Below are positions 1-64,000 of a DNA stretch of 64,000 nucleotides, one piece after another. The stretch lies in assembly GCF_001753245.1 (NCBI RefSeq), contig NZ_CP017415.1, positions 2,260,501 to 2,324,500 on the forward strand, written 5' to 3'. Position 1 is the first letter of the stretch, and the number at the start of each line of letters is the position of its first letter. The position numbers were made by a program, and so were the translations under genes. The notes under the pieces were generated by a model. It did no database searches. It was not told the origin of the DNA and saw only the letters and a list, made by a program, of their open reading frames with translations. This DNA is from Acidihalobacter yilgarnensis (GTDB lineage: Bacteria; Pseudomonadota; Gammaproteobacteria; DSM-5130; Acidihalobacteraceae).

Positions 1-1
1 A

Positions 2-196
2 GCACTTCAGCTACTTTCGGGGATGGCCGAGCAGATGACCAAGGTCGGTGGCGATATGGGGCGAATGGGCGGCATCATGCGCCGATTGGTCGATGGTGAA
101 CGCAATCCCGAAATACTCGCCAAGGGCATGAGTGCACAGGGCGAGTCGCTATTGCTTGCCGTACTCGAAGAACTCGGCAAGCTGGACATGCATTGA
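2..196 (+). CDS. C-terminal fragment of an unrecognised protein (cut by window edge)
   Basis: An open frame enters from the left edge and ends at a TGA at 194-196, giving 64 residues. The visible part is rich in Met and Gly (motifs such as MGRMGGIMRR) and ends GKLDMH. I do not recognise the family. It points away from the minus-strand dadA, so the two genes converge about 40 bases apart. The minus-strand frame over the same bases is low complexity, Ser/Pro rich and looks like a shadow. Confidence 0.5.
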   Translation, partial: ALQLLSGMAEQMTKVGGDMGRMGGIMRRLVDGERNPEILAKGMSAQGESLLLAVLEELGKLDMH

Positions 197-237
197 CACG
201 ATGGCCAGAACCGGGCTCCAGCAGAGTACCTAACCCC

Positions 238-1491
238 TCAACCGTAGCGGGCGAACGTCAGGCCATCCGGATCGATCTCGGGTGTCCGACCGGATATCAG
301 ATCGGCCAGCAGGCGCGACGACCCGCAGCTCAAGGTCCAGCCCAACGTGCCATGGCCGTTGTTAAGGAACAGATTATCGTATGACGTGGGACCGATGATC
401 GGCGGGCCGTCAGGGGTCATCGGGCGCAGACCGCACCAGTATTCGGCCTGACTCAGATCTGCGGCATCGGGGAACCAGTCCCGCGCGACGCGCTCGATCA
501 CGCCATACCGCTGTTCTGAGAGCGACAGGTCGAAACCCGCCAACTCGGCAATCCCGGCCACGCGCAGGCGGTCGCCGAGGCGCGTAATCGCCACCTTGCG
601 CGCCTCGTCGATCATGGTCGAGCGAGGTGCCGCCTCGGGTTCGATAATGGGCGCCGTCAGCGAATACCCTTTGACTGGGAACACCGGCAACCGGATACCC
701 AGCGGTGCCAACATACCTGGGGCATAACTACCGGCGGCCATCACGTAGGCATCGGCCGTCACCACCCCCTGGTCGGTGTCGATACCCTCGATACGCCCGG
801 CCGCGGCGCGTACGCTGGCCACATTCACGCCATAACGAAAGTCGACGCCGGCGGCCACGCAATGTCCAGCCAGCGTTTCGGTAAATTTACGGCAATCACC
901 AATCTCGTCGCCGGGAAAGCTCAGCCCACCGGCCAAGCGCTCACGTACGCGCGCAAGCCCAGGTTCGACCTGCAGGCAATCTTCGACTGACATGCGGCGG
1001 GCGGGAATACCGGCCTCGGCGAGCAATTCCAGTTCCTTGTCGAGGCCCGCCATCTGCGAAGGATCGCGAAATAGCTCTAAGGTACCATCGGCACCCTCGT
1101 CGTAGCGTAGACCCAAGGTCTCGCGTAATTCGATCAGTGCAGTATGGCTGTAGCGGCCTAGGCGCAACAGCCGTGATTTGTTGATCGCATAACGTTCGGC
1201 GGAACAGTTGCGCAGCATGTCAGCAACAAAACGCCACTGCGCAGGATCGCTCCGCCAGCGCATCACCAGCGGGGCATCGGGATCGAAAAGCCAGCGCAGA
1301 GCCTTGAGCGGAACGCCAGGGGCAGCCCAGGGTGTCGCGTAGCCCCAGGAAACCATACCGCCATTGGCAAAGCTGGTTTCGAGGGCCGGGCCCGACTGAC
1401 GTTCCACCACGGTCACTTCATGGCCGGCGCGTTGCAGATACCAAGCACTGGTGACGCCGATGACGCCGGCACCCACGATCAGGACCTTCAT
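238..1491 (-). CDS. dadA: D-amino acid dehydrogenase (FAD-dependent), DadA type
   Basis: This flavoprotein oxidatively deaminates D-amino acids to 2-oxo acids and passes electrons to the respiratory chain at the inner membrane. The protein is 417 residues, close to the usual ~430. It begins MKVLIVGAGVIG, a Rossmann dinucleotide-binding motif (GxGxxG), followed by an ExxGPALETSFANGG stretch typical of DadA. The C-terminal region carries the expected GLRPMTPDGPPIIGP and NNGHGTLGWT motifs. The ATG at 1491 was chosen over an upstream in-frame codon because GGGAGA lies just before it. It lies downstream of pstB on the same strand, where phoU is often found, but nothing ties it functionally to phosphate. 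Confidence 0.92.
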   Translation of the reverse strand: MKVLIVGAGVIGVTSAWYLQRAGHEVTVVERQSGPALETSFANGGMVSWGYATPWAAPGVPLKALRWLFDPDAPLVMRWRSDPAQWRFVADMLRNCSAERYAINKSRLLRLGRYSHTALIELRETLGLRYDEGADGTLELFRDPSQMAGLDKELELLAEAGIPARRMSVEDCLQVEPGLARVRERLAGGLSFPGDEIGDCRKFTETLAGHCVAAGVDFRYGVNVASVRAAAGRIEGIDTDQGVVTADAYVMAAGSYAPGMLAPLGIRLPVFPVKGYSLTAPIIEPEAAPRSTMIDEARKVAITRLGDRLRVAGIAELAGFDLSLSEQRYGVIERVARDWFPDAADLSQAEYWCGLRPMTPDGPPIIGPTSYDNLFLNNGHGTLGWTLSCGSSRLLADLISGRTPEIDPDGLTFARYG

Positions 1492-1616
1492 GCTGTCTCC
1501 CTTGCGTCTCGAATTGCGTGTCCAGGGCGGAATGTATGCCTGAGTGGCGGCTGCACCGACATCAGGGCATTTCAAACTCGCCGACGCGCCGCCCTACCGC
1601 CAGGAGGGAGTGGATT

Positions 1617-2480
1617 CTACCCGAAACGCCCGGTGATGTAGTCCTCGGTTTCCTTGCTGCCGGGATTGGTGAAGATGGTGTTGGTGTCGTTAAATTCAAT
1701 CAGCTTGCCCAGATACATGAAGGCGGTATAGTCGGAGACGCGTGCCGCCTGCTGCATGTTGTGCGTCACGATGGCAATGGTGTAGTCGTTCTTCAGCTCG
1801 TAGATCAATTCCTCGATCTTCAATGTCGAGATCGGATCCAGCGCCGAAGCGGGTTCGTCGAGCAGCAATACCTCTGGCTTGACCGCAATCGCGCGCGCGA
1901 TGCACAAACGCTGCTGCTGGCCGCCGGAAAGTTGTGTGCCGTTCTGCTTGAGCTTGTCCTTGACCTCGTCCCAGATAGCCGCCTTGTTCAACGCCCATTC
2001 CACGCGATCATCCATCTCCGCGCGCGCCAGTCGCTCGTAGAGCTTCACCCCAAATGCGATATTGTCGTAGATGGACATCGGAAACGGTGTCGGCTTCTGG
2101 AATACCATCCCGACCTTCGCCCGCAGCAAGTTGAGGTCTTCCCCCGGCCCCAGAATATTGTGCCCATCGAGCAGAATTTCACCCTCCGCACGTTGATCCG
2201 GGTACAGGTTGTAGATGCGATTGAAGGTGCGCAACAACGTCGATTTACCGCAACCGGAGGGTCCGATGAAGGCCGTTACCTGGCGTTCGGGTATCTGCAA
2301 ACTGATGTCGTACAGCGCGCGGTACTTGCCATAGAAAAAATTGAGATCCCGGACCATCAGCTTGGGATCGGGTACCTCGTGCAATCCAACGTGCCTTTTT
2401 TCTGCGTGCGGTTGCGCGCCGCCACCGGCTGCACCAGAGGTGTCCATGGCATGCTGCTGTTTGACGGAAAGCTGTTTCAT
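1617..2480 (-). CDS. pstB: Phosphate ABC transporter ATP-binding protein PstB
   Basis: This is the cytoplasmic ATPase of the PstSCAB phosphate importer. It shows Walker [10 protein letters not shown], the ABC signature LSGGQQQR and Walker [12 protein letters not shown], which are diagnostic of PstB. There is a ~35-residue N-terminal extension before the usual start of homology ([12 protein letters not shown]). The ATG at 2480 sits 8 bases after GGAG and was preferred to a GTG at 2489. It is the last pst gene of the operon, 17 bases after pstA. The phoU gene commonly found next is absent here. Confidence 0.97.
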
Positions 2481-2497
2481 GGGAGTCACTCCGTGTT

Positions 2498-3340
2498 TCA
2501 GTCGGTATTACGCGAGCGCAGCACAGCGCGCGCCGCGATGTTCATGATGAGCACCGATAAGGTGATCAGCAGCGCGCCGGCCCAGGCGAGATGCTGCCAG
2601 CGTTCATAGGGGCTCATCGCGAAATTGAAGATAACCAGCGGTAGCGCCGGCATTGGCCTGTTCATGTCCAAGTTCCAGAACTGATTCCCCAGCGAGGTGA
2701 ATAACAGCGGCGCGGTCTCGCCGACGATCTGTGCCGTCGCCAGAACGATGCCGGTCACCAAGCCTGTCATGGCCGAGCGATAAACGATCCACACGGTCAC
2801 GCGCCAGCGCGGCGCGCCCAAGGCAACCGCGGCCTCACGCATGGTATCCGGTACCAATCCAAGCATGTTGTCAGTAGTACGCACCACGACGGGGATTACA
2901 ATCAGCGCCAGCGCAACCGCCCCAGCCCAGCCACTGAATTGCCCCATGTGTACGACCATGACCTCGTAAACGAAGACACCGAGGACGATCGAGGGCGCGC
3001 TCAACAAAACGTCGTTGATAAAACGCACCAGCGGTGTGATCCACGAGCGACGCCCGTATTCGCAAAGATAGGTGCCGGCGAGTATGCCGATGGGCGCGCC
3101 GAAAAGCACCCCAAAGACGGTAAGCATCACCGTCCCCATAATGGCATTGGCGAGCCCGCCACCCGCACTGCCGGGACCGGGCGTATTTTCGGTGAATACA
3201 CGCCAATCAAGATAGGCCGCGCCTTCTGAGATCAGCGTCCACATCAGCCAACCCATAAAAAACAGCCCGAACAGGGTTGCCGCCACCGACATACCTTGAT
3301 TGAAGTAATTGACGACGCGGCGTCGCATATAGCGCTTCAT
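2498..3340 (-). CDS. pstA: Phosphate ABC transporter permease PstA
   Basis: This is one of the two inner-membrane subunits that form the phosphate channel. The protein is 280 residues with about six hydrophobic segments and the EAA-type cytoplasmic loop ([17 protein letters not shown]) that docks onto PstB. Its typical end motif is ARAVLRSR. It follows pstC after a 9-base gap, in the order pstS-pstC-pstA-pstB, and is likely co-transcribed from the Pho-box promoter in front of pstS. A start 12 bases further in (MRRRVV) is possible. Confidence 0.97.
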
Positions 3341-3349
3341 ATCGTCATC

Positions 3350-4357
3350 TCAGGCCTTCTGACCGCCCTGCGTCCGCTCTAGCCGCATAAGCAGCAACCG
3401 CGCGAAGGACAGGACGATGACTGTGATAACGAAAAGCAGAAAGCCGAGTGCGATCAACGACGAGGTATACAACTTGCCGTCGGCTTCGGTGAATTCGTTG
3501 GCCAAGGTTGAGGAAATGGTGCTGCCCGGCATGAACAATGAAAGATGCAGATCGTGGGCATTGCCGATCACGAAGGTCACGGCCATGGTTTCGCCCAATG
3601 CGCGCCCCAGTCCCAGCATGATGCCGCCGATGACGCCTACCTTGGTATAGGGCAGTACCACGCGCCAAACGACCTCCCAGCGAGTGGAGCCCATGGCGTA
3701 AGCCGATTCCTTGAGCGTACGTGGAACAACCTCGAATACATCACGCATGATGGCTGCGATGAAGGGGATCACCATGATCGCGAGAATGAAGCCTGCATTG
3801 AATACGCTGATGCCAATTGGCAGCCCCTGGAACATCGGGCCGATCAGCGGTAACGCACCGAACGTATCGGTCATCAGCGGCTGAATATGGTCGGTAAAAA
3901 AAGGGGCGAATACGAACAAACCCCACATGCCGTAAATGATCGAGGGTATCGCGGCTAATAGTTCGATCGCCGTACCCACTGGACGCTTGAGCCAGGATGG
4001 CGACATTTCGGTGATGAACAGCGCGATGCCAAAGCTGATCGGTATGCCGATCAGCATCGCAATCAGCGAAGTCACCAAGGTACCGACCATGGGCGTGAGC
4101 GCGCCGAACTGGAGCGTCACCGGATTCCATTCGCTGCTGACCAGGAAGTGCCAACCGAAGTGCTCGAAGGCCGGCCACGCCGACCAAGCCAGCGTGAGCA
4201 GAATCGCAGCCAGCACCGCAAGCACGAACACTGCAAAGAACAGTGTCGTCCATTGGAACAGGCGGTCGCCCCATGCTTGGGAATGCACGTTTGCAGCGAC
4301 GCTCGCCGGGATCTCCTTATTCACGCTATCGGCCTCTATGGAGGTTATCGGATACAT
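3350..4357 (-). CDS. pstC: Phosphate ABC transporter permease PstC
   Basis: This is the second inner-membrane subunit of the Pst importer, 335 residues. It carries the PstC signatures LLAAIPSIIYGMWGLFVFAP and KESAYAMGSTRWEVVWRVVLP, and ends with a GRALGETMAVTFVIGN-type segment followed by a last transmembrane helix. The ATG at 4357 has a weak ribosome site. A GTG at 4324 (VNKEIP) has AGAGG eight bases upstream and may be the true start, giving 324 residues. A terminator separates it from pstS, which would lower its expression relative to the binding protein. Confidence 0.96.
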   Translation of the reverse strand: MYPITSIEADSVNKEIPASVAANVHSQAWGDRLFQWTTLFFAVFVLAVLAAILLTLAWSAWPAFEHFGWHFLVSSEWNPVTLQFGALTPMVGTLVTSLIAMLIGIPISFGIALFITEMSPSWLKRPVGTAIELLAAIPSIIYGMWGLFVFAPFFTDHIQPLMTDTFGALPLIGPMFQGLPIGISVFNAGFILAIMVIPFIAAIMRDVFEVVPRTLKESAYAMGSTRWEVVWRVVLPYTKVGVIGGIMLGLGRALGETMAVTFVIGNAHDLHLSLFMPGSTISSTLANEFTEADGKLYTSSLIALGFLLFVITVIVLSFARLLLMRLERTQGGQKA

Positions 4358-4401
4358 GAGCTGACTCGGAGGGTGAAATTTACAGGCTTAGCCATCCTGA
4401 G

Positions 4402-4444
4402 ACAAAACAAAGGCAGGGAACCGGTCGAGCAACCGGCTCCCTGC
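4402..4444 (-). terminator. Terminator between pstS and pstC
   Basis: The arms are GCAGGGAGCCGGT and ACCGGTTCCCTGC on the minus strand: 13 bp with one G-T pair and a 6-base loop (4426-4431). They are followed by CTTTGTTTTGT. It lies just after pstS and before pstC, in the classic place for a partial terminator that lets PstS be made in excess. A second nested inverted repeat (CTCGGCCC...GGGCCGAG) lies between this hairpin and the pstS stop. Confidence 0.8.
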
Positions 4445-4496
4445 ACCTCGCTCGGCCCCTCGGCTAAGCCGCGGGCCGAGCATGCCTCAAACCGAC

Positions 4497-5558
4497 TTAT
4501 TCGGCGTCGCTTGAGGTCCAAACCGCCGCACCGTCAGCACCCTTGATGTCGGAGGCCCAAGTGGCTTCGACCATTTTGACAACCTTCTCGGGCATCGGAA
4601 CATAATCCAGCTTCTCAGCCATCGTCTGGCCATGACGGTACGACCAGTCGAAGAACTTGAGGACCGCCTTGGTCACTTCAGGCTTGTCGGCCTGCTTGTA
4701 GACCAGAATGAAGCTGGCGCCGGTGATCGGCCAGCTCTTGGCCCCAGGCTGATCGGTCAATACCATGTAGAAACCCGGCGCATGCTGCCAATCAGCTCCG
4801 GCAGCAGCGGCCTGGAAGTTCTCAGCGGTCGGGGAAACGTATTCGCCATCAAGATTCTTCAGGCGCACGTAATTCATTTTGTTCTGCAGGGCATAGGCAT
4901 ACTCGACGTAGCCGATTGACCCGTTGATACGATTCACGTAATTGGCGACACCCTGATTACCCTTGCCACCCACACCCGCCGGCCAGTCGACCGACTTGTT
5001 GTTACCGATCTTGTCGGCCCAGGACTTGCTGACCTTGGTCAGGTAGTTTGTGAAGATAAAAGTCGTCCCGGAACCATCGGAGCGATGCACCACGGTAATG
5101 GCACGATGGGGCAGCTTGAGCCCCGGATTCATCGCCTCAATACGGGCGTCGTCCCAATGCTTGATCTTGCCCATGAAAATATCGGCCAGCAACTCCCCGT
5201 CAAGACGCAAATGCCCCATGTGCAAGCCCTTGATGTTGACCACTGGCACCACACCGCCCATGATCATCGGGAACTGCATCAGACCATGTTTTTCCAGCTC
5301 ATCGGCCTTCAAAGGTGCATCAGAGGCGCCGAAATCGACGGTCTTGGCCTTGATCTGTTTGATGCCACCACCGGAACCGATGGCTTGGTAATTGAGTTCC
5401 ACGCCGGTGGCCTTGTGATAGGCATCCGCCCACTGGGAATACACCGGATACGGGAAGGTCGCACCAGCACCATTGATCTGCGTGACTTCCGCCTGGGCCA
5501 ATCCAGCGCTCATCAGAGCGACGCCGATGACCACGCCCTTGCTGAAATACTTGAGCAT
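4497..5558 (-). CDS. pstS: Periplasmic phosphate-binding protein PstS
   Basis: This is the substrate-binding subunit of the phosphate importer, acting in the periplasm. It has 353 residues. An N-terminal signal peptide (MLKYFSKGVVIGVALMSAGL, cleavage after AQA) is followed by the mature start EVTQINGAGATFPYP. Phosphate-contact motifs seen are GAGATFPYP, GSGGGIKQI, DFGASDAPL and HRSDGSGTTFIF. The ATG at 5558 was chosen because GAGGT lies 6 bases upstream and the signal peptide starts there. Two TGTCA repeats about 90 bases upstream indicate PhoB control. Confidence 0.97.
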   Translation of the reverse strand: MLKYFSKGVVIGVALMSAGLAQAEVTQINGAGATFPYPVYSQWADAYHKATGVELNYQAIGSGGGIKQIKAKTVDFGASDAPLKADELEKHGLMQFPMIMGGVVPVVNIKGLHMGHLRLDGELLADIFMGKIKHWDDARIEAMNPGLKLPHRAITVVHRSDGSGTTFIFTNYLTKVSKSWADKIGNNKSVDWPAGVGGKGNQGVANYVNRINGSIGYVEYAYALQNKMNYVRLKNLDGEYVSPTAENFQAAAAGADWQHAPGFYMVLTDQPGAKSWPITGASFILVYKQADKPEVTKAVLKFFDWSYRHGQTMAEKLDYVPMPEKVVKMVEATWASDIKGADGAAVWTSSDAE

Positions 5559-5643
5559 GTCTATTACCTCGATTTTGCTTACGAATGGAGCCAGAATCGG
5601 GGCCCCCCCTTGCGAACTGGCTGCAGGCAGTCTAGGGAGCCCG

Positions 5644-5662
5644 TGTGACAATGTCGTGACAC
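5644..5662 (-). promoter_or_regulatory. Pho box upstream of pstS
   Basis: On the minus strand the sequence TGTCACGACATTGTCA holds two TGTCA half-sites whose starts are exactly 11 bases apart, matching the direct-repeat geometry of PhoB sites. It lies about 90 bases before the pstS start codon, so it fits an activator site for the pst operon. The divergent channel gene starts about 117 bases away on the other side and could also be affected. Confidence 0.8.
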
Positions 5663-5778
5663 CCAAACACGCCCTGTTGGCGCCCAAAACCGGGCGCTAT
5701 GCTAGGATCATGCCGCCTCGACAACCACGATCCAGCAGCCCCCGACACCCACACAAAACCGGTGAAAAAACGCCGCAC

Positions 5779-8166
5779 ATGTCATTGATAAAGCGAACAT
5801 TAATAATCTTTTTTACGTCCTGGGCGCTATTCGCCGGCACGGCTGTGGCAAAACCGGAAAATTTTGATGCCAGCAGCCTGCGGCAGACCCAACAATCGAT
5901 CGGCGACATCGAAACCAAGCTTCAGCGCGAGGCCGTCGATGTCACTCAACTGCAACAATGGCTAGACGAGGTCGCCGCAAGCCGACAACAAGCCGAAGGC
6001 TGCGTGCAAAGCCAAGAAACCAAGGCCAAGGCATTCAAGGCGGAGATCGAGGCACTCGGGCCGCTGGTCAAAGGCGAATCCTGGCAAGTCACCTCCAAGC
6101 GCTACAGTCTTGAGCGCGAACAAGCGCAGGCGGCCCAAAATCTCGCCAACTGCCGGCTACTGCTGGTCAACAGTAACGCCCTGTACAAAACTCTGCAGGC
6201 GCGCCACAGTGAACAGCTGGCCAGTCAGCTCATGATCCGTGGCCGCGGCACCTTATCGCTATTGGCCGCCTTCGCGGCCTCGCCCCCCCCCTACAACGAT
6301 TGGATTCATTGGCCGGAGCTGCGCGCCCATTTTGGCCAAATCACGCCACTCAATGCCGGTCTCCTCGTGCTGATGACCGCATTCGGCTTGGCTGCCGGGC
6401 TGGGTTGGCGAGGGCGTGTCAAATCGATGCTGAAGCCGACGGACCCGAAGCTCGATCGTGGTAGGGCGATCATGCTGGCCCTGCTCGTCAGCCTCAATCG
6501 CTATCGCCCCGGTCTCCTGATCACTGCGATGTGGTCGATATTCTGGCTCGTCGCCGGCCAGGAAGATGGCCAATGGCCGATGCTGGCGGCACTGAGCTTC
6601 GTACTACTCATCTATCACCTAGCCCTGGTACTGATCCGCAGCATTTTTGATCCGCCTCCGCCCGCCAGTCACCACCTGCCTTTTCCGGCCGCGCTGAGCC
6701 ATCGTTTCGCCCGCATCCTGCGCTGGCTCACGTTTAATGCGCTGATCGGGCTGATCCTGTTTGCCACACCGCTTACCGAAGCGATGAACGAATCGGTCAT
6801 CCTGCTCGCACGCTCGCTATGGGGCACCCTATTCGTCGCGAATCTGGTGGCCACCATCTGGCTGATCCGCCGGTTGCGCGACAAATCAGGCATCGGTCCC
6901 ATCCGTTTGGTCTTTTCGCTGGCGCTGATCGTGGGCCTGGTGGCGGAATGGGCCGGCTACCGCAACCTCAGCCAGTTCATCGTCGGCGGTATCGTCTATT
7001 CCCTGATCGTGCTTTTGTTGACATGGCTACTCATCACGCTCATCAACGACCTGTTCAATAGCCTGGAGGAAGGACGCCATCCCTGGGAGCAACGCCTGCG
7101 CAGTCGACTGGCCTTGCGTGAGGATGGCTTCATTCCGGGACTTTTCTGGCTACGAATGCTGCTCAATACCGCCGTCTGGGCGGCCATCGCCTTCGCCCTG
7201 TTACGCATCTGGGGTTTGTCCGCCACCGGCCAGGCCCTGCTTTTCCACTATCTGACACACGGCATCACCCTCGGCAAGATCAGCATCGTACCGTCGCGTA
7301 TCGCCCTGGCGCTGCTCGTGCTCGCACTGCTGCTATCGCTGGGTTCCTGGGCACGCTCGGCACTCGACCAACGGCTAAGCCACGCGCGCATGGAACGCGG
7401 CGCACGCGAGGCCGCCGTCGCCATCACGGGTTATCTCGCGGCTATCACCGCCGGGTTGATCGCACTCTCCGTGGCCGGTTTCAATTTCCAGAATCTGGCG
7501 CTGATCGCAGGCGCGCTATCGGTTGGGATCGGCTTCGGCCTGCAAAACATCGTCAACAACTTCGTCTCCGGCCTGATCCTGCTGTTCGAGCGCCCGATTC
7601 GTACTGGCGACTGGATCACCGTCGGACAAATCGAAGGCTATGTCCGGCGCATCAGCATCCGCTCCACCCAGATACAGACATTTGATCGCGCGGATGTGGT
7701 GTTACCCAATTCCGATCTAATCTCCGGCCCGGTCACCAACTGGATGCTACGCGACACATACGGTCGGGTCCGCGCCCCGGTCGGTGTGGCCTACGGCACC
7801 GATACCTTGCTGGTCAAAGAGACCTTGCTCGACATTGCCCGCGAGCACCCACAGATCATCTTTGACGACAGTGCCATTCCCAATCCCTATGTCTTGTTCA
7901 TGTCCTTCGGCGACAGCTCGCTCAACTTTGAATTACGCGCGTACATTCGTGACGTGAGCAACCGCCTGTCGGTGCTAAGCGACCTTAATTTCGCGATCGA
8001 CGCCGCCTTCCGTAAGGCCGGTATCTCGATCCCCTTTCCACAGCGCGACATCCATATCATCCGCCCACAGGTCGAGGATGAGCACATCGGTGACGCGGCG
8101 CATACGCCAGTATCTGAACAGCCAATGGAACCGCCCACGCCGCCTGGCCAGACACCTCCAGGATGA
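5779..8166 (+). CDS. Large mechanosensitive channel of the MscS family (DUF3772/MscK-like)
   Basis: The predicted product is an inner-membrane channel that opens on osmotic downshock. It has 795 residues. The order is an N-terminal signal-like helix (residues 1-25), a coiled periplasmic region (about 30-165, rich in Gln/Glu), many hydrophobic helices, then the MscS pore helix and beta domain near residue 565 onward (GALSVGIGFGLQNIVNNFVS, FERPIRTGDWI, PNSDLISGPVTNW). The ATG at 5779 starts the signal-like helix; the frame is open upstream but overlaps the pstS leader. It ends in a Pro-rich tail whose stop overlaps the next gene by 4 bases. Confidence 0.9.
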   Translation: MSLIKRTLIIFFTSWALFAGTAVAKPENFDASSLRQTQQSIGDIETKLQREAVDVTQLQQWLDEVAASRQQAEGCVQSQETKAKAFKAEIEALGPLVKGESWQVTSKRYSLEREQAQAAQNLANCRLLLVNSNALYKTLQARHSEQLASQLMIRGRGTLSLLAAFAASPPPYNDWIHWPELRAHFGQITPLNAGLLVLMTAFGLAAGLGWRGRVKSMLKPTDPKLDRGRAIMLALLVSLNRYRPGLLITAMWSIFWLVAGQEDGQWPMLAALSFVLLIYHLALVLIRSIFDPPPPASHHLPFPAALSHRFARILRWLTFNALIGLILFATPLTEAMNESVILLARSLWGTLFVANLVATIWLIRRLRDKSGIGPIRLVFSLALIVGLVAEWAGYRNLSQFIVGGIVYSLIVLLLTWLLITLINDLFNSLEEGRHPWEQRLRSRLALREDGFIPGLFWLRMLLNTAVWAAIAFALLRIWGLSATGQALLFHYLTHGITLGKISIVPSRIALALLVLALLLSLGSWARSALDQRLSHARMERGAREAAVAITGYLAAITAGLIALSVAGFNFQNLALIAGALSVGIGFGLQNIVNNFVSGLILLFERPIRTGDWITVGQIEGYVRRISIRSTQIQTFDRADVVLPNSDLISGPVTNWMLRDTYGRVRAPVGVAYGTDTLLVKETLLDIAREHPQIIFDDSAIPNPYVLFMSFGDSSLNFELRAYIRDVSNRLSVLSDLNFAIDAAFRKAGISIPFPQRDIHIIRPQVEDEHIGDAAHTPVSEQPMEPPTPPGQTPPG

Positions 8167-8636
8167 ATATCCAATCGCCAGAATCCCCTCGCTACCTCGG
8201 CTGGCGGGAATGGGTTGCCCTCCCCGACCTGGGCATTGAATCCCTCAAGTGCAAGGTCGACACAGGCGCACGCACCTCTGCCCTGCACGCCTTCCACAGC
8301 GAGGTCTACAACGGCGCCGACGGCCGGCGGCGGGTACGCTTCCGCCTGCACCCGGACCAGGAGGATACCGGGCGCGTAATCGAGTGTGACGCACCGGTCG
8401 TCGATGAACGCCAAGTCACGGATTCGGGAGGACATCGCGAACAACGCCTGGTCATTCGCACACCGATCATCATTGGTGCGTGGGTCATGCCTATTGAATT
8501 GACCCTAACCAATCGCGATACCATGCGCTTTCGCATGCTGCTTGGGCGTACGGCGATGCACCGTCGCTTCCTCGTCGACCCAACACGCTCCTTCCTGGCG
8601 GCCACCCCGTCGACTACACCGGAATCACTCCCATGA
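8163..8636 (+). CDS. RimK-associated retropepsin-like protease (PF05618, 'ATP-dependent zinc protease')
   Basis: The protein is 157 residues. It has the aspartic-protease-like motif [13 protein letters not shown] (Asp33-Thr-Gly) and the second conserved block [15 protein letters not shown]. The family is named a zinc protease but resembles retropepsins, and its substrate is unknown. Its start ATGA overlaps the stop of the channel gene and its own stop overlaps rimK in the same way, so the genes are probably translationally coupled. A protease/rimK/AstE-like neighbourhood recurs in proteobacteria and suggests a role in handling glutamylated peptides or proteins. Confidence 0.88.
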
Positions 8637-9538
8637 GGATCGCGATCCTATCGCGCAACCGCAGGCTCTACTCCACGCGTCGTCTGATCGAGGCGGCGGA
8701 AGCACGTGAACACGAAGTCATCGTGCTCGACCCCCTGCGTTGCTACATGAACATTACCTCGCTCAAACCCTCAATCCACTACAAAGGCGAGGGCATCGAG
8801 GATGTCGACGCGGTGATCCCAAGGATCGGTGCCTCGATCACCTTCTACGGTACCGCCGTGCTACGCCAGTTCGAGATGATGGGCGTGTTCCCAGTCAACG
8901 AATCCGTCGCCATCAGCCGCGCACGGGACAAACTGCGCTCGCTGCAATTGCTCTCGCGCAAAGGCATCGGCCTGCCGGTCACCGGATTCGCACACTCGCC
9001 TGACGACATCGACGACTTGCTCGATCTCGTAGGTGGAACACCGATGGTGCTCAAGTTGATCGAGGGGACGCAAGGCGTCGGCGTGGTATTGGCCGAAACG
9101 CGCCAGGCAGCCGCCAGTGTCATCCAGGCCTTCATGGGCCTCAAGACCAACATACTCGCTCAGGAATTCATCAAGGAAGCCAACGGCGCCGACATCCGAT
9201 GCTTCGTGATCGGTGGCAAGGTGATCGCCGCCATGAAGCGTCAAGCCAAAGAGGGTGAATTCCGTTCCAATCTCCATCGCGGCGGCAAGGGTCTTCCCAT
9301 ACGCCTAACCCCGCAGGAACGCTCGACGGCGGTGAGCGCCGCCAAGATTATGGGACTCAACGTGTGCGGCGTCGACATTCTGCGCTCGAACCATGGCCCC
9401 GTGGTCATGGAAGTCAACTCATCGCCCGGCCTGGAAGGCATCGAAGGCACCACCGGCAAGGACATCGCGGGCGACATCATCAGATTCATCGAGCAAAACG
9501 CCAGGCCGAATCACACGCGCACCCGAGGAAAGGGCTGA
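8633..9538 (+). CDS. rimK: RimK, ATP-grasp alpha-L-glutamate ligase
   Basis: RimK adds glutamate residues to the C-terminus of ribosomal protein S6 (in E. coli) or makes poly-alpha-glutamate, using ATP. The 301-residue length matches E. coli RimK (300). ATP-grasp features seen are [47 protein letters not shown] and the metal-binding end [14 protein letters not shown]. The start is coupled to the upstream protease gene (ATGA overlap), and the AstE-like gene follows 5 bases later. Confidence 0.95.
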
Positions 9539-9543
9539 ACCGC

Positions 9544-10596
9544 ATGCGCGACGACTTCGAAATACTCGGCCAGCGCCTGCGCCCAGGTACGCGCAGCGAG
9601 ATCGAACTGCCGCTGCCACCGCTCTATACTCATACGCCCCTCCCGCTCCGGCTTCACGTAGTGCATGGACGGAAACCGGGACCGCGGCTGCTGGTCTGTG
9701 CTGCGGTTCACGGCGATGAGATCAACGGCGTGGAAATCATCCGTCGTCTACTCGATCACCGCCAGTTGGATCGTCTGAGAGGGACGCTCATCGCCGCACC
9801 GGTGGTGAACGTGTATGGACTGATCAGCCAGGATCGATACCTGCCCGACCGTCGCGACCTCAATCGCAGCTTTCCAGGTTCGGATCACGGCAGTCTTGCC
9901 GCCCGAATCGCCAATAGCTTCCTAAACGAGGTCGTGGCGCGTTGCAGCCACGGTATCGACCTGCACACCGGCGCGGTCCATCGCACCAACCTACCGCAGA
10001 TCCGCGCCAATCTCGACGACCCCGAGATCGACCGCCTCGCCCGTGCCTTCGGCGTCAGCGTGTTACTCAACGGTGAGTTGCCAGAGGGCTCACTGCGCCA
10101 AGCGGCGGCGGCCATCGGGGTACCCATACTGCTATACGAGGCCGGCGAGGCGCTGCGTTTCGACGACCTGAGCGTCCGCGTCGGCATCGGCGGTGTGCTG
10201 AATGTAATGCGCGCGCTCGACATGCTGCCAGCATCGCGCAGACCCGGACGCGCTACTCCGCGTCCCTTCGTGGCACGCAGCTCCAGCTGGGTACGGGCGC
10301 CGGCCAGTGGCATTCTGCGTAGCTATGCCACCCTCGGTTCACACGTCACGCAAGGGGCGTTGCTCGGCACCGTGGCCGACCCCTTCGGCGACAATGAAAG
10401 CGAGATACGTGCGCCAGCTGACGGCGTCATCATCGGGCGCACGCAGATACCCCTGGTCCACGAGGGCGAGGCTCTCTATCATCTCGCCCGGTTCAAGGCA
10501 CCAGAGGCAGTCGCCAACAGCTTGGAGATATTCCAGGGCGAACCGTCTCTAGGCGCAGACTTCCAGGCACCACAGATCGCCGAACCAACATCCTGA
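9544..10596 (+). CDS. Succinylglutamate desuccinylase/aspartoacylase family zinc hydrolase
   Basis: This is a predicted M14-like metal-dependent amidohydrolase of 350 residues. Zinc ligands are visible as His56-x-x-Glu59 (VHGDEINGVE) and His141 (DLHTG). RDLNRSFPG (104-112) is the conserved substrate-side motif, and the C-terminal ~90 residues form a lipoyl-like barrel (RAPASGILRSY). It starts 5 bases after rimK and belongs to the same operon. The likely substrate is an N-acyl or glutamylated amino acid, but it cannot be assigned from sequence; astE itself sits in arginine catabolism operons, which are not present here. Confidence 0.85.
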   Translation: MRDDFEILGQRLRPGTRSEIELPLPPLYTHTPLPLRLHVVHGRKPGPRLLVCAAVHGDEINGVEIIRRLLDHRQLDRLRGTLIAAPVVNVYGLISQDRYLPDRRDLNRSFPGSDHGSLAARIANSFLNEVVARCSHGIDLHTGAVHRTNLPQIRANLDDPEIDRLARAFGVSVLLNGELPEGSLRQAAAAIGVPILLYEAGEALRFDDLSVRVGIGGVLNVMRALDMLPASRRPGRATPRPFVARSSSWVRAPASGILRSYATLGSHVTQGALLGTVADPFGDNESEIRAPADGVIIGRTQIPLVHEGEALYHLARFKAPEAVANSLEIFQGEPSLGADFQAPQIAEPTS

Positions 10597-10678
10597 AACG
10601 AACGCGTGCGACGGCTGGACACCCTGCGCACATGCAGCCAAGATGCCCTTGACGTAACCACTCAGCAAGGAATACGTG

Positions 10679-11125
10679 ATGCAATTTAGCGCCAAACAGC
10701 TCTTCGACCGTGTTACCGGAGTAGTCTTCGCGGTGATGCTGCTGTTTCTGACCATCGGTATCATCATGGGCACGGGGCATCTGTTCCTGCTGCTGTTCGA
10801 AATGGCGAGAACGGGTGCTATTACAAAAGGCTACCTCGACATCATCTCCGAGGTCCTGTCGCTGTTCGTGCTGATCGAACTCTCGCGCTCGCTGGCTGAA
10901 TACTTCCGCGTCAACCGTTTGCGCCTGACCTTCATCGTCGATGCGGCCATCGTCTTCGTGTTGCGCGAAATCATGATCGAGCTATTCGAACACAAACTCG
11001 TCGTTGATCGGACCTACGCCCTGAGTGCCCTACTCTTCGTGCTTGGCGCCCTGCGCATCGGCTCAGTGCTGGTCTACCAGCGTGGGCAGATAATCGGCTT
11101 GCGCAACGGAGATGGGAACGACTGA
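10679..11125 (+). CDS. psiE: PsiE family small membrane protein
   Basis: The 148-residue integral membrane protein matches the phosphate-starvation-inducible PsiE family (PF06146). It has about four hydrophobic helices and the conserved stretch VLSLFVLIELSRSLAEYF. The function is unknown; E. coli psiE is PhoB- and CRP-controlled. The ATG at 10679 has AAGGA seven bases upstream, and the GTG just before it is less likely. No convincing Pho box was seen in the short leader. Calling it psiE rests on family resemblance alone. Confidence 0.75.
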   Translation: MQFSAKQLFDRVTGVVFAVMLLFLTIGIIMGTGHLFLLLFEMARTGAITKGYLDIISEVLSLFVLIELSRSLAEYFRVNRLRLTFIVDAAIVFVLREIMIELFEHKLVVDRTYALSALLFVLGALRIGSVLVYQRGQIIGLRNGDGND

Positions 11126-11190
11126 GGGCAAACCGATATCTGCTAGGATAGTCGGCCCGTCGACGCGCGCTATTGGCACAGGAGACCGCC

Positions 11191-12513
11191 ATGACCCCCA
11201 AGGACACCGTCACGCTAACCGACAACCTGACCGGCAAGCAAATCGAACTGCCGGTGTTGCGGGGGGCTGATGGCCCGGCCGCCATCGACGTGCGCGATCT
11301 CTACCGCGAGTTGGGCTACTTCACCTACGACCCAGGATTCCTGTCCACGGCAAGCTGCAAGAGCGCCCTGACTTATATCGATGGCAACGAGGGCATACTG
11401 CGCTATCGCGGCTATCCCATCGAACAGCTGGCGCAGCACAGCGACTACATCGAAGTCTGCTATCTGCTGCTCTACGGCGAGCTGCCTGCAGCCACCGAGC
11501 TGGACGACTTCAGCCGCCATATCACCCGTCACACCATGCTCCACGAAGCGATGCGCCGCTTCATGAGCGCCTTCCGCCACGATGCCCACCCGATGGCCAC
11601 CATGGTCGGCGTGGTCGGTGCGCTCTCAGCCTTCTATGGTGATTCGACGGATGTACACAACGCGCGCCAGCGCGAAATTTCAGCACACCGCCTGATCGCC
11701 AAGATGCCGACCATAGCGGCCTGGAGCTACAAACACTCCATCGGCGAACCCTTCGTCTACCCAGACAATAATCTCGGCTTCACCGAGAATTTCCTGCGGA
11801 TGATGTTCGCCGTGCCCGCCGAGCCCTTCGTGGCCGATCCACGCTTCGTCCGCGCGCTCGACCTAATCCTGATCCTACATGCCGACCACGAACAGAATGC
11901 CTCGACCTCGACCGTGCGCCTAACCGGCAGTTCCGAGGCCAACCCCTTTGCGGCAATTTCTGCCGGTATCGCCTCCCTGTGGGGCCCCGCCCACGGCGGC
12001 GCCAACGAGGCGGTCATTCGCATGCTCGACGAGATCGTCGCAGAAGGGCGCCCGGTGCAGCATTATGTCGACCGCGCCAAGGACAAGGATGACCGTTTCC
12101 GGCTCATGGGCTTCGGCCATCGCGTCTACAAGAATTACGACCCGCGTGCGCGCATCATCCGCAAGGTCTGCCATGAGCTGTTGATCAGTCTGGAGCCGGG
12201 AAACCCCAATCAGGCGCTGCTCGATGTCGCCATGGAACTCGAGCGTATCGCACTGCAGGACGAGTACTTCCAGGAGCGCAACCTCTACCCGAATGTCGAT
12301 TTCTATTCGGGCATCATCCTCAGCGCCATGGGCATTCCGCTGAATATGTTCACCGTGATCTTCGCCATGGCACGCACCGTCGGCTGGGTCGCGCACTGGA
12401 TGGAAATGATGGCCGACCCCAAGGCCAGAATCGGCAGACCCCGTCAGCTTTATGTCGGCTATGGCACTCGCGATTACGTCCCGCTGGGTGGGCGCGCCGA
12501 GACATCGGCTTGA
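11191..12513 (+). CDS. gltA: Citrate synthase
   Basis: It condenses acetyl-CoA and oxaloacetate to citrate at the entry of the TCA cycle. It has 440 residues, similar to the NADH-sensitive type II enzymes of Gram-negative bacteria (427 in E. coli). Motifs seen are [15 protein letters not shown], the catalytic-His segment [12 protein letters not shown] and [13 protein letters not shown]. The ATG at 11191 follows an AGGAG site; the in-frame codon 18 bases earlier has none. It lies alone between psiE and a small membrane protein gene. Confidence 0.97.
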
Positions 12514-12527
12514 CCCAAGACGCCATA

Positions 12528-12549
12528 AATATTAGATTTCACTAATATT
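12528..12549. promoter_or_regulatory. AT-rich dyad upstream of the DUF2892 gene
   Basis: A perfect inverted repeat, AATATTAG-N6-CTAATATT, lies 24 bases before the ATG of the DUF2892 gene and 14 bases after gltA. It stands out in a GC-rich background and has the size and symmetry of a dimeric repressor operator. DUF2892 genes are often under ArsR/BigR-type sulfide-responsive repressors that bind AT-rich dyads, so such control is a reasonable guess. No regulator gene is adjacent. Confidence 0.45.
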
Positions 12550-12573
12550 AAGACAACTCCAGGAGACAAACGC

Positions 12574-12774
12574 ATGTCCATTACCCGAATCGTCATGGCA
12601 ACCGCCGGCACCTTCATCCTGATCAGCCTACTGCTGGCCCACTTCGTGAATCCCAACTGGTTGTGGTTCACCACCTTCGTGGGCGCCAATTTGCTGCAGT
12701 CCGCATTTACCGGCTTCTGCCCACTGGTCACCATCCTCAAAAAACTCGGCGTGCGCTCGGCCGAAGCAATCTAG
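12574..12774 (+). CDS. DUF2892 small inner-membrane protein
   Basis: The 66-residue protein has two hydrophobic helices (about residues 5-25 and 28-48) and the family motif [14 protein letters not shown]. It resembles the membrane part of YgaP and stand-alone DUF2892 proteins, which often accompany rhodanese or sulfur-handling genes; the function is not known. AGGAG lies 9 bases before the ATG. A perfect 8-bp dyad just upstream suggests its own regulated promoter rather than read-through from gltA. Confidence 0.8.
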
Positions 12775-12807
12775 ACACCCCCGACTTCGCTGCGGCACGG
12801 CAACGGC

Positions 12808-14403
<1,596 letters not shown>

Positions 14404-14471
14404 GGAAGGTCCACCGCCGGACGTGCGAAAAGCCGCCGATTATAACGCCTGGCAAGCACCACGTCGCGGAA

Positions 14472-14936
14472 TTACAGCACCCGCGCCATGACCAGCGCGT
14501 CCTCGCGGCCCCGTGCGGCCGGATAGTATCCCTTGCGCAGGCCGACCTCGTTGAACCCTTCGCTGAGGTACAAAGCCAGTGCGGCCCGATTGGAGGGACG
14601 CACCTCCAAAAATGCAGTCTCGGCACTCTGGGTCTGCGCCCAGTTCACCAGGGCACGCAACAAAAATCGACCATAACCGCGTCCCTGAGACTCCGGTCGC
14701 ACCGTGAGATTGAGGATGTGATATTCGCCCACCGCCAGCGAGGTCACGGCATAACCCGTGAGTTCGCCCTGCTGCTCCATCGCCCAACAGGTATACCCCG
14801 CCCGCAGACAGTCGCGAAAGATGGCTTCGGTCCAGGGATGCGAATAGGCGCTGCGCTCGATGGCCATCAGGGGGTCGAGATCGAGCACCTCCAGCGGACG
14901 CATACGCGGCACCGCCTCGCGCGGGCGTGTGTTCAC
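14472..14936 (-). CDS. rimI: Ribosomal-protein-alanine N-acetyltransferase RimI (GNAT family)
   Basis: RimI acetylates the N-terminal alanine of ribosomal protein S18 using acetyl-CoA. The acetyl-CoA binding loop is seen as VRPESQGRGYGRFLL (Q/RxxGxG/A), along with the RimI-typical SNRAALALYLSEGFNEVG, RKGYYPA and REDALVMA. A GTG at 14936 was chosen (154 residues) because it overlaps the stop of the glycosylase gene (GTGA) and has GAGG 8 bases before. An ATG at 14903 giving 143 residues is the alternative. Next to it are uracil-DNA glycosylase and prfC. Confidence 0.9.
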   Translation of the reverse strand: MNTRPREAVPRMRPLEVLDLDPLMAIERSAYSHPWTEAIFRDCLRAGYTCWAMEQQGELTGYAVTSLAVGEYHILNLTVRPESQGRGYGRFLLRALVNWAQTQSAETAFLEVRPSNRAALALYLSEGFNEVGLRKGYYPAARGREDALVMARVL

Positions 14937-15646
14937 GCCACAACCTCTAGCTGCGCCCGCGCCAGACGAAGGTCGTCCCAGGCGCGCGCCTTCTGTTCCG
15001 GGCTGCGCAGCAGATAGGCCGGATGGTAGGTAACGATCAGCGGCACCGCGTCGGCATACCGATGGACCTGGCCGCGCAGCTGCCCTACCGGCGTGTCCGT
15101 ATTCAACAAACTCTGCGCCGCAAAACGCCCCAACGCCAGAATCAGGCGCGGCCGTACCAGTGCAATCTGGCGGTCGAGATAATCGGCACAAGCGGCAACC
15201 TCGTCCGGCTTGGGATCGCGGTTGCCCGGCGGCCGGCACTTGACGACGTTAGCGATATAAACCGCCTCGCGACGCAGGCCGATGGCGCTCAACATATTGT
15301 CCAACAGGTGCCCAGCCCGCCCGACGAAGGGCTCGCCGCGGCGATCCTCTTCCGCACCCGGCCCCTCGCCGACGATCATCCAGTCGGCCTCGTGTGCGCC
15401 GACACCGAACACGGTTTGCGTACGTCCATCGGCCAGCGCGCAACGCGTGCAATGCGCCACCGCCGCCTCCAGAGTACGCCAATCCATCGCGGTCACGTCG
15501 GTAGCTACGGCATCCTCAATCGGCGTCGCGACGGGCTCCGGCGTCAAGTGTGCCGGCATGTGATCCGGCACGACACGAAATTCCGGCCGCAGCGCCCAAG
15601 GCTGTATACCCATGGCCGATAGATAGTGTGTATGTCTCGTATTCAC
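14933..15646 (-). CDS. Uracil-DNA glycosylase, type 4/5 (Fe-S cluster)
   Basis: It removes uracil from DNA as the first step of base excision repair. Family 4/5 hallmarks are a Cys pair (HCTRC), the active-site block GEGPGAEED with GEPFVGRAG, NVVKCRPPGNRDPKPDE carrying the third Cys, an ACADYL Cys as the fourth cluster ligand, and the late motif VTYHPAYLLR. The N-terminal YLSAMGIQPW stretch is usual for gammaproteobacterial members and supports a GTG start at 15646 (237 residues). A GTG at 15703 and an ATG at 15613 are alternatives. Its stop is fused to the rimI start. Confidence 0.9.
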   Translation of the reverse strand: MNTRHTHYLSAMGIQPWALRPEFRVVPDHMPAHLTPEPVATPIEDAVATDVTAMDWRTLEAAVAHCTRCALADGRTQTVFGVGAHEADWMIVGEGPGAEEDRRGEPFVGRAGHLLDNMLSAIGLRREAVYIANVVKCRPPGNRDPKPDEVAACADYLDRQIALVRPRLILALGRFAAQSLLNTDTPVGQLRGQVHRYADAVPLIVTYHPAYLLRSPEQKARAWDDLRLARAQLEVVA

Positions 15647-15745
15647 CCATGCACCCCGTTGCGCAGACTGCTGCCCGCTCTCATCGATTGTAGCGTCGCG
15701 CACGCCGCCCGTGAGATCGCCCGTATTCTTCTTGTAACGTCTCGT

Positions 15746-17290
15746 TCAGACGTCTCCTAGCTGCGGGTGTGCCCGTTGTACCACCGAAGCCAGCTTGTCG
15801 AGCGCATTGAGGTAGGCCTTGGCCGAGGCAATCACGATATCGGTGTCCGCGCCCTGGCCGTTCACGATCCGCCCCGCGCGCTCCATACGCACCGTCACCT
15901 CGCCTTGTGCGTCCGTGCCACTGGTAATGTTGTTCACCGAGTAGAGCTGCAGCAGCGCTTGGCTCCCGACGATGGCCTCGATCGCACGGAAGGTCGCATC
16001 CACTGGCCCGCTGCCCACCGCCTCGGCGGTCTGTTCCTCGCCGTAGACGCTCAGCGTAATGCGCGCCACCGGCACCTCGCCGGTCTCGGAGCAGACACGC
16101 ATCGAGATCAAGGTGTGCTGGCCGCTTTCTGAAGCCACTGTTTCGGACACCAGTGCCTGCAAATCCTCGTCGAATATTTCATGCTTTTTGTCCGCGAGCA
16201 CCTTGAAGCGCGCAAAGGCGTCATTAAGCTCCTCCTCCGAGGCAAACTCGATACCCAGCTCCTTGAGGCGTGTGCGCAGCGCATTGCGTCCGGAGTGTTT
16301 GCCCAGCACGATTCGGTTGGCGCTCCAGCCGACATCTTCAGCGCGCATGATCTCGTAGGTCTCGCGCGACTTGAGCACACCATCCTGGTGAATACCGGAT
16401 TCGTGTGCGAAGGCATTCGCACCGACGATCGCCTTGTTCGGCTGCACCGGAAACCCGGTGATCGTGGAAACCAGGCGCGAAGCCGGTACGATCTGGGTGG
16501 TATCGATCCCGGTATCGCATTCGAACATATCGCGTCGGGTACGCACCGTCATCACGATTTCCTCCAGCGCGGCGTTGCCTGCGCGCTCACCGAGGCCGTT
16601 GATCGTGCATTCGACCTGGCGCGCGCCAGCCTGCACGGCGGACAGCGAGTTGGCCACGGCTAACCCGAGATCGTTGTGGCAGTGCACCGAGAACACCGCC
16701 TTGTCAGCATTCGGCACGCGCGTCATCAATGCCTCAATGAGGCTACCGAACTGCGCCGGCAGGTTGTAACCAACCGTATCCGGGATGTTGATCGTACGCG
16801 CACCGGCTTCGATCGTTGCCTCGATGATCCGGCACAGGAAATCCACTTCCGAACGACCGGCGTCCTCGGCGGAGAATTCGACATCGTCCGTATAGCGGCG
16901 GGCGTGACGCACCGCCTTGACCGCCTGCTCAACCACTTGATCCGGCTGCATGCGCAGCTTGTGCGTCATGTGGATCGGCGAGGTCGCGATAAAGGTATGA
17001 ATACGGCCGGCATTCGCATGTTTGAGTGCCTCGCCCGCCCGGTCGATGTCTCTTTCCAGGGCGCGCGCCAGACCGCAAACCACGCTGTCGGTCACTGCGC
17101 GGGCCACGGCGCTCACGCCCTCGAAGTCGTCGGGGCTGGCGATCGGGAAGCCGGCCTCGATCACATCGACCCGCATGCGCTCCAGTACCTTGGCAATACG
17201 CACCTTCTCATCGCGCGTCATGGAGGCGCCGGGACTTTGCTCGCCATCACGTAAAGTGGTATCGAAAATGATCAGACGATCGTTGGACAT
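15746..17290 (-). CDS. leuA: 2-isopropylmalate synthase
   Basis: This enzyme catalyses the first committed step of leucine synthesis (2-oxoisovalerate + acetyl-CoA). It has 514 residues, as in other LeuA type 1 enzymes. Seen are the start [15 protein letters not shown], the metal-binding [31 protein letters not shown], and a C-terminal allosteric domain ending near [14 protein letters not shown] lies upstream of the ATG. In many beta- and gammaproteobacteria leuA follows ilvI-ilvH-ilvC-psd-pssA on the same strand; here a divergent transporter operon lies in between. Confidence 0.97.
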
Positions 17291-17678
17291 GCGCTACTCC
17301 CGCTAACCCGACGACCAGCGCCGGATAGTATTTTGTGTATCGGTCGGAAATCCGTTCGCGCCGGCCGATGGGCGCGATCCGATGAGCGATCGACTCATCC
17401 AAGGTTGCGATTATGCTGCCTGCGGACCCTCTCAATGGGGCGTTACCACGGCGCGTGACGAGCGTGTGCGGAGCCATGATAGCCAAGCCCCGAGGGGCTG
17501 CCAAGACTTGTCAATGCCATCCCGCTGGGGTTTCGTTCATCGCCCTGACACGTTACATTGCCACCCAAACCCTTCCGGCCGGCCTGAATGGCCGCACCCA
17601 ACGACGCGGACGACCGCGATGAACCACCCGCGCCCCTGGCGAGCGGGATCGGTACTGGCGCCCCGAGGAACAAGACGC
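17291..17678. other. Intergenic region between divergent leuA and ABC transporter operon
   Basis: About 390 bases with no supportable gene. It should hold the promoters of leuA (minus) and of the peptide transporter operon (plus). No leader peptide with a run of leucine codons and no terminator-like attenuator was seen. An in-frame ATG at 17619 could extend the binding-protein gene, but it lacks a good ribosome site. Confidence 0.4.
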
Positions 17679-19265
17679 ATGAACGACGACACCCCACGCA
17701 ACCGCAAGCACGCGACGTCACGCCGCTCAGCACCCGACCACGAACGCCGTGACTTCATCCGCGCCTCGGGTGTACTCGGATTCGGACTGGCCACAAGTGC
17801 CCTGGGGTTGCGCCCAGGCACAGCCGAAGCTGCGGAGCCCGGTCGGCGCGGTGGCACGCTACGCGTCGCCATCCCGGCCGCCAAGTCCATCGATCCACTC
17901 AAGATCGACAGCGCCGGCGCAATCGCGATCGTGCAGCAGGTCGGGGAATATCTCGTCTGGGCCGAGCCTGACCTCAGCCTACGCCCGGTACTCGCAACCG
18001 CCTGGCACACCCCCGACGGCGGCAAGACCTGGATCTTCGAGCTGCGCAAGGGCGTCAAGTTCCACGATGGCCGCGAAATGACGGCCGACGACGTGGTCGC
18101 CACCTTCGAACGTCTGGTGAATCCGAAGATGGCCTCGGTAGCGCGCGCGCAGATTCCCTTCCTCAAACCCGGTGACACCACCCGTGTTGACCACCACACG
18201 GTCAAGTTCACGCTCGACCGAGCGGTGGGTGAATTCCCCTATTACACCCAGATCTACAACGCGGTGATCCTGCCACACGACTACGCCGGCGATTTCGCGA
18301 AAAATCCGGTGGGCACCGGCCCGTTCCGGATGATCGACTACAAGCCGCAGCAAAGCGCGCGCTTCGAGCGCAACCCGGATTACTGGGATGCTGGCAAACC
18401 CTATCTCGATGCTGTGGAAATGGGGCTCTATGGTTCGCCGCAGCCGATGATCCTCGCGCTGCAGGGAGGCGATACCGACATGATGCTTGGCATTTCCTCC
18501 ATCGACGCCAAGCCGCTGCTCGCAAAGCCCGACATCCGCATCGCCCGCGCCCACTCATCGGCCACCCGTCTGCTGGCGATGCGTGTCGACCGCAAACCCT
18601 TCAACGACCGACGCGTGCGCCAGGCGGTGGCCCTGTGCCTCAATCGCGAGGCGATGCTCAAGGTCCTACTCGGCGGCGCCGGCGAGCTCGGCAACGACCA
18701 CCCCATCGCCCCGATCTTCGGCGACCACATTCGGCTCAAGCAACGGCATCAGGACGTCGGCCGCGCGCGTCGGCTCCTGGCTGAAGCAGGCTACCCTCGC
18801 GGATTCGAAATCGACCTTTACACGGGCGATTATCTGGAGCTGCCGCAATACGCCATCCTTGCCCAGCAAATGTTGGCACCCGCCGGCATCCGCGTAAAGC
18901 TGCGCGTCGAACCCCTCAACACCTATTACGACCACTGGACCCAGGTCGATTTCGGCCTGACCGACTGGACCGGTCGCACCACACCCTCGCAAATCCTCTC
19001 GGCCGCATTCGGCGGACACTCCGAATGGAATGCGGCACACTGGAAACACCCCGGCTTCGACGATATCGTCGCCAAGCTGGAGGCCAGCACCGACCCCCAT
19101 CAGCGCGACCGCCTCGCCAATCAGGCCGCCACCATGTTGCACGATGAAACGCCCGCCGCCATCGCCTACTTCATCGACCTGCTACGGCCGATGCGACGCA
19201 AGGTCAAGGGCGTCGAGGCCAATATGTCTCAATACCTCGATCTCACCCAGGCTTGGCTGAGCTGA
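17679..19265 (+). CDS. Peptide/nickel-type ABC transporter substrate-binding protein (SBP family 5), Tat-exported
   Basis: This is the periplasmic binding protein of an oligopeptide-type importer, 528 residues. The twin-arginine motif RRDFI (residues 23-27) and hydrophobic stretch to residue 45 form a Tat signal peptide. Mature SBP_bac_5 features are RGGTLRVAIPAAKSIDPLK, WIFELRKGVKFHDGREMTADDV, NPVGTGPFRM and RQAVALCLNREAM. The ATG at 17679 has AGGAA 8 bases upstream. It leads a four-gene operon with two permeases and a double ATPase. The substrate (peptide, opine, nickel chelate or other) cannot be told from sequence. Confidence 0.93.
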   Translation: MNDDTPRNRKHATSRRSAPDHERRDFIRASGVLGFGLATSALGLRPGTAEAAEPGRRGGTLRVAIPAAKSIDPLKIDSAGAIAIVQQVGEYLVWAEPDLSLRPVLATAWHTPDGGKTWIFELRKGVKFHDGREMTADDVVATFERLVNPKMASVARAQIPFLKPGDTTRVDHHTVKFTLDRAVGEFPYYTQIYNAVILPHDYAGDFAKNPVGTGPFRMIDYKPQQSARFERNPDYWDAGKPYLDAVEMGLYGSPQPMILALQGGDTDMMLGISSIDAKPLLAKPDIRIARAHSSATRLLAMRVDRKPFNDRRVRQAVALCLNREAMLKVLLGGAGELGNDHPIAPIFGDHIRLKQRHQDVGRARRLLAEAGYPRGFEIDLYTGDYLELPQYAILAQQMLAPAGIRVKLRVEPLNTYYDHWTQVDFGLTDWTGRTTPSQILSAAFGGHSEWNAAHWKHPGFDDIVAKLEASTDPHQRDRLANQAATMLHDETPAAIAYFIDLLRPMRRKVKGVEANMSQYLDLTQAWLS

Positions 19266-19278
19266 CCGACGCGCCAGG

Positions 19279-20238
19279 GTGAGTGCCTATATCGTTCGCA
19301 GACTGCTGCTGCTAGGCGTGACGCTATCAGTGGCTTCGGCCCTGATCTTCGCGCTCACCAGCGTGCTGCCGGGTAATGTCGGACGCATCATGCTCGGGCC
19401 CTTCGCCTCGCAGCATGCCGTCGACGTACTGAACCTGCAGCTGGGCGCGAACTTGCCGCTGTGGGACCGCTATCTTCATTGGCTCGGCGGCATCGCCCGT
19501 GGCGACTGGGGACACTCACTGGTTTATGGCGCACCGGTACTACCTCTGGTGCTGGATCGCCTGGGACATTCCCTCGTCCTCGCCACCGCCGGTCTCGCGT
19601 TATTGCTGCCGAGCGCAATCGCCAGCGGCGTCTACGCTGCCCTGCACGAAGGCGGCGCCTTCGACCGCGTGGTTTCCGTCGTTAGCCTGTCCTTCGGCGC
19701 CATCCCGGAATTCGTCACCGGCGTGCTGCTCATTGTGATCTTCGGCATCGCCCTGCACTGGCTCCCAATCCAGGCCCTGCCCCCGAGCGGTGCCGATCTG
19801 CTGAGTTGGTTACGACACCTCCTCATGCCTGCCATCGCGCTGGCACTAACGCTGTTCTCCTATGTATTCCGTATGGCCCGCGGCGGTATGATCGAGGCCT
19901 TGGCCGCCGATTACACCCGTACCGCCGTGCTCAAGGGGCTGCCCCCGCGCCAGGTACTCTGGCGACACGTGTTGCGCAATGCCCTGCTACCAACAATCAC
20001 CGTTGCCGGCGCACAAATCGGCTGGATGGTCGGCGGTCTGGTCGTAGTCGAAACCCTATTCCGGTATCCCGGTATCGGTAGCCTCACCTACAGTGCCGCC
20101 ACCAATAAAGATGTCCCGCTGCTGGTCGGTTGCAGCCTGATGATCACGCTGGTCTTCGCACTGGCGAATTTCCTGGCCGATCTGCTCCATGCCCTGCTCG
20201 ACCCACGCGTACGTCATGCCATCATCTATCCTGCCTGA
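19279..20238 (+). CDS. ABC transporter permease, DppB type
   Basis: This inner-membrane subunit of the peptide-type importer has 319 residues and about six helices. It starts SAYIVRRLLLLGVTLSVASA (DppB/OppB-like N-terminus) and contains the cytoplasmic coupling loop DYTRTAVLKGLPPRQVLWRHV and the ending ETLFRYPGIGSLTYSA. The start is a GTG with a poor ribosome site, 13 bases after the binding-protein gene, so translational coupling is likely. It overlaps the next permease by about 23 bases. Confidence 0.93.
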   Translation: MSAYIVRRLLLLGVTLSVASALIFALTSVLPGNVGRIMLGPFASQHAVDVLNLQLGANLPLWDRYLHWLGGIARGDWGHSLVYGAPVLPLVLDRLGHSLVLATAGLALLLPSAIASGVYAALHEGGAFDRVVSVVSLSFGAIPEFVTGVLLIVIFGIALHWLPIQALPPSGADLLSWLRHLLMPAIALALTLFSYVFRMARGGMIEALAADYTRTAVLKGLPPRQVLWRHVLRNALLPTITVAGAQIGWMVGGLVVVETLFRYPGIGSLTYSAATNKDVPLLVGCSLMITLVFALANFLADLLHALLDPRVRHAIIYPA

Positions 20239-21040
20239 CCGCCATCGTGCGCCGCTCACCTTGCTGCTGGGCCTGTTCTTACTCGGTATGTGGGTCATCA
20301 CTGCTTTGGCCGCGCACTGGATTGCCCCCTATTCGCCGACCGCCGTCGATTTCAGCGCCCTCTCGCAACCCCCCTCCTGGCAACACTGGTTCGGAACGGA
20401 TCGCTTTGGGCGCGACGTGTTCAGCCGAGTGATTTACGGTGGCGCCCAGGTTCTGCAGGTGGCGCCGGCAGCCACGCTGCTCGGATTGATCCTCGGCACC
20501 CTGATCGGCCTGTTCGCGGCCTACTACGGGCGTTGGGTCGATGAGGCCATCATGCGCGTGATCGACGCCGTCATGGCCTTACCGCTGATCGTGCTCGCAA
20601 TGCTCGCGCTGACGCTGCTCGGGCCCTCGACGCTCAACGTGATCCTGGTGATCGGGCTCGTGTTCTCGCCATTGGTGGCGCGCACGGTCAGGGCACGCGC
20701 ATTGATCGAAACCCGCCGGGAATACCTCCAGGCCGCGCAGATGCGTGGTGAAGGTACCGCCTACCAACTGTTACGCGAAATCCTGCCCAACATCAGCGGC
20801 CCACTGGTCGTCGAGGGCACGATTCGTCTCGGTTACGCCGTCTTCACCTCGGCCACACTCGGTTTTCTCGGCCTCGGTGCGCAACCGCCCAATCCCGATT
20901 GGGGTTTGATGGTGAGCCAGAACCAGACCCAGCTCACCACCGCCCCCTGGACCGTGCTCTTCCCGGTTCTGGCCATCGTGCTGGTGGTAGTCGGCATTGG
21001 CCTGGTCGCCGACGGCCTGCGCACGCGCGTGGCGGCATGA
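20216..21040 (+). CDS. ABC transporter permease, DppC type
   Basis: This is the second inner-membrane subunit of the peptide-type importer. It has 274 residues from the ATG at 20216. Family marks are FGTDRFGRDVFSRVIYGG near the N-terminus, the coupling loop RREYLQAAQMRGEGTAYQLLREILPN and the ending TLGFLGLGAQPPNPDWGLMV. The chosen start lies inside the 3' end of the upstream permease; an in-frame ATG at 20189 would lengthen the overlap. Its stop overlaps the ATPase start (ATGA). Confidence 0.92.
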   Translation: MPSSILPDRHRAPLTLLLGLFLLGMWVITALAAHWIAPYSPTAVDFSALSQPPSWQHWFGTDRFGRDVFSRVIYGGAQVLQVAPAATLLGLILGTLIGLFAAYYGRWVDEAIMRVIDAVMALPLIVLAMLALTLLGPSTLNVILVIGLVFSPLVARTVRARALIETRREYLQAAQMRGEGTAYQLLREILPNISGPLVVEGTIRLGYAVFTSATLGFLGLGAQPPNPDWGLMVSQNQTQLTTAPWTVLFPVLAIVLVVVGIGLVADGLRTRVAA

Positions 21041-23058
21041 ACGAAGCCCTGTTGCGCATCGATACCCTCGGGGTCAGCTATCGCCGCGACGGCCGCTGGT
21101 TGCGCGCCATCCGCGAGCTGTCCCTCGATCTCATGCCCGGCGAGGCCTATGGTCTAGTCGGAGAATCGGGTTGCGGCAAGAGTACGCTGGCCATGAGCAT
21201 CCTGCGCTATCTGCCGCGCAACGCGCGTCAGGACTCGGGACGTATCGTATTCGCCGGTCACGCGCTCGACGCGCTTGGCGAAACCGAGTTGCGACGCCTG
21301 CGCGGCGCCCGCATCGGCATGGTCTATCAGCATCCCGGCACCGCCCTCAACCCGTCGATCCCGGTCGGCCGGCAAATCGCTGAACTCTATGCACTGCACG
21401 CAGGTCTCAACCGCGCACAAGCCGATACCGCCGCGGTCGATATGCTCGCTGGCGTCCACATTGCCCGTCCAGACACTGTCGCGCGCCTTTATCCCTACCA
21501 ATTGTCTGGCGGTATGCAACAGCGCGTCGTAATCGCCATGGCGCTGGCCACCGACCCCGAACTCCTAATCCTGGACGAACCCACCACGGCACTGGACGCC
21601 ACCGTGCAGGCGGGCATTCTAGAGTTGTTCGAGGAACTGCGCCGCGATTATCGCGCCGCGCTGCTGTTCATCAGCCACAACCTCGGTGTGGTTCGCCAAG
21701 TCTGCGACCGCGTGGGCGTGATGTATGCCGGCCGGCTGGTCGAGGAGGGGCCCTCCGCCGAGGTTTTTTCGCAACCGCGACATCCCTACACCGCCGCACT
21801 GCTTGCCTGTCTGCCCGATACGGGCGCACGTCGCGACCTGCGCCCGCTACAACCAATCCCCGGCACCGTACCGGCCGCGCATTTGGCCGAGGCCGGCTGC
21901 CTGTTCGCGCCACGCTGCACGCTGGTCCAGGCGGCGTGCGAGGCCAATATTCCGCCACCCGAGGTGCGCGCAGGACACCTCAGCCGCTGCCTGTTTTCCG
22001 AGGCGGTATTGCCCCCTTCGATTGACGTCCCCATGGCACCGCCCTTGCAGAGTATCGCCGATCCGCTGACCTCACCTCCCCGTCAGCCCCTGATCGAGAT
22101 CGAGGGCCTGCACGTCCGTCACGGAGCAGCGCAGATACTCGATGCGATCGACCTGCAAATCGTCCCCGGCGAGACCTTCGGGCTGGTGGGCGAGTCCGGC
22201 AGCGGCAAAACCACCCTCGCCCACGCCATCGCCGGCCTGGTGTCCCCTGCCAGCGGCACGATTCGACTGGACGGCAAGCCGCTAGCGGCTCGGATCACGC
22301 GACGCCGTGATGAACAACGACGCGATATCCAAATGGTCTTCCAATCGCCGGACACCACACTCAATCCGCGTCGACGCGTGGGCGCAGCCCTGCGGCGCGC
22401 GATCCGCAAGCTCTCGCGCCTCAACATCCCCCTTCGCGAGCGACTGGCCAGACTGCTGCGCGAAGTCGCCTTGCAGCCAGAGCAGGCACGCGCATTGCCG
22501 GATCAGCTCTCCGGCGGACAGCGCCAACGCGTCGCCATCGCGCGCGCCTTCGCCGGCGAGCCCCGTTTGGTCATTCTGGACGAGCCGACATCGGCCCTCG
22601 ATGTTTCGGTTCAAGCCGCGGTCCTGCGCCTGCTGGTCGAGCTTCAGGCGCGCCACGCCGTCGCCTATCTATTCATTTCTCACGATCTAGCCGTAGTGCG
22701 CTATCTCGCCGACCGAATTGGCGTGCTGTATCGAGGCGTACTCGTCGAAACAGGTCCGACCGAAGCACTCTTCAGCGGTCCCAATCACCCCTACACCCGT
22801 GCTCTGATCGCCGCCATGCCGCGCCTGGATGGCAAGGCAAATCGGCCGCCTGATGCTGGCATAACGGAGGCGCCTCTGGTCGACGGACCTACGGCCTGCG
22901 TCTATGCCGGGCACTGCGATCGGGCCATGACCCAGTGCCAGACAGAACCGCCACCCTGGCAGGAAGGCGCGGCCCGTCATCGGATACGCTGCTGGCTACC
23001 GGCCGAGCGTCTGGGCACGCCAGACGCCGGTGATACGCGCCCGACCGATGTCGCGTAA
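21037..23058 (+). CDS. Fused double ATPase of the peptide-type ABC importer (DppD-DppF fusion)
   Basis: The 673-residue protein contains two complete nucleotide-binding domains. The first has Walker A GESGCGKST (42-50), signature LSGGMQQR and LLILDEPTTALDA. The second has Walker A GESGSGKTT (about 385), signature LSGGQRQR and LVILDEPTSALDV. Each half ends with the Cys-containing oligopeptide-transporter tail (GCLFAPRCTLVQAACE; TACVYAGHCDRAMTQC), which in relatives can hold an Fe-S cluster. A single chain therefore replaces the usual DppD and DppF pair. It ends 6 bases from the convergent pssA. Confidence 0.94.
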   Translation: MNEALLRIDTLGVSYRRDGRWLRAIRELSLDLMPGEAYGLVGESGCGKSTLAMSILRYLPRNARQDSGRIVFAGHALDALGETELRRLRGARIGMVYQHPGTALNPSIPVGRQIAELYALHAGLNRAQADTAAVDMLAGVHIARPDTVARLYPYQLSGGMQQRVVIAMALATDPELLILDEPTTALDATVQAGILELFEELRRDYRAALLFISHNLGVVRQVCDRVGVMYAGRLVEEGPSAEVFSQPRHPYTAALLACLPDTGARRDLRPLQPIPGTVPAAHLAEAGCLFAPRCTLVQAACEANIPPPEVRAGHLSRCLFSEAVLPPSIDVPMAPPLQSIADPLTSPPRQPLIEIEGLHVRHGAAQILDAIDLQIVPGETFGLVGESGSGKTTLAHAIAGLVSPASGTIRLDGKPLAARITRRRDEQRRDIQMVFQSPDTTLNPRRRVGAALRRAIRKLSRLNIPLRERLARLLREVALQPEQARALPDQLSGGQRQRVAIARAFAGEPRLVILDEPTSALDVSVQAAVLRLLVELQARHAVAYLFISHDLAVVRYLADRIGVLYRGVLVETGPTEALFSGPNHPYTRALIAAMPRLDGKANRPPDAGITEAPLVDGPTACVYAGHCDRAMTQCQTEPPPWQEGAARHRIRCWLPAERLGTPDAGDTRPTDVA

Positions 23059-23064
23059 GGCAAT

Positions 23065-23850
23065 CTATTCCGGCTGCGCCCGCCGCTGGCGGAACTTGCG
23101 CCAGCGGCGCCACGCGAAGTGTAGCGGGCCGGACAAGGTATAGAGTACGAAGAGAGCGTACAGCACAATCGAAGGCCACAATGCGATCAGCACGAACAGG
23201 CTGAGCACGGCAATCACGCTGACGAAGGGTACCCGCTTGCGCAGGTCGATGTCCTTGAAGCTGTAATAGGAAAAACCCGACACCATCAGACCGCCGGCGA
23301 GCAGAGTGATCACCAGAGCGGGAATCATCATCGTGCGTCCAGAGATTGAAAACTGCTCCCACATCCACACCGTTCCCATCATCACCGCGGCGGCGGAAGG
23401 GCTGGGCAGCCCCTGGAAAAAACGCTTGTCTAGATTTCCCACCTGGGTGTTGAAGCGCGCGAGTCGCAAAGCTGCGGAGGCAGTATAGATAAAGGCTGCC
23501 AACCAGCCCGCCTTGGCCCAGAACCAGCCCAGGTCGTGCAAATGGACCAGGGCCCATTGATACATGACCAGCGCGGGTGCGAGCCCGAAGGACACCATGT
23601 CCGAAAGACTGTCGTATTCGGCACCGAAGGCACTTTGCGTATTGGTCATGCGGGCCACGCGACCATCCAGACCGTCGAGTACCATGGCGATGAACACCGC
23701 GATGGCTGCGGCGGTGTAGCGGCCATTCATGGCCGCGACGATGGCATAGAATCCACCGAACATCGCGCCCGTGGTCAGCAAATTGGGCAGCAGGTATACC
23801 CCCCGCGGATGTTTGGTACCGGTACCCGGCTCGCGAATCTCGTTGCCCAT
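23065..23850 (-). CDS. pssA: CDP-diacylglycerol-serine O-phosphatidyltransferase
   Basis: It makes phosphatidylserine from CDP-diacylglycerol and serine in the inner membrane. The CDP-alcohol phosphotransferase motif DG-x2-AR-x8-G-x3-D-x3-D is complete, from DGLDGRVAR to EYDSLSD. Several hydrophobic helices follow, and the protein ends with a basic tail. This is the Bacillus-like integral-membrane type rather than the E. coli PssA type. The ATG at 23850 has AGGAG 4 bases upstream; the in-frame ATG at 23862 has none. It is next to a decarboxylase-like gene, the expected partner for phosphatidylethanolamine synthesis. Confidence 0.93.
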   Translation of the reverse strand: MGNEIREPGTGTKHPRGVYLLPNLLTTGAMFGGFYAIVAAMNGRYTAAAIAVFIAMVLDGLDGRVARMTNTQSAFGAEYDSLSDMVSFGLAPALVMYQWALVHLHDLGWFWAKAGWLAAFIYTASAALRLARFNTQVGNLDKRFFQGLPSPSAAAVMMGTVWMWEQFSISGRTMMIPALVITLLAGGLMVSGFSYYSFKDIDLRKRVPFVSVIAVLSLFVLIALWPSIVLYALFVLYTLSGPLHFAWRRWRKFRQRRAQPE

Positions 23851-23890
23851 GCGTCTCCTCATGATTTGCAGCCCTTACGGTTTACTCGTT

Positions 23891-24493
23891 TCACGGGCGC
23901 AGTAACTTGCCGATCACCTGCCCCGCACGCACCCGTGCGCCGGGGGTCACCTCAATGCGTGAGGCCTCCGGCAGGTACAGATCCAGGACCCTGCCGAAAC
24001 CGGCAAAACCGCAACGACTGCCCTGACCGACACGCTCCCCCGCGCGTACTTGGCATCGTAGATAGCCCGGCAGTCGCGAGCGATGAATGGCCACGACGAT
24101 ATCATCGAGTTCATCGGTCTGCACCCAAAGCGCGGCCTGACGGCCATTGCCCGCGGGCGTATCACGCCAAACCTTGAGCAGCTTGCCCTCGATCGGCGCA
24201 TACAAACCGTACGGACCGATCGCGTCCTGCATCACACGCACGCAGCGCGCTGCACGCTCGCGGTAGGGGTCACGACAGGCATCGACGGAGAGGATGCGAC
24301 CGTCCACCGGACTGAGCACCGCCAGCGGCGAGGCCGGCGTGGGCCGCGGTAGTTCGCGGAACACGAAGCCCAGCCCCAACGTCACCACCCACAAGGGTAA
24401 GGCGGCAAGTCCCCCTTCGGTGGCCGTCAGCGCCAAGGCCAACGCCAACATGCCGAAAACCGGCACGCGTCCCTCACGGACGATGGGCATCAT
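23891..24493 (-). CDS. Phosphatidylserine decarboxylase-like protein lacking catalytic residues
   Basis: The 200-residue protein aligns with short (non-mitochondrial type) Psd proteins: N-terminal hydrophobic segment (12-45), LSPVDGRI (60-67), a middle beta region and the C-terminal RVLDLYLPEASRIEV. Active family members carry MxxxDVHxxRxP and self-cleave at a Ser in FGSRVD to make the pyruvoyl group. Here the first site reads AIGPYGLYAP (91-100), without the Asp or His, and the second reads GFGRVLD with Arg168 where Ser is expected. The place in the operon (ilvC-this-pssA) is the normal psd place. It is probably inactive as a decarboxylase. Confidence 0.75.
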   Translation of the reverse strand: MMPIVREGRVPVFGMLALALALTATEGGLAALPLWVVTLGLGFVFRELPRPTPASPLAVLSPVDGRILSVDACRDPYRERAARCVRVMQDAIGPYGLYAPIEGKLLKVWRDTPAGNGRQAALWVQTDELDDIVVAIHRSRLPGYLRCQVRAGERVGQGSRCGFAGFGRVLDLYLPEASRIEVTPGARVRAGQVIGKLLRP

Positions 24494-24544
24494 CGGCGGA
24501 ATCCCTTGGGTTTTACAGGCGGGGGTGATAGTGCGGGAGATATG

Positions 24545-24571
24545 GCGGGGCGGCAAGCCTTGCCGCCCCGC
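24545..24571 (-). terminator. GC-rich hairpin between ilvC and the psd-like gene
   Basis: A near-perfect inverted repeat of 12 bp arms (GCGGGGCGGCAA / TTGCCGCCCCGC) has a very short loop. It begins 6 bases after the ilvC stop on the minus strand. No U-tract follows, so it may act as an mRNA-stabilising or processing hairpin rather than a full terminator. Confidence 0.5.
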
Positions 24572-24577
24572 TCCGGC

Positions 24578-26133
<1,556 letters not shown>

Positions 26134-26143
26134 GAATCCCCCG

Positions 26144-27841
26144 TCAGACCAGAATCATTTCGTTTTGACCGGCACCGGCCGGGATCATCGGATAGACGTT
26201 CTCGGTGTCGTCGGTCACGAAATCCATGAACACCAGCCGATCCTTGATCGCCAGGGCCTCGCGCAGCGCACCCTCGACATCGCCTGGACGCTCGATACGC
26301 ATGCCGACGTGCCCATAGGCCTCGGCCAGCTTTACGAAATCCGGTAGTGCATCCATGTACGACATCGCGTAGCGGCCCTGATAGAAGAATTCCTGCCACT
26401 GGCGCACCATGCCCATGTAGCGGTTGTTCAGGGTGATCACCTTGATCGGCAAGTGATATTGCAGGCAGGTGGACAGCTCCTGGATACACATCTGGATGCT
26501 CGCTTCGCCGGTAACGCAGACGACGGTCTCTTCCGGGTGCGCGAGCTGCGCGCCGATGGCAAACGGCAGGCCGACACCCATGGTGCCAAGACCACCCGAA
26601 TTGATCCATCGATTGGGCTTGTCGAATTTGTAGAACTGCGCGGCCCACATCTGGTGCTGTCCCACGTCGGAAGTCACGTAGGCATCCCCACCGGTCAGTT
26701 CGTAAAGCTTCTCGAGCACGAACTGTGGCTTGATCAACTCACTGCCGCGGTCGTATTTCAGGCAATCCATCCCGCGCCATTCCTGGATCTGTTTCCACCA
26801 CGCCTTGAGCGGCGCCGCCTTGGGTTTCTTGGAGCTGGCCTCAAGCACGGCAATCAGATCGGCGAGCACATCACCCACCTGGCCAACGATCGGAATGTCC
26901 ACGCGAACGGTCTTGGAGATCGACGCCGGGTCGACGTCGATGTGCACGATCTTCGCGTGCGGACAAAACTTGTCCACGTTGCCGGTCACGCGATCGTCGA
27001 AACGCGCACCGATGGCGATCACCACGTCTGCCTGGTGCATCGCCATGTTGGCCTCGTAGGTGCCGTGCATGCCGAGCATGCCGAGACACTGACGGTCCGT
27101 TGCCGGATAGCCGCCAAGTCCCATCAGGGTATTGGTGATCGGGTAATTGAGCATGCGCGTGAAGGTGGTCAACGCCTCGGCGGCCTGCCCCAGCACCACG
27201 CCGCCCCCGGCATAGATGATCGGACGCTCGGCCTGCAGAATCAGCTCCGCAGCACGCTTGATTTGCCCAGGATGCCCCTTGATCGTGGGGTTGTACGAGC
27301 GCATCCGTATCGACTTGGGATACTTGAAACCCGTCTTCTCCGCGGTGATGTCCTTAGGGATGTCGACCACAACCGGCCCCGGACGACCGCTGGCAGCGAG
27401 GTAAAAGGCCTTCTTGATCGTCTCGGCGATGTCCTCGACGCGCTTGATCAGGAAATTGTGCTTGACGATCGGGCGCGTAATGCCCACCGAGTCCGTCTCC
27501 TGAAAGGCATCGCTACCGATCGCATGGGTCGGCACCTGGCCGGTGAACACCACCAGTGGCACGGAGTCCATATAGGCGTCGGCGATACCGGTCACCGCAT
27601 TGGTCGCGCCCGGCCCAGAGGTCACCAGCGCAACGCCCACACGGCCGGTCGACTTGGCATAGCCCTCGGCCGCATGCACCGCGCCCTGCTCGTGACGCGC
27701 CAGGATATGACTAATGTCGTCCTGCCTGTACAAGGCATCATAGATGTGAAGTACCGCGCCGCCGGGATAGCCGAAAATCAGATCAACGCCCTCTGCCTTC
27801 AGGCAACGCACAAATATCTCGGCACCAGTCAGTTCCACCAC
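26144..27841 (-). CDS. ilvI: Acetolactate synthase large (catalytic) subunit, biosynthetic type
   Basis: This ThDP- and FAD-dependent enzyme makes acetolactate from pyruvate. It has 565 residues. The N-terminal [16 protein letters not shown] is followed by the catalytic Glu in [15 protein letters not shown]; the C-terminal ThDP motif runs from GEASIQM to [12 protein letters not shown]. Two successive GTG codons (27841 and 27838) could start it; the second gives MELTGAE, the usual beginning in the family, and GGAG lies upstream of both. A 10-bp GC hairpin lies in the leader 24 bases upstream. Confidence 0.96.
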
Positions 27842-27864
27842 GTTCTTCTCCGCCTCGCAATGCG

Positions 27865-27890
27865 CGACGGCGCCACCCCGGGCGCCGTCG
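27865..27890 (-). promoter_or_regulatory. Hairpin in the ilvIHC leader
   Basis: CGACGGCGCC and GGCGCCGTCG form a perfect 10-bp stem with a 6-base loop, ending 24 bases before the ilvI start codon. There is no following U-run and no leader peptide rich in Ile/Leu/Val codons was seen, so it is not a classic attenuator. It may affect translation or mRNA stability of the ilv operon. Confidence 0.4.
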
Positions 27891-28486
27891 GCTGATCCTC
27901 GATCACATCAGCGCGTATCACTCGCGCCTCGACTAGAACATTGCATAGTAATAGGTCGTCACAAAAAAATCATCGCCCAACCGGGTTTAATCTCGGACAG
28001 CCTTCAGCTGCCTGGATATCTTACAAGCACGGCACCCTCCCCTGTTTGCGATGGCTTGGGCGTCGGCCCGAGTCCCGCCAGGCCTTCCAGGGAGCACGTC
28101 CAAGGACACAGGCACGCCCTGGCGGATACAAGAAACGGCACGTAGGCGGGAGAGACGCCCATGCTCGACCGAGCACGCGATGCGCGCCATCGAGCGTTGA
28201 TGGCATACGACCGCGTGTGCCAATCTTCGCCAATGATACGAGCGGAAGCCCGGAGCATTCGATGACATCGTAAAGCAGGCTTCACGATCTGCAGATGCCT
28301 GGGGTCAATCTTTCGGCCGATACCCTCGCATAGCCCGATTATGGCAACGCCGATCCGAATCTCTGCCGCCCGAACTCATCACACGCCTCCACATCGGCGC
28401 ACATGCGCCTTCGCTACACTGGCTCTGGGTCCGCGAATCGAGCGGGGCCATGCCGCACTACCGCACATCAAGGAGAGGCCATCCCC
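27891..28486. other. Intergenic region upstream of ilvI and the Pr6Pr gene
   Basis: Nearly 600 bases without a gene I can support. Several open frames cross it on both strands, but none has a family resemblance, a ribosome site or biased composition. It must contain the ilv promoter (minus) and the promoter of the downstream membrane protein (plus). No clear repeat or RNA gene was found. Confidence 0.4.
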
Positions 28487-29182
28487 GTGAAAATGAGAGT
28501 CGACGATACCATCGGCGGTAATACCGGCATTCGGATATTCACAGCGATCAAGGTTATCGCCCTCTCGGGTGCGCTGGTCACCTGGCTCGCACTTGCGGCC
28601 CAGCTGTCATTGACGACTTCATTCGCCCATGCGCAGCATCGTAATTTTCTTTATGCCGTATTTCTCTATTCGGGTTATTTCACCATTCTGACCAATACTC
28701 TTTGCGCACTGATATTCACGGCGCAGATAACGCCTTGCAGATGGGCCATCTTCAACTGTTTTTTCCAAACACCACGCATATCCACCACGGCGGCCATATC
28801 GATCGCGATCGTAGGGGCAATTTACTTCGCACTCCTGAGAAACGAATGGCACCCCACGGGTTGGCAATTGATCGTCGATATCGCATTGCACTACGTCACG
28901 CCGATCTTGTTCCTTGTCTTCTGGTGGTTGGGCACCCCCGCCCATGCACTCAGTTGGCGTGATGTCGGGTGGCTGCTGGCATATCCAATGCTGTACATGA
29001 CCTATATTTTTCTACGCGGCACCCTAACGCAAAATTATCCGTATCCGTTCATCGATATGGACAAGATCGGCGCGGTCAGCGCCCTACTCAACGCGGCGAT
29101 GATTCTGTTCCTTTATCTGGCACTCGCGTTCTTGCTCATCAGCCTCAACAGATCGTTCAATCTCAGTAATACACGCTCGTAA
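28487..29182 (+). CDS. Pr6Pr family integral membrane protein
   Basis: The 231-residue protein has about six hydrophobic helices. It resembles the Pr6Pr (FAR-17a/AIG1-like) family, with the conserved FLYSGYFTILTNTLCAL stretch near residue 65 and HYVTPILFLVFWW in the fifth helix. The function is unknown; eukaryotic AIG1/ADTRP relatives are fatty-acid-ester hydrolases, and whether this applies here is open. A GTG at 28487 was chosen after an AAGGAGAGG region; an ATG two codons later is equally possible. It stands alone. Confidence 0.7.
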   Translation: MKMRVDDTIGGNTGIRIFTAIKVIALSGALVTWLALAAQLSLTTSFAHAQHRNFLYAVFLYSGYFTILTNTLCALIFTAQITPCRWAIFNCFFQTPRISTTAAISIAIVGAIYFALLRNEWHPTGWQLIVDIALHYVTPILFLVFWWLGTPAHALSWRDVGWLLAYPMLYMTYIFLRGTLTQNYPYPFIDMDKIGAVSALLNAAMILFLYLALAFLLISLNRSFNLSNTRS

Positions 29183-29250
29183 ATGCGGGGTTATCGCACG
29201 GATAAACCATTGAAGTAGGACGCACACCCACCCTTTTGGATAAACGTACC

Positions 29251-29949
29251 ATGATGAAAACCATCGGCCTGATCGGCGGCATGAGCTGGGAATCCACCGT
29301 GCCCTACTATCAATACATCAACACCCGCGTGAAGCAGCGTCTAGGCGGCCTGCACTCCGCCCGGCTGCTGCTTTACAGCGTGGACTTCCACGACATCGAG
29401 CTATTGCAACACGCCGATCGCTGGGACGATGCCGGCAGATTGCTGGCCGATGCGGCGAGAACGCTCGAAACGGCGGGGGCGGACTGCGTCGTGCTGTGCA
29501 CGAACACCATGCACAAGGTCGCGCCCGCGATCGCCGCGGCGGTCGCCGTTCCTCTGCTACACATCGCCGACGCAACCGCGGCTGCCGTGCTGCAGCGGGG
29601 CATCCGCCGCGTGGGCCTACTCGGCACACGCTTCACCATGGAACAGGATTTCTATCGCTGCCGCCTCCAGGCGCACGGCATCGAGGTCCTCATACCCGAA
29701 GCGCGGGACCGCGAGATAATCCACTCGGTGATCTATGAGGAGCTATGCCTCGGCATCGTCGAGCCGGCCTCGCGCGCGCAATATCGCGAAATCATCGAGC
29801 GTCTCGTCGGACGCGGCGCCGAGGGCATCATCCTCGGCTGCACCGAAATCGCCATGCTGATCTCCGCCGACGACGCCTCGGTGGCGCTCTTCGACACGGC
29901 CGAATTGCACGCCACGGCCGCAGTCGATTTTGCCCTGGACATTCGCTGA
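29251..29949 (+). CDS. Aspartate/glutamate racemase family protein
   Basis: The 232-residue, cofactor-independent racemase resembles E. coli YgeA. Catalytic Cys residues are visible in the two conserved blocks VLCTNTMHKVA (first half) and ILGCTEIAML (second half). The N-terminus KTIGLIGGMSWESTVPYY is typical. It interconverts D- and L-amino acids; the exact substrate cannot be stated. The ATG at 29251 has only a weak site (GGATAA). It lies between two unrelated membrane protein genes. Confidence 0.9.
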   Translation: MMKTIGLIGGMSWESTVPYYQYINTRVKQRLGGLHSARLLLYSVDFHDIELLQHADRWDDAGRLLADAARTLETAGADCVVLCTNTMHKVAPAIAAAVAVPLLHIADATAAAVLQRGIRRVGLLGTRFTMEQDFYRCRLQAHGIEVLIPEARDREIIHSVIYEELCLGIVEPASRAQYREIIERLVGRGAEGIILGCTEIAMLISADDASVALFDTAELHATAAVDFALDIR

Positions 29950-30122
29950 ATCGACAGCAACCTCACCCCGTCCGACCAGCGCCTGCAGCCATAACCTGCT
30001 GTTATAAAAATGTTACCGACGACGGATAACATCCTCCCGGCACGTCCATGACAAGCCAGTCATGGGCGCGCAAGCGCGCCACGAAAGGCCATATGCGAAT
30101 AACGAAAAACAGGAGACAACCC

Positions 30123-30479
30123 ATGACCGAAGTGACGGCCGATCAAACGAAACCCAATACCGCCGGCACCGCGAAAATCATCTACATTCTCTATCTCATC
30201 GGCCTAGTGCTCGGCATCACCGGACTGATCGGCGTGGTCATGGCCTACGTCAACAAGGGCGACGCGCCCGAGTGGCTCGCGACGCATTATCGCTTTCAAA
30301 TCCGCACCTTCTGGATCGGCAGCTTGTATCTCGTGATTGGCGGCCTGCTCAGCTTGGTGATCATCGGCTACCTGATCCTGCTGTTCTGGGCGATCTGGCT
30401 GATCGTGCGCTGCGTCAAGGGGATGAAGGCGCTCGAACAGCAGGTGGCGCCGGCCAATCCAGGCGGTTGGTTCTTCTAG
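30123..30479 (+). CDS. DUF4870-like small membrane protein
   Basis: The 118-residue protein has three hydrophobic helices (about 20-42, 60-85 and 85-105) and the stretch YLIGLVLGITGLIGVVMAY, resembling DUF4870/Tic20-like proteins. The function is unknown. The ATG at 30123 has GGAG 7 bases before it; the frame is open further upstream without a second good site. It ends TGGTTCTTCTAG, followed by a hairpin with an amplified arm. Confidence 0.75.
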   Translation: MTEVTADQTKPNTAGTAKIIYILYLIGLVLGITGLIGVVMAYVNKGDAPEWLATHYRFQIRTFWIGSLYLVIGGLLSLVIIGYLILLFWAIWLIVRCVKGMKALEQQVAPANPGGWFF

Positions 30480-30497
30480 ACCGCAGCACAGCAACAA

Positions 30498-30554
30498 CCT
30501 GGGTGCCCGGCAACAGGCACCCAGGCACCCAGGCACCCAGGCACCCAGGCACCC
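30498..30554. repeat. Hairpin with its 3' arm repeated five times (8-bp unit)
   Basis: CCTGGGTGCC (30498-30507) and GGCACCCAGG (30516-30525) form a perfect 10-bp stem with an 8-base loop. From 30515 to 30554 the 8-bp unit AGGCACCC occurs five times in tandem, so the 5' arm could pair with any of several copies. It lies between the convergent DUF4870 and chemotaxis genes, where a two-way terminator is expected; no T-run follows. Unit number is likely variable by slippage. Confidence 0.8.
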
Positions 30555-30594
30555 ATCCTCAAGATAAACCTAACCATCCTGGCGAAAATCCCAT

Positions 30595-32217
30595 TCAAAC
30601 CTTGAACTGCGCCACCAGCCCCTGGAGCTGTTCGGCCAGCTGCGTGAGCGAACGGCTCGCCGTCAATCCATTGAGCGACCCCGTTGCTGTGCGTTCCGTC
30701 ATCAGGCGGATATCGCTCACGTTGCGATCGATATCCGTGGTAACCGCCGTCTGCTCGACGGCCGCACTCGCGATATGCGCCGTCATGTCCTTAATGCGCG
30801 TCACTTCCTGACTGATCAATTGCAAAGACTCATTCGCATCCCTTGCCTGTTTGACGTTGGCTTGCGCATGCTCACAGCTATCCTTCATGCCTTGCACGGT
30901 CTGTTGCGTACCTTGCTGCAAGCGTTCGATCACCTGACGGATCTCCTCGGTCGACTCCTGCGTCCGCCGAGCAAGATTGCGGACCTCGTCCGCCACCACG
31001 GCGAAACCGCGTCCCTGTTCGCCGGCACGCGCCGCCTCGATGGCCGCATTGAGTGCGAGCAGATTGGTCTGCTCGGAGATATCGCTGATCACAGCCAACA
31101 CCATCCCGATTTTCACGGTATCGGAGGCGACTGCCTGCGTCATTCTGGCGGCTTGCTCGATCTCTGAGGCCAAGCCCTCGATGGCACGCGCAGTTCCGCT
31201 CACCGCTTCCCGACCCGATTGGGTCGCCCCCTCCGCGCTTTGCGCCGCGCCCGCGGCCTCTTCAGCATTGCGCGCCACCTCGTGTACCGTAACCGTCATC
31301 TCATTGATGGCGGTGGCAATCTGTTCGGTGCCTGATTGCTGTCTGTCCATGCTTTCGCGCATGGCTTCGCTGTTACCCGCCAACGATTTGGCCGCGGATA
31401 CCAGCTCGGATGTGGAGACATTCACCTTCCTGACCAACTGTTGTACGCGCTCGACAAAGCTATTGAAGGCACCGGCAAGCTGTGCCAGTTCGTTGCTCCC
31501 CCTGATCGGCATACGGCGCGTCAGATCGCCCTCACCTCGAGCGATGTCGTTCATGCCCAATACGGCCTCCCTCAAGGGTCCAGTGATGCTGCGCGTAATC
31601 ATCACCGAAGCCAGCACGGCCAGCAGAATCGCAAATCCACCAAGCGCAATCGACAACGTCCGTGTGAGTTCATAGCGCCGGTCGCTGCGCTGATAATCGC
31701 GTTCAATCTGCGCGTCGACCGTGTGCTGAAGCTCGATGACCGCTTCCCCCTCCGGTCGAACCAACGGCAGGACCTTGCCAAGATATTCCGCTGTGGCCGC
31801 CTCAATATCACCCTGGTTTATCGCGGCAATCACGTGCTGCTGGAGCGGACGAATTTGGGCAAGATATTCGCGTATACGTTCGATGCGGTCGACCGTGCCG
31901 GGGGAACTGTCTGCGCCAAGCAGGTCATGTATGGCCTCGTTGGTCTTCTGATGATTGGCCAGCAGAACCGCATGATCCGCCTGCGTAAAGGTTCGCCTGA
32001 GCAGCGCTTCCAGGAACACCCTCGCGTTGCTGATCGGCCCCGCATAAATCTGCCGCACGTCCGAGGCACGCGATTGACTATTGGCCACGATGAGCGTCAT
32101 ACGGTCGTGCAACTGACGCAGTTCATGCAACTCAAAGGCCGTAATCACAAAAATCATCACCACCAGAACCGAAAACCCCAGCGCCAGGCGCGTCCCGATC
32201 CGTAAGCCGTTAATCAC
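30595..32217 (-). CDS. Methyl-accepting chemotaxis protein
   Basis: This transmembrane chemoreceptor has 540 residues. TM1 lies at about 9-28, then a four-helix-bundle type periplasmic domain (30-185), TM2 (188-208), a HAMP domain (about 209-262), and a long cytoplasmic signalling domain whose hairpin tip is [20 protein letters not shown], the CheA/CheW contact. The ligand is unknown. No C-terminal CheR pentapeptide is present. The start is a GTG with GAGGT six bases upstream. No other chemotaxis or flagellar gene is in the window. Confidence 0.95.
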
Positions 32218-32499
32218 AGGTTCACCTCATTCCTTATGTGCCAATACATTCCCCGAATTCGAGGTCGGATATACAACGATCTCTCGCTGGCGCCTAAATT
32301 AAAGCGGCGCCTTGTGACACCGCAGTGAATCACTTATATCCCGCCGAAAAACAACGGACGAATATGCCCGTGCGGCACCATACGGCATCCTCCATACAGA
32401 ATCGATCCCGACGAAACTTGATCTCGCTTAGCGCTTGACCTGACGGTTACCGTCAGCGGCAAGCTGCGCACCTTTCACACCCCCGGAGCCAACAGACAT

Positions 32500-32906
32500 G
32501 CATCCCCACCCTTGTCCGACGATGAGCTGCTGGACGCCTTCGTCGACGGCACACTTCCGCCAGCGATGCTCAATCATCGGACACACCTGCGAATCGCCTA
32601 GATATACCTGCAGCGCGCACCGCTACCGCTGGCGATCGCCCTAATCTGCGAAGGACTCGCTGGATTCGCAAGACATCACGGTGCAACGGATAAATTCAAC
32701 CGCACGCTGACCGAAACCCTGATCCGCCTGATGGCATACGGCGGCGCTACCGACGCCTCACTGGCCTGACCCGATTTCCTCCAGACCAATCCAGACTTGC
32801 TGAACGATCCGCAAGGCCTTGTCTCACGCTACTATTCACCGGCGCGTCTCGCCTTGCCGCAGGCGCGCGAACGTTTTCTGCCGTCAGACATTGAACCGCT
32901 ACCCAT
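32500..32906 (+). pseudogene. Uncharacterised protein gene broken by two in-frame stops
   Basis: One reading frame runs from about 32500 to 32906 and keeps coherent protein features: LSDDELLDAFVDGTLPPAML, HRTHLRIA, later LVSRYYSPARLALPQARERF and ending SDIEPLP. This pattern matches a family of ~130-residue proteins of unknown function that I recall but cannot name. It is interrupted by TAG at 32599 and TGA at 32767, with no frameshift. The first stop falls where relatives usually have Trp (RIAW). A TTG at 32512 might have been the start. It directly precedes the MerR-type pseudogene. Confidence 0.65.
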
Positions 32907-33551
32907 ATGTCCTACAGCACCCTGGGCCAACTGGCTCGCGACAGCGGGCTCGCACGCGCCTCATTGCTGCATTACGAAGCGCTCGGCCTACGCCTACCGG
33001 CGACCCGAAGCGCCCGCGGTTATCGCCCGTACGGCGAACGCGAAATCGAGCGACTACGTGACATCCATCGCTATCGCGAGGCCGGCCTCCCGCTGGCGAT
33101 CATCGGTGCGCTCCTCGCCTAGAACACCGCAGCTGACGCGGGCGATCCCAGTCCATTGCTGAAACAACGCCTGCTTGCACTCAACGCGGAAATCGCCCGG
33201 CTGCGAAAACAGCAGAAACGCCTAGCCACCCTGCTCGCCCAATCGGCCTTGCGCCGGAACCGACCGCAGAACAAGGCCGGCTGGGTCGAACTGTTGCGCT
33301 AGGCAGGCTTTGATGAACAAGACATGCAACGCTGGCATGCCGAATTCGAACGGGCATCACCCGCCGCGCATGTCGAATTCCTGGGTACACTCGGTTTGTC
33401 TCGGACGGAAATCGAGCACATCCGGCGCCGACCTACGCGCACGGATATTTCTTCGGAGATGCCGGTCGGAGACACAGACGAAATGGGCGAAGACCGTTGC
33501 TTCCCGGCAAAATATCCAGACGGCGGACCGCCGCGTACAGAGGAATGCTGA
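32907..33551 (+). pseudogene. MerR-family transcriptional regulator broken by two in-frame TAG codons
   Basis: It begins MSYSTLGQLARDSGLARASL, a MerR winged-helix N-terminus, and continues YEALGLRLPATRSARGYRPY and EIERLRDIHRYREAGLPL. TAG at 33120 ends the first open frame after 71 residues. The same frame then continues with a coiled-coil region (LLALNAEIARLRKQQKRLATL), a second TAG at 33300, and [20 protein letters not shown], as expected for this MerR subfamily. The TGA at 33549-33551 overlaps the yaiI start (TGATG). No frameshift is needed. The Cys pattern of metal-sensing MerR proteins is absent. Confidence 0.75.
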
Positions 33552-34021
33552 TGACAGCACAGATATGGGTCGACGCCGATGCTTGCCCGGTGGTGATCAA
33601 GGAAATCATTTTTCGCGCGGCCGTGCGTACAAAGACCCAAGTCACCCTGGTGGCGAACCACGCACTGAAAATACCGCCCTCGCCCCTGATCCGCTTCGTG
33701 CAAGTCGCCTCCGGCTTCGATGTCGCGGACAACGAGATCGTGCGGCGGGCGACGGCAGGCGATCTCGTGATCACCAGCGACATCCCACTGGCCGCCGAGG
33801 TGATCGATCAAGGCGCCGAGGCACTCAGCCCGCGCGGCGAATTGTATGCCGAAGGCAACATCCGCGACCGTCTCAACATGCGCGACTTCATGGACACGCT
33901 GCGTGCCAGCGGCATCGACACCGGCGGGCCCTCGGCGCTGAGTCAGGCCGACCGCAAGGCCTTCGCCAACCATCTCGATCGATGGCTGGCCCGTCGTGAC
34001 GTACCGCCAGCCACGCGATAA
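33551..34021 (+). CDS. yaiI: YaiI/YqxD family protein (DUF188)
   Basis: The 156-residue intact protein has an N-terminal [20 protein letters not shown] (PIN-like DADACP motif), [13 protein letters not shown] in the middle and [14 protein letters not shown], all typical of DUF188. The family has a PIN-like nuclease fold, but its function is not established. The ATG overlaps the stop of the degraded MerR-type gene (TGATG), with AGAGGA 6 bases upstream. It seems to have kept its frame while its upstream partner decayed. Confidence 0.9.
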
Positions 34022-34244
34022 TCTGGCGTTTGCGGCACTTGTTGCCACCCGGCATTGCGCGCTTTGCAACCGCGGAGACTTCAATAGCTTCATCGGGCCT
34101 TAACACTTCCAATCCATTCCGCAGGCTTGGCTGTTTCGAACCCGTAATAACCAAATGGCGAGCTACAGCAAGACAGCGAAAAGGTGCTGATATATGTGTG
34201 TTTCTCAACTACCGGCGAAAGTGAACTGTCGGGCTGTAGACGAT

Positions 34245-35039
34245 TCAGTGGACATCCATCACGCGAGCACGGTTTGGGTCATCTAGTTTGTAAATCATGA
34301 CAAGGGCGAGCAACATCAAGATCACTAGTGTAAGCGATATACTCACTGGGCCAGAGCCAAAACCAAGGCCACCAAACCGAATCGGCTTGTCTGTCCAGTC
34401 AGCAAATGATGCGCCGAGTGGCCGAGTCAGGATATAGGCAATCCAGAAGGCTGCGATTTCGTTCAAATCAAACATAAAATAAGCAGCCATCGGAATCGCA
34501 AACAAAAGAACAAATAGTAAACCAGCCCCTAGGTACCCCAAACCCAAGCCTGACGCGGTCATGTCACCAGCGGCCGTGCCCAGTGCAAACGTCGCGACAA
34601 TAGTTGCCCAATAGAATGCTTCTCGCCTTGGAGTATGCACACTATGAATGGAGAGGGTTTTCTCTTTAAGCTTCCAAGCGACTAGAATTCCGATCAAGGC
34701 GACTAAAAAAACGGAGGTGGAAATCTCATAGGGAACGCCTAACACAACATGGGTTACATCCGCAATTTGGGTCCCAAAAATACTTACCATAATAACCGCA
34801 AACCAATAGTAGTGTGCGGAGTATTGATCTCGTCGCATCTGTAGCCAAATAGCAACCAGGAATAACAAACCACAACCCACTACGGCCAGATAGGGATTCA
34901 TGTGAGAAACGAGATAATCCGATGTGGCCTCACCCATAGCAGTGATCAGCAGCTTCATAACCCAGAAATATGGCGTGACTTTGGGTACTTTGAGCGATCG
35001 CGTATTTTCACCAACAATACCAATTGCATCTCTGGTCAT
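34245..35039 (-). CDS. COG4705-type membrane protein
   Basis: The 264-residue protein has about eight hydrophobic helices and a duplicated layout. KVTPYFWVMKLLITAMGEATSDYL near the N-terminus is echoed by FYWATIVATFALGTAAGDMTA in the second half, both with Gly-x-x-x-x-Asp endings. This matches the 'uncharacterised membrane-anchored protein' COG4705; the function is not known. Base composition is clearly more AT-rich than neighbours, suggesting transfer. The start ATG at 35039 has only a weak site. Pseudogenes and IS remnants flank it. Confidence 0.8.
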   Translation of the reverse strand: MTRDAIGIVGENTRSLKVPKVTPYFWVMKLLITAMGEATSDYLVSHMNPYLAVVGCGLLFLVAIWLQMRRDQYSAHYYWFAVIMVSIFGTQIADVTHVVLGVPYEISTSVFLVALIGILVAWKLKEKTLSIHSVHTPRREAFYWATIVATFALGTAAGDMTASGLGLGYLGAGLLFVLLFAIPMAAYFMFDLNEIAAFWIAYILTRPLGASFADWTDKPIRFGGLGFGSGPVSISLTLVILMLLALVMIYKLDDPNRARVMDVH

Positions 35040-35604
35040 TAACGTTCCTTAGATTCACCAAGCAGGGGAAATATGCGCTGGTTCATGGACCTGATATTGA
35101 CCCGGAGAGTTCCATTTCTTAGAACCGAAAACTTACAGATTAAAGATTCTTATGCCGCAACACGATTAGTGTGATTAAAATCCAACCGGGCACCCTGTCG
35201 AACACATGGCATAAGTTCGACAGGAGTCGAATCACCCATCGTCATATGCCTCGATATGAGTTGCAATACATCATGATGTGCGTCCTCACGTCGACGGCAG
35301 CATCTTACCTTGTCGGATGGATTCCTCACGTCAACATTACAGTAGGATGAAAGTTTCGTGCGCTATCGACCTCGTCCAATTTCTGGTTATTATCGGCGAC
35401 GAAACAATTATTGATATGACCCCGTGCAACAACTGATTGCTGTTTTTCCGATATCCAGAACGCGGGGAAACGATTATCCCTGCAACGGCCAAACCCCAGC
35501 ATTACACAGAACTCAGCACAGCTGGGAAACCGGATTCTGTACCTACCGGCAATACTCAATAATTCTTATATCGACGATATTGAAGGAATCATGCGGCGCG
35601 TTGC
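35040..35604. other. AT-richer intergenic region
   Basis: About 560 bases with no supportable gene. Short open frames have no family resemblance. It should hold the promoter of the COG4705 gene (minus strand) and the worn left end of an IS630 fragment. I saw no clear terminal inverted repeat or target duplication. Confidence 0.4.
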
Positions 35605-36140
35605 TCAGCAGTCAGTAATATAGGCAACACTTGGATGCCTGAAGAACAAGCGGATCAGATTCGGCTGGGCGGCCATGTCCGCGAGTTGAAACTGGATGCG
35701 GTCTTCCAGACGTTCTCCGGCACGCAGCGGCCGACGGGCATTGCCCATGTCTTGCCATGCACCGAGTCTGCACGAAAACCTGATTCGTCCCCAAAACAGA
35801 TGTCGGACTTGTCCCACTTGGCTTGGCGGGCAATCGCCGGATGGTTTCCCGTTGCCCGCGCTCGATCACGTCAGGGTCCCGCTGATACGCACGCTGGAGT
35901 GGCTTTTGCGCGGTCAAGCCGATCCGCGCCAGCAACGCGACCACTGAGGCCAAGCTCAGCGAAACGCCCAATCGCTGTGCGATCAGTTCGCGCACGATCT
36001 GGCGTGTCCATAAACCGAAGTCGAAGCATACTGCCGCGGGTTCTTGCCGTTGACCCACCGGAACACTGGGCCTTCTTCCAGCAGGGTACGCAGAAACATT
36101 CCGTGGAATTGCACGCCATGAATCCCCACCTTAAGCCTCA
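35605..36140 (-). mobile_element. IS630-family transposase remnant
   Basis: Pieces in different minus-strand frames add up to the N-terminal and middle parts of an IS630 transposase: RTLLEEGPVFRWVNGKNP, then FDFGLWTRQIVRELIAQRLG, LASVVALLARIGLTAQKPLQ and RAYQRDPDVIERGQRETI, then a frameshifted DESGF-like part. At least two frameshifts are needed. The C-terminal part with the last catalytic acidic residue is missing, so it cannot be active. It abuts the 3' end of the DsbA-like pseudogene. Confidence 0.75.
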
Positions 36141-36827
36141 TCACTCAACCCTTCGAAAAATGGTACCGACAGGTTCTATTTCCAACCTTGCAAGTTGCTT
36201 TCGCAGATCCTCCAGCGAGGCGCTCGTAAGGCACTCGCCAGTGTCTACAAAGCGGATGTGCGGGATGGTGAGAATCCGTAGATTTCTGGCCTCATATCGG
36301 TCGGTCGCAACCGCCTCTCTCGTTTCGGGGGCATGCATCTGGGGAGCGAAATTCATGCGGGTCGTGTCCCAACGATCGTGCGACACCCAGCAGCACGTCA
36401 AAATCCGCGATATTGCGCGCTTCGCTCAGGTGGGTGCGCTGGATCGCATCGAACATATCCCAATGCGCGTTCTGCCCACCGAAAATTCAGCTGTCTTGCA
36501 GGCCAGCGCCGCATGCAGGCCATGCGGATAATCGAAACTCACGCCACGCATGACATCGACATCGACATCGACATCGACATCGACATCGACATCGAGCAAT
36601 TCTGACCTATCACTGACGTCGCGACAAGCTTCCCAGTGACGGAGGATTTCGTTACGCGTCTGTTCGGGATCGCCCCAGCGCCGCCGCATTTCCGCGACGC
36701 TGTCCTGCAACACAAATGTCTTGTGGCGCACGTCGAGCCCATATTCGTCTGCCAGCACACGCAGGCGCGATGACATGTTGAAGCAGACGACATCGTGGAA
36801 GAACTCGACGGTGATCTTATGTTGCAT
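36141..36827 (-). pseudogene. DsbA/FrnE-like thioredoxin-fold protein, frameshifted
   Basis: It starts KITVEFFHDVVCFNMSSRLR, a DsbA-family (2-hydroxychromene isomerase/FrnE-like) N-terminus in which the usual CPWC-type pair is VCFNM, a single Cys. After seven DV dipeptides it continues SFDYPHGLHAALACKTAEF. A frameshift near 36490 moves coding to another frame (NAHWDMFDAIQRTHLSEARN), and a second near 36370 moves it again (MHAPETREAVATDRYEARN, then DLRKQLARLE to the stop at 36141). All three pieces line up with one ~225-residue protein, so the gene is dead or needs correction. It follows the wrbA remnant by 1 base. Confidence 0.8.
36552..36593. repeat. Hexanucleotide microsatellite (GACATC)7 inside the DsbA-like pseudogene
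   Basis: Seven perfect copies of GACATC, read on the minus strand as (Asp-Val)7. Homologous proteins have no such run at this place. Because the unit is a multiple of three, changes in copy number do not alter the frame. Confidence 0.95.
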
Positions 36828-36828
36828 G

Positions 36829-37071
36829 TCATGCCCCCCCGTTCTTCAGGCGCTGTGCGATGCGGGCGACGTGCTCGCCCTGAAACGGTGCCCCCGGCGT
36901 CGCATCATCGACGTAACAGGATTTGCTGCGCACCTCCGCGGGCACCGTTTCCGAAACGCGCCGCAGGTCGACAGTGACATGGTCAATCGTGTGTGCACCT
37001 TCGGCAACGGCGTGCGCCATCTGCTGAATGTGACCATATGCAGAATAATACAAAACGAGTACTTTCGTCAT
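36829..37071 (-). pseudogene. wrbA-like NAD(P)H:quinone oxidoreductase with its middle deleted
   Basis: The 80-residue frame begins [21 protein letters not shown], the flavodoxin-fold FMN-binding start of WrbA (normally ~200 residues). It runs to VSETVPAEV, then after a short unrelated bridge ends [14 protein letters not shown], the very C-terminus of WrbA. About 110-120 residues are missing, including the rest of the FMN site. The reading frame survived the deletion, and the start keeps a good GGGAG site, so a short peptide could still be made. It was probably once co-transcribed with the DsbA-like gene. Confidence 0.8.
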
Positions 37072-37126
37072 GAGTGTTCTCCCTCGTAAATGATCAGGAA
37101 CTGCGCCCAACACTGCCCGGACGGAA

Positions 37127-37740
37127 TCAAAGGCCGGGCACTTTAGGCAAGACAAACGCCTGCAGCGCATCGGTGTGTTGACTCAGCCACACCCCACCCA
37201 GCACCAACGCCATGCCAACGATTTGCAGCACGCTGAGTGTTTGACCGAGGATCGCCCAGCCCAACAGCACCGCGGTCAGCGGACTAAAAAAACCCAGCGC
37301 CGACACCACTATCGGCGACAGGCGCGAAAGTCCGCGGAACCACAGCAGGTAAGTCATCGCCGCTCCGATCAGGCTCAGATAGGCAAGTCCACCGAGATTG
37401 GTCGCGCTCAGTTGCGTCAGCTGCGTGCCCTGCCATAAAGCAAACGGCAGGAGCAGCACGCCGCCTGCGGTGAGTTGCCATGCAGTGAAGGTGAGTAGCG
37501 AGACGGATGGCTGCCAGCGCCGGCTGAGCACGGTGCCTGCCGCCATTGAGGCCGCACCGATCAGGCCTGCGACGATGCCGAGCGGATTTAGGGAGGCCTG
37601 TGGCGCCAGGATCAACAGCAGAACGCCAACAGCGCCCAATCCCGCCGCCAACAAGGCACCCGCGCGTATTGGTGAGCCGAGCAATCCGCGCGATAAAAAG
37701 ATGACCAGTAGCGGTTGGATAGCCAGTACCGTGGAATTTC
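37127..37740 (-). pseudogene. EamA/DMT-family transporter, N-terminal half missing
   Basis: The open frame reads STVLAIQPLLVIFLSRGLLG onward and contains about six helices of a DMT permease (second EamA domain: AYLSLIGAAMTYLLWFRGLS, LSPIVVSALGFFSPLTAVLL). Full members have ~290-300 residues and ten helices; here about 200 remain. The frame begins right after a TGA beside the marR-like gene start, with no start codon or ribosome site before the first helix, so a deletion seems to have removed the 5' part and the space between the two genes. Confidence 0.75.
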
Positions 37741-37743
37741 ACC

Positions 37744-38136
37744 ATGGACAAGATCGATCAGATACTGGCGCAATGGCAACGTGAACGACCGGATATTGAT
37801 GTCACGCCCATGGGCGTGATTGGCCGGTCGCTGCGGATCGCAAATTATTTTTCGCGTGAGATGGAAAAAACCTTCACCGAGTACGGACTCAACGCAGCGG
37901 GCTTCGACCTGCTCGCCACACTGCGCCGTTCCGGCCCGCCCTATCGGCTGCTACCTGGGGACCTGATGGAAACGATGATGATTACCTCGGGTACCATGAC
38001 GAACCGCATTGACCGCTTGGTGCAGTCAGGGTTGGTCGAGCGCCAGCAGAACCCGGAGGATGGCCGCAGCGTGTTCATCGCCTTGACTAAGGCAACGCTG
38101 AATAAGTCGTCACAATCAATCAACCCTCAAGGTTGA
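37744..38136 (+). pseudogene. MarR-family regulator, 3' end replaced by IS DNA
   Basis: The first ~117 residues are a MarR-type winged helix: recognition region MITSGTMTNRIDRLVQSGLV and wing NPEDGRSVFIALT. After that the frame runs into unrelated TLNKSSQSINPQG and stops. The C-terminal dimerisation helix, about 35-40 residues, is lost at about 38095 where IS-related DNA begins. The start codon lies 3 bases from the cut end of the EamA gene and has no ribosome site of its own. MarR proteins bind as dimers, so it is probably not functional. Confidence 0.7.
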
Positions 38137-38490
38137 TCAGTTTTGCCCCTGATCAGACGTCTAGATCCCGGTTTTTTGCTCTCGGTTTTCACCCTTCTCG
38201 CGCCTTGAGGCACGTTGTGGGCCCTCAACGCGCTATCAGGTGGGTACTCGGGTCCGTGATTAGGTACAGGTTAGCTAACCCGAGGACCACGAAGCTGCGG
38301 TTGGCATTCTTGTCCAAACCCCGGTAGCGCACTTTGCTGAACCCCCACAGCCGCTTCACCACCGCAAAGACGTGCTCGACCCGGGCCCGGATCCGCGATT
38401 TGTTGCGGTTACGCAAACGTTCGGCCTCGTCAACTTCGCCACGCTTGCTGATGCGTTATTGGTTTGCAGGACTGTTTCAACAGCCTGTTA
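38137..38490 (-). mobile_element. IS5-family transposase remnant (C-terminal part)
   Basis: On the minus strand, from about 38455 to the stop at 38225, the sequence encodes KRGEVDEAERLRNRNKSRIR, ARVEHVFAVVKRLWGFSKVR and YRGLDKNANRSFVVLGLANL, the conserved end of IS5-type (DDE) transposases. This includes the Arg/Glu motif RARVEHVF. The N-terminal two-thirds are gone. The right side (GGACTGTTTCAACAGCCTG) may be a trace of the element end. The exact left boundary within 38095-38224 is unclear. It truncates marR. Confidence 0.75.
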
Positions 38491-38536
38491 ATGACTACAA
38501 GACACCGAACGGCTGCCACTCAACGGAGACACCCGC

Positions 38537-41288
<2,752 letters not shown>

Positions 41289-41309
41289 AAATTCAACTCC
41301 TCGTGGTGA

Positions 41310-41663
41310 TCAGTATCCCAACAGGTAGGGGGCCAGATAGGGGAACGCCATCGCGCTAATCAACACCGCACCGACGCCCCAGAAGATAATCCGCTGTCGG
41401 CGCAAAACCTTGGGGTTGGCGCAGACGCGAGCCTCGTCGCATGGCTGCGGCGCACGGTACAATCGGCGAAAAGCCAGACCGAGGAAAATCAACGTGACGG
41501 CGATGAAGATCGGGCGATAGGGCTCCAAAGCAGTCAAATTGCCGATCCAGGCACCACTGATACCCAGACCCAGCAATATCAAAGGGCCAAAGCAACAGGC
41601 AGAAGCGCCAATACCCGCCAAAATAGCGCCTGCCAACGTCCAACGTCCTCGATCCTGTTTCAC
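41310..41663 (-). CDS. merT: Mercuric transport protein MerT
   Basis: This inner-membrane protein moves Hg(II) into the cell. It has 117 residues from a GTG at 41663, with three helices, the vicinal Cys23-Cys24 pair in the first (ASACCFGPL) and the second pair Cys75/Cys81 in the cytoplasmic loop. GISGAWIGNLTALEPYRPIF is the classic MerT core. The frame is open upstream to a TTG at 41726, but that lies before the promoter's -10 element, so the GTG is the logical start. It is the first gene of the mer operon. Confidence 0.94.
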   Translation of the reverse strand: MKQDRGRWTLAGAILAGIGASACCFGPLILLGLGISGAWIGNLTALEPYRPIFIAVTLIFLGLAFRRLYRAPQPCDEARVCANPKVLRRQRIIFWGVGAVLISAMAFPYLAPYLLGY

Positions 41664-41695
41664 GCTGCACCGTACTCCTCGATTCAGACCCGGCA

Positions 41696-41726
41696 ACGCT
41701 AACGCCGTACTTGAGTACGGTTGCAA
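41696..41726 (-). promoter_or_regulatory. MerR-type promoter/operator of merTPA
   Basis: On the minus strand a -35-like TTGCAA is followed by a 19-base spacer containing the perfect dyad CCGTAC-N4-GTACGG (41705-41720) and then a -10-like TAGCGT. The overlong 19-base spacer with the dyad inside it is the hallmark of MerR-regulated mer promoters, whose dyad reads CCGTACATGAGTACGG in Tn21/Tn501. The TAGCGT lies about 33 bases before the merT GTG. No merR gene is adjacent. Confidence 0.85.
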
Positions 41727-41837
41727 CCCCCCTCAAGTTGGAACATCCGCCAAGCACATGCGAAGAGGCTTTGCCATGACCCAGGGCAACGACTAAGATC
41801 GAATAGGTAAAAAAACGACACCATACGCAGGGAATTT

Positions 41838-43139
41838 ATGACGAACCTTGACGAGGTCACCCACTTGACCGACGACGAGGGCAGCGACTTGACATCGGCG
41901 GGCCACGGTTGCGATCTATTTGCACAAGCCCCCGCGGCACTCGCGGTGATCGTGGATGGGCGCATCGCCCGTATCAATACACTTGCCCAACACATACTGG
42001 AAGCCGACACGCCGGACGAACTGATCGGGCGGGCGCTGTTCGATTTCGTTCACCCGATGGACCTGGCGCAGACACAGATCCGCCTGCGCCGGCTCGAATC
42101 GAGCCAGGAACCCAATCCCGCGACGGAGCTTCGCCTGCTCAGTCTGCGCGGTAACCTCAGGGTGGTCGCGACCAGCAGCCGCTTGTGCGCATACCGGGGC
42201 GGGCAAGCCTTGCTCATCGTTGCCCTCGACATGACCCGAAGGCACCTGATACAGGCGCAAATGCGCGATAACGAGCAGAACCTGCGTCGCCTGTTCGAGA
42301 GCATGCAGGACGTGTACTACCGAACCGACACCCAAGGTGTGGTACAGATGGTTGGCCCAGGCGTACGTCGCGTCCTCGGCTACGACCCGCAGGAAATCAT
42401 CGGACGGCCGGCTGAAGACTATTACCCCAATGCTGCGGATCGCGACGCCTTCAAGCAGGCCATCCGCGAATACGGGGAGGTCTCCGACTTCCCTGGGCAA
42501 ATGGTGCGCAACGATGGCCGTGTGATCGACATTTCGATCAGCAGCCACGCCCTGTTTGACGAAGACGGCAATTTTGCCGGTGTCGAGGGCATCTATCGCG
42601 ATGTCACCGAGCGCACGATGCTCGAACGTGAATTGCGCCTCCTGGCCACTACCGATTCCTTGACCGGCATTGCCAATCGGCGGGCCTTTCTGGAGCGTGC
42701 CAGCGAACGCCTCAAGCACTGCCGACGTTACGGCTCGACCCTGGTGCTCCTGATCCTAGACCTGGATCACTTCAAATCCGTCAACGACCGATTTGGGCAT
42801 GTCGCCGGCGACCGTGTGCTGGTGCGCTTCGTCGAAGCGTCACGCGCCGAACTGCGCGAGACCGACCTTCTTGGGCGTCTCGGCGGCGAGGAGTTCTGCG
42901 TGATTCTGGAGGAGGCTGCCGCCAACCACGCCATGCAAGTGATCAAGCGCATCCAGCAGCGCATGCGGCATACCGTCTTCAAAGACGATGGCGAACGCTA
43001 CACGGTCACGGTCAGCGCCGGCGCCACCACAAACCAGCCAGACGACCGCCTGATCGAACGCCTGCTCGAACGCGCGGACAAGGCGCTCTATCAAGCCAAG
43101 CGGGCCGGCCGCGACCGCGCGGTGTGGTATCAGCCCTGA
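41838..43139 (+). CDS. Diguanylate cyclase with PAS domains
   Basis: It makes the second messenger cyclic di-GMP from GTP. The 433-residue soluble protein has two PAS-type sensor domains (about 25-130 and 145-265) followed by a GGDEF domain. The active site reads GGEEF at about residue 347, and an inhibitory RxxD site (RETD) lies five residues before it, so product inhibition is likely. No EAL domain or membrane segment is present. It is divergent from merTPA, in the place where merR is often found, but has no known link to mercury. Confidence 0.94.
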   Translation: MTNLDEVTHLTDDEGSDLTSAGHGCDLFAQAPAALAVIVDGRIARINTLAQHILEADTPDELIGRALFDFVHPMDLAQTQIRLRRLESSQEPNPATELRLLSLRGNLRVVATSSRLCAYRGGQALLIVALDMTRRHLIQAQMRDNEQNLRRLFESMQDVYYRTDTQGVVQMVGPGVRRVLGYDPQEIIGRPAEDYYPNAADRDAFKQAIREYGEVSDFPGQMVRNDGRVIDISISSHALFDEDGNFAGVEGIYRDVTERTMLERELRLLATTDSLTGIANRRAFLERASERLKHCRRYGSTLVLLILDLDHFKSVNDRFGHVAGDRVLVRFVEASRAELRETDLLGRLGGEEFCVILEEAAANHAMQVIKRIQQRMRHTVFKDDGERYTVTVSAGATTNQPDDRLIERLLERADKALYQAKRAGRDRAVWYQP

Positions 43140-43276
43140 AGCTCACGACACCCACCTCCCCGGCGCGCTGACCCTTCCACGCCCAGGCACGCGACCCTGG
43201 CATCAAGCACCCACACGCGATCTCGGTGGCGATCTCGGTGGCGAAGTGTCGTTGATGTACGGCGAGACGCAGAGCC

Positions 43277-44131
43277 TCAGTTGCGATACGCCGGCCCCGT
43301 GATCGGCAAGCCGTTGCTCATATAGCTCAGAAAATAGGCCAGATCGCGATAGCGCACGCTTTGCGGTTTGAACGGCTTGGCCCGGATCTTCTTATTGCAA
43401 CCGATGAAGCGGCGGTCGAGTGTACCCAGCCCACCCCATTTGGCCCGATACACGGGAAAGCCGTTGGGCATGCCCAACGCCGGGCTGATCAGTTGTGCGC
43501 GCAGACGCTGCCCCGAGTGCACCATGTGACAGTCTGCGCAGGAGAGATTGAGCCGACCGATGCGCGCGTAGAAGAAGGCTTTCCCACGCGCATAGGCCGC
43601 GAGCGCCGCCGGCGTATTCGGCGTCGCGATCTGCATCGGTTTCCCGACCGACGTACTCGCCATATAGGCAAGAATGTCGGCCAGCGGGCCGCGCTTCCAG
43701 GCCAGCGGCTTGAGGCCATTGTCGCGGCGGCACTGATTGACGGCGACCGCCAAGCTCACTACCTGCCCCGTTGCCGGATCGAAGCGCGGATAGTCCTGAC
43801 GGATGCCGATGCCGCCGTGCGGAAAACAGTCTGCGTAATGGTGTCCATTGGGAAACGGCGTATCGAACAATTGTTTGCCCTTGCCAATCGCCAGGCTCTG
43901 CGGCGGGAACTGCATCACGCTACGGTATTGCGCCAGCGCATCGGCACCCGCAATGCCGGGTATCCACTCGCCCTGCGCGTAGTCCTTGAGGGGCACGCCA
44001 GGGAAGCGCGTCTGAAAATAGCCCTGGAACGCGGCGAGATCCTGAGCCGGCGTCGACCGGGCGCTCGCAATCCCCGGCATCAAGCTCGACAGCAGCACGG
44101 CGATCGCAGACAGAATCGACAATCTCTTCAT
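43277..44131 (-). CDS. soxA: Sulfur-oxidising c-type cytochrome SoxA (single haem)
   Basis: With SoxX it forms the periplasmic SoxAX complex, which links thiosulfate oxidatively to SoxY. It has 284 residues. A signal peptide (about 1-24) is followed by an N-terminal domain whose haem site is lost (DCFPHGG, with Cys102/Cys134 left for a disulfide). The C-terminal haem site is Cys198-x-x-Cys201-His202, and the haem-ligand/active-site Cys245 lies in RRFIGCNKKIRAKPF. This is the single-haem type of SoxA. It follows soxX by about 45 bases; soxY, soxZ and soxB are not in the window. Confidence 0.93.
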   Translation of the reverse strand: MKRLSILSAIAVLLSSLMPGIASARSTPAQDLAAFQGYFQTRFPGVPLKDYAQGEWIPGIAGADALAQYRSVMQFPPQSLAIGKGKQLFDTPFPNGHHYADCFPHGGIGIRQDYPRFDPATGQVVSLAVAVNQCRRDNGLKPLAWKRGPLADILAYMASTSVGKPMQIATPNTPAALAAYARGKAFFYARIGRLNLSCADCHMVHSGQRLRAQLISPALGMPNGFPVYRAKWGGLGTLDRRFIGCNKKIRAKPFKPQSVRYRDLAYFLSYMSNGLPITGPAYRN

Positions 44132-44175
44132 CGTGAGTCATCCATCGGTAGTGACATGGCGTGGGCGACAACGCC

Positions 44176-44565
44176 TCATTTGAGCGAATACAGAAAATCC
44201 ATGATCTGATGGATCTGTTTTCGCGTCAGCAGGTGATTCGCGCCGAAGGGCGGCATGATCGTATTGGCGTAATTCTGTCGCGCGTCCCATATCTGGGCGA
44301 ACAGACGTTGCCGGTCGGGAAACGGCGGTGCCAGAGGTTGGGCGATGTCGCCCGCCATCACCGCGCCCTTAACCATATGGCAGGCAATGCAGTTCCCAGC
44401 CTCGCGGCTGAACACCAGATGTCTGCCGGCGGCGATATTGGCTGCCGAGGCAGGTGCCGGTGCGGCAGCAGGCCGATCGGCCGCCAGTACGGCCGCAAGC
44501 AACACAGCCACGAGGAATACGGTTCCGCACAAGATCGGGAATCCGCGGCAGGGATTGACCTTCAT
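44176..44565 (-). CDS. soxX: Sulfur-oxidising c-type cytochrome SoxX
   Basis: This is the small subunit of SoxAX, 129 residues. A signal peptide (about 8-29) and an Ala/Pro linker precede the haem motif Cys59-x-x-Cys62-His63 (AGNCIACHM); Met104 in NTIMPPFG is the likely distal ligand. The ATG at 44565 has AGGAG 5 bases before it; a longer open frame upstream has none. A 12-bp palindrome (AATCAATTGATT, 44676-44687) lies in the AT-rich stretch between soxX and the divergent ettA and could be an operator. Confidence 0.93.
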   Translation of the reverse strand: MKVNPCRGFPILCGTVFLVAVLLAAVLAADRPAAAPAPASAANIAAGRHLVFSREAGNCIACHMVKGAVMAGDIAQPLAPPFPDRQRLFAQIWDARQNYANTIMPPFGANHLLTRKQIHQIMDFLYSLK

Positions 44566-44785
44566 GTCGACTCCTTGGAGGGCATCGGCTGCCGGCAGCG
44601 AAGCCTGCCGGAGGGCCAAACGCACCAATGCAGTGCATGTTACAACGATCAACTCTGACTATCAATCATATTAGCAATCAATTGATTAAAGTTATCGCAG
44701 GTGAACGCCCGGCATCCCGCTGGCATGCCGACGCCCGATTCCCGATAATGTGCCCCCTTCACTCATTCTTTGAAAGCGGTCCCCC

Positions 44786-46453
<1,668 letters not shown>

Positions 46454-46458
46454 CCGCC

Positions 46459-46494
46459 ACGTACATCCACCCGTCTTGGCGGGTGGATGTACGT
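46459..46494 (+). terminator. Strong hairpin after ettA
   Basis: ACGTACATCCACCCG and CGGGTGGATGTACGT form a perfect 15-bp stem with a 6-base loop, starting 6 bases after the ettA stop. The following bases (AGTGCTTTCG) contain only a short T-run, so termination may be partial. It also marks the border to the AT-richer GTPase islet. Confidence 0.65.
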
Positions 46495-46648
46495 AGTGCT
46501 TTCGACCCTCTCCGGCCAGTCGAGTAATGGTGACGCGCTGTCGGCTACAGGCCCAACAGCGGCCGCCGCGCTCTGCGGCAAATTTGCAGCGCAGCGAAAA
46601 TTTTGTCCGACAGCAGCGCTTTGTTAGCAGAGTTCGCTGCAATTAAGC

Positions 46649-48358
46649 TCAATATAATGATTGTATTTCTTCGCGAAGCATGACTACGTCTTCTAGTTGC
46701 AAGCGCAGCGCATTAGCGCTATCTGACTTACCCTCAGCCTGTGAACGTATTTCTTGAAGGGCCTCATCGATATTCGTGATAGGCAGATCAAAGCCGGTAT
46801 CAAGTAGTTTCTCGAGCTGGGCGTCGATGCTCTTACGCACGGCATCACTGTACTCTTTGAAACTCTTGCGAATATCCCGCTTTATTTTAAGAATCTTTTT
46901 TGCATGCTCGGACTGCTGATAGTCGTCATACATCTGCATACCAACCCCAAAAATCGCCATGGCTGGACCTAGAAACTTCGCGCCCCTCCCTATTTTATCC
47001 GCTATTTTCACGGCCTCCCAAGCCTTGTACTTGTAGCCAAAAAAACCGCCAATCTCTTTAATAGCGCTGTGTAGCGTACTACCCGAAACTGATTTGAGTC
47101 CTGTTTTAGATGCATCGCCAACAGCACTTTTTGCAAGGAAGGAGAATCCTTTTTCTGCGGATTTCGTCATACTCTGGCTGAGGGCACTGTTAAGCTTCAC
47201 GGGATCATCCTTGGAGAAGCTGCCGACTTTCCTATTTTCAGCATCAGGATTGAAATTCTTTGCAGCATCCAAAGCTTCATTTATCTTCAAACTAGCAGGA
47301 GTATTAGCTAACTCGACTAACTCAGCCTCAAGATCTGATAAGCATTCGCTCACAGTGACCTGCAGATCCTCCAAGGCAGAGTTTATGAGTCGCTCACATT
47401 CATATATTGAGCTGTCCTGTACCTTTTCAAATTCTTCCTGCTCTCCACCCAAAGCATCGGCAAGCTGATTTCCTTGCTCAACAATCTGGCCGTTAAGCTT
47501 GTCTAGGTCCGCTCCGACCTTTTTGATGAGGTCTCGTTTATTGGCTTGAAAAACACGCTTGTTTTGCATGAGTAGGCTAACCAAGCCCTTTTGCAGCGGG
47601 TCAGATATGGTCAGTTCGTCAATTTTTGATTCCAGCGTGATTTGAAGCTGCTGGAGCGGCGTCGTCAGTCTGGCATATAGACCGCGTTGCGCGACAAAAT
47701 CATCAATTGCTTTGGTGAGCCCTTCAGCATTGGAAAGCGCCAATAACTCTTGGCGCTCTTGCACGTCTTTCTCATCCAATGAGTCGAAGAATGACTGGGC
47801 GTCAGTGAAGACGATGGGAAAGTCCTCTGGAATTTTGGGCTCAAGCAGCTGCGTGATGCCCATGATCTTGGTCTCTTTGTCAGCCGAGTCACTTTCAAAC
47901 TTATTGATAACGATCATCATCTCCTTGGCGCGACCTTGGTTGAAACAAAGGTCGCGGAAGGCGGCGCCCACGACATCGTCGAACAGTTCATTGGTAATTA
48001 CGTAAACAAGCAGGTCTGCTTTCGCTATGGCCTCAAGCGCTTTGGCATCATGTTGCTCGCACTCACCCGCATGGATCCCAGGGGTATCCCAGATATTTAT
48101 CGATTTATGTTGGTATTGAGTGACCACATCTGTTGTTACGCCGGCCCCAACCTTAATGTGCTCAATGCCTGTCAACATTTTAATTAAGGAGGACTTACCA
48201 GCATTGTACTGGCCAGCAAAAACAAGATTCAAAGGCGCTAAATTAATATCAAACTCCGCCTCCGATGCCTTGAAGTTGCTGGCGTTCCATAGCTCATTAG
48301 AACGCTGGTAAAGGCTTGCGACCTTTTCTTTGAGAGCACTGTAACCAAATTCAGTCAT
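46649..48358 (-). CDS. LeoA-like dynamin-family GTPase (second gene of pair)
   Basis: The 569-residue GTPase has P-loop GQYNAGKSS (49-57), a G2-type Thr in GVTTDV, DTPG (91-94) and a G4-like NKFESD (152-157). Long helical regions follow (about 230-380), then a Gly-rich hydrophobic patch near residues 420-470 (KEIGGFFGYKYKAWEAVKIA; FLGPAMAIFGVGMQMYDDYQ) that could touch membrane, then a helical end. Length, fold order and partner fit LeoA of the enterotoxigenic E. coli LeoABC locus, a bacterial dynamin. It starts 9 bases after the larger partner with AAGGA overlapping that gene's stop. AT-rich compared with the window. Confidence 0.75.
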   Translation of the reverse strand: MTEFGYSALKEKVASLYQRSNELWNASNFKASEAEFDINLAPLNLVFAGQYNAGKSSLIKMLTGIEHIKVGAGVTTDVVTQYQHKSINIWDTPGIHAGECEQHDAKALEAIAKADLLVYVITNELFDDVVGAAFRDLCFNQGRAKEMMIVINKFESDSADKETKIMGITQLLEPKIPEDFPIVFTDAQSFFDSLDEKDVQERQELLALSNAEGLTKAIDDFVAQRGLYARLTTPLQQLQITLESKIDELTISDPLQKGLVSLLMQNKRVFQANKRDLIKKVGADLDKLNGQIVEQGNQLADALGGEQEEFEKVQDSSIYECERLINSALEDLQVTVSECLSDLEAELVELANTPASLKINEALDAAKNFNPDAENRKVGSFSKDDPVKLNSALSQSMTKSAEKGFSFLAKSAVGDASKTGLKSVSGSTLHSAIKEIGGFFGYKYKAWEAVKIADKIGRGAKFLGPAMAIFGVGMQMYDDYQQSEHAKKILKIKRDIRKSFKEYSDAVRKSIDAQLEKLLDTGFDLPITNIDEALQEIRSQAEGKSDSANALRLQLEDVVMLREEIQSLY

Positions 48359-48367
48359 GACTCATCC

Positions 48368-50473
48368 TTAAATGGCGACGAGGGTAATTTCACAGGAGCA
48401 AAGTGCAGCCACCATTTTTATTCGGCGGTGGTCTTTTCCAATGATCTTGCTAATATTTCTCTTCTGGGCAAACATGGACACTTTATCTTGTTCGGAAATC
48501 TCGATTTTCTCTACAAGCCCCCTATAAAGATGGGAGATTTTTTTATCCAAGCCAGTGTCATACACTACAATAATTTTCTCTCTCATGGCATTACTCATAG
48601 CCCAAAGCAGTTCAGAATTTCGAAAATAATCTGAGATCAGAAAATAACAAGCATAGCCAGGAATCCTCACTATCTTTAAAGCATTCGGCAGAACAAAATG
48701 CTGCTTTTTGATGATGTAAGAAACTCGATTAAGTAGGCGAAAGTTAATCTCATGCCTTAGAGTATAGAGCTGGCTATCAGTGCCATCCAGCTCGCTTATA
48801 AACCCATTAATCGCTTGACAGAGAAGAGATAGATTATTTTCTACCGGCACAATAACTGCTCGATAGATACTTGTGTCGAACCAGCTTTCTAAATTAGCTT
48901 TTATTTTCCGCTTGCCTTTCTCTATATCATCAAGCAAAGCATGACGTTGTTTAGACTTAGCCTCTTTGAGTTTCTTAGCACGACTATCAGAAAAAAATGA
49001 AAATGTTATGAACAAAATACCGACAGCAGCCGCCACCCAGCCGACAGGATTCCAAGAGTTAAAAAAGGCAATTGCGCTTACAACCCCGGTTATAGCAGAG
49101 CCCCAACCGTTTATGCGCTTGAAGTCGAATTCACTGAAGTTCCGACCATCGTGAGCAACCTCGAAAGACAAGGTAATGTCCAAGCCCTCATTCATTTCTC
49201 GATTGAAATCCTGAAGTTCTTCTACCACCTGTTCTGCCAAAGCTTGTATCGATCGCTCTACCTTTTTTGTAATTTTAAAACTCTTGTAATGACGGTCCCA
49301 AGCTACTGCTGCATTCTCATCCTCAATGTGGTCATCAACAAAATCTGCAACAGAGTCAACTAGTGGTTTAAAAGCAACATCCACTTCCTTAGAGAGCAAC
49401 CGCGGCGCATCACGAAGAGTTTTTACCTTCCATTGAGATATACGGGTGAAACTACTTTCATACTGTTGCAAGAGCTTGGTGAGCCGATCCCTTTGGCTTA
49501 AAATGAGCAAGCTCTGTTCATCAAGATGATGAAGGCTTGAATCGAGAAACGTCTGGACTCTACGGATCGGCCCGTTACCTTCAACCTCATCTATGAGCGC
49601 ATTAAGAACCTGATCTATTCGGCTCAGCTCATGTAATTGCGATCCTTCTTCCCCCTTCATGACGGTTGCCAAGAATGCGGCCTGGGCATGAATTGGGATG
49701 ATTCGGACTGTGCTCGGATTTATGCCTGCACGGCCGGCAAGGTTCTTTAATCGGTCAGTATGCCCCTGAATATCTTCTTCTTTAAAAATATATTTTTCCG
49801 GACTTCTCAATGCCCGGCGCCGGTTACCGCTATTCTCTAGATCTTTTTTCATGTTCAACACGAAGATCAAGGGCTTGTTAAGCTTATGAACATGGTCAAG
49901 CTCAACAAAGGTCGACTCTTGGATGCTGTCGCTGTTAAGCATGAACAGCACGACGTCTGACTGTTCAAGAATCTCGTGGGCAATCCGCGTGTCCTCCTGA
50001 CCGTTATAGGCACCGAAGCCAGGGGTGTCGATTATCCTCAAGTTGTTCCATTCGTACTCTTTGACGTCGCGCGTGGTTCTTTGTGCTCCTTTACCAATGG
50101 TCTGGCCATCCCCGCGAGTGATAGCCTCACGAATAGTGCTCTTGCCAGCCATCGTTCTGCCAAAAAGCATGACATTGAAGCAATCTAGGCTTCGTTTCAG
50201 CTTGGCGAGATTGGCGTTTCGTTTCGAGAGAAGCTTTCCATAGTCTCTCTCAAGATCCTGCAGCATGTTGGTCAGGCCATCCTCCACCATTTTGTCTTCG
50301 GATAGCGTCTGGCTACTAAGTTCAATCACGCCCTGCAGTTTTTTTCTCAGAGCCTCAATGATGGTATCGCAGCACTCAAAATAGCCTTGAACGGCTGTAT
50401 ATTCTTCTCTAGCAACTCGATTACAACTCTGGAGAGATGATAAATAAGGTGTATCGTCTACTGCTTCTTTCAT
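48368..50473 (-). CDS. LeoBC-like dynamin-family GTPase with membrane hairpin (first gene of pair)
   Basis: The 701-residue protein has an N-terminal helical region (1-95), then a GTPase domain with GRTMAGKST (105-113), DTPG (149-152) and a G4-like LNMKKD (206-211). After long helices comes a pair of hydrophobic segments at about 459-494 (ITGVVSAIAF...VGILFITFSFF) that would form a membrane hairpin, then a charged C-terminal helical region. Two large GTPases in one operon, one with a membrane hairpin, is the arrangement of heterotypic bacterial dynamins such as LeoBC+LeoA. The ATG at 50473 has GGAG 5 bases upstream; a GTG at 50509 gives 713 residues. Confidence 0.72.
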   Translation of the reverse strand: MKEAVDDTPYLSSLQSCNRVAREEYTAVQGYFECCDTIIEALRKKLQGVIELSSQTLSEDKMVEDGLTNMLQDLERDYGKLLSKRNANLAKLKRSLDCFNVMLFGRTMAGKSTIREAITRGDGQTIGKGAQRTTRDVKEYEWNNLRIIDTPGFGAYNGQEDTRIAHEILEQSDVVLFMLNSDSIQESTFVELDHVHKLNKPLIFVLNMKKDLENSGNRRRALRSPEKYIFKEEDIQGHTDRLKNLAGRAGINPSTVRIIPIHAQAAFLATVMKGEEGSQLHELSRIDQVLNALIDEVEGNGPIRRVQTFLDSSLHHLDEQSLLILSQRDRLTKLLQQYESSFTRISQWKVKTLRDAPRLLSKEVDVAFKPLVDSVADFVDDHIEDENAAVAWDRHYKSFKITKKVERSIQALAEQVVEELQDFNREMNEGLDITLSFEVAHDGRNFSEFDFKRINGWGSAITGVVSAIAFFNSWNPVGWVAAAVGILFITFSFFSDSRAKKLKEAKSKQRHALLDDIEKGKRKIKANLESWFDTSIYRAVIVPVENNLSLLCQAINGFISELDGTDSQLYTLRHEINFRLLNRVSYIIKKQHFVLPNALKIVRIPGYACYFLISDYFRNSELLWAMSNAMREKIIVVYDTGLDKKISHLYRGLVEKIEISEQDKVSMFAQKRNISKIIGKDHRRIKMVAALCSCEITLVAI

Positions 50474-50959
50474 TCTTTCTCCGATTCTTATAGAGCCCAT
50501 AGATTCCACTCAAGATAGAGCTTTTGATTTTTCTGCTAACAGTTGATTAGACCGAATCGGCCATAACAATGCTAAATGGATTCGGTATAGCACCGATTGA
50601 GCGGCATCTTTGATTTCTTACTAGGACCTTGATTATGCCTCACTTTTCTCAAACCCATCGTTTTCACTACGCTGCGCCCATCGATGCTATACGGAATCTA
50701 TAATATCACCGGCATACGGATTACGTCGGCCCATGTCCTGAAACGCTATCAGTTTTCCAGACACCATACTGCCCCCTTTAATCGTGCTCCTGTAAAGACA
50801 TCAGACCGATAAGGTTGATGTCCGTTCACGGGGTGAAGGCAGACGGCCAAATGTAGTGGCCAAGGAGACCGCTTTTGGCCGAAAGCCGTCTACTTCCCAG
50901 CGTTTATCAAGACCATGGACGCTAAACCGCGTAAAATATTGGGCGGCGTCAACCAGTTA
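50474..50959. other. Intergenic region with nested inverted repeats upstream of the GTPase pair
   Basis: About 480 bases without a supportable gene. It holds the promoter of the GTPase operon (minus). At 50841-50891, AGACGGC pairs with GCCGTCT while GGCCAA (50845) pairs with TTGGCC (50875); the two share bases, so they are alternative folds. Near 50655-50695, CCATCG occurs twice around a TTTTCACTACGCTGCG spacer, similar to dispersed intergenic repeats common in GC-rich gammaproteobacteria. Probably worn mobile or repeat DNA. Confidence 0.4.
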
Positions 50960-51253
50960 TTATGCTGCACGGAACTCGATTTTTTGCACGGCATTAAGAT
51001 TTACCGATTGGCGAGCCTGCCAAAGATCAAAGTTGCCTTGCATAGCCAGCCAGCTCTCGGGTGTACGGCCCAAAGCCTTAGACAGCCGGAGCGCCATCTC
51101 CGAACTGATGCCACTGCTGCCATTCAGTACACGATTGAGCGTGGACGGGGCAACGCCCAACTTGGCGGATAACTGTCGTCCGGTGATCTCGAACGGTTCT
51201 AGGTAGACCTCCCGAATAAATGCTCCGGGATGAGGCGGATTGTGCATGGCCAT
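50960..51253 (-). CDS. higA: HigA-family antitoxin
   Basis: The 97-residue XRE-type DNA-binding antitoxin starts HNPPHPGAFIREVYLEPFEI, the HigA signature. Its helix-turn-helix runs through RQLSAKLGVAPSTLNRVLNG, and it ends ESWLAMQGNFDLWQA, all standard. It neutralises HigB and represses the operon. Its ATG overlaps the higB stop (TAATG), so translation is coupled. The order toxin-then-antitoxin is typical of higBA. Confidence 0.93.
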   Translation of the reverse strand: MAMHNPPHPGAFIREVYLEPFEITGRQLSAKLGVAPSTLNRVLNGSSGISSEMALRLSKALGRTPESWLAMQGNFDLWQARQSVNLNAVQKIEFRAA

Positions 51254-51531
51254 TAGTGGTAATCCTCGTAGTTCAGCACATAGGCATGGCCGTCTCGAAA
51301 TTCAAAGGTGACGCGCCAATGCCCATTGACCCATATAGACCAGCGGCCTTTATTCGAGCCTTTCAACGGATGGAGTTCGAAGCCAGGCATGTTCATGTCC
51401 TCAATTACATGGGCAGTATCCAGGGCTACGAGCTGCATCCTCAATCGCTTCGCATGTTGGGGTTGAATTATCGAGGCCGCGCCGGAGTCGTAGAATTTCA
51501 GCAGCCCCTTGTGGCGAAACGATTTGATCAT
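51253..51531 (-). CDS. higB: HigB-family toxin (RelE-like mRNA interferase)
   Basis: The 92-residue toxin is predicted to cleave mRNA on the ribosome. It begins MIKSFRHKGLLKFYDSG, with QPQHAKRLRMQL and later GRWSIWVNGHWRVTFEF, the usual HigB pattern with basic residues of the active surface. The ATG at 51531 was chosen from the family start; the open frame runs 36 codons further upstream into the operator. A 7-bp dyad lies 16 bases upstream. Confidence 0.92.
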   Translation of the reverse strand: MIKSFRHKGLLKFYDSGAASIIQPQHAKRLRMQLVALDTAHVIEDMNMPGFELHPLKGSNKGRWSIWVNGHWRVTFEFRDGHAYVLNYEDYH

Positions 51532-51546
51532 GTACCGATGATAGCA

Positions 51547-51565
51547 TGTTGCGCGCCACGCAACA
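51547..51565. promoter_or_regulatory. Candidate higBA operator
   Basis: The inverted repeat TGTTGCG-N5-CGCAACA lies 16 bases upstream of the higB start codon, the expected position for HigA autorepression. Confidence 0.6.
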
Positions 51566-51996
51566 ATCGATGCGTGGCCGATGAAGAAATCGATCATCGT
51601 GTCCGAGGTCAAGGTAGCCTGGGAAGTGACGCGCAGCACGTAAACAACTGGCCATAAAAGCCGCGACTCGGCGTTGCTCGTCGCTTATTTTGAGCAATCA
51701 AGCTGCGCGCCTCGCGCCTTGATTGGCAGCTTTTTCAGACACAACAGTATCGCTCAATCGTGTGAACAGGCCTTAGAACCATCGCCCTGAACAGGCGTCT
51801 AAACACATCAATTACGACAGTCTAACCACGAACGCATGCCCACAGTCCAAATCAGCCGGATCGATGGAAGGAGCGACGCCCTGACACATAAACTCGCCTT
51901 TCGTGACACGCCGCGTAACGAATAGACCGTGGACGCACGCCATCGCCCGAGGCAGGCGGTGGCGATGGCATGCACTCACAAAACAGGGAGCATCAC
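51566..51996. other. Intergenic region between higB and the methyltransferase
   Basis: About 430 bases with no supportable gene. It contains an 8-bp inverted repeat, CAATCAAG (51695-51702) and CTTGATTG (51718-51725), followed after GCAGC by five T residues, which looks like a terminator for the plus strand though no plus-strand gene ends nearby. The islet border with the housekeeping-type sequence probably lies here. Confidence 0.4.
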
Positions 51997-52656
51997 ATGA
52001 CGAAACAGGAAACAGGCAAACCAGCCGTCAGCGCGGCGCCGCCCATACACAACAGCGAGTTCTGGAACCAGCGCTACGCCGACAAGGCATTCGTGTGGAC
52101 CGCGAACGCGAACCGCTTTGTGGCGGAGGAAACGGCTGGCCTACCGCCGGGCAAGGCGCTCGATCTCGCTGCGGGCGAAGGCCGCAATGCGGTCTGGCTG
52201 GCGGAACAGGGTTGGCAGGCGCACGCAGTCGACTTCTCGGATGTGGCCATGGAAAAGTGCCGCCGTCTGGCGGTCGAGCGTCAGGTGGCGGAGCGTGTGA
52301 CCTGCGAAGTGGCCGATCTGCACGACTATGCACCCACGCCCGGAGCCTACGACCTTGTACTCCTGATCTACCTGCAGATTCCGCAGGACGAGCTGGCCCC
52401 AGTTATCGCGAGGGCAGCCGAGGCGGTAGCGCCCGGCGGCACCTTCCTGCTGGTCGCGCACGATTCGGCCAACCTGAAGGACGGCTACGGCGGCCCGCAG
52501 AACCCCGACGTGCTGTACACCGCCGAGCAGGTGCTCGTCGCACTGGACGACCGACTCGACATCGAGAAAGCCGGCGTCGTCGAGCGCCCAGTGGAAACCG
52601 ACAACGGTATCAAGGTCGCGCTCGACTGCCTCGTACGAGGCAAGCGACCCGATTAA
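51997..52656 (+). CDS. Class I SAM-dependent methyltransferase (TehB/UbiE-like)
   Basis: The 219-residue protein has the SAM-binding motif LDLAAGEGRNAVWLAEQGW (about residues 49-67), followed by AVDFS as the acidic-loop region and post-motif APGGTFLLVAHD. The N-terminal FWNQRYADKAFVWT stretch is common in TehB-like and thiopurine-type members. The substrate is unknown. The ATG at 51997 has GGAG 6 bases before; the longer frame has no such site. It stands alone, upstream of a DUF815 ATPase. Confidence 0.88.
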   Translation: MTKQETGKPAVSAAPPIHNSEFWNQRYADKAFVWTANANRFVAEETAGLPPGKALDLAAGEGRNAVWLAEQGWQAHAVDFSDVAMEKCRRLAVERQVAERVTCEVADLHDYAPTPGAYDLVLLIYLQIPQDELAPVIARAAEAVAPGGTFLLVAHDSANLKDGYGGPQNPDVLYTAEQVLVALDDRLDIEKAGVVERPVETDNGIKVALDCLVRGKRPD

Positions 52657-52804
52657 GCGACGCCTCGCAATAAAGGCACGTAGGCACATCCTCGGCACGA
52701 AAGTTTCGGCGAGGAGATTCTGGTCCGCGCAGCTATCGCCGATGGGCACCTCAATCGGCGCGCGGCGCGGTAATATTGATCCTTTTGACACGTCTAACGA
52801 GACC

Positions 52805-53653
52805 ATGACCGACATCGACCGCCTGTTTACCCGTCTCGACGCCCTCCTCGACCGCCTAGAGCCGTTGCTGCCTCCCACCGTGCAGGCAACCGACTGGGAC
52901 GCCCTTGCCTTCCGCTGGCGCCGCCCCGGCCACTTGCAGGCGGTGCGTCATCCGCAGCTCATCGAGCCCGAGGCCTTGCTCGGCATCGAACGGCAAAAAG
53001 CCCTGCTGGCGCGTAATACCGAACAGTTCGTGCGCGGCCTGCCGGCCAACAACGCGCTGCTCTGGGGCTCGCGCGGCACCGGAAAATCCTCGCTGATCCG
53101 CGCCATGCTGGAGCATTTCGGCGCACAGGGGCTGCGCCTGATCGAGGTCGAAAAGCGCGATCTGGCCGACCTGCCGGAAATTGTCGAGCCGCTGTACGAG
53201 CGCCCCGAGCGCTTCGTGATCTTCTCCGACGATCTTTCATTCGAGGCCGACGACCCGAGCTACAAGGCGCTCAAGGCCACGCTCGACGGCTCTGTCGCGG
53301 CCGCGCCGGACAACGTCCTCATCTACGCCACGTCCAACCGCCGCCACCTGCTGCCCGAATATCAGCGCGACAACCAAGACGCGCGCGTGGCCGATGGCGA
53401 ACTCCATCACGGCGAGGCGGTGGAGGAGAAAATATCCCTGTCCGAACGCTTCGGCCTGTGGATCGGCTTCCACGCCTTCCGCCAGGATGACTATCTCAAC
53501 ATCGTCTTCCACACCCTGCGCCGCATGCAGGTCGTCTTCGAAGAATCCGAGGTGCGCCCCGAGGCCCTGCGCTTCGCACTGGAGCGTGGCTCACGCAGCG
53601 GTCGCGTCGCCGCGCAGTTCGCCCGTGACTGGGCCGGGCGTACCGGACTTTAA
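52805..53653 (+). CDS. DUF815 family AAA+ ATPase
   Basis: The 282-residue protein has Walker A GSRGTGKSS (around residue 84), Walker B-like FVIFSDDLSFE, and the sensor-1 type ATSNRRHLLPE followed by a DUF815-typical EKISLSERFGLWIGF. Members are ATP-binding proteins of unknown role, often named after Pfam DUF815. The ATG at 52805 (MTDIDRLF) was taken as start; an ATG at 52742 in frame is possible. Neither has a strong ribosome site. Confidence 0.85.
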   Translation: MTDIDRLFTRLDALLDRLEPLLPPTVQATDWDALAFRWRRPGHLQAVRHPQLIEPEALLGIERQKALLARNTEQFVRGLPANNALLWGSRGTGKSSLIRAMLEHFGAQGLRLIEVEKRDLADLPEIVEPLYERPERFVIFSDDLSFEADDPSYKALKATLDGSVAAAPDNVLIYATSNRRHLLPEYQRDNQDARVADGELHHGEAVEEKISLSERFGLWIGFHAFRQDDYLNIVFHTLRRMQVVFEESEVRPEALRFALERGSRSGRVAAQFARDWAGRTGL

Positions 53654-53938
53654 CGCTGTCGCCCCCGGAAGCCGCGAAGGCCGGACCCCGGCCCCGAACA
53701 AACGCAGAGACTGCAACTCGACAGGCGATCCAATCCAAGGCCGATCCATCTCGCGAGCACTCCCATTCGGACACGGCTGTCGGTCGCAACACCAACGCCC
53801 ATTTTCATGGCGATATAGATGACTCGCGTCGGCCCGAATCTCGGGCACCGAATCGTTCCTGCGCGTCATCTACATGTCGAAAAAATCCAGACACGAGTAC
53901 CTTGATCGTCACCAGCTGCGCCAAGGCCAGACGAAGAC

Positions 53939-54295
53939 ATGCCTGCATCCACCCAAGAAACAGAATTCGTGGCCTATGTCCTCGAACTCATGCACCCACT
54001 CGGACCGATTCGAGCCAAACGCATGTTCGGCGGGCACGGGGTTTTTCTCGACGATCTCATGCTCGCCCTGATTGTGGACGGCATCCTCTACCTCAAAACG
54101 GACGCACGAACGCAGAGCGAATTCACCGCGAGAGGGCTGAATGCCTTTTCCTATATACGGCGCAATCGCGAGGTCCGGCTCTCGTATCATCAAGCCCCGG
54201 AAGAAGCGCTGGAGAATGCCGAGGATATGCGGCTGTGGGCAGGCAAGGCCCGGCAGGCTTCACTGCGCGCGGCATCGGGGCGTAACGGCAAATAA
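53939..54295 (+). CDS. TfoX N-terminal domain protein
   Basis: The 118-residue protein contains only the TfoX/Sxy N-terminal domain: FVAYVLELMHPLGPIRAKRM, FGGHGVFLDDLMLALIVDG, LYLKTD and the later LSYHQAPEEALE. Full competence regulators (TfoX/Sxy) also have a C-terminal domain that is absent here. Such stand-alone proteins are common and of unknown function. The preceding 285 bases appear to hold no gene. Confidence 0.88.
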   Translation: MPASTQETEFVAYVLELMHPLGPIRAKRMFGGHGVFLDDLMLALIVDGILYLKTDARTQSEFTARGLNAFSYIRRNREVRLSYHQAPEEALENAEDMRLWAGKARQASLRAASGRNGK

Positions 54296-54382
54296 CATCG
54301 CCCTTACCCATCGCGCCGACAATGGCCGGAACTTTCAGGCCTAACGCCCGGTCTTTGCAAACAGGCCCAACGTTGCGAAACC

Positions 54383-55267
54383 ATGCTGTACACGGAACCC
54401 CACGCAGGGACGCTGCCGATCACCCAGGTCATCGCGCAGGCGCATCACCTGGTCGCCATCGTCGCCTATGAAATCGATGCGCCCGAGATCCTCGACGCCA
54501 TTCGCGGCGCGGTTCGGCACGGCGTCACCGTCCAAGTCATCATTGCGCCTCATCCGCAGGGACGTCCGGTCGGCTGGGCACGCGCCGAGTTTCGGCGTCT
54601 GGTAGCCGCCGGCGCCCAGGTCCGCTGGAGCCCCTACCGCTTCACGCACCACTATGCTCGTGAGCATGCCCGCTACCTGATCGACGACGACGGGCACGGC
54701 CCAGGTCTCATCTCGGATGCGAACCTGACCCGTCACGCGCTCACGCATGGCCGGGATATGCTGTGGCTCAGTCACGAACCCACGGTCATCCGAGCGCTGG
54801 CCGAGGTTTTCGATGCCGACTGGACGCGCCAGCATGTCGGCGCTGTCCCGCGCCGTATCCTGATGGTGTCCCCCAGCAAGTCACGCCCGCTCGCCCGACT
54901 CCTGTCGCAACCGGGAGCAGTCGATCTCGAAAGTCGGAAATTCGGCTATCTGCCGCGCGTCATCCATGCACTGGAGCACAAGGGGCGCGAGGCGCGCGTC
55001 ATTCTGCCGGCCTCGCTGAGTGCCTACGATCACGGCAACCTCAAATCGATGTTGCACGCCGGCGTACAGGTGCGTTACCTGCGTGACCTGACGCCGCACG
55101 GCACCGTCATTGCCGGTAATACGTTGGGATTCATTGGCTCGCAGAATCTGTCCTGGAGCAGCCTGCACTCAAGCCGCGATGTCGGCATCATCCTGCACGG
55201 GCGATCCACCGCGCCACTACGCGCCGAATTTGACCGCGACTGGCGCCGGGCCAGCCCCGTCGCCTAG
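54383..55267 (+). CDS. Phospholipase D-like protein with altered HKD motifs
   Basis: The 294-residue protein has the two-fold PLD-like fold. Repeat one has LVAIVAYEIDAPEILDAIRG then HARYLIDDDG; repeat two has HALEHKG...LPASLSAYDHGNLKSMLHAG, then TPHGTVIAGNTLGFIGSQNL. The canonical HxKxxxxD motif reads HARYLIDD in the first half (Lys to Arg) and HGTVIAGN in the second (Lys to Thr, Asp to Asn). The ATP-independent nuclease/lipase chemistry may therefore be weak or lost, although the second His and GSQNLSW are kept. Its stop overlaps the convergent DUF3617 gene by 4 bases. Confidence 0.8.
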   Translation: MLYTEPHAGTLPITQVIAQAHHLVAIVAYEIDAPEILDAIRGAVRHGVTVQVIIAPHPQGRPVGWARAEFRRLVAAGAQVRWSPYRFTHHYAREHARYLIDDDGHGPGLISDANLTRHALTHGRDMLWLSHEPTVIRALAEVFDADWTRQHVGAVPRRILMVSPSKSRPLARLLSQPGAVDLESRKFGYLPRVIHALEHKGREARVILPASLSAYDHGNLKSMLHAGVQVRYLRDLTPHGTVIAGNTLGFIGSQNLSWSSLHSSRDVGIILHGRSTAPLRAEFDRDWRRASPVA

Positions 55268-55857
55268 CCGACGCGGGTCGCGCTCGTGGGTTTGCAGGGC
55301 CCCACGCGATGCCCTCGCAGCTGTTCGCTTAGATGCAGCCGGATGGGGTGCGAGGTATGCAGCAGACTGCGCCCACCGGCAATCAGCAGGTGGATGCGGC
55401 CTTTGAGGTGCTGCCCTTTGTAGTCGATGATGGCTTGCCCGTTCGCAGGCATCGCGCCCGGTGGCGTGCAATGCAGGCGCCAGCGCAAAATTGCGCCCGT
55501 ATCGCCGATCAGCGTTTGCCGGCAGTCCTGCTCGCCGGCGCCCGGAAAAGGCTGCTTGGGCGTCAGACACACGCTGCGATGACGTTTCATGAATGGCAGC
55601 GCCGCGCCGGCGATATGCTGGCGGGTCACGATGCGCCAGCGCCCTGGTGCAATCGGTGCAATCGGTGCAATCGGTGCAATCGGTGCAATCGGTGTGGCGG
55701 GTGTGGCCGCAGCATGAACCGCAGGTAGCAGCGCGAGACCCGCAAATAGCACGCCGACCAAACACAGAAGCACTCGCCAGACGCGAGCGACCGCGCGCCG
55801 ACACGACGACGGCAGGCAGCACAAGGATTGGAGGGTGGTATTTGCGGCGTCAGGCAC
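55264..55857 (-). CDS. DUF3617-like secreted protein with Ile-Ala-Pro repeats
   Basis: The 197-residue protein has a long basic N-terminus, a hydrophobic signal segment (about 26-46, ending AVHAA), five Ile-Ala-Pro repeats (about 55-70) and then a DUF3617-like domain: PGRWRIVTRQHIAG, later the CLTPKQ motif and Cys-containing DCRQTL and RWRLHC. Family members are periplasmic proteins of unknown role. The 9-bp coding repeat suggests length variation in the linker. It starts 14 bases from the LysR stub on the same strand. Confidence 0.72.
   Translation of the reverse strand: MPDAANTTLQSLCCLPSSCRRAVARVWRVLLCLVGVLFAGLALLPAVHAAATPATPIAPIAPIAPIAPIAPGRWRIVTRQHIAGAALPFMKRHRSVCLTPKQPFPGAGEQDCRQTLIGDTGAILRWRLHCTPPGAMPANGQAIIDYKGQHLKGRIHLLIAGGRSLLHTSHPIRLHLSEQLRGHRVGPCKPTSATRVG
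55646..55690. repeat. Nonanucleotide tandem repeat (GGTGCAATC)5
   Basis: Five perfect 9-bp copies, read on the minus strand as Ile-Ala-Pro repeats within the linker of the DUF3617-like protein. Copy-number change keeps the frame. Confidence 0.95.
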
Positions 55858-55870
55858 GGAGACGCGAGAC

Positions 55871-56170
55871 TTAGCCTACCTGAGTGTGATCGCGGTGCAG
55901 GTTATCGATCGCCTGGCGGGCCTGATCGACTTGTTCGAGGATGCGGCGCGCATGCTCAAGCATCACCAACCCTGCCTCGGTCGGGCTGACCCCACGATGA
56001 TGGCGGGTGAACAGCGAGACACCGAGTTCCCGTTCCAGCTTACACAATTGCTGAGACAGAGCCGGCTGGGAAATATGCACGCGTTGCGTGGCCCGGCCGA
56101 CATGTCCGACCTCTGCGATTGCTAGCAAGTATCTGAGTTGTCTTAATTCCACGCAGATATTGACCTTCAT
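55871..56170 (-). pseudogene. LysR-family regulator reduced to its DNA-binding domain
   Basis: The 99-residue frame begins MKVNICVELRQLRYLLAIAE and shows the complete LysR helix-turn-helix (ISQPALSQQLCKLERELGVS, RGVSPTEAG) plus the start of the linker helix (LEHARRILEQVDQA). The effector-binding domain (~200 residues) is absent; the frame stops at HTQVG, 14 bases before the DUF3617 gene. A truncation is the simplest view, though an expressed DNA-binding stub cannot be excluded. The region upstream is AT-rich, as expected for its own promoter. Confidence 0.7.
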
Positions 56171-56726
56171 TTCGCATGAAAAGTTGCAGCAATTGACGAT
56201 AAAACATGGATTTAGTGATCGTTTTTTCTTATTGATTGGCAAAAATGTCCCATTCAGGCGATAAAATAACCACACAAAATTATATTGCATTGCGCGATAT
56301 CGCCACGCCCTATCCCCGAAAATAAAGGCTTGAAGCCGTATTACCGTCATATCGTCACGTCCATCCATCTTGTTCCGTGGCCACCATCCCAGAACGCGCC
56401 CAGATGTGTCGAAATGACGAATCAAAGCGGTCTCACCCAATTTCTGCATGCACGAAAACGCCACGCACTCGTCTGGTGGATGCACGTCCCTGATCGATCA
56501 ATCTCTCGAAGCCGCATCTGCGCGTGAACAAAAACGCTAAGCCGGCGCAAAAATGAGGTCCTTTCACGACCCTCGCCCCTGATAACCCGGGATGCGTGAG
56601 TTCGGCACACGGCGTCAGCCGCCCGTGCGGCGGTTTACCACTCTGGATGGCCTGATTATCATTACCGCGCTTCAGCAGGTTTGAAGCCATCCTCATAATA
56701 AGTCAACAACGACAAAGGACTGTGAA
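56171..56726. other. Intergenic region between LysR stub and outer-membrane protein gene
   Basis: About 555 bases with no supportable gene. The first ~120 bases are notably AT-rich (56200-56290) and probably contain the promoter of the LysR stub. Near 56620 a short GC hairpin (GCCGCC...GGCGGT) precedes the outer-membrane protein gene. Short open frames on the minus strand have no family resemblance. Confidence 0.4.
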
Positions 56727-57545
56727 ATGCGACGTATAACGCTCTATTCGATTCTTGCCATAACCTGCGCGAGCCCTGCCACGAGCTTCGCAGCATCGAT
56801 CCCTGGCGCGATCATGCGCAATGACAACATCGGCTCGATCGGATACGTGAATCTGCACCAGCACTACACGGAATCGGGCACCAACATTGCCACCAACGGC
56901 AACGTGCTCACCGGCACTCTGGACAAGGAGACCGGCAATCTCAGCGGTATCGAACTCGACACCGCTTCCCAGTGGAGCCATATCGGCATCCGCACGCACA
57001 TCCTCTATGCTGCAGGCAACACGGCCTACGACGGACACGCTCTTTCCAACAACGCGCCGGCCACGGGCACCACGCAGAACAAGCTCTTCGACGCGAGCTT
57101 TGGCCTGAATTACGGTTTTTCCTTCGCGGCACTGCCCGATCTGGCCTTCATGCCAAGCCTTGAAGTCGGTTACAACATCTGGAATCGCGACCTCGGCAGC
57201 TACAGCGAGGTCTATCTGAACGGTTACTGGCTGGGCAAGCTGGGGCTGCAGTACGCCGTGACGCCGTATCTGATCGTCGACGGTGGTTACGGCGCCGGAC
57301 GGACCGTGTCGCCACGCATGGACTCAGGCCTCACCAGTCAGACCTATACGCTCGGCACAGCCGGTATTTCCAGAGGCTGGATCGGTGTGGATTTCGTGCT
57401 CGGCGGCCATCTCAAGCTTTATGCGAAATACAGCACCACGTCGTATCGCTACCTGGCCAGCGCCGCCGATGCCAACGGCTATTACGAGCCGGACAGCAAA
57501 ACGGTGCACGATGCGGTCAGCGCCGGCATCGGCCTGCGTTTCTAG
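56727..57545 (+). CDS. Outer-membrane beta-barrel protein
   Basis: The 272-residue protein has a signal peptide (1-22, ATSFA), then alternating hydrophobic and polar segments rich in Tyr and Gly (SFGLNYGFSFAAL, SLEVGYNIWNR, LYAKYSTTSYRYL). It ends GLRF, the terminal aromatic residue recognised by the BAM machinery. I do not recognise a specific family. The start ATG has no strong site, but AAAGGA lies about 10 bases before. Function unknown; location in the outer membrane is inferred. Confidence 0.75.
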   Translation: MRRITLYSILAITCASPATSFAASIPGAIMRNDNIGSIGYVNLHQHYTESGTNIATNGNVLTGTLDKETGNLSGIELDTASQWSHIGIRTHILYAAGNTAYDGHALSNNAPATGTTQNKLFDASFGLNYGFSFAALPDLAFMPSLEVGYNIWNRDLGSYSEVYLNGYWLGKLGLQYAVTPYLIVDGGYGAGRTVSPRMDSGLTSQTYTLGTAGISRGWIGVDFVLGGHLKLYAKYSTTSYRYLASAADANGYYEPDSKTVHDAVSAGIGLRF

Positions 57546-57584
57546 CCACTCCCGCAGCGCGAGCGAGGCGGCCCGGCACGTCCA

Positions 57585-58760
57585 TCAGCGCCGCGCCGGA
57601 CCGCCCTTGCCGTAGCCGGTCAGCTCCAGATAGCCATTACCGCGTACCAGATGACCGGATTGCGTGCCCTCGACCGATACCAGGCCCTCCCAATAGCGCA
57701 CGGCCAATGGCAACCATTGATCGTCCAGCCGGGCACGCACCTGCAGGTCCAACCCCAGCGAGGGCACGGACAGGCGCCAGGCCACCGGATACCGCCCACC
57801 ACCCGGCGCGGTCCACCAATCCGTCGGCACGGCCTTGACTGCATCGGCCTTTAGATGGGTCACGCGGCCGTCGGGGGCCACCCAGGTGCCGGCGCTGAAC
57901 GGATCGGTTTGCCCGTCGCGGTCGCGCAGGCGATAAAACATCAGGTCCGCGCCATCGTCGAGGCGCAGCCCAAACCAGTCCCAACCCACCTGATCCGGCC
58001 CCAGCGCGCTGGTGCTCCACTCGTGATCCATCCACACGTCGCCGGTAACACGATAGCTATGCCCTTGCAGCCTAAGCTCGCCGTCGGCCGCCAGACGGGG
58101 CATCGAATAATAATACGAAGCATCACCCGCTGCCGGTCCCTTGCGACTGAGCCCCCGGTCGCCGTTGAGAATGACGCCCTGTCCAGCGGATAGCGTCAGA
58201 TTCAATCCCAGATCGCCTCGCTGCGCCCGCAGACGCCAGGGAAAATCCCCACTGCCCATCGACGCCACCGACCAGTTACCCAGCCAAATTCTGAAGGGTT
58301 TGGCCTGTGCGCCGGCGAGCCCCAGGGCGCCACGCGAGAAGCGCTGATAGGCCCTGAAGCGATGCCCGGTCACGTCGGTCACGGCAAAATCGGCCATGTA
58401 AACCTGATTGCTGCGCCAGGGCGAGTCACCCGTCGGGCGATGCGGTGTGAGCGCGAAGCGGAACACGGTCAGTTCGAAGCCGAAGGTGCGCCCAGCCGCA
58501 TCGCGCAGATGACCGGTGTAATACCACCATTCGGTGCGAAATCGCGGATGAGGGCCCTGATCGGCAGGGAATTTCAACGGTCGCGGCACGAGCGCACGGG
58601 CGAAGCCGGTCGTGTCCGCCTGCGCGCCCAGCAGCGTCTGTATCGTGGTCGCGGCAGACCGCTTCGTCGCATCCGTCCCCTGCGGCTGACAAGCGGTCAA
58701 GGCCAGCACGCAGAGGATGGGGTACACAAGATGCGCAAGATGCGAGCGGCGACGCATCAT
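57585..58760 (-). CDS. AttH/CrtC-like lipocalin-type lipoprotein
   Basis: The 391-residue protein has a lipoprotein signal peptide with lipobox LTAC (Cys near residue 22), followed by an AttH/CrtC-like domain: FRTEWWYYTGHLRDAAGRTF, GDVWMDHEWST and LTGYGKG at the end. The family has two lipocalin-like folds. Most members occur with an ABC exporter and may bind a lipid or similar ligand; CrtC relatives hydrate carotenoids, but no carotenoid genes are here. The start ATGATG overlaps the permease stop, so it is coupled to the transporter. Confidence 0.88.
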   Translation of the reverse strand: MMRRRSHLAHLVYPILCVLALTACQPQGTDATKRSAATTIQTLLGAQADTTGFARALVPRPLKFPADQGPHPRFRTEWWYYTGHLRDAAGRTFGFELTVFRFALTPHRPTGDSPWRSNQVYMADFAVTDVTGHRFRAYQRFSRGALGLAGAQAKPFRIWLGNWSVASMGSGDFPWRLRAQRGDLGLNLTLSAGQGVILNGDRGLSRKGPAAGDASYYYSMPRLAADGELRLQGHSYRVTGDVWMDHEWSTSALGPDQVGWDWFGLRLDDGADLMFYRLRDRDGQTDPFSAGTWVAPDGRVTHLKADAVKAVPTDWWTAPGGGRYPVAWRLSVPSLGLDLQVRARLDDQWLPLAVRYWEGLVSVEGTQSGHLVRGNGYLELTGYGKGGPARR

Positions 58761-61252
58761 TCCGCTCGCAACGCGCGCGCCGGCGAGACACTGGCCATAC
58801 GCCAGGCTGGGTACAAGCCGGCGAGCAGAGCCGCGCTCAACGCGACCGCGAGCCCCTCGACCAGAAAAACAGCGTCGATGTGCAGCGGTAACGTCCAACC
58901 AAAGGCGCGGCGATTGATCACCTCCGTCAGCACCCATGATAGCCCCACGCCCAGCGGCAGGGCAGCCAGCCCTGCGGCCAGCCCAAGCACTGCTGTCTGG
59001 GCGGTGACCACGCCGAGCATTTCAAATGGCGTGACGCCCAACGCACGCAGGACCGCGTGTTCACGCTGGCGCTCAAGCGCCAGCGCCATGAGGCTCGCCA
59101 ACACACCGACGAAGGCCACCCCAAGTAACAACAGGCGCAGCACGCGCGTGATCGCGAAAGTCTGATCGAAGATACGCAACGACTGGTCGACGATGGCGCC
59201 ATTGGCGCGTACGCGCGCGCCGCTAGGCGCTGCCAGGGCGCGTAGCCTCGACAATACTGCGGCACGATCCGCACCGGGACGCAGATAGACCGCGAGCGAA
59301 CTCGCGCCCGTCTCATGCCACCAGCGCGCATACAGCGCCTTCGGCATCATGATCAGACCGCGGCCACCCCCATAGTCGCGGATCACCGCGGCGATGGGGA
59401 AGGCGCGCGGCCCGGACGGCGTGTCTAGCGTCAACCGCCCCCCCGGATGCAGACCATGGCGATAAGCCATCGGTTCGGACACGAAAATCGCGCGCCCCGC
59501 CTCGAATGCACGCCAGGCATTTGGCAGCGCTTCCTGTATCGAGGCGGCCGGATGCTCACCGGGACGCGCGCCCAGGGCGAGGACCACGAAGTGTCCATCG
59601 GGCCCACGCACCGGCACGCGCAAGCCCGTGGTCACCCGCGCGACGCCCGGCGAATGCGCCACCCGATCCGCCAGCCCGACCGGCAGCCGCGTGCCGCCAC
59701 CGTCGAAGCCCGCGGAGACGTAGTAATCGCCGCGGAGTGTCTGATGCAGCCAGTCCACTACCGCGTCTCGAAAGCTCGACACCATGATGCCCACGCCGAT
59801 GGCCGCGGCGAGCGCGATGGCCAGCGCCGCGACGGCAAGACCCGTGCGTCCGACGGATCGGCGCACACCGGTCAGTGCCAACCGGGTACGCACGCCCGCG
59901 TTCGTGCCCAAGCAGGCCAGCAACCAGGCAAATACGCGCAGCCAGGCGGGCATCCACAGACTCGCACCCAGCAGGATCATGAACAGTGCAGCAAAGGCAG
60001 GCACCAGGGCGTGCGTGGTCAAGGCCATCAAGGCGACACCGCCGCCAACCAGCGACAATCCGCCTACCAGACGCCAGGGCTCGCGGCGACGTCCCCGCGC
60101 CTCCGCAGACATCAATTCGCTGCGCCCGCGCGGCGCCAGACCCGTCGCCTCCAGTGCTGGCGGCAATGCCGCGAGTAAGGCGACCACCACGGCCAGCACC
60201 AGCCCGCCCAGCAAGAGCCAGGGATTGATATAAACGCGGCTCACCGTGAGCGTGAAATACAGGTCGTCGATGGTGCGCGTCACCAACTGGACCAGACCGT
60301 GGCCAAGCACCACCCCCAAACCGAGGCCCACGAGCGCACCGATCACGGCCAGTATTGCGGCCTCGCTCAGCACGCCACGCAACACTTCGGCACGGGTTAC
60401 ACCCTGGGCGCGCAACAGGGCGATTAATGGGCCTCGCCGCAACACCGAAAAAACCAGTGCGTTGTAGACCAGATAGGCTCCGATCAGCAGCGCGAGCAGA
60501 CTCATGGCCGTGAGATTGAGCCGGAAGGCGCGGGTCATGCGCTCGGCAGCACTCAGAATCTCGCTCGCCGGCTCCAGCCGCAACGACGCCGGCAAAGCCG
60601 CGCGCAAGCGCCCAAGCTGTGCGGCGTCGAGATGCAAATCGATACGACTCAGGTTCTGCGTTTGCCCAAGCAATGTCTGCACACTGGCAATATCAGCAAC
60701 GACTATCCCCTGCAAAGCACCGCCTGGGTCCGTGCCGAGAAAGCCCAACAGACGCAGCGTCTGCGTCTTGCCGCCAATCCGCGCCGTGAAATCATCGCCC
60801 ACGACCAATCCGAGCCCAGCGGCAGTCACGCGCGACATCGTCACGCCGTTCGGCACGGTCATCAGCCCCAATCCCCTGCCCGGCAACGCGGCGGCAAGCC
60901 GTGGTGCGAGCGTGGCCTCGGCCAGCGGCGCGATGCCTACCAGTTGCAGGGTGCGGCCGTGTACGCGCAACGTGCCCTCGACGCGGGGCGCCGCACGTTC
61001 GATACCCATTGCCACACGCAGATGCACATACCATTGCTGCGGCACGCCCGAAGGGCCGCCAACGAGTCGGTAATTGGCCGCGCCGCTCAGGGCCTCCGTC
61101 GATAACCTAAAGCCCTTGAGCGCACTTTCATTGGCCAGCTGCACGGCCACCACCACGGCCACGCCAAGCGCGATACTGAGTAAGGCCAGCGCAAGTTGGG
61201 TCGGGCTTCTCAGCCAGTAACGCAGTCCGGCACGGGCAAGCAAGTGGCTCAC
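58757..61252 (-). CDS. Large FtsX-type ABC transporter permease (AttFG/LolCE-like)
   Basis: The 831-residue membrane protein has two FtsX modules. Helices lie near the N-terminus (TQLALALLSIALGVAVVVAV), in the first block around 250-370, in a central group near 400-500, and in a C-terminal block from about 700 to 820. Large extracytoplasmic loops lie between. It ends LLAGLYPAWRMASVSPARAL, typical of MacB/FtsX permeases. The GTG start overlaps the stop of the ATPase gene (GTGA). It probably exports or extracts a hydrophobic substrate together with the lipoprotein. Confidence 0.9.
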   Translation of the reverse strand: MSHLLARAGLRYWLRSPTQLALALLSIALGVAVVVAVQLANESALKGFRLSTEALSGAANYRLVGGPSGVPQQWYVHLRVAMGIERAAPRVEGTLRVHGRTLQLVGIAPLAEATLAPRLAAALPGRGLGLMTVPNGVTMSRVTAAGLGLVVGDDFTARIGGKTQTLRLLGFLGTDPGGALQGIVVADIASVQTLLGQTQNLSRIDLHLDAAQLGRLRAALPASLRLEPASEILSAAERMTRAFRLNLTAMSLLALLIGAYLVYNALVFSVLRRGPLIALLRAQGVTRAEVLRGVLSEAAILAVIGALVGLGLGVVLGHGLVQLVTRTIDDLYFTLTVSRVYINPWLLLGGLVLAVVVALLAALPPALEATGLAPRGRSELMSAEARGRRREPWRLVGGLSLVGGGVALMALTTHALVPAFAALFMILLGASLWMPAWLRVFAWLLACLGTNAGVRTRLALTGVRRSVGRTGLAVAALAIALAAAIGVGIMVSSFRDAVVDWLHQTLRGDYYVSAGFDGGGTRLPVGLADRVAHSPGVARVTTGLRVPVRGPDGHFVVLALGARPGEHPAASIQEALPNAWRAFEAGRAIFVSEPMAYRHGLHPGGRLTLDTPSGPRAFPIAAVIRDYGGGRGLIMMPKALYARWWHETGASSLAVYLRPGADRAAVLSRLRALAAPSGARVRANGAIVDQSLRIFDQTFAITRVLRLLLLGVAFVGVLASLMALALERQREHAVLRALGVTPFEMLGVVTAQTAVLGLAAGLAALPLGVGLSWVLTEVINRRAFGWTLPLHIDAVFLVEGLAVALSAALLAGLYPAWRMASVSPARALRAE

Positions 61253-61935
61253 GCCGGCACCAGGGCCCCGTTCCCCAGTCGCAAACGCCGCTGCGCGGCC
61301 TCGGCTACGGATTCGCTGTGCGTCACCATCAACAAAGTAGTGCCGTCACGGCGCACCGCATCCAGCAACAACGCGAGCACCTCCGTGCCGGTAGCCGCGT
61401 CCAGGCTGCCAGTAGGCTCATCGGCCAAGATCAACGCTGGACGGTGCGCCAGCGCACGGGCGATCGCCACCCGCTGCTGCTCGCCGCCCGAGATCTGTTC
61501 CGGGTAAGCCCCCGCGCGATCGCCCAAACCCACGCGTTGTAAAAGTTCGAGCGCCAGTTTTCGTGCATCGCGCGGGCGGGCACCGTTGAGTTCGCGCGGC
61601 AGACGAACGTTTTCGAGCAGCGTCAGGCTTGGGATGAGGTTGAAGAACTGATAGATGAAACCGATATGACGACGCCGAAATAAGGTGCGCTCACGCTCGC
61701 CGAGCCGGCTCAGCTCAACGCCTGCGACCCACACCTGCCCGGCGGCCGGCGGCTCGATGCCGGCAATCAGATTGAGTAAGGTCGATTTGCCGGTGCCGCT
61801 GGCACCGAGCAGGGCCACGGATTCGCCACGCTCGAAGCGGACATCCACCCCGTCGAGAACGCGATGCTGACGCGTGCCATCTTGATAATAATGGCGCAGG
61901 CCCAGCAGGCGGACCTGAGGGGCGCTATCAGTCAC
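61249..61935 (-). CDS. ABC transporter ATP-binding protein (LolD/AttE-like)
   Basis: The 228-residue ATPase partners the adjacent FtsX-type permease. It has Walker A GASGTGKST, signature ISGGEQQR and Walker B LILADEPTGSLD, the last typical of LolD/MacB-type domains. The GTG start overlaps the end of yjbQ by 8 bases. The order yjbQ-ATPase-permease-lipoprotein suggests one transcript. Confidence 0.92.
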   Translation of the reverse strand: MTDSAPQVRLLGLRHYYQDGTRQHRVLDGVDVRFERGESVALLGASGTGKSTLLNLIAGIEPPAAGQVWVAGVELSRLGERERTLFRRRHIGFIYQFFNLIPSLTLLENVRLPRELNGARPRDARKLALELLQRVGLGDRAGAYPEQISGGEQQRVAIARALAHRPALILADEPTGSLDAATGTEVLALLLDAVRRDGTTLLMVTHSESVAEAAQRRLRLGNGALVPA

Positions 61936-62347
61936 CCTGCACCGTGACGATCAGACGCCGATGCTGCCCGCCGGTACGATGCTCCCACAGAAAAACGCCC
62001 TGCCACGTACCCAGCGCCGGCCGGCCTTCGCGAACCGGCAGGGTCAACTCGCTGCCGGTCAGCACGCTGCGCGCGTGCGCCGGCATGTCGTCTGGACCTT
62101 CGTTTTGATGTACGAATAGCGGATCACCATCCGGAATCATGCGCGACATCAGGGCCTCAAGGTCGCGCCGCACATCGGGATCGGCATTCTCGCAGAGCAT
62201 CAGCGAGGCGCTGGTATGACACACGAAGACATGGCACAGCCCTGTGCGCACCCCGCAGTTGGCAAGACGCTCGCTCAGTGCCGCTGTCAGTTCGTAGGTG
62301 CCCCGCCCCGTTGTCTCGACCGTAAATTCAAACTGCTGCGTAGGCAT
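61928..62347 (-). CDS. yjbQ: YjbQ family protein (UPF0047)
   Basis: The 139-residue single-domain protein has the conserved motifs GLCHVFVCHTSASLMLCENAD, FVHQNEGPDDMPAHARSVL and GTWQGVFLWEHR with the His and Asp residues typical of UPF0047. E. coli YjbQ has weak thiamine-phosphate synthase activity; the true role is unsettled. It is first in a run with an ABC exporter, which may be accidental. Confidence 0.93.
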   Translation of the reverse strand: MPTQQFEFTVETTGRGTYELTAALSERLANCGVRTGLCHVFVCHTSASLMLCENADPDVRRDLEALMSRMIPDGDPLFVHQNEGPDDMPAHARSVLTGSELTLPVREGRPALGTWQGVFLWEHRTGGQHRRLIVTVQGD

Positions 62348-62521
62348 ACCGCCACTTACCTCGATATCGTATCCGCCATACCCACGTTCGAATGTCGGGG
62401 AACGCGGAACGTTGTTATCCAGTCATATGAACACGATAGCGCGTGCAGTTTAACAGGATTGACACCCGCGCCTCGTAGCATGGACGACATGCGCCCGCCA
62501 ATCCTCGCCTGAAGGCCACCC

Positions 62522-63724
62522 ATGAACATCCTGATGCTGAGCGACGTCTATTTCCCGCGTGTGAATGGGGTTTCGACGTCCATCGCGACCTTCCGCCGCG
62601 AGCTGGAGACGCTTGGGCATCAGGTACATCTGATCGCGCCCGCCTATCCCACCGGTGGCGAGGCCGAATCCGGAGTCACTCGCATCCCCGCCCGCTATCT
62701 ATTTGCCGATCCCGAGGATCGGATGATGCGTCGCGGCGCACTGCTCGATCTGACCGCGGAATTGGCCGATCACGATTTCGACATCGTACACATTCAGACC
62801 CCCTTCATCGCCCATCACGCCGGCGTCCGGCTGGCGCGGCGTTTGGGCATCCCTCGGGTAGAGACCTATCACACCTTCTTCGAGGAATATCTTTACCACT
62901 ATCTACCCTGGGCACCGCGTGCGCTGACCCGCTTCGCAGCCCGACGCTTTTCGGCGATGCAATGCAACGACCTCGACGGGCTGGTGGTTCCCTCCACCGC
63001 CATGGCCGAACGCCTACGCGTCTACGGCGTACACACGCCAACGCGCATCATTCCCACCGGGATCGATCCGCTCAGCCTGCAAGGAGGGGATGGTCAGGCA
63101 TTTCGGCAGCGCTTGGGTATCGCCCCCGACCGCCCAACCTTGGTACACGTCGGGCGCATCGCCTACGAAAAAAACATCGACTTCTTGCTACACATGCTCG
63201 ACCGGGTGCGGCAATCTCTGCCCGAAGTATTGTTGATCGTCGCCGGCGAAGGCCCCGCCTTGCGCCACCTCAAACGCCTCGGATGCCAGCTCGGCCTCGA
63301 CGACCACCTACGTTTCGTCGGTTATTTGGACCGCAAACGCGAACTACTCGATTGCTACCGCGCCGGCGATGCCTTCGTCTTCGCCTCCAAGACCGAGACC
63401 CAGGGGCTGGTCCTGCTTGAAGCACTCACCCTCGGTGTGCCGGTGGTTTCGACCGCGATCATGGGCACCCGCGATGTCCTCGCGCGCGAACAGGGCGGCG
63501 CACTGATCGCCGATGACGACACGGAAGATTTCGCCGCCAAGGTACTCCAATTGTTGCGCGACCCAGGCCTGCGCGCGCGCCTCGCTGCCGAGGCACCGAC
63601 GTATGCCGCGCAGTGGAATGCCGGTGCTCAGGCACGCCGCCTCGAGACCTTCTATAGCGACATCATCCGCCACGATGCCATCGCCAACGCCAGTCACCCG
63701 CCGGTTGGCACCGCTCCCCACTGA
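62522..63724 (+). CDS. Glycosyltransferase, GT4 type
   Basis: The 400-residue GT-B fold protein starts MNILMLSDVYFPRVNGVSTS, with YHTFFEEYLYHYLPWAPR in the acceptor domain. The donor domain has LVHVGRIAYEKNIDFLL and an EX7E-type region ETQGLVLLEALTLGVPVV. The N-terminus is typical of the family that includes lipid glycosyltransferases such as those making glycosyl-diacylglycerol and sulfolipid, but the acceptor cannot be fixed here. It follows a ~170-base divergent promoter region shared with yjbQ. Confidence 0.9.
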   Translation: MNILMLSDVYFPRVNGVSTSIATFRRELETLGHQVHLIAPAYPTGGEAESGVTRIPARYLFADPEDRMMRRGALLDLTAELADHDFDIVHIQTPFIAHHAGVRLARRLGIPRVETYHTFFEEYLYHYLPWAPRALTRFAARRFSAMQCNDLDGLVVPSTAMAERLRVYGVHTPTRIIPTGIDPLSLQGGDGQAFRQRLGIAPDRPTLVHVGRIAYEKNIDFLLHMLDRVRQSLPEVLLIVAGEGPALRHLKRLGCQLGLDDHLRFVGYLDRKRELLDCYRAGDAFVFASKTETQGLVLLEALTLGVPVVSTAIMGTRDVLAREQGGALIADDDTEDFAAKVLQLLRDPGLRARLAAEAPTYAAQWNAGAQARRLETFYSDIIRHDAIANASHPPVGTAPH

Positions 63725-63786
63725 GCCGCGCCCCACGTTGCCATCGCGAATGGCACAATAGGCGTTGGTCAACGACAACGTCTGAC

Positions 63787-64000
63787 ATGCCAGCCTCAAG
63801 ATTCGCCCTCCGCCGCCGCTTGGTCTCCCTGCCACTGACCATGGGGCTGTCGGTAGCCATGCGCGGCACCCTGGCCACTGGCGTACCGCTGCTCGGGCTT
63901 GAAGCCTTGCATCAGCCGATCCCCGCCCTGCTGGCTGCCCTCGGCGCTCTGCAAACCTCCATCGCGGACGTCGGCGGCCCTTATCGCGACCGTATCATCA
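63787..64000 (+). CDS. N-terminal part of a FUSC-like membrane protein (cut by window edge)
   Basis: The frame starts at ATG 63787 and is open to the window end, 71 residues. A basic start (PASRFALRRRLVSLP) leads into hydrophobic segments with ATGVPLLGLEALHQPIPALL and GALQTSIADVGGPYRDR. The last block is the N-terminal pattern of FUSC/YccS-type aromatic acid exporters, which run to 650-750 residues. It follows the glycosyltransferase gene by about 60 bases. Confidence 0.7.
   Translation, partial: MPASRFALRRRLVSLPLTMGLSVAMRGTLATGVPLLGLEALHQPIPALLAALGALQTSIADVGGPYRDRII

Follow-up and report, generated by a model that had tools for sequence, protein, structure and literature searches.

What keeps a gene in the place of a phosphatidylserine decarboxylase (Psd) when its product no longer carries the residues that catalyse the reaction? 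The question is raised by an open reading frame in the window (i.e., the whole stretch of 64,000 nucleotides analysed here), in which the minus strand reads, in order, ilvN-ilvC-pseudo-Psd-pssA (Table 1). The frame of the pseudo-Psd gene is open throughout, from the ATG at 24493 to the stop that ends at 23891. The first-pass annotation had placed a psd-like ORF between ilvC and pssA, which the positions of the ORFs confirm, and the coordinates, the motifs (LSPVDGRI and RVLDLYLPE) and the residue number of Arg168 that it gave were correct on re-check. The upstream neighbour is a gene that we take to be ilvC from its sequence, while the product of pssA matches PF01066 and passes TIGR00473 (109.7 bits, with a cut-off of 107). 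A scan for promoters and terminators gave counts equal to those of shuffled sequences, with nothing between ilvC and pssA. On the plus strand, a run of ORFs (17382-23058) that by eye resembles a peptide ABC transporter, with a binding protein, two permeases and fused ATPases, stops 6 nt short of the pssA stop.

Table 1. Genes, protein segments and active-site positions at the pseudo-Psd locus (window coordinates).
Feature	Position	Strand	Detail
pseudo-Psd, non-catalytic homologue of short bacterial Psd	23891..24493	-	200 aa
pssA, CDP-alcohol phosphatidyltransferase type	23065..23862	-	next downstream, 28 nt past the pseudo-Psd stop
ilvC (presumed)	24578..25645	-	next upstream of pseudo-Psd; homologues at 24/24 first loci
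Helices 6-26 and 28-44 (codons 6-44), hydrophobic hairpin, probable membrane anchor	24362..24478	-	AlphaFold2
Asp64 of SPVDG, sole triad-type residue retained (E. coli D90)	24302..24304	-	alignment
Gly93 replacing the DxH Asp (E. coli D142)	24215..24217	-	alignment
Tyr95 replacing the catalytic His (E. coli H144)	24209..24211	-	alignment
Acidic motif TDELDD, codons 126-131	24101..24118	-	D127, E128 in 102/102 pseudo rows; D130 95%
GERVGQG, codons 152-158, pseudo-clade motif	24020..24040	-	R154 99%, G156 98%, Q157 92%
Arg168 replacing the pyruvoyl-forming Ser (E. coli S254)	23990..23992	-	alignment

Active site, family models and fold

The triad of E. coli Psd is given as D90/D142-H144-S254 in PMC7952604. 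Motif alignment maps D142, H144 and S254 to Gly93, Tyr95 and Arg168 of the window protein, positions at which its catalytic relatives in the homologue alignment carry Asp or Asn, His and Ser, respectively, which bears out the earlier reading that the Asp and His of DxH are missing and that the Ser has become Arg. The comparison with close relatives that had been proposed as a check shows the same catalytic residues lost in two genomes of the same genus (81% and 77% identical to the window protein), which carry the same Gly, Tyr and Arg; a sequencing error or a frameshift hiding the Ser is thereby excluded for practical purposes. That the protein should neither cleave itself nor decarboxylate, as had been predicted, is strongly supported as far as residues can tell, since Asp, His and Ser are gone together with other segments shared by the catalytic proteins.

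These segments were identified by comparing 102 pseudo rows with 22 catalytic rows (G179, G099 and G121 omitted), which flagged 29 columns as lost in the former. Found throughout the catalytic rows and lost from the pseudo rows are the stretch around the His, the loop that follows it, the QxAGLxARR strand and IRFGSRVD, and the short-helix loop of catalytic Psd (128-131 in the model of the catalytic relative L149) is absent as well. The whole substrate site has therefore been dismantled, beyond the triad. An active Psd is rejected on the triad residues and the lost segments together, and the binding of phosphatidylserine, one of the new roles that the first-pass annotation had suggested, is weakened, since the canonical segments of the substrate site have been lost as well. 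Other columns are near-invariant or strongly kept in the pseudo rows: besides the two motifs of Table 1, they include E102 (99%) and L57 (93% of the 102 rows), and the rates of D127, E128, E102, R154, G156, D130, L57 and Q157 are all lower in the catalytic rows. Three catalytic proteins near the pseudo clade (G109, G215 and G299) have TDEKDD or TDEGDD with His and Ser kept, so the job of the acidic loop may predate the loss of catalysis.

Homology to the decarboxylases is recognised by Pfam PF02666, which the window protein matches with 36.1 bits (cut-off, 22), as do all 121 rows of alignment A2. All the NCBIfam decarboxylase models listed remain far under their cut-offs, the best being NF003680 (97.7 vs 262 bits), and TIGR00164 gives 52.5 bits for a cut-off of 230. 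What the protein has of a PF02666 member is the homology and the Asp of SPxDG, but not the pyruvoyl Ser, the Asp and His of DxH or the other catalytic segments, and an annotation based on Pfam would call the pseudo-Psds decarboxylases, which they cannot be.

The AlphaFold2 model of the window protein (mean pLDDT 94.2, pTM 0.89) consists of two helices and a beta domain. The helical hairpin has a mean hydropathy of 1.93 in 101 of the 104 pseudo rows, and it is hydrophobic in the catalytic group too. With VIA-align, the top match of the model was IIA-Glc of the PTS (3our_B, Z 14.3, rmsd 2.7, 125 residues), and E. coli Psd (7cnz_C) gave Z 9.4 (rmsd 2.6, 120 residues); for the model of the control L149 (pLDDT 89.5) the values were Z 14.9 with IIA-Glc and 13.0 with E. 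coli Psd, whose chains are split by cleavage, which lowered the structural scores. These scores show, at the level of predicted models, that the core fold has been kept and that the Psd-specific part has moved away. A special likeness to IIA-Glc is ruled out, given that the catalytic control matches it equally. When solved structures were searched by sequence with A2, only Psd appeared, at E 0.007 and weaker, followed by IIA-Glc at E of at least 0.05.

Among known systems, the short bacterial Psd (PRK05305 group; NF003680, TIGR00164) shares with pseudo-Psd the gene place, the two-helix anchor, the beta fold and the residues RDPxR, SPxDG and GxxxxxGxRxG, and is its direct ancestor by the rooted tree described below, but pseudo-Psd has neither the Asp, His and Ser nor the shared catalytic segments, and falls short of the NCBIfam cut-offs. 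The beta domain of E. coli Psd (TIGR00163; PDB 7cnz, 6l06) is homologous to that of pseudo-Psd, which lacks equivalents of D142, H144 and S254; it is the E. coli type, encoded elsewhere, that is the active Psd of the genome. IIA-Glc (PDB 3our, 1f3g), a regulatory protein with other enzymes as binding partners, shares the broad fold, although pseudo-Psd has no phospho-His and IIA-Glc no membrane anchor. The broad fold is also common to EnvC and other degenerate LytM domains (PDB 4bh5, 8c0j), which have lost their catalytic residues and activate periplasmic amidases; 4bh5_A matches with Z 8.4, equally so for the catalytic L149 model.

Origin, distribution and displacement

The window protein was matched in 24 genomes among 76 relatives, and a profile of 21 non-catalytic rows found matches in 130 of the 370 genomes of the class (each at least 90% complete). 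Three of these (G054, G369 and G301) were dropped because the match was another Psd, leaving 127 readable locus genes, 23 of which keep both His and Ser. The remaining 104, the pseudo-Psds, never have the two jointly (0/104): their His column holds Tyr in 62, Phe in 24, His in three and other residues in 15, and their Ser column Gly in 26, Ala in 25, Arg in 25, Ser in 15 and other residues in 13, while the Asp of SPxDG is present in 92. Carriers of pseudo-Psd come from 73 genera in 50 families; the catalytic-locus genomes come from 12 families, with none in common. In another collection, a scan for the pattern GERxGQGxRC returned 237 relatives, 80 of which were kept, from Ectothiorhodospira, Thiohalobacter, Thiogranum, Thiorhodospira and many uncultured Gammaproteobacteria.

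In an unrooted tree (fragments G121 and G179 omitted, G002 added) the 104 pseudo rows form one side of a single branch (SH-aLRT 91). In a tree rooted with 10 of 30 Psd rows from outside the class, which also omits the long or odd rows G099, G091 and G201 besides G121 and G179, the pseudo rows, 101 in number, are monophyletic (SH-aLRT 99) and nested inside the catalytic rows. The phylogeny shows that pseudo-Psd descends from the short catalytic Psd of the ilvC-psd-pssA place and that catalysis, as read from the aligned residues, was lost once. The first branch of the clade, G355 (L153), keeps FGSRVD and has Ser and Tyr instead of Asp and His, which suggests that the His was lost before the Ser; this protein is a possible intermediate between the catalytic and the dead state, and in its genome an E. 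coli-type Psd is present as well. Across three genomes of the genus, dN/dS is 0.157-0.185 for pseudo-Psd and 0.039-0.085 for pssA: pseudo-Psd is under amino-acid constraint, weaker than that on its neighbour. A recent pseudogene is ruled out by the rooted clade, the dN/dS values and the spread over 50 families.

If this gene no longer makes phosphatidylethanolamine (PE), which one does? A catalytic Psd elsewhere, whose existence had been left as something to look for, was searched for in the host genome (one contig, 3.57 Mb, completeness 99.99), and two were found. One, 287 aa long, is of the E. coli type, retains DYH and MGST and scores 246.2 bits with TIGR00163 (cut-off, 111.75); the other, the third Psd of the genome, is a short one of 228 aa in which WDMH and LGST are intact. 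With both present, the route to PE is covered. The third Psd lies at L002:1321-2007 (C1:901952-902434 in its own genome) beside an ORF that by eye is glycosyltransferase-like, and this short type was found by PF02666 in G002, G003 and G004, not in G001. A second psd and a new role had been offered as alternatives; with the former found and the dead copy retained in 50 families, both seem true together.

Across the class, the E. coli-type Psd occurs in 324 of the 370 genomes. Scored by eye from the match table for the 127 genomes, it is present in none of the 23 catalytic-locus genomes and in 99 of the 104 pseudo genomes, a contrast that does not represent many independent events, displacement being a single event on the tree; the Fisher value of this contrast takes no account of kinship and is not to be taken as a probability. 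We conclude that pseudo-Psd was made redundant by the E. coli-type Psd. In five carriers (G185, G206, G227, G291 and G091, drafts of 93-98 completeness) PF02666 found no other Psd; G206 and G291, both among them, belong to one genus and have an identical pseudo-Psd. Some of these cases may be assembly gaps, or such carriers may have another PE route.

The link to PssA and competing explanations

The window gene shows what is expected of a pseudoenzyme under selection, i.e., lost catalytic residues, a constrained sequence and wide and long retention, and it is almost certainly a pseudoenzyme, judging by these sequence comparisons. Retention of the dead copy in 50 families probably reflects a non-enzymatic role in the making of membrane lipids. 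Gene order makes the regulation of PssA, which the first-pass annotation had also suggested, the best guess for that role: 96 of the 104 pseudo loci have, all on one strand, ilvC before the gene and pssA after it, while pssA lies downstream at 100 of them (contig ends or fragments account for some of the exceptions), and the gap to pssA has a median of 26.5 nt, with quartiles at -8 and 61. The catalytic ancestor already had the same gene order, which counts against a PssA link drawn from it, as does the presence of three conserved loop residues in some catalytic relatives. Nor was any carrier-specific PssA column found in a crude test of 99 pseudo, 17 catalytic-locus and 30 non-carrier rows (80% vs 45%). 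In L174 (G195) and L178 (G080) pseudo-Psd follows ilvC and pssA is elsewhere, which makes these two loci natural test cases for the link. All of 30 chosen genomes without pseudo-Psd carry PssA and the E. coli-type Psd, so pseudo-Psd is not generally needed, and in 15 of them ilvC comes directly before pssA (14 with 62-200 nt between the matches, one with 576), so it can be absent cleanly. In the locus with the 576-nt gap, L309, no ORF of at least 60 aa matched the A1 profile.

These observations give a sequence of events. Catalysis, as read from the residues, was lost once, in a lineage carrying an E. coli-type Psd encoded elsewhere, and the dead copy was kept in place, with its hairpin and fold, as no fewer than 50 families radiated; meanwhile, the old substrate site was dismantled and a new set of residues (E102, D127-E128-x-D130 and R154-x-G-Q) became fixed. 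Pseudo-Psd may now be a non-catalytic, membrane-anchored partner co-made with PssA, and the acidic and GERxGQG loops its putative working surface. Most likely it would tune PssA or hold it in a complex, the output of phosphatidylserine thereby being matched to the Psd encoded elsewhere; the hand-over of phosphatidylserine is its other possible target. Taken as a whole, the explanation of an ancient conserved pseudoenzyme turned non-catalytic membrane partner of PssA is, in our judgement, an even call. The PssA-partner role by itself is tentative, with a chance somewhat below even, and that the family is, clade-wide, a dedicated membrane subunit of PssA setting the output of phosphatidylserine is more doubtful still.

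Dead relatives of pyruvoyl decarboxylases with a regulatory job are already known, a precedent for the PssA-partner explanation as well: the AdoMetDC prozyme of trypanosomes, a dead paralogue of such an enzyme kept for a non-catalytic job, activates its active partner (eLife 20198, PMC5201418). Could pseudo-Psd, likewise, bind the E. coli-type Psd, or ferry phosphatidylserine to it from PssA? The co-occurrence of the two in 99 of 104 genomes, and the lack of the E. coli type from all 23 catalytic-locus genomes, speak for it. However, the prozyme has another fold and pathway and its own close paralogue as partner, whereas the paralogue of pseudo-Psd comes from another Psd branch, so that no inherited dimer surface is expected, and its partner is only putative. 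Moreover, in a crude comparison of 30 carriers with 30 non-carriers the E. coli-type Psd shows no column that tells them apart (80% vs 45%), no other Psd turned up in five carriers, and the gene adjoins pssA, not psd, which leaves such a partnership rather unlikely. Quite unlikely, too, is a new enzyme or ligand-binding protein in which E102, D127, E128, D130 and R154 make up a new site in the old fold: the strictness of these columns, with D127 and E128 identical in all 102 pseudo rows and E102 and R154 at 99%, is what such a site predicts, but parts of the motif are already present in the catalytic G109, G215 and G299 and may be structural.

The remaining explanations give the protein little to do, or its old activity. 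The short or overlapping junction with pssA (overlaps fall in the lower quartile) would suit an ORF kept as a spacer, for translational coupling of pssA or for mRNA structure, the protein itself mattering little, which we regard as improbable given the selection on amino acids (dN/dS 0.16-0.19, invariant residues) and the 15 of 30 genomes in which pssA directly follows ilvC. A functionless, decaying relic would account for a constraint weaker than that on pssA and for the drift of the Ser column, but hardly for an open frame that has stayed in its place across 50 families (104 genomes) or for columns stricter in the pseudo rows than in catalytic relatives, and is very improbable. That the protein still decarboxylates, or that a sequencing error masks its Ser, is scarcely credible: partial cleavage during purification was still seen in His-144 and Asp mutants of E. 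coli Psd, but mutants of His-144 yielded no PE (PMC7952604), and in the window protein the nucleophile is absent from its site, with the same-genus genomes in agreement.

Significance of the pseudo-Psd family

No description of a catalytically dead Psd between ilvC and pssA turned up in the literature searched, which left most subscription papers and preprints outside. The pseudo-Psd family offers a dated, single-origin case of an enzyme of an essential pathway that died after gene displacement and was kept in 50 families, and natural controls are at hand in the catalytic relatives, the dead carriers and the lineages without the gene. To our knowledge, the ways in which bacteria balance phosphatidylserine synthase and Psd are, on the whole, little understood, and a conserved non-enzymatic protein co-made with PssA would be a direct handle on that balance. 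If the proposed role of pseudo-Psd as a partner of PssA is true, it would represent an undescribed control point of phosphatidylethanolamine synthesis in much of the Gammaproteobacteria.

Follow-up and report, generated by a model that had tools for sequence, protein, structure and literature searches.

Several described systems of bacterial dynamins resemble the gene pair that we analyzed. In enterotoxigenic E. coli (ETEC) H10407, the LeoABC system combines a LeoBC-type with a LeoA-type dynamin; LeoB and LeoC are separate proteins there, with a membrane anchor after a truncated G domain, and LeoA has been proposed to act with LeoBC (PMC4159319). Its reported links are to toxin secretion and the release of vesicles, and not to phage (PMC4159319). 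In Campylobacter, a two-gene operon encodes the unlike dynamins Cj-DLP1 and Cj-DLP2, whose hydrolysis of GTP requires a heterotypic complex, with contact between both G domains, and which tether membranes (PMC6104087). In B. subtilis, a single gene encodes DynA, two fused dynamins that curb phage spread by delaying lysis and lowering phage release, and which is not a mobile pair (PMC8844932). Also, integrons are already known to store defence systems (Darracq 2025 and Kieffer 2025, as cited in PMC12409362), and cassettes are reported to integrate at non-classical genomic sites (Loot 2024, as cited in PMC11023631). The closest system in the PADLOC and DefenseFinder resources is Eleos, which pairs a fused LeoBC with LeoA. 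To our knowledge, the mechanism by which Eleos senses infection is not established.

We analyzed a 64-kb stretch of DNA (the window) that contains two adjacent genes for dynamin-like GTPases (Table 1). A first-pass annotation, made from the sequence alone, had proposed that they resemble LeoBC and LeoA of Eleos, and a search with the PADLOC profiles bears this out. LeoBC matches PDLC03841 with 373.8 bits (E 5.7e-112; residues 19–643 against positions 16–570 of 601) and LeoA matches PDLC03839 with 416.6 bits (E 5.3e-125; residues 34–566 against positions 50–555 of 559). In both cases the match covers most of the profile. Both proteins match MMR_HSR1 and Dynamin_N in Pfam, and LeoA also matches DLP_helical (46 bits). 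Each protein has a full P-loop and DTPG, as had been noted: the GTPase motifs of LeoBC are GRTMAGKS (G1) at residue 105, DTPG at 149, and NMKKD at 207, and those of LeoA are GQYNAGKS at 49, DTPG at 91, and NKFE at 152. G1, G3, and G4 motifs are thus present in both, along with a hydrophobic hairpin in LeoBC. The hairpin had been placed at about residues 459–494, and the most hydrophobic 19-residue stretch of the protein, at about 476–495 (hydropathy maximum of 2.0), lies within the hydrophobic segment at 457–495. AlphaFold models of the two proteins, built from three-row alignments, had a pLDDT of 36 and were uninformative about the dynamin or KH folds.

Table 1. Features of the leoBC–leoA locus (positions within the 64-kb window).
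Feature	Position	Strand	Description and evidence
leoBC	48368..50473	-	Dynamin-like GTPase, 701 aa, ATG start; PADLOC LeoBC, Pfam MMR_HSR1/Dynamin_N
leoA	46649..48358	-	Dynamin-like GTPase, 569 aa; PADLOC LeoA, Pfam DLP_helical, PDB 4AUR
LeoBC P-loop GRTMAGKST	50135..50161	-	Residues 105–113
LeoBC hydrophobic hairpin/paddle	48992..49105	-	Residues 457–494; hydropathy
LeoBC C-terminal NusA-like tandem KH tail	48371..48685	-	Residues 597–701; profile matches to KH proteins and NusA
Putative integron-type gene cassette	46564..50539	-	3,976 bp, leoBC and leoA only; attC 3' of leoA, GTTAGCAGA at the two ends, Arsukibacterium homology
Putative attC site, cassette-borne portion	46564..46631	-	R'' to crossover G; alignment with six plasmids and Arsukibacterium, fold when rejoined
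Putative cassette 5' end GTTAGCAGA	50532..50540	-	Perfect complement of R''; would complete R' in the circular cassette
ettA	44786-46453		Flank of the pair
Methyltransferase	51970-52656		Flank of the pair

A resemblance to LeoABC of ETEC had also been suggested. Both systems pair a LeoBC-type with a LeoA-type dynamin, and a sequence search of the PDB recovered just one structure that is clearly related across the full family, that of ETEC LeoA (4AUR). On the other hand, LeoB and LeoC are fused here instead of split, LeoA matches 4AUR with only 40 bits (E 1.6e-9), and its match to the narrower NCBIfam family LeoA/HP0731 (NF041922), 54.9 bits, is far below the curated cut-off of 325. Because of these distances, we use the label Eleos (fused LeoBC plus LeoA) and not ETEC LeoABC. 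The Campylobacter pair shares the two-gene arrangement but belongs to a different family, with no PDB sequence match between it and our proteins at E 1. By comparison with Eleos, both profiles are matched nearly to full length and the genes have the same order, strand, and co-translational spacing; what differs is that LeoBC extends about 58 residues past the profile match, with a NusA-like tail, and that the pair has integron cassette ends. The sequence comparisons support the classification of the pair as an Eleos-type system, which is a known kind.

The arrangement of the genes is as first described: both open reading frames are present on the minus strand with the expected lengths, the ATG of leoA lies nine bases past the TAA of leoBC, and the ribosome-binding site of leoA, AAGGATGA, overlaps the stop codon of leoBC. 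The start of leoBC at 50473 is backed by conservation in Arsukibacterium. The pair is also more AT-rich than its surroundings, as claimed, with a GC content of 0.44 for leoBC and 0.47 for leoA versus 0.60 for the window, and the lowest-GC 3.8-kb segments of the window all overlap the pair. It is flanked by ettA and a methyltransferase gene, with the annotated HigBA pair upstream (HigA, NCBIfam TIGR02607, 104 bits; HigB, Pfam PF05015, whose true start is likely the ATG at 51531). We considered HigBA as a part of Eleos and rejected it, because it falls beyond the ends of the cassette and we did not see it next to any of the relatives that we examined. The window is not a defence island, and HigBA is the only such system near the pair.

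If homologues had not occurred as a pair in other genomes, this would have counted against the proposal, but adjacent pairs recur. The same two genes are found in the same order in six other lineages (every relative that we examined), with identities of 44–91% in the nearer of the lineages compared and 24–30% further out. For LeoBC and LeoA, respectively, identities are 79% and 84% on three Klebsiella plasmids, 86% and 91% in Stutzerimonas stutzeri, 81% and 82% in Arsukibacterium tuosuense, and 45% and 44% in one further proteobacterial genome of the class. More distant adjacent pairs are present on plasmids of Rhodovastum and Pseudanabaena. LeoBC of Pseudanabaena has an N-terminal TerB domain, and its C-terminal tail is not clear. 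At E 1e-30, LeoBC was matched in just 2 of 274 genomes of the class, with LeoA in the same two, and the genomes of the same genus were without the pair. There were no relatives of LeoBC in phage and viral contigs and only one weak match to LeoA, of 19 residues; E. coli genomes contained no near DNA match for the pair. Such a sporadic spread is typical of a mobile defence module. The association with defence genes is seen in relatives and is absent from the window itself. In Stutzerimonas (L020), the inserted pair separates pglX from pglZ of a type I BREX operon, and brxL follows. In Arsukibacterium, by our reading, it lies beside an McrBC-like pair and a tyrosine recombinase; the McrBC-like neighbours have only a candidate-system match in PADLOC, for the first gene.

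The sequence also suggests how the pair might have been brought in. The 9-mer GTTAGCAGA has exactly two copies in the window, where 0.23 would be expected in all; they are inverted, at 46623-46631 and 50532-50540. Read as R'' of an attC site, the first of these (TCTGCTAAC) is complementary to the 5'-end copy at nine of nine positions. On the 3' side of leoA is a 68-bp attC element that is common to Arsukibacterium and is also found on six plasmids (from Shewanella, Vibrio, Marinobacter, Pseudoalteromonas, and an uncultured bacterium). The bottom strand of the consensus of this attC family forms a long imperfect hairpin, as in the attC sites of integrons. Folded in place, the attC region is unremarkable, but it forms an attC hairpin (z -3.2) when it is rejoined to the 5' end of the cassette. 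The homology with Arsukibacterium begins at the 5' G/TTA step and covers the attC. Both genes read toward the attC, which lies past the last gene, as is expected of an integron cassette. Because GTTAGCAGA is present at both ends and the rejoined site folds, the putative cassette would be filled by leoBC and leoA alone. Members of the same attC family accompany other genes: in Vibrio pectenicida, the site comes after a ThsB/ThsA (Thoeris) pair, and the next gene has an attC-like site of its own; on a Shewanella plasmid it follows a gene for a DpnII-MboI-type nuclease. Neither a search for distant attC matches in E. coli genomes, nor a search for the exact attC consensus in viral contigs, nor an Rfam search (above threshold) gave a match. 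The host genome encodes an intact integrase IntI (473 bits), and the array that goes with it has at least three attC sites. The pair appears, from these features, to have arrived as a single integron cassette, and it may be mobile through IntI. Such ends would account for the position of an AT-rich pair amid housekeeping genes.

The PADLOC match to LeoBC ends at residue 643 of 701, and all close relatives conserve the last 105 residues of the protein (SKIIGKDHRRIKMVAALCSCEI). The tail is also found in two distant LeoBC proteins; the split LeoB in a related genome (G060) has no such tail. Several comparisons indicate that it resembles the tandem KH module of NusA. With a profile of the tail, the best matches in the PDB were KH-domain proteins (IGF2BP, E 2.9e-4), and NusA (1HH2) aligned over KH1-KH2 at E 0.22. 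The tail from Rhodovastum matched positions 216-336 of the NusA model (E 0.0013), and the tail from the window matched the model of a NusA-like KH protein (E 0.025) and had no match to KH in Pfam. The strongest evidence came from a blind search in which the tail was compared with 398 genomes in six frames. Seven genomes were matched; two of the matches were LeoBC and the other five were all NusA, aligned at the KH1-KH2 region. A comparison of LeoBC to NusA alone with hhalign was weak, and we set it aside because its score was equalled in 4 of 200 column shuffles. The two KH units of NusA are ordered and spaced as in LeoBC residues 597–701; in LeoBC they are fused to a dynamin-like GTPase, the first KH is degenerate, and the GxxG is altered in this copy (to GKDH). 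The literature that we searched, which did not include the primary Eleos papers, contains no description of a NusA-like tail in LeoBC.

Given the family membership, the pairing, the GTPase motifs, the hairpin, the cassette ends, and the NusA/KH-like tail, all of which are evident in the DNA, we think that the locus is probably an Eleos anti-phage system of two co-translated dynamin-like GTPases that was carried in as one integron cassette. LeoBC, with its membrane hairpin, would form a heterotypic complex with its soluble partner LeoA, and the turnover of GTP would need both G domains. The hairpin would dock LeoBC on the inner membrane. Infection would activate the complex, perhaps because the KH tail touches nucleic acid or a transcription complex, and GTP-driven assembly would then reshape the membrane, which would either kill the infected cell early or cut the number of phages that it releases. 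A heterotypic, hairpin-anchored mode seems most likely by analogy with the Campylobacter pair and from the proposal that LeoA acts with LeoBC. DynA of B. subtilis is an example of a bacterial dynamin that limits the spread of phage at the membrane (PMC8844932).

Instead of phage defence, a Leo-type pair that remodels membranes could be there to release vesicles, repair the envelope, or aid secretion. In ETEC, vesicle output falls to about half in leoAB mutants (PMC4159319), and general roles in membrane surveillance have been described for bacterial dynamins (PMC8844932). But a pair that is this mobile and sporadic, absent even from the same genus, with relatives that are nested in BREX or reside on plasmids, and with an attC family that also carries Thoeris, looks more like a defence module, and we judge such a non-defence role to be improbable. 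Another question is whether the pair is a cassette at all: homologous or illegitimate recombination might have brought it in, with the attC-like element as a chance hitchhiker. The integron of the host lies at about 22.5-26 kb of the contig and the window at 2.26-2.32 Mb, so the pair is about 2.3 Mb away and is not in an array beside intI and attI; for this reason we describe it as a cassette out of its array and not as an integron. Furthermore, the crossover G is followed by GCC instead of TT, the copies of the pair in Klebsiella and Stutzerimonas are without attC, and the gap between ettA and the methyltransferase gene contains different genes in each of the same-genus genomes, with no empty site among them for comparison. 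Against these points stand the two inverted copies of GTTAGCAGA at just the predicted ends, the fold of the rejoined site, the Arsukibacterium homology that spans the same segment, and the intact IntI and attC sites of the host. We therefore give recombination without a cassette only a small chance.

The role of the tail is more evenly balanced. It could be a decayed KH-like fold that makes protein contacts only, for example with LeoA, and does not bind nucleic acid. The second glycine of the GxxG is lost in this copy, so nucleic-acid binding is not assured; the four closest LeoBC proteins have GKDH, GKDR, or GKEH, and the column shuffles described above also fit with decay. In contrast, distant LeoBC proteins retain GNRG (L063) and GPDG (Rhodovastum), and in the close set the loop hardly varies and has a strongly basic character. 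Overall, we consider a decayed tail that makes protein contacts only to be a serious contender, at somewhat less than even chances. It is more doubtful, and we suggest it only tentatively, that there is a subclass of Eleos that can move by itself as one integron cassette and in which the KH tail recognizes nucleic acid or the transcription machinery during infection and couples this to dynamin-type membrane remodelling.

Cassettes that are bounded by attC and carry defence genes have been described before (as cited in PMC12409362); this one differs in its large size (4 kb, with two genes) and in its position away from the array of the host. The system itself is known, and it has two notable extras: the ends of the cassette, which are exact, and the NusA-like KH tail, a possible sensor of infection. 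If the predicted ends are correct, then they give exact cloning boundaries for the complete natural unit. As for the tail, a role as infection sensor is a hypothesis, and because the tail is kept in the proteobacterial fused LeoBC proteins and is absent from the split form that we examined (G060), it would be a concrete, mutable candidate for that sensor.

The stretch that separates ettA from the methyltransferase gene (window 46490-51960; compare loci L048 and L049) is a slot whose content varies within the genus. Between the same two flanking genes, one same-genus genome (G001) has one RNA-ligase-like gene and one CPBP-protease-like gene, together with GNAT and methyltransferase genes, and another (G002) has a transposase and other genes. 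The HigB/HigA pair (window 50960-51531) lies beyond the ends of the Eleos cassette, and HigBA was not seen next to Eleos in any of the relatives examined. A further low-GC stretch (GC 0.49-0.51) is at window 34001-36000.

Toxin-antitoxin genes beside the Eleos cassette
Gene	Window position	Start codon
HigB	51253-51531	ATG
HigA	50960-51253	

Elsewhere in its genome, the host has an intact integron integrase with a short cassette array of small genes and at least three attC sites; integrase and array together lie at positions 7500-9660 of the extracted locus L064 (G000:C1, about 22.5-25.7 kb). It also has two more GTPase genes side by side (G000:C1:2876005-2877781), which match LeoBC weakly. Because similar neighbouring pairs are present in G001, G002, and G004, these are probably core genes.

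In Stutzerimonas stutzeri CLN100, a type I BREX operon holds Eleos between pglX and pglZ (L020 357-14448), and a PDC-M25 candidate pair is immediately upstream. The LeoBC of a Pseudanabaena plasmid (L058 4443-6971) has an N-terminal TerB domain, which is another accessory domain carried by this GTPase. Finally, a ThsB/ThsA Thoeris pair on a Vibrio pectenicida plasmid (L024 1668-3072) ends in an attC of the Eleos cassette's family and is a further cassette-borne defence system.
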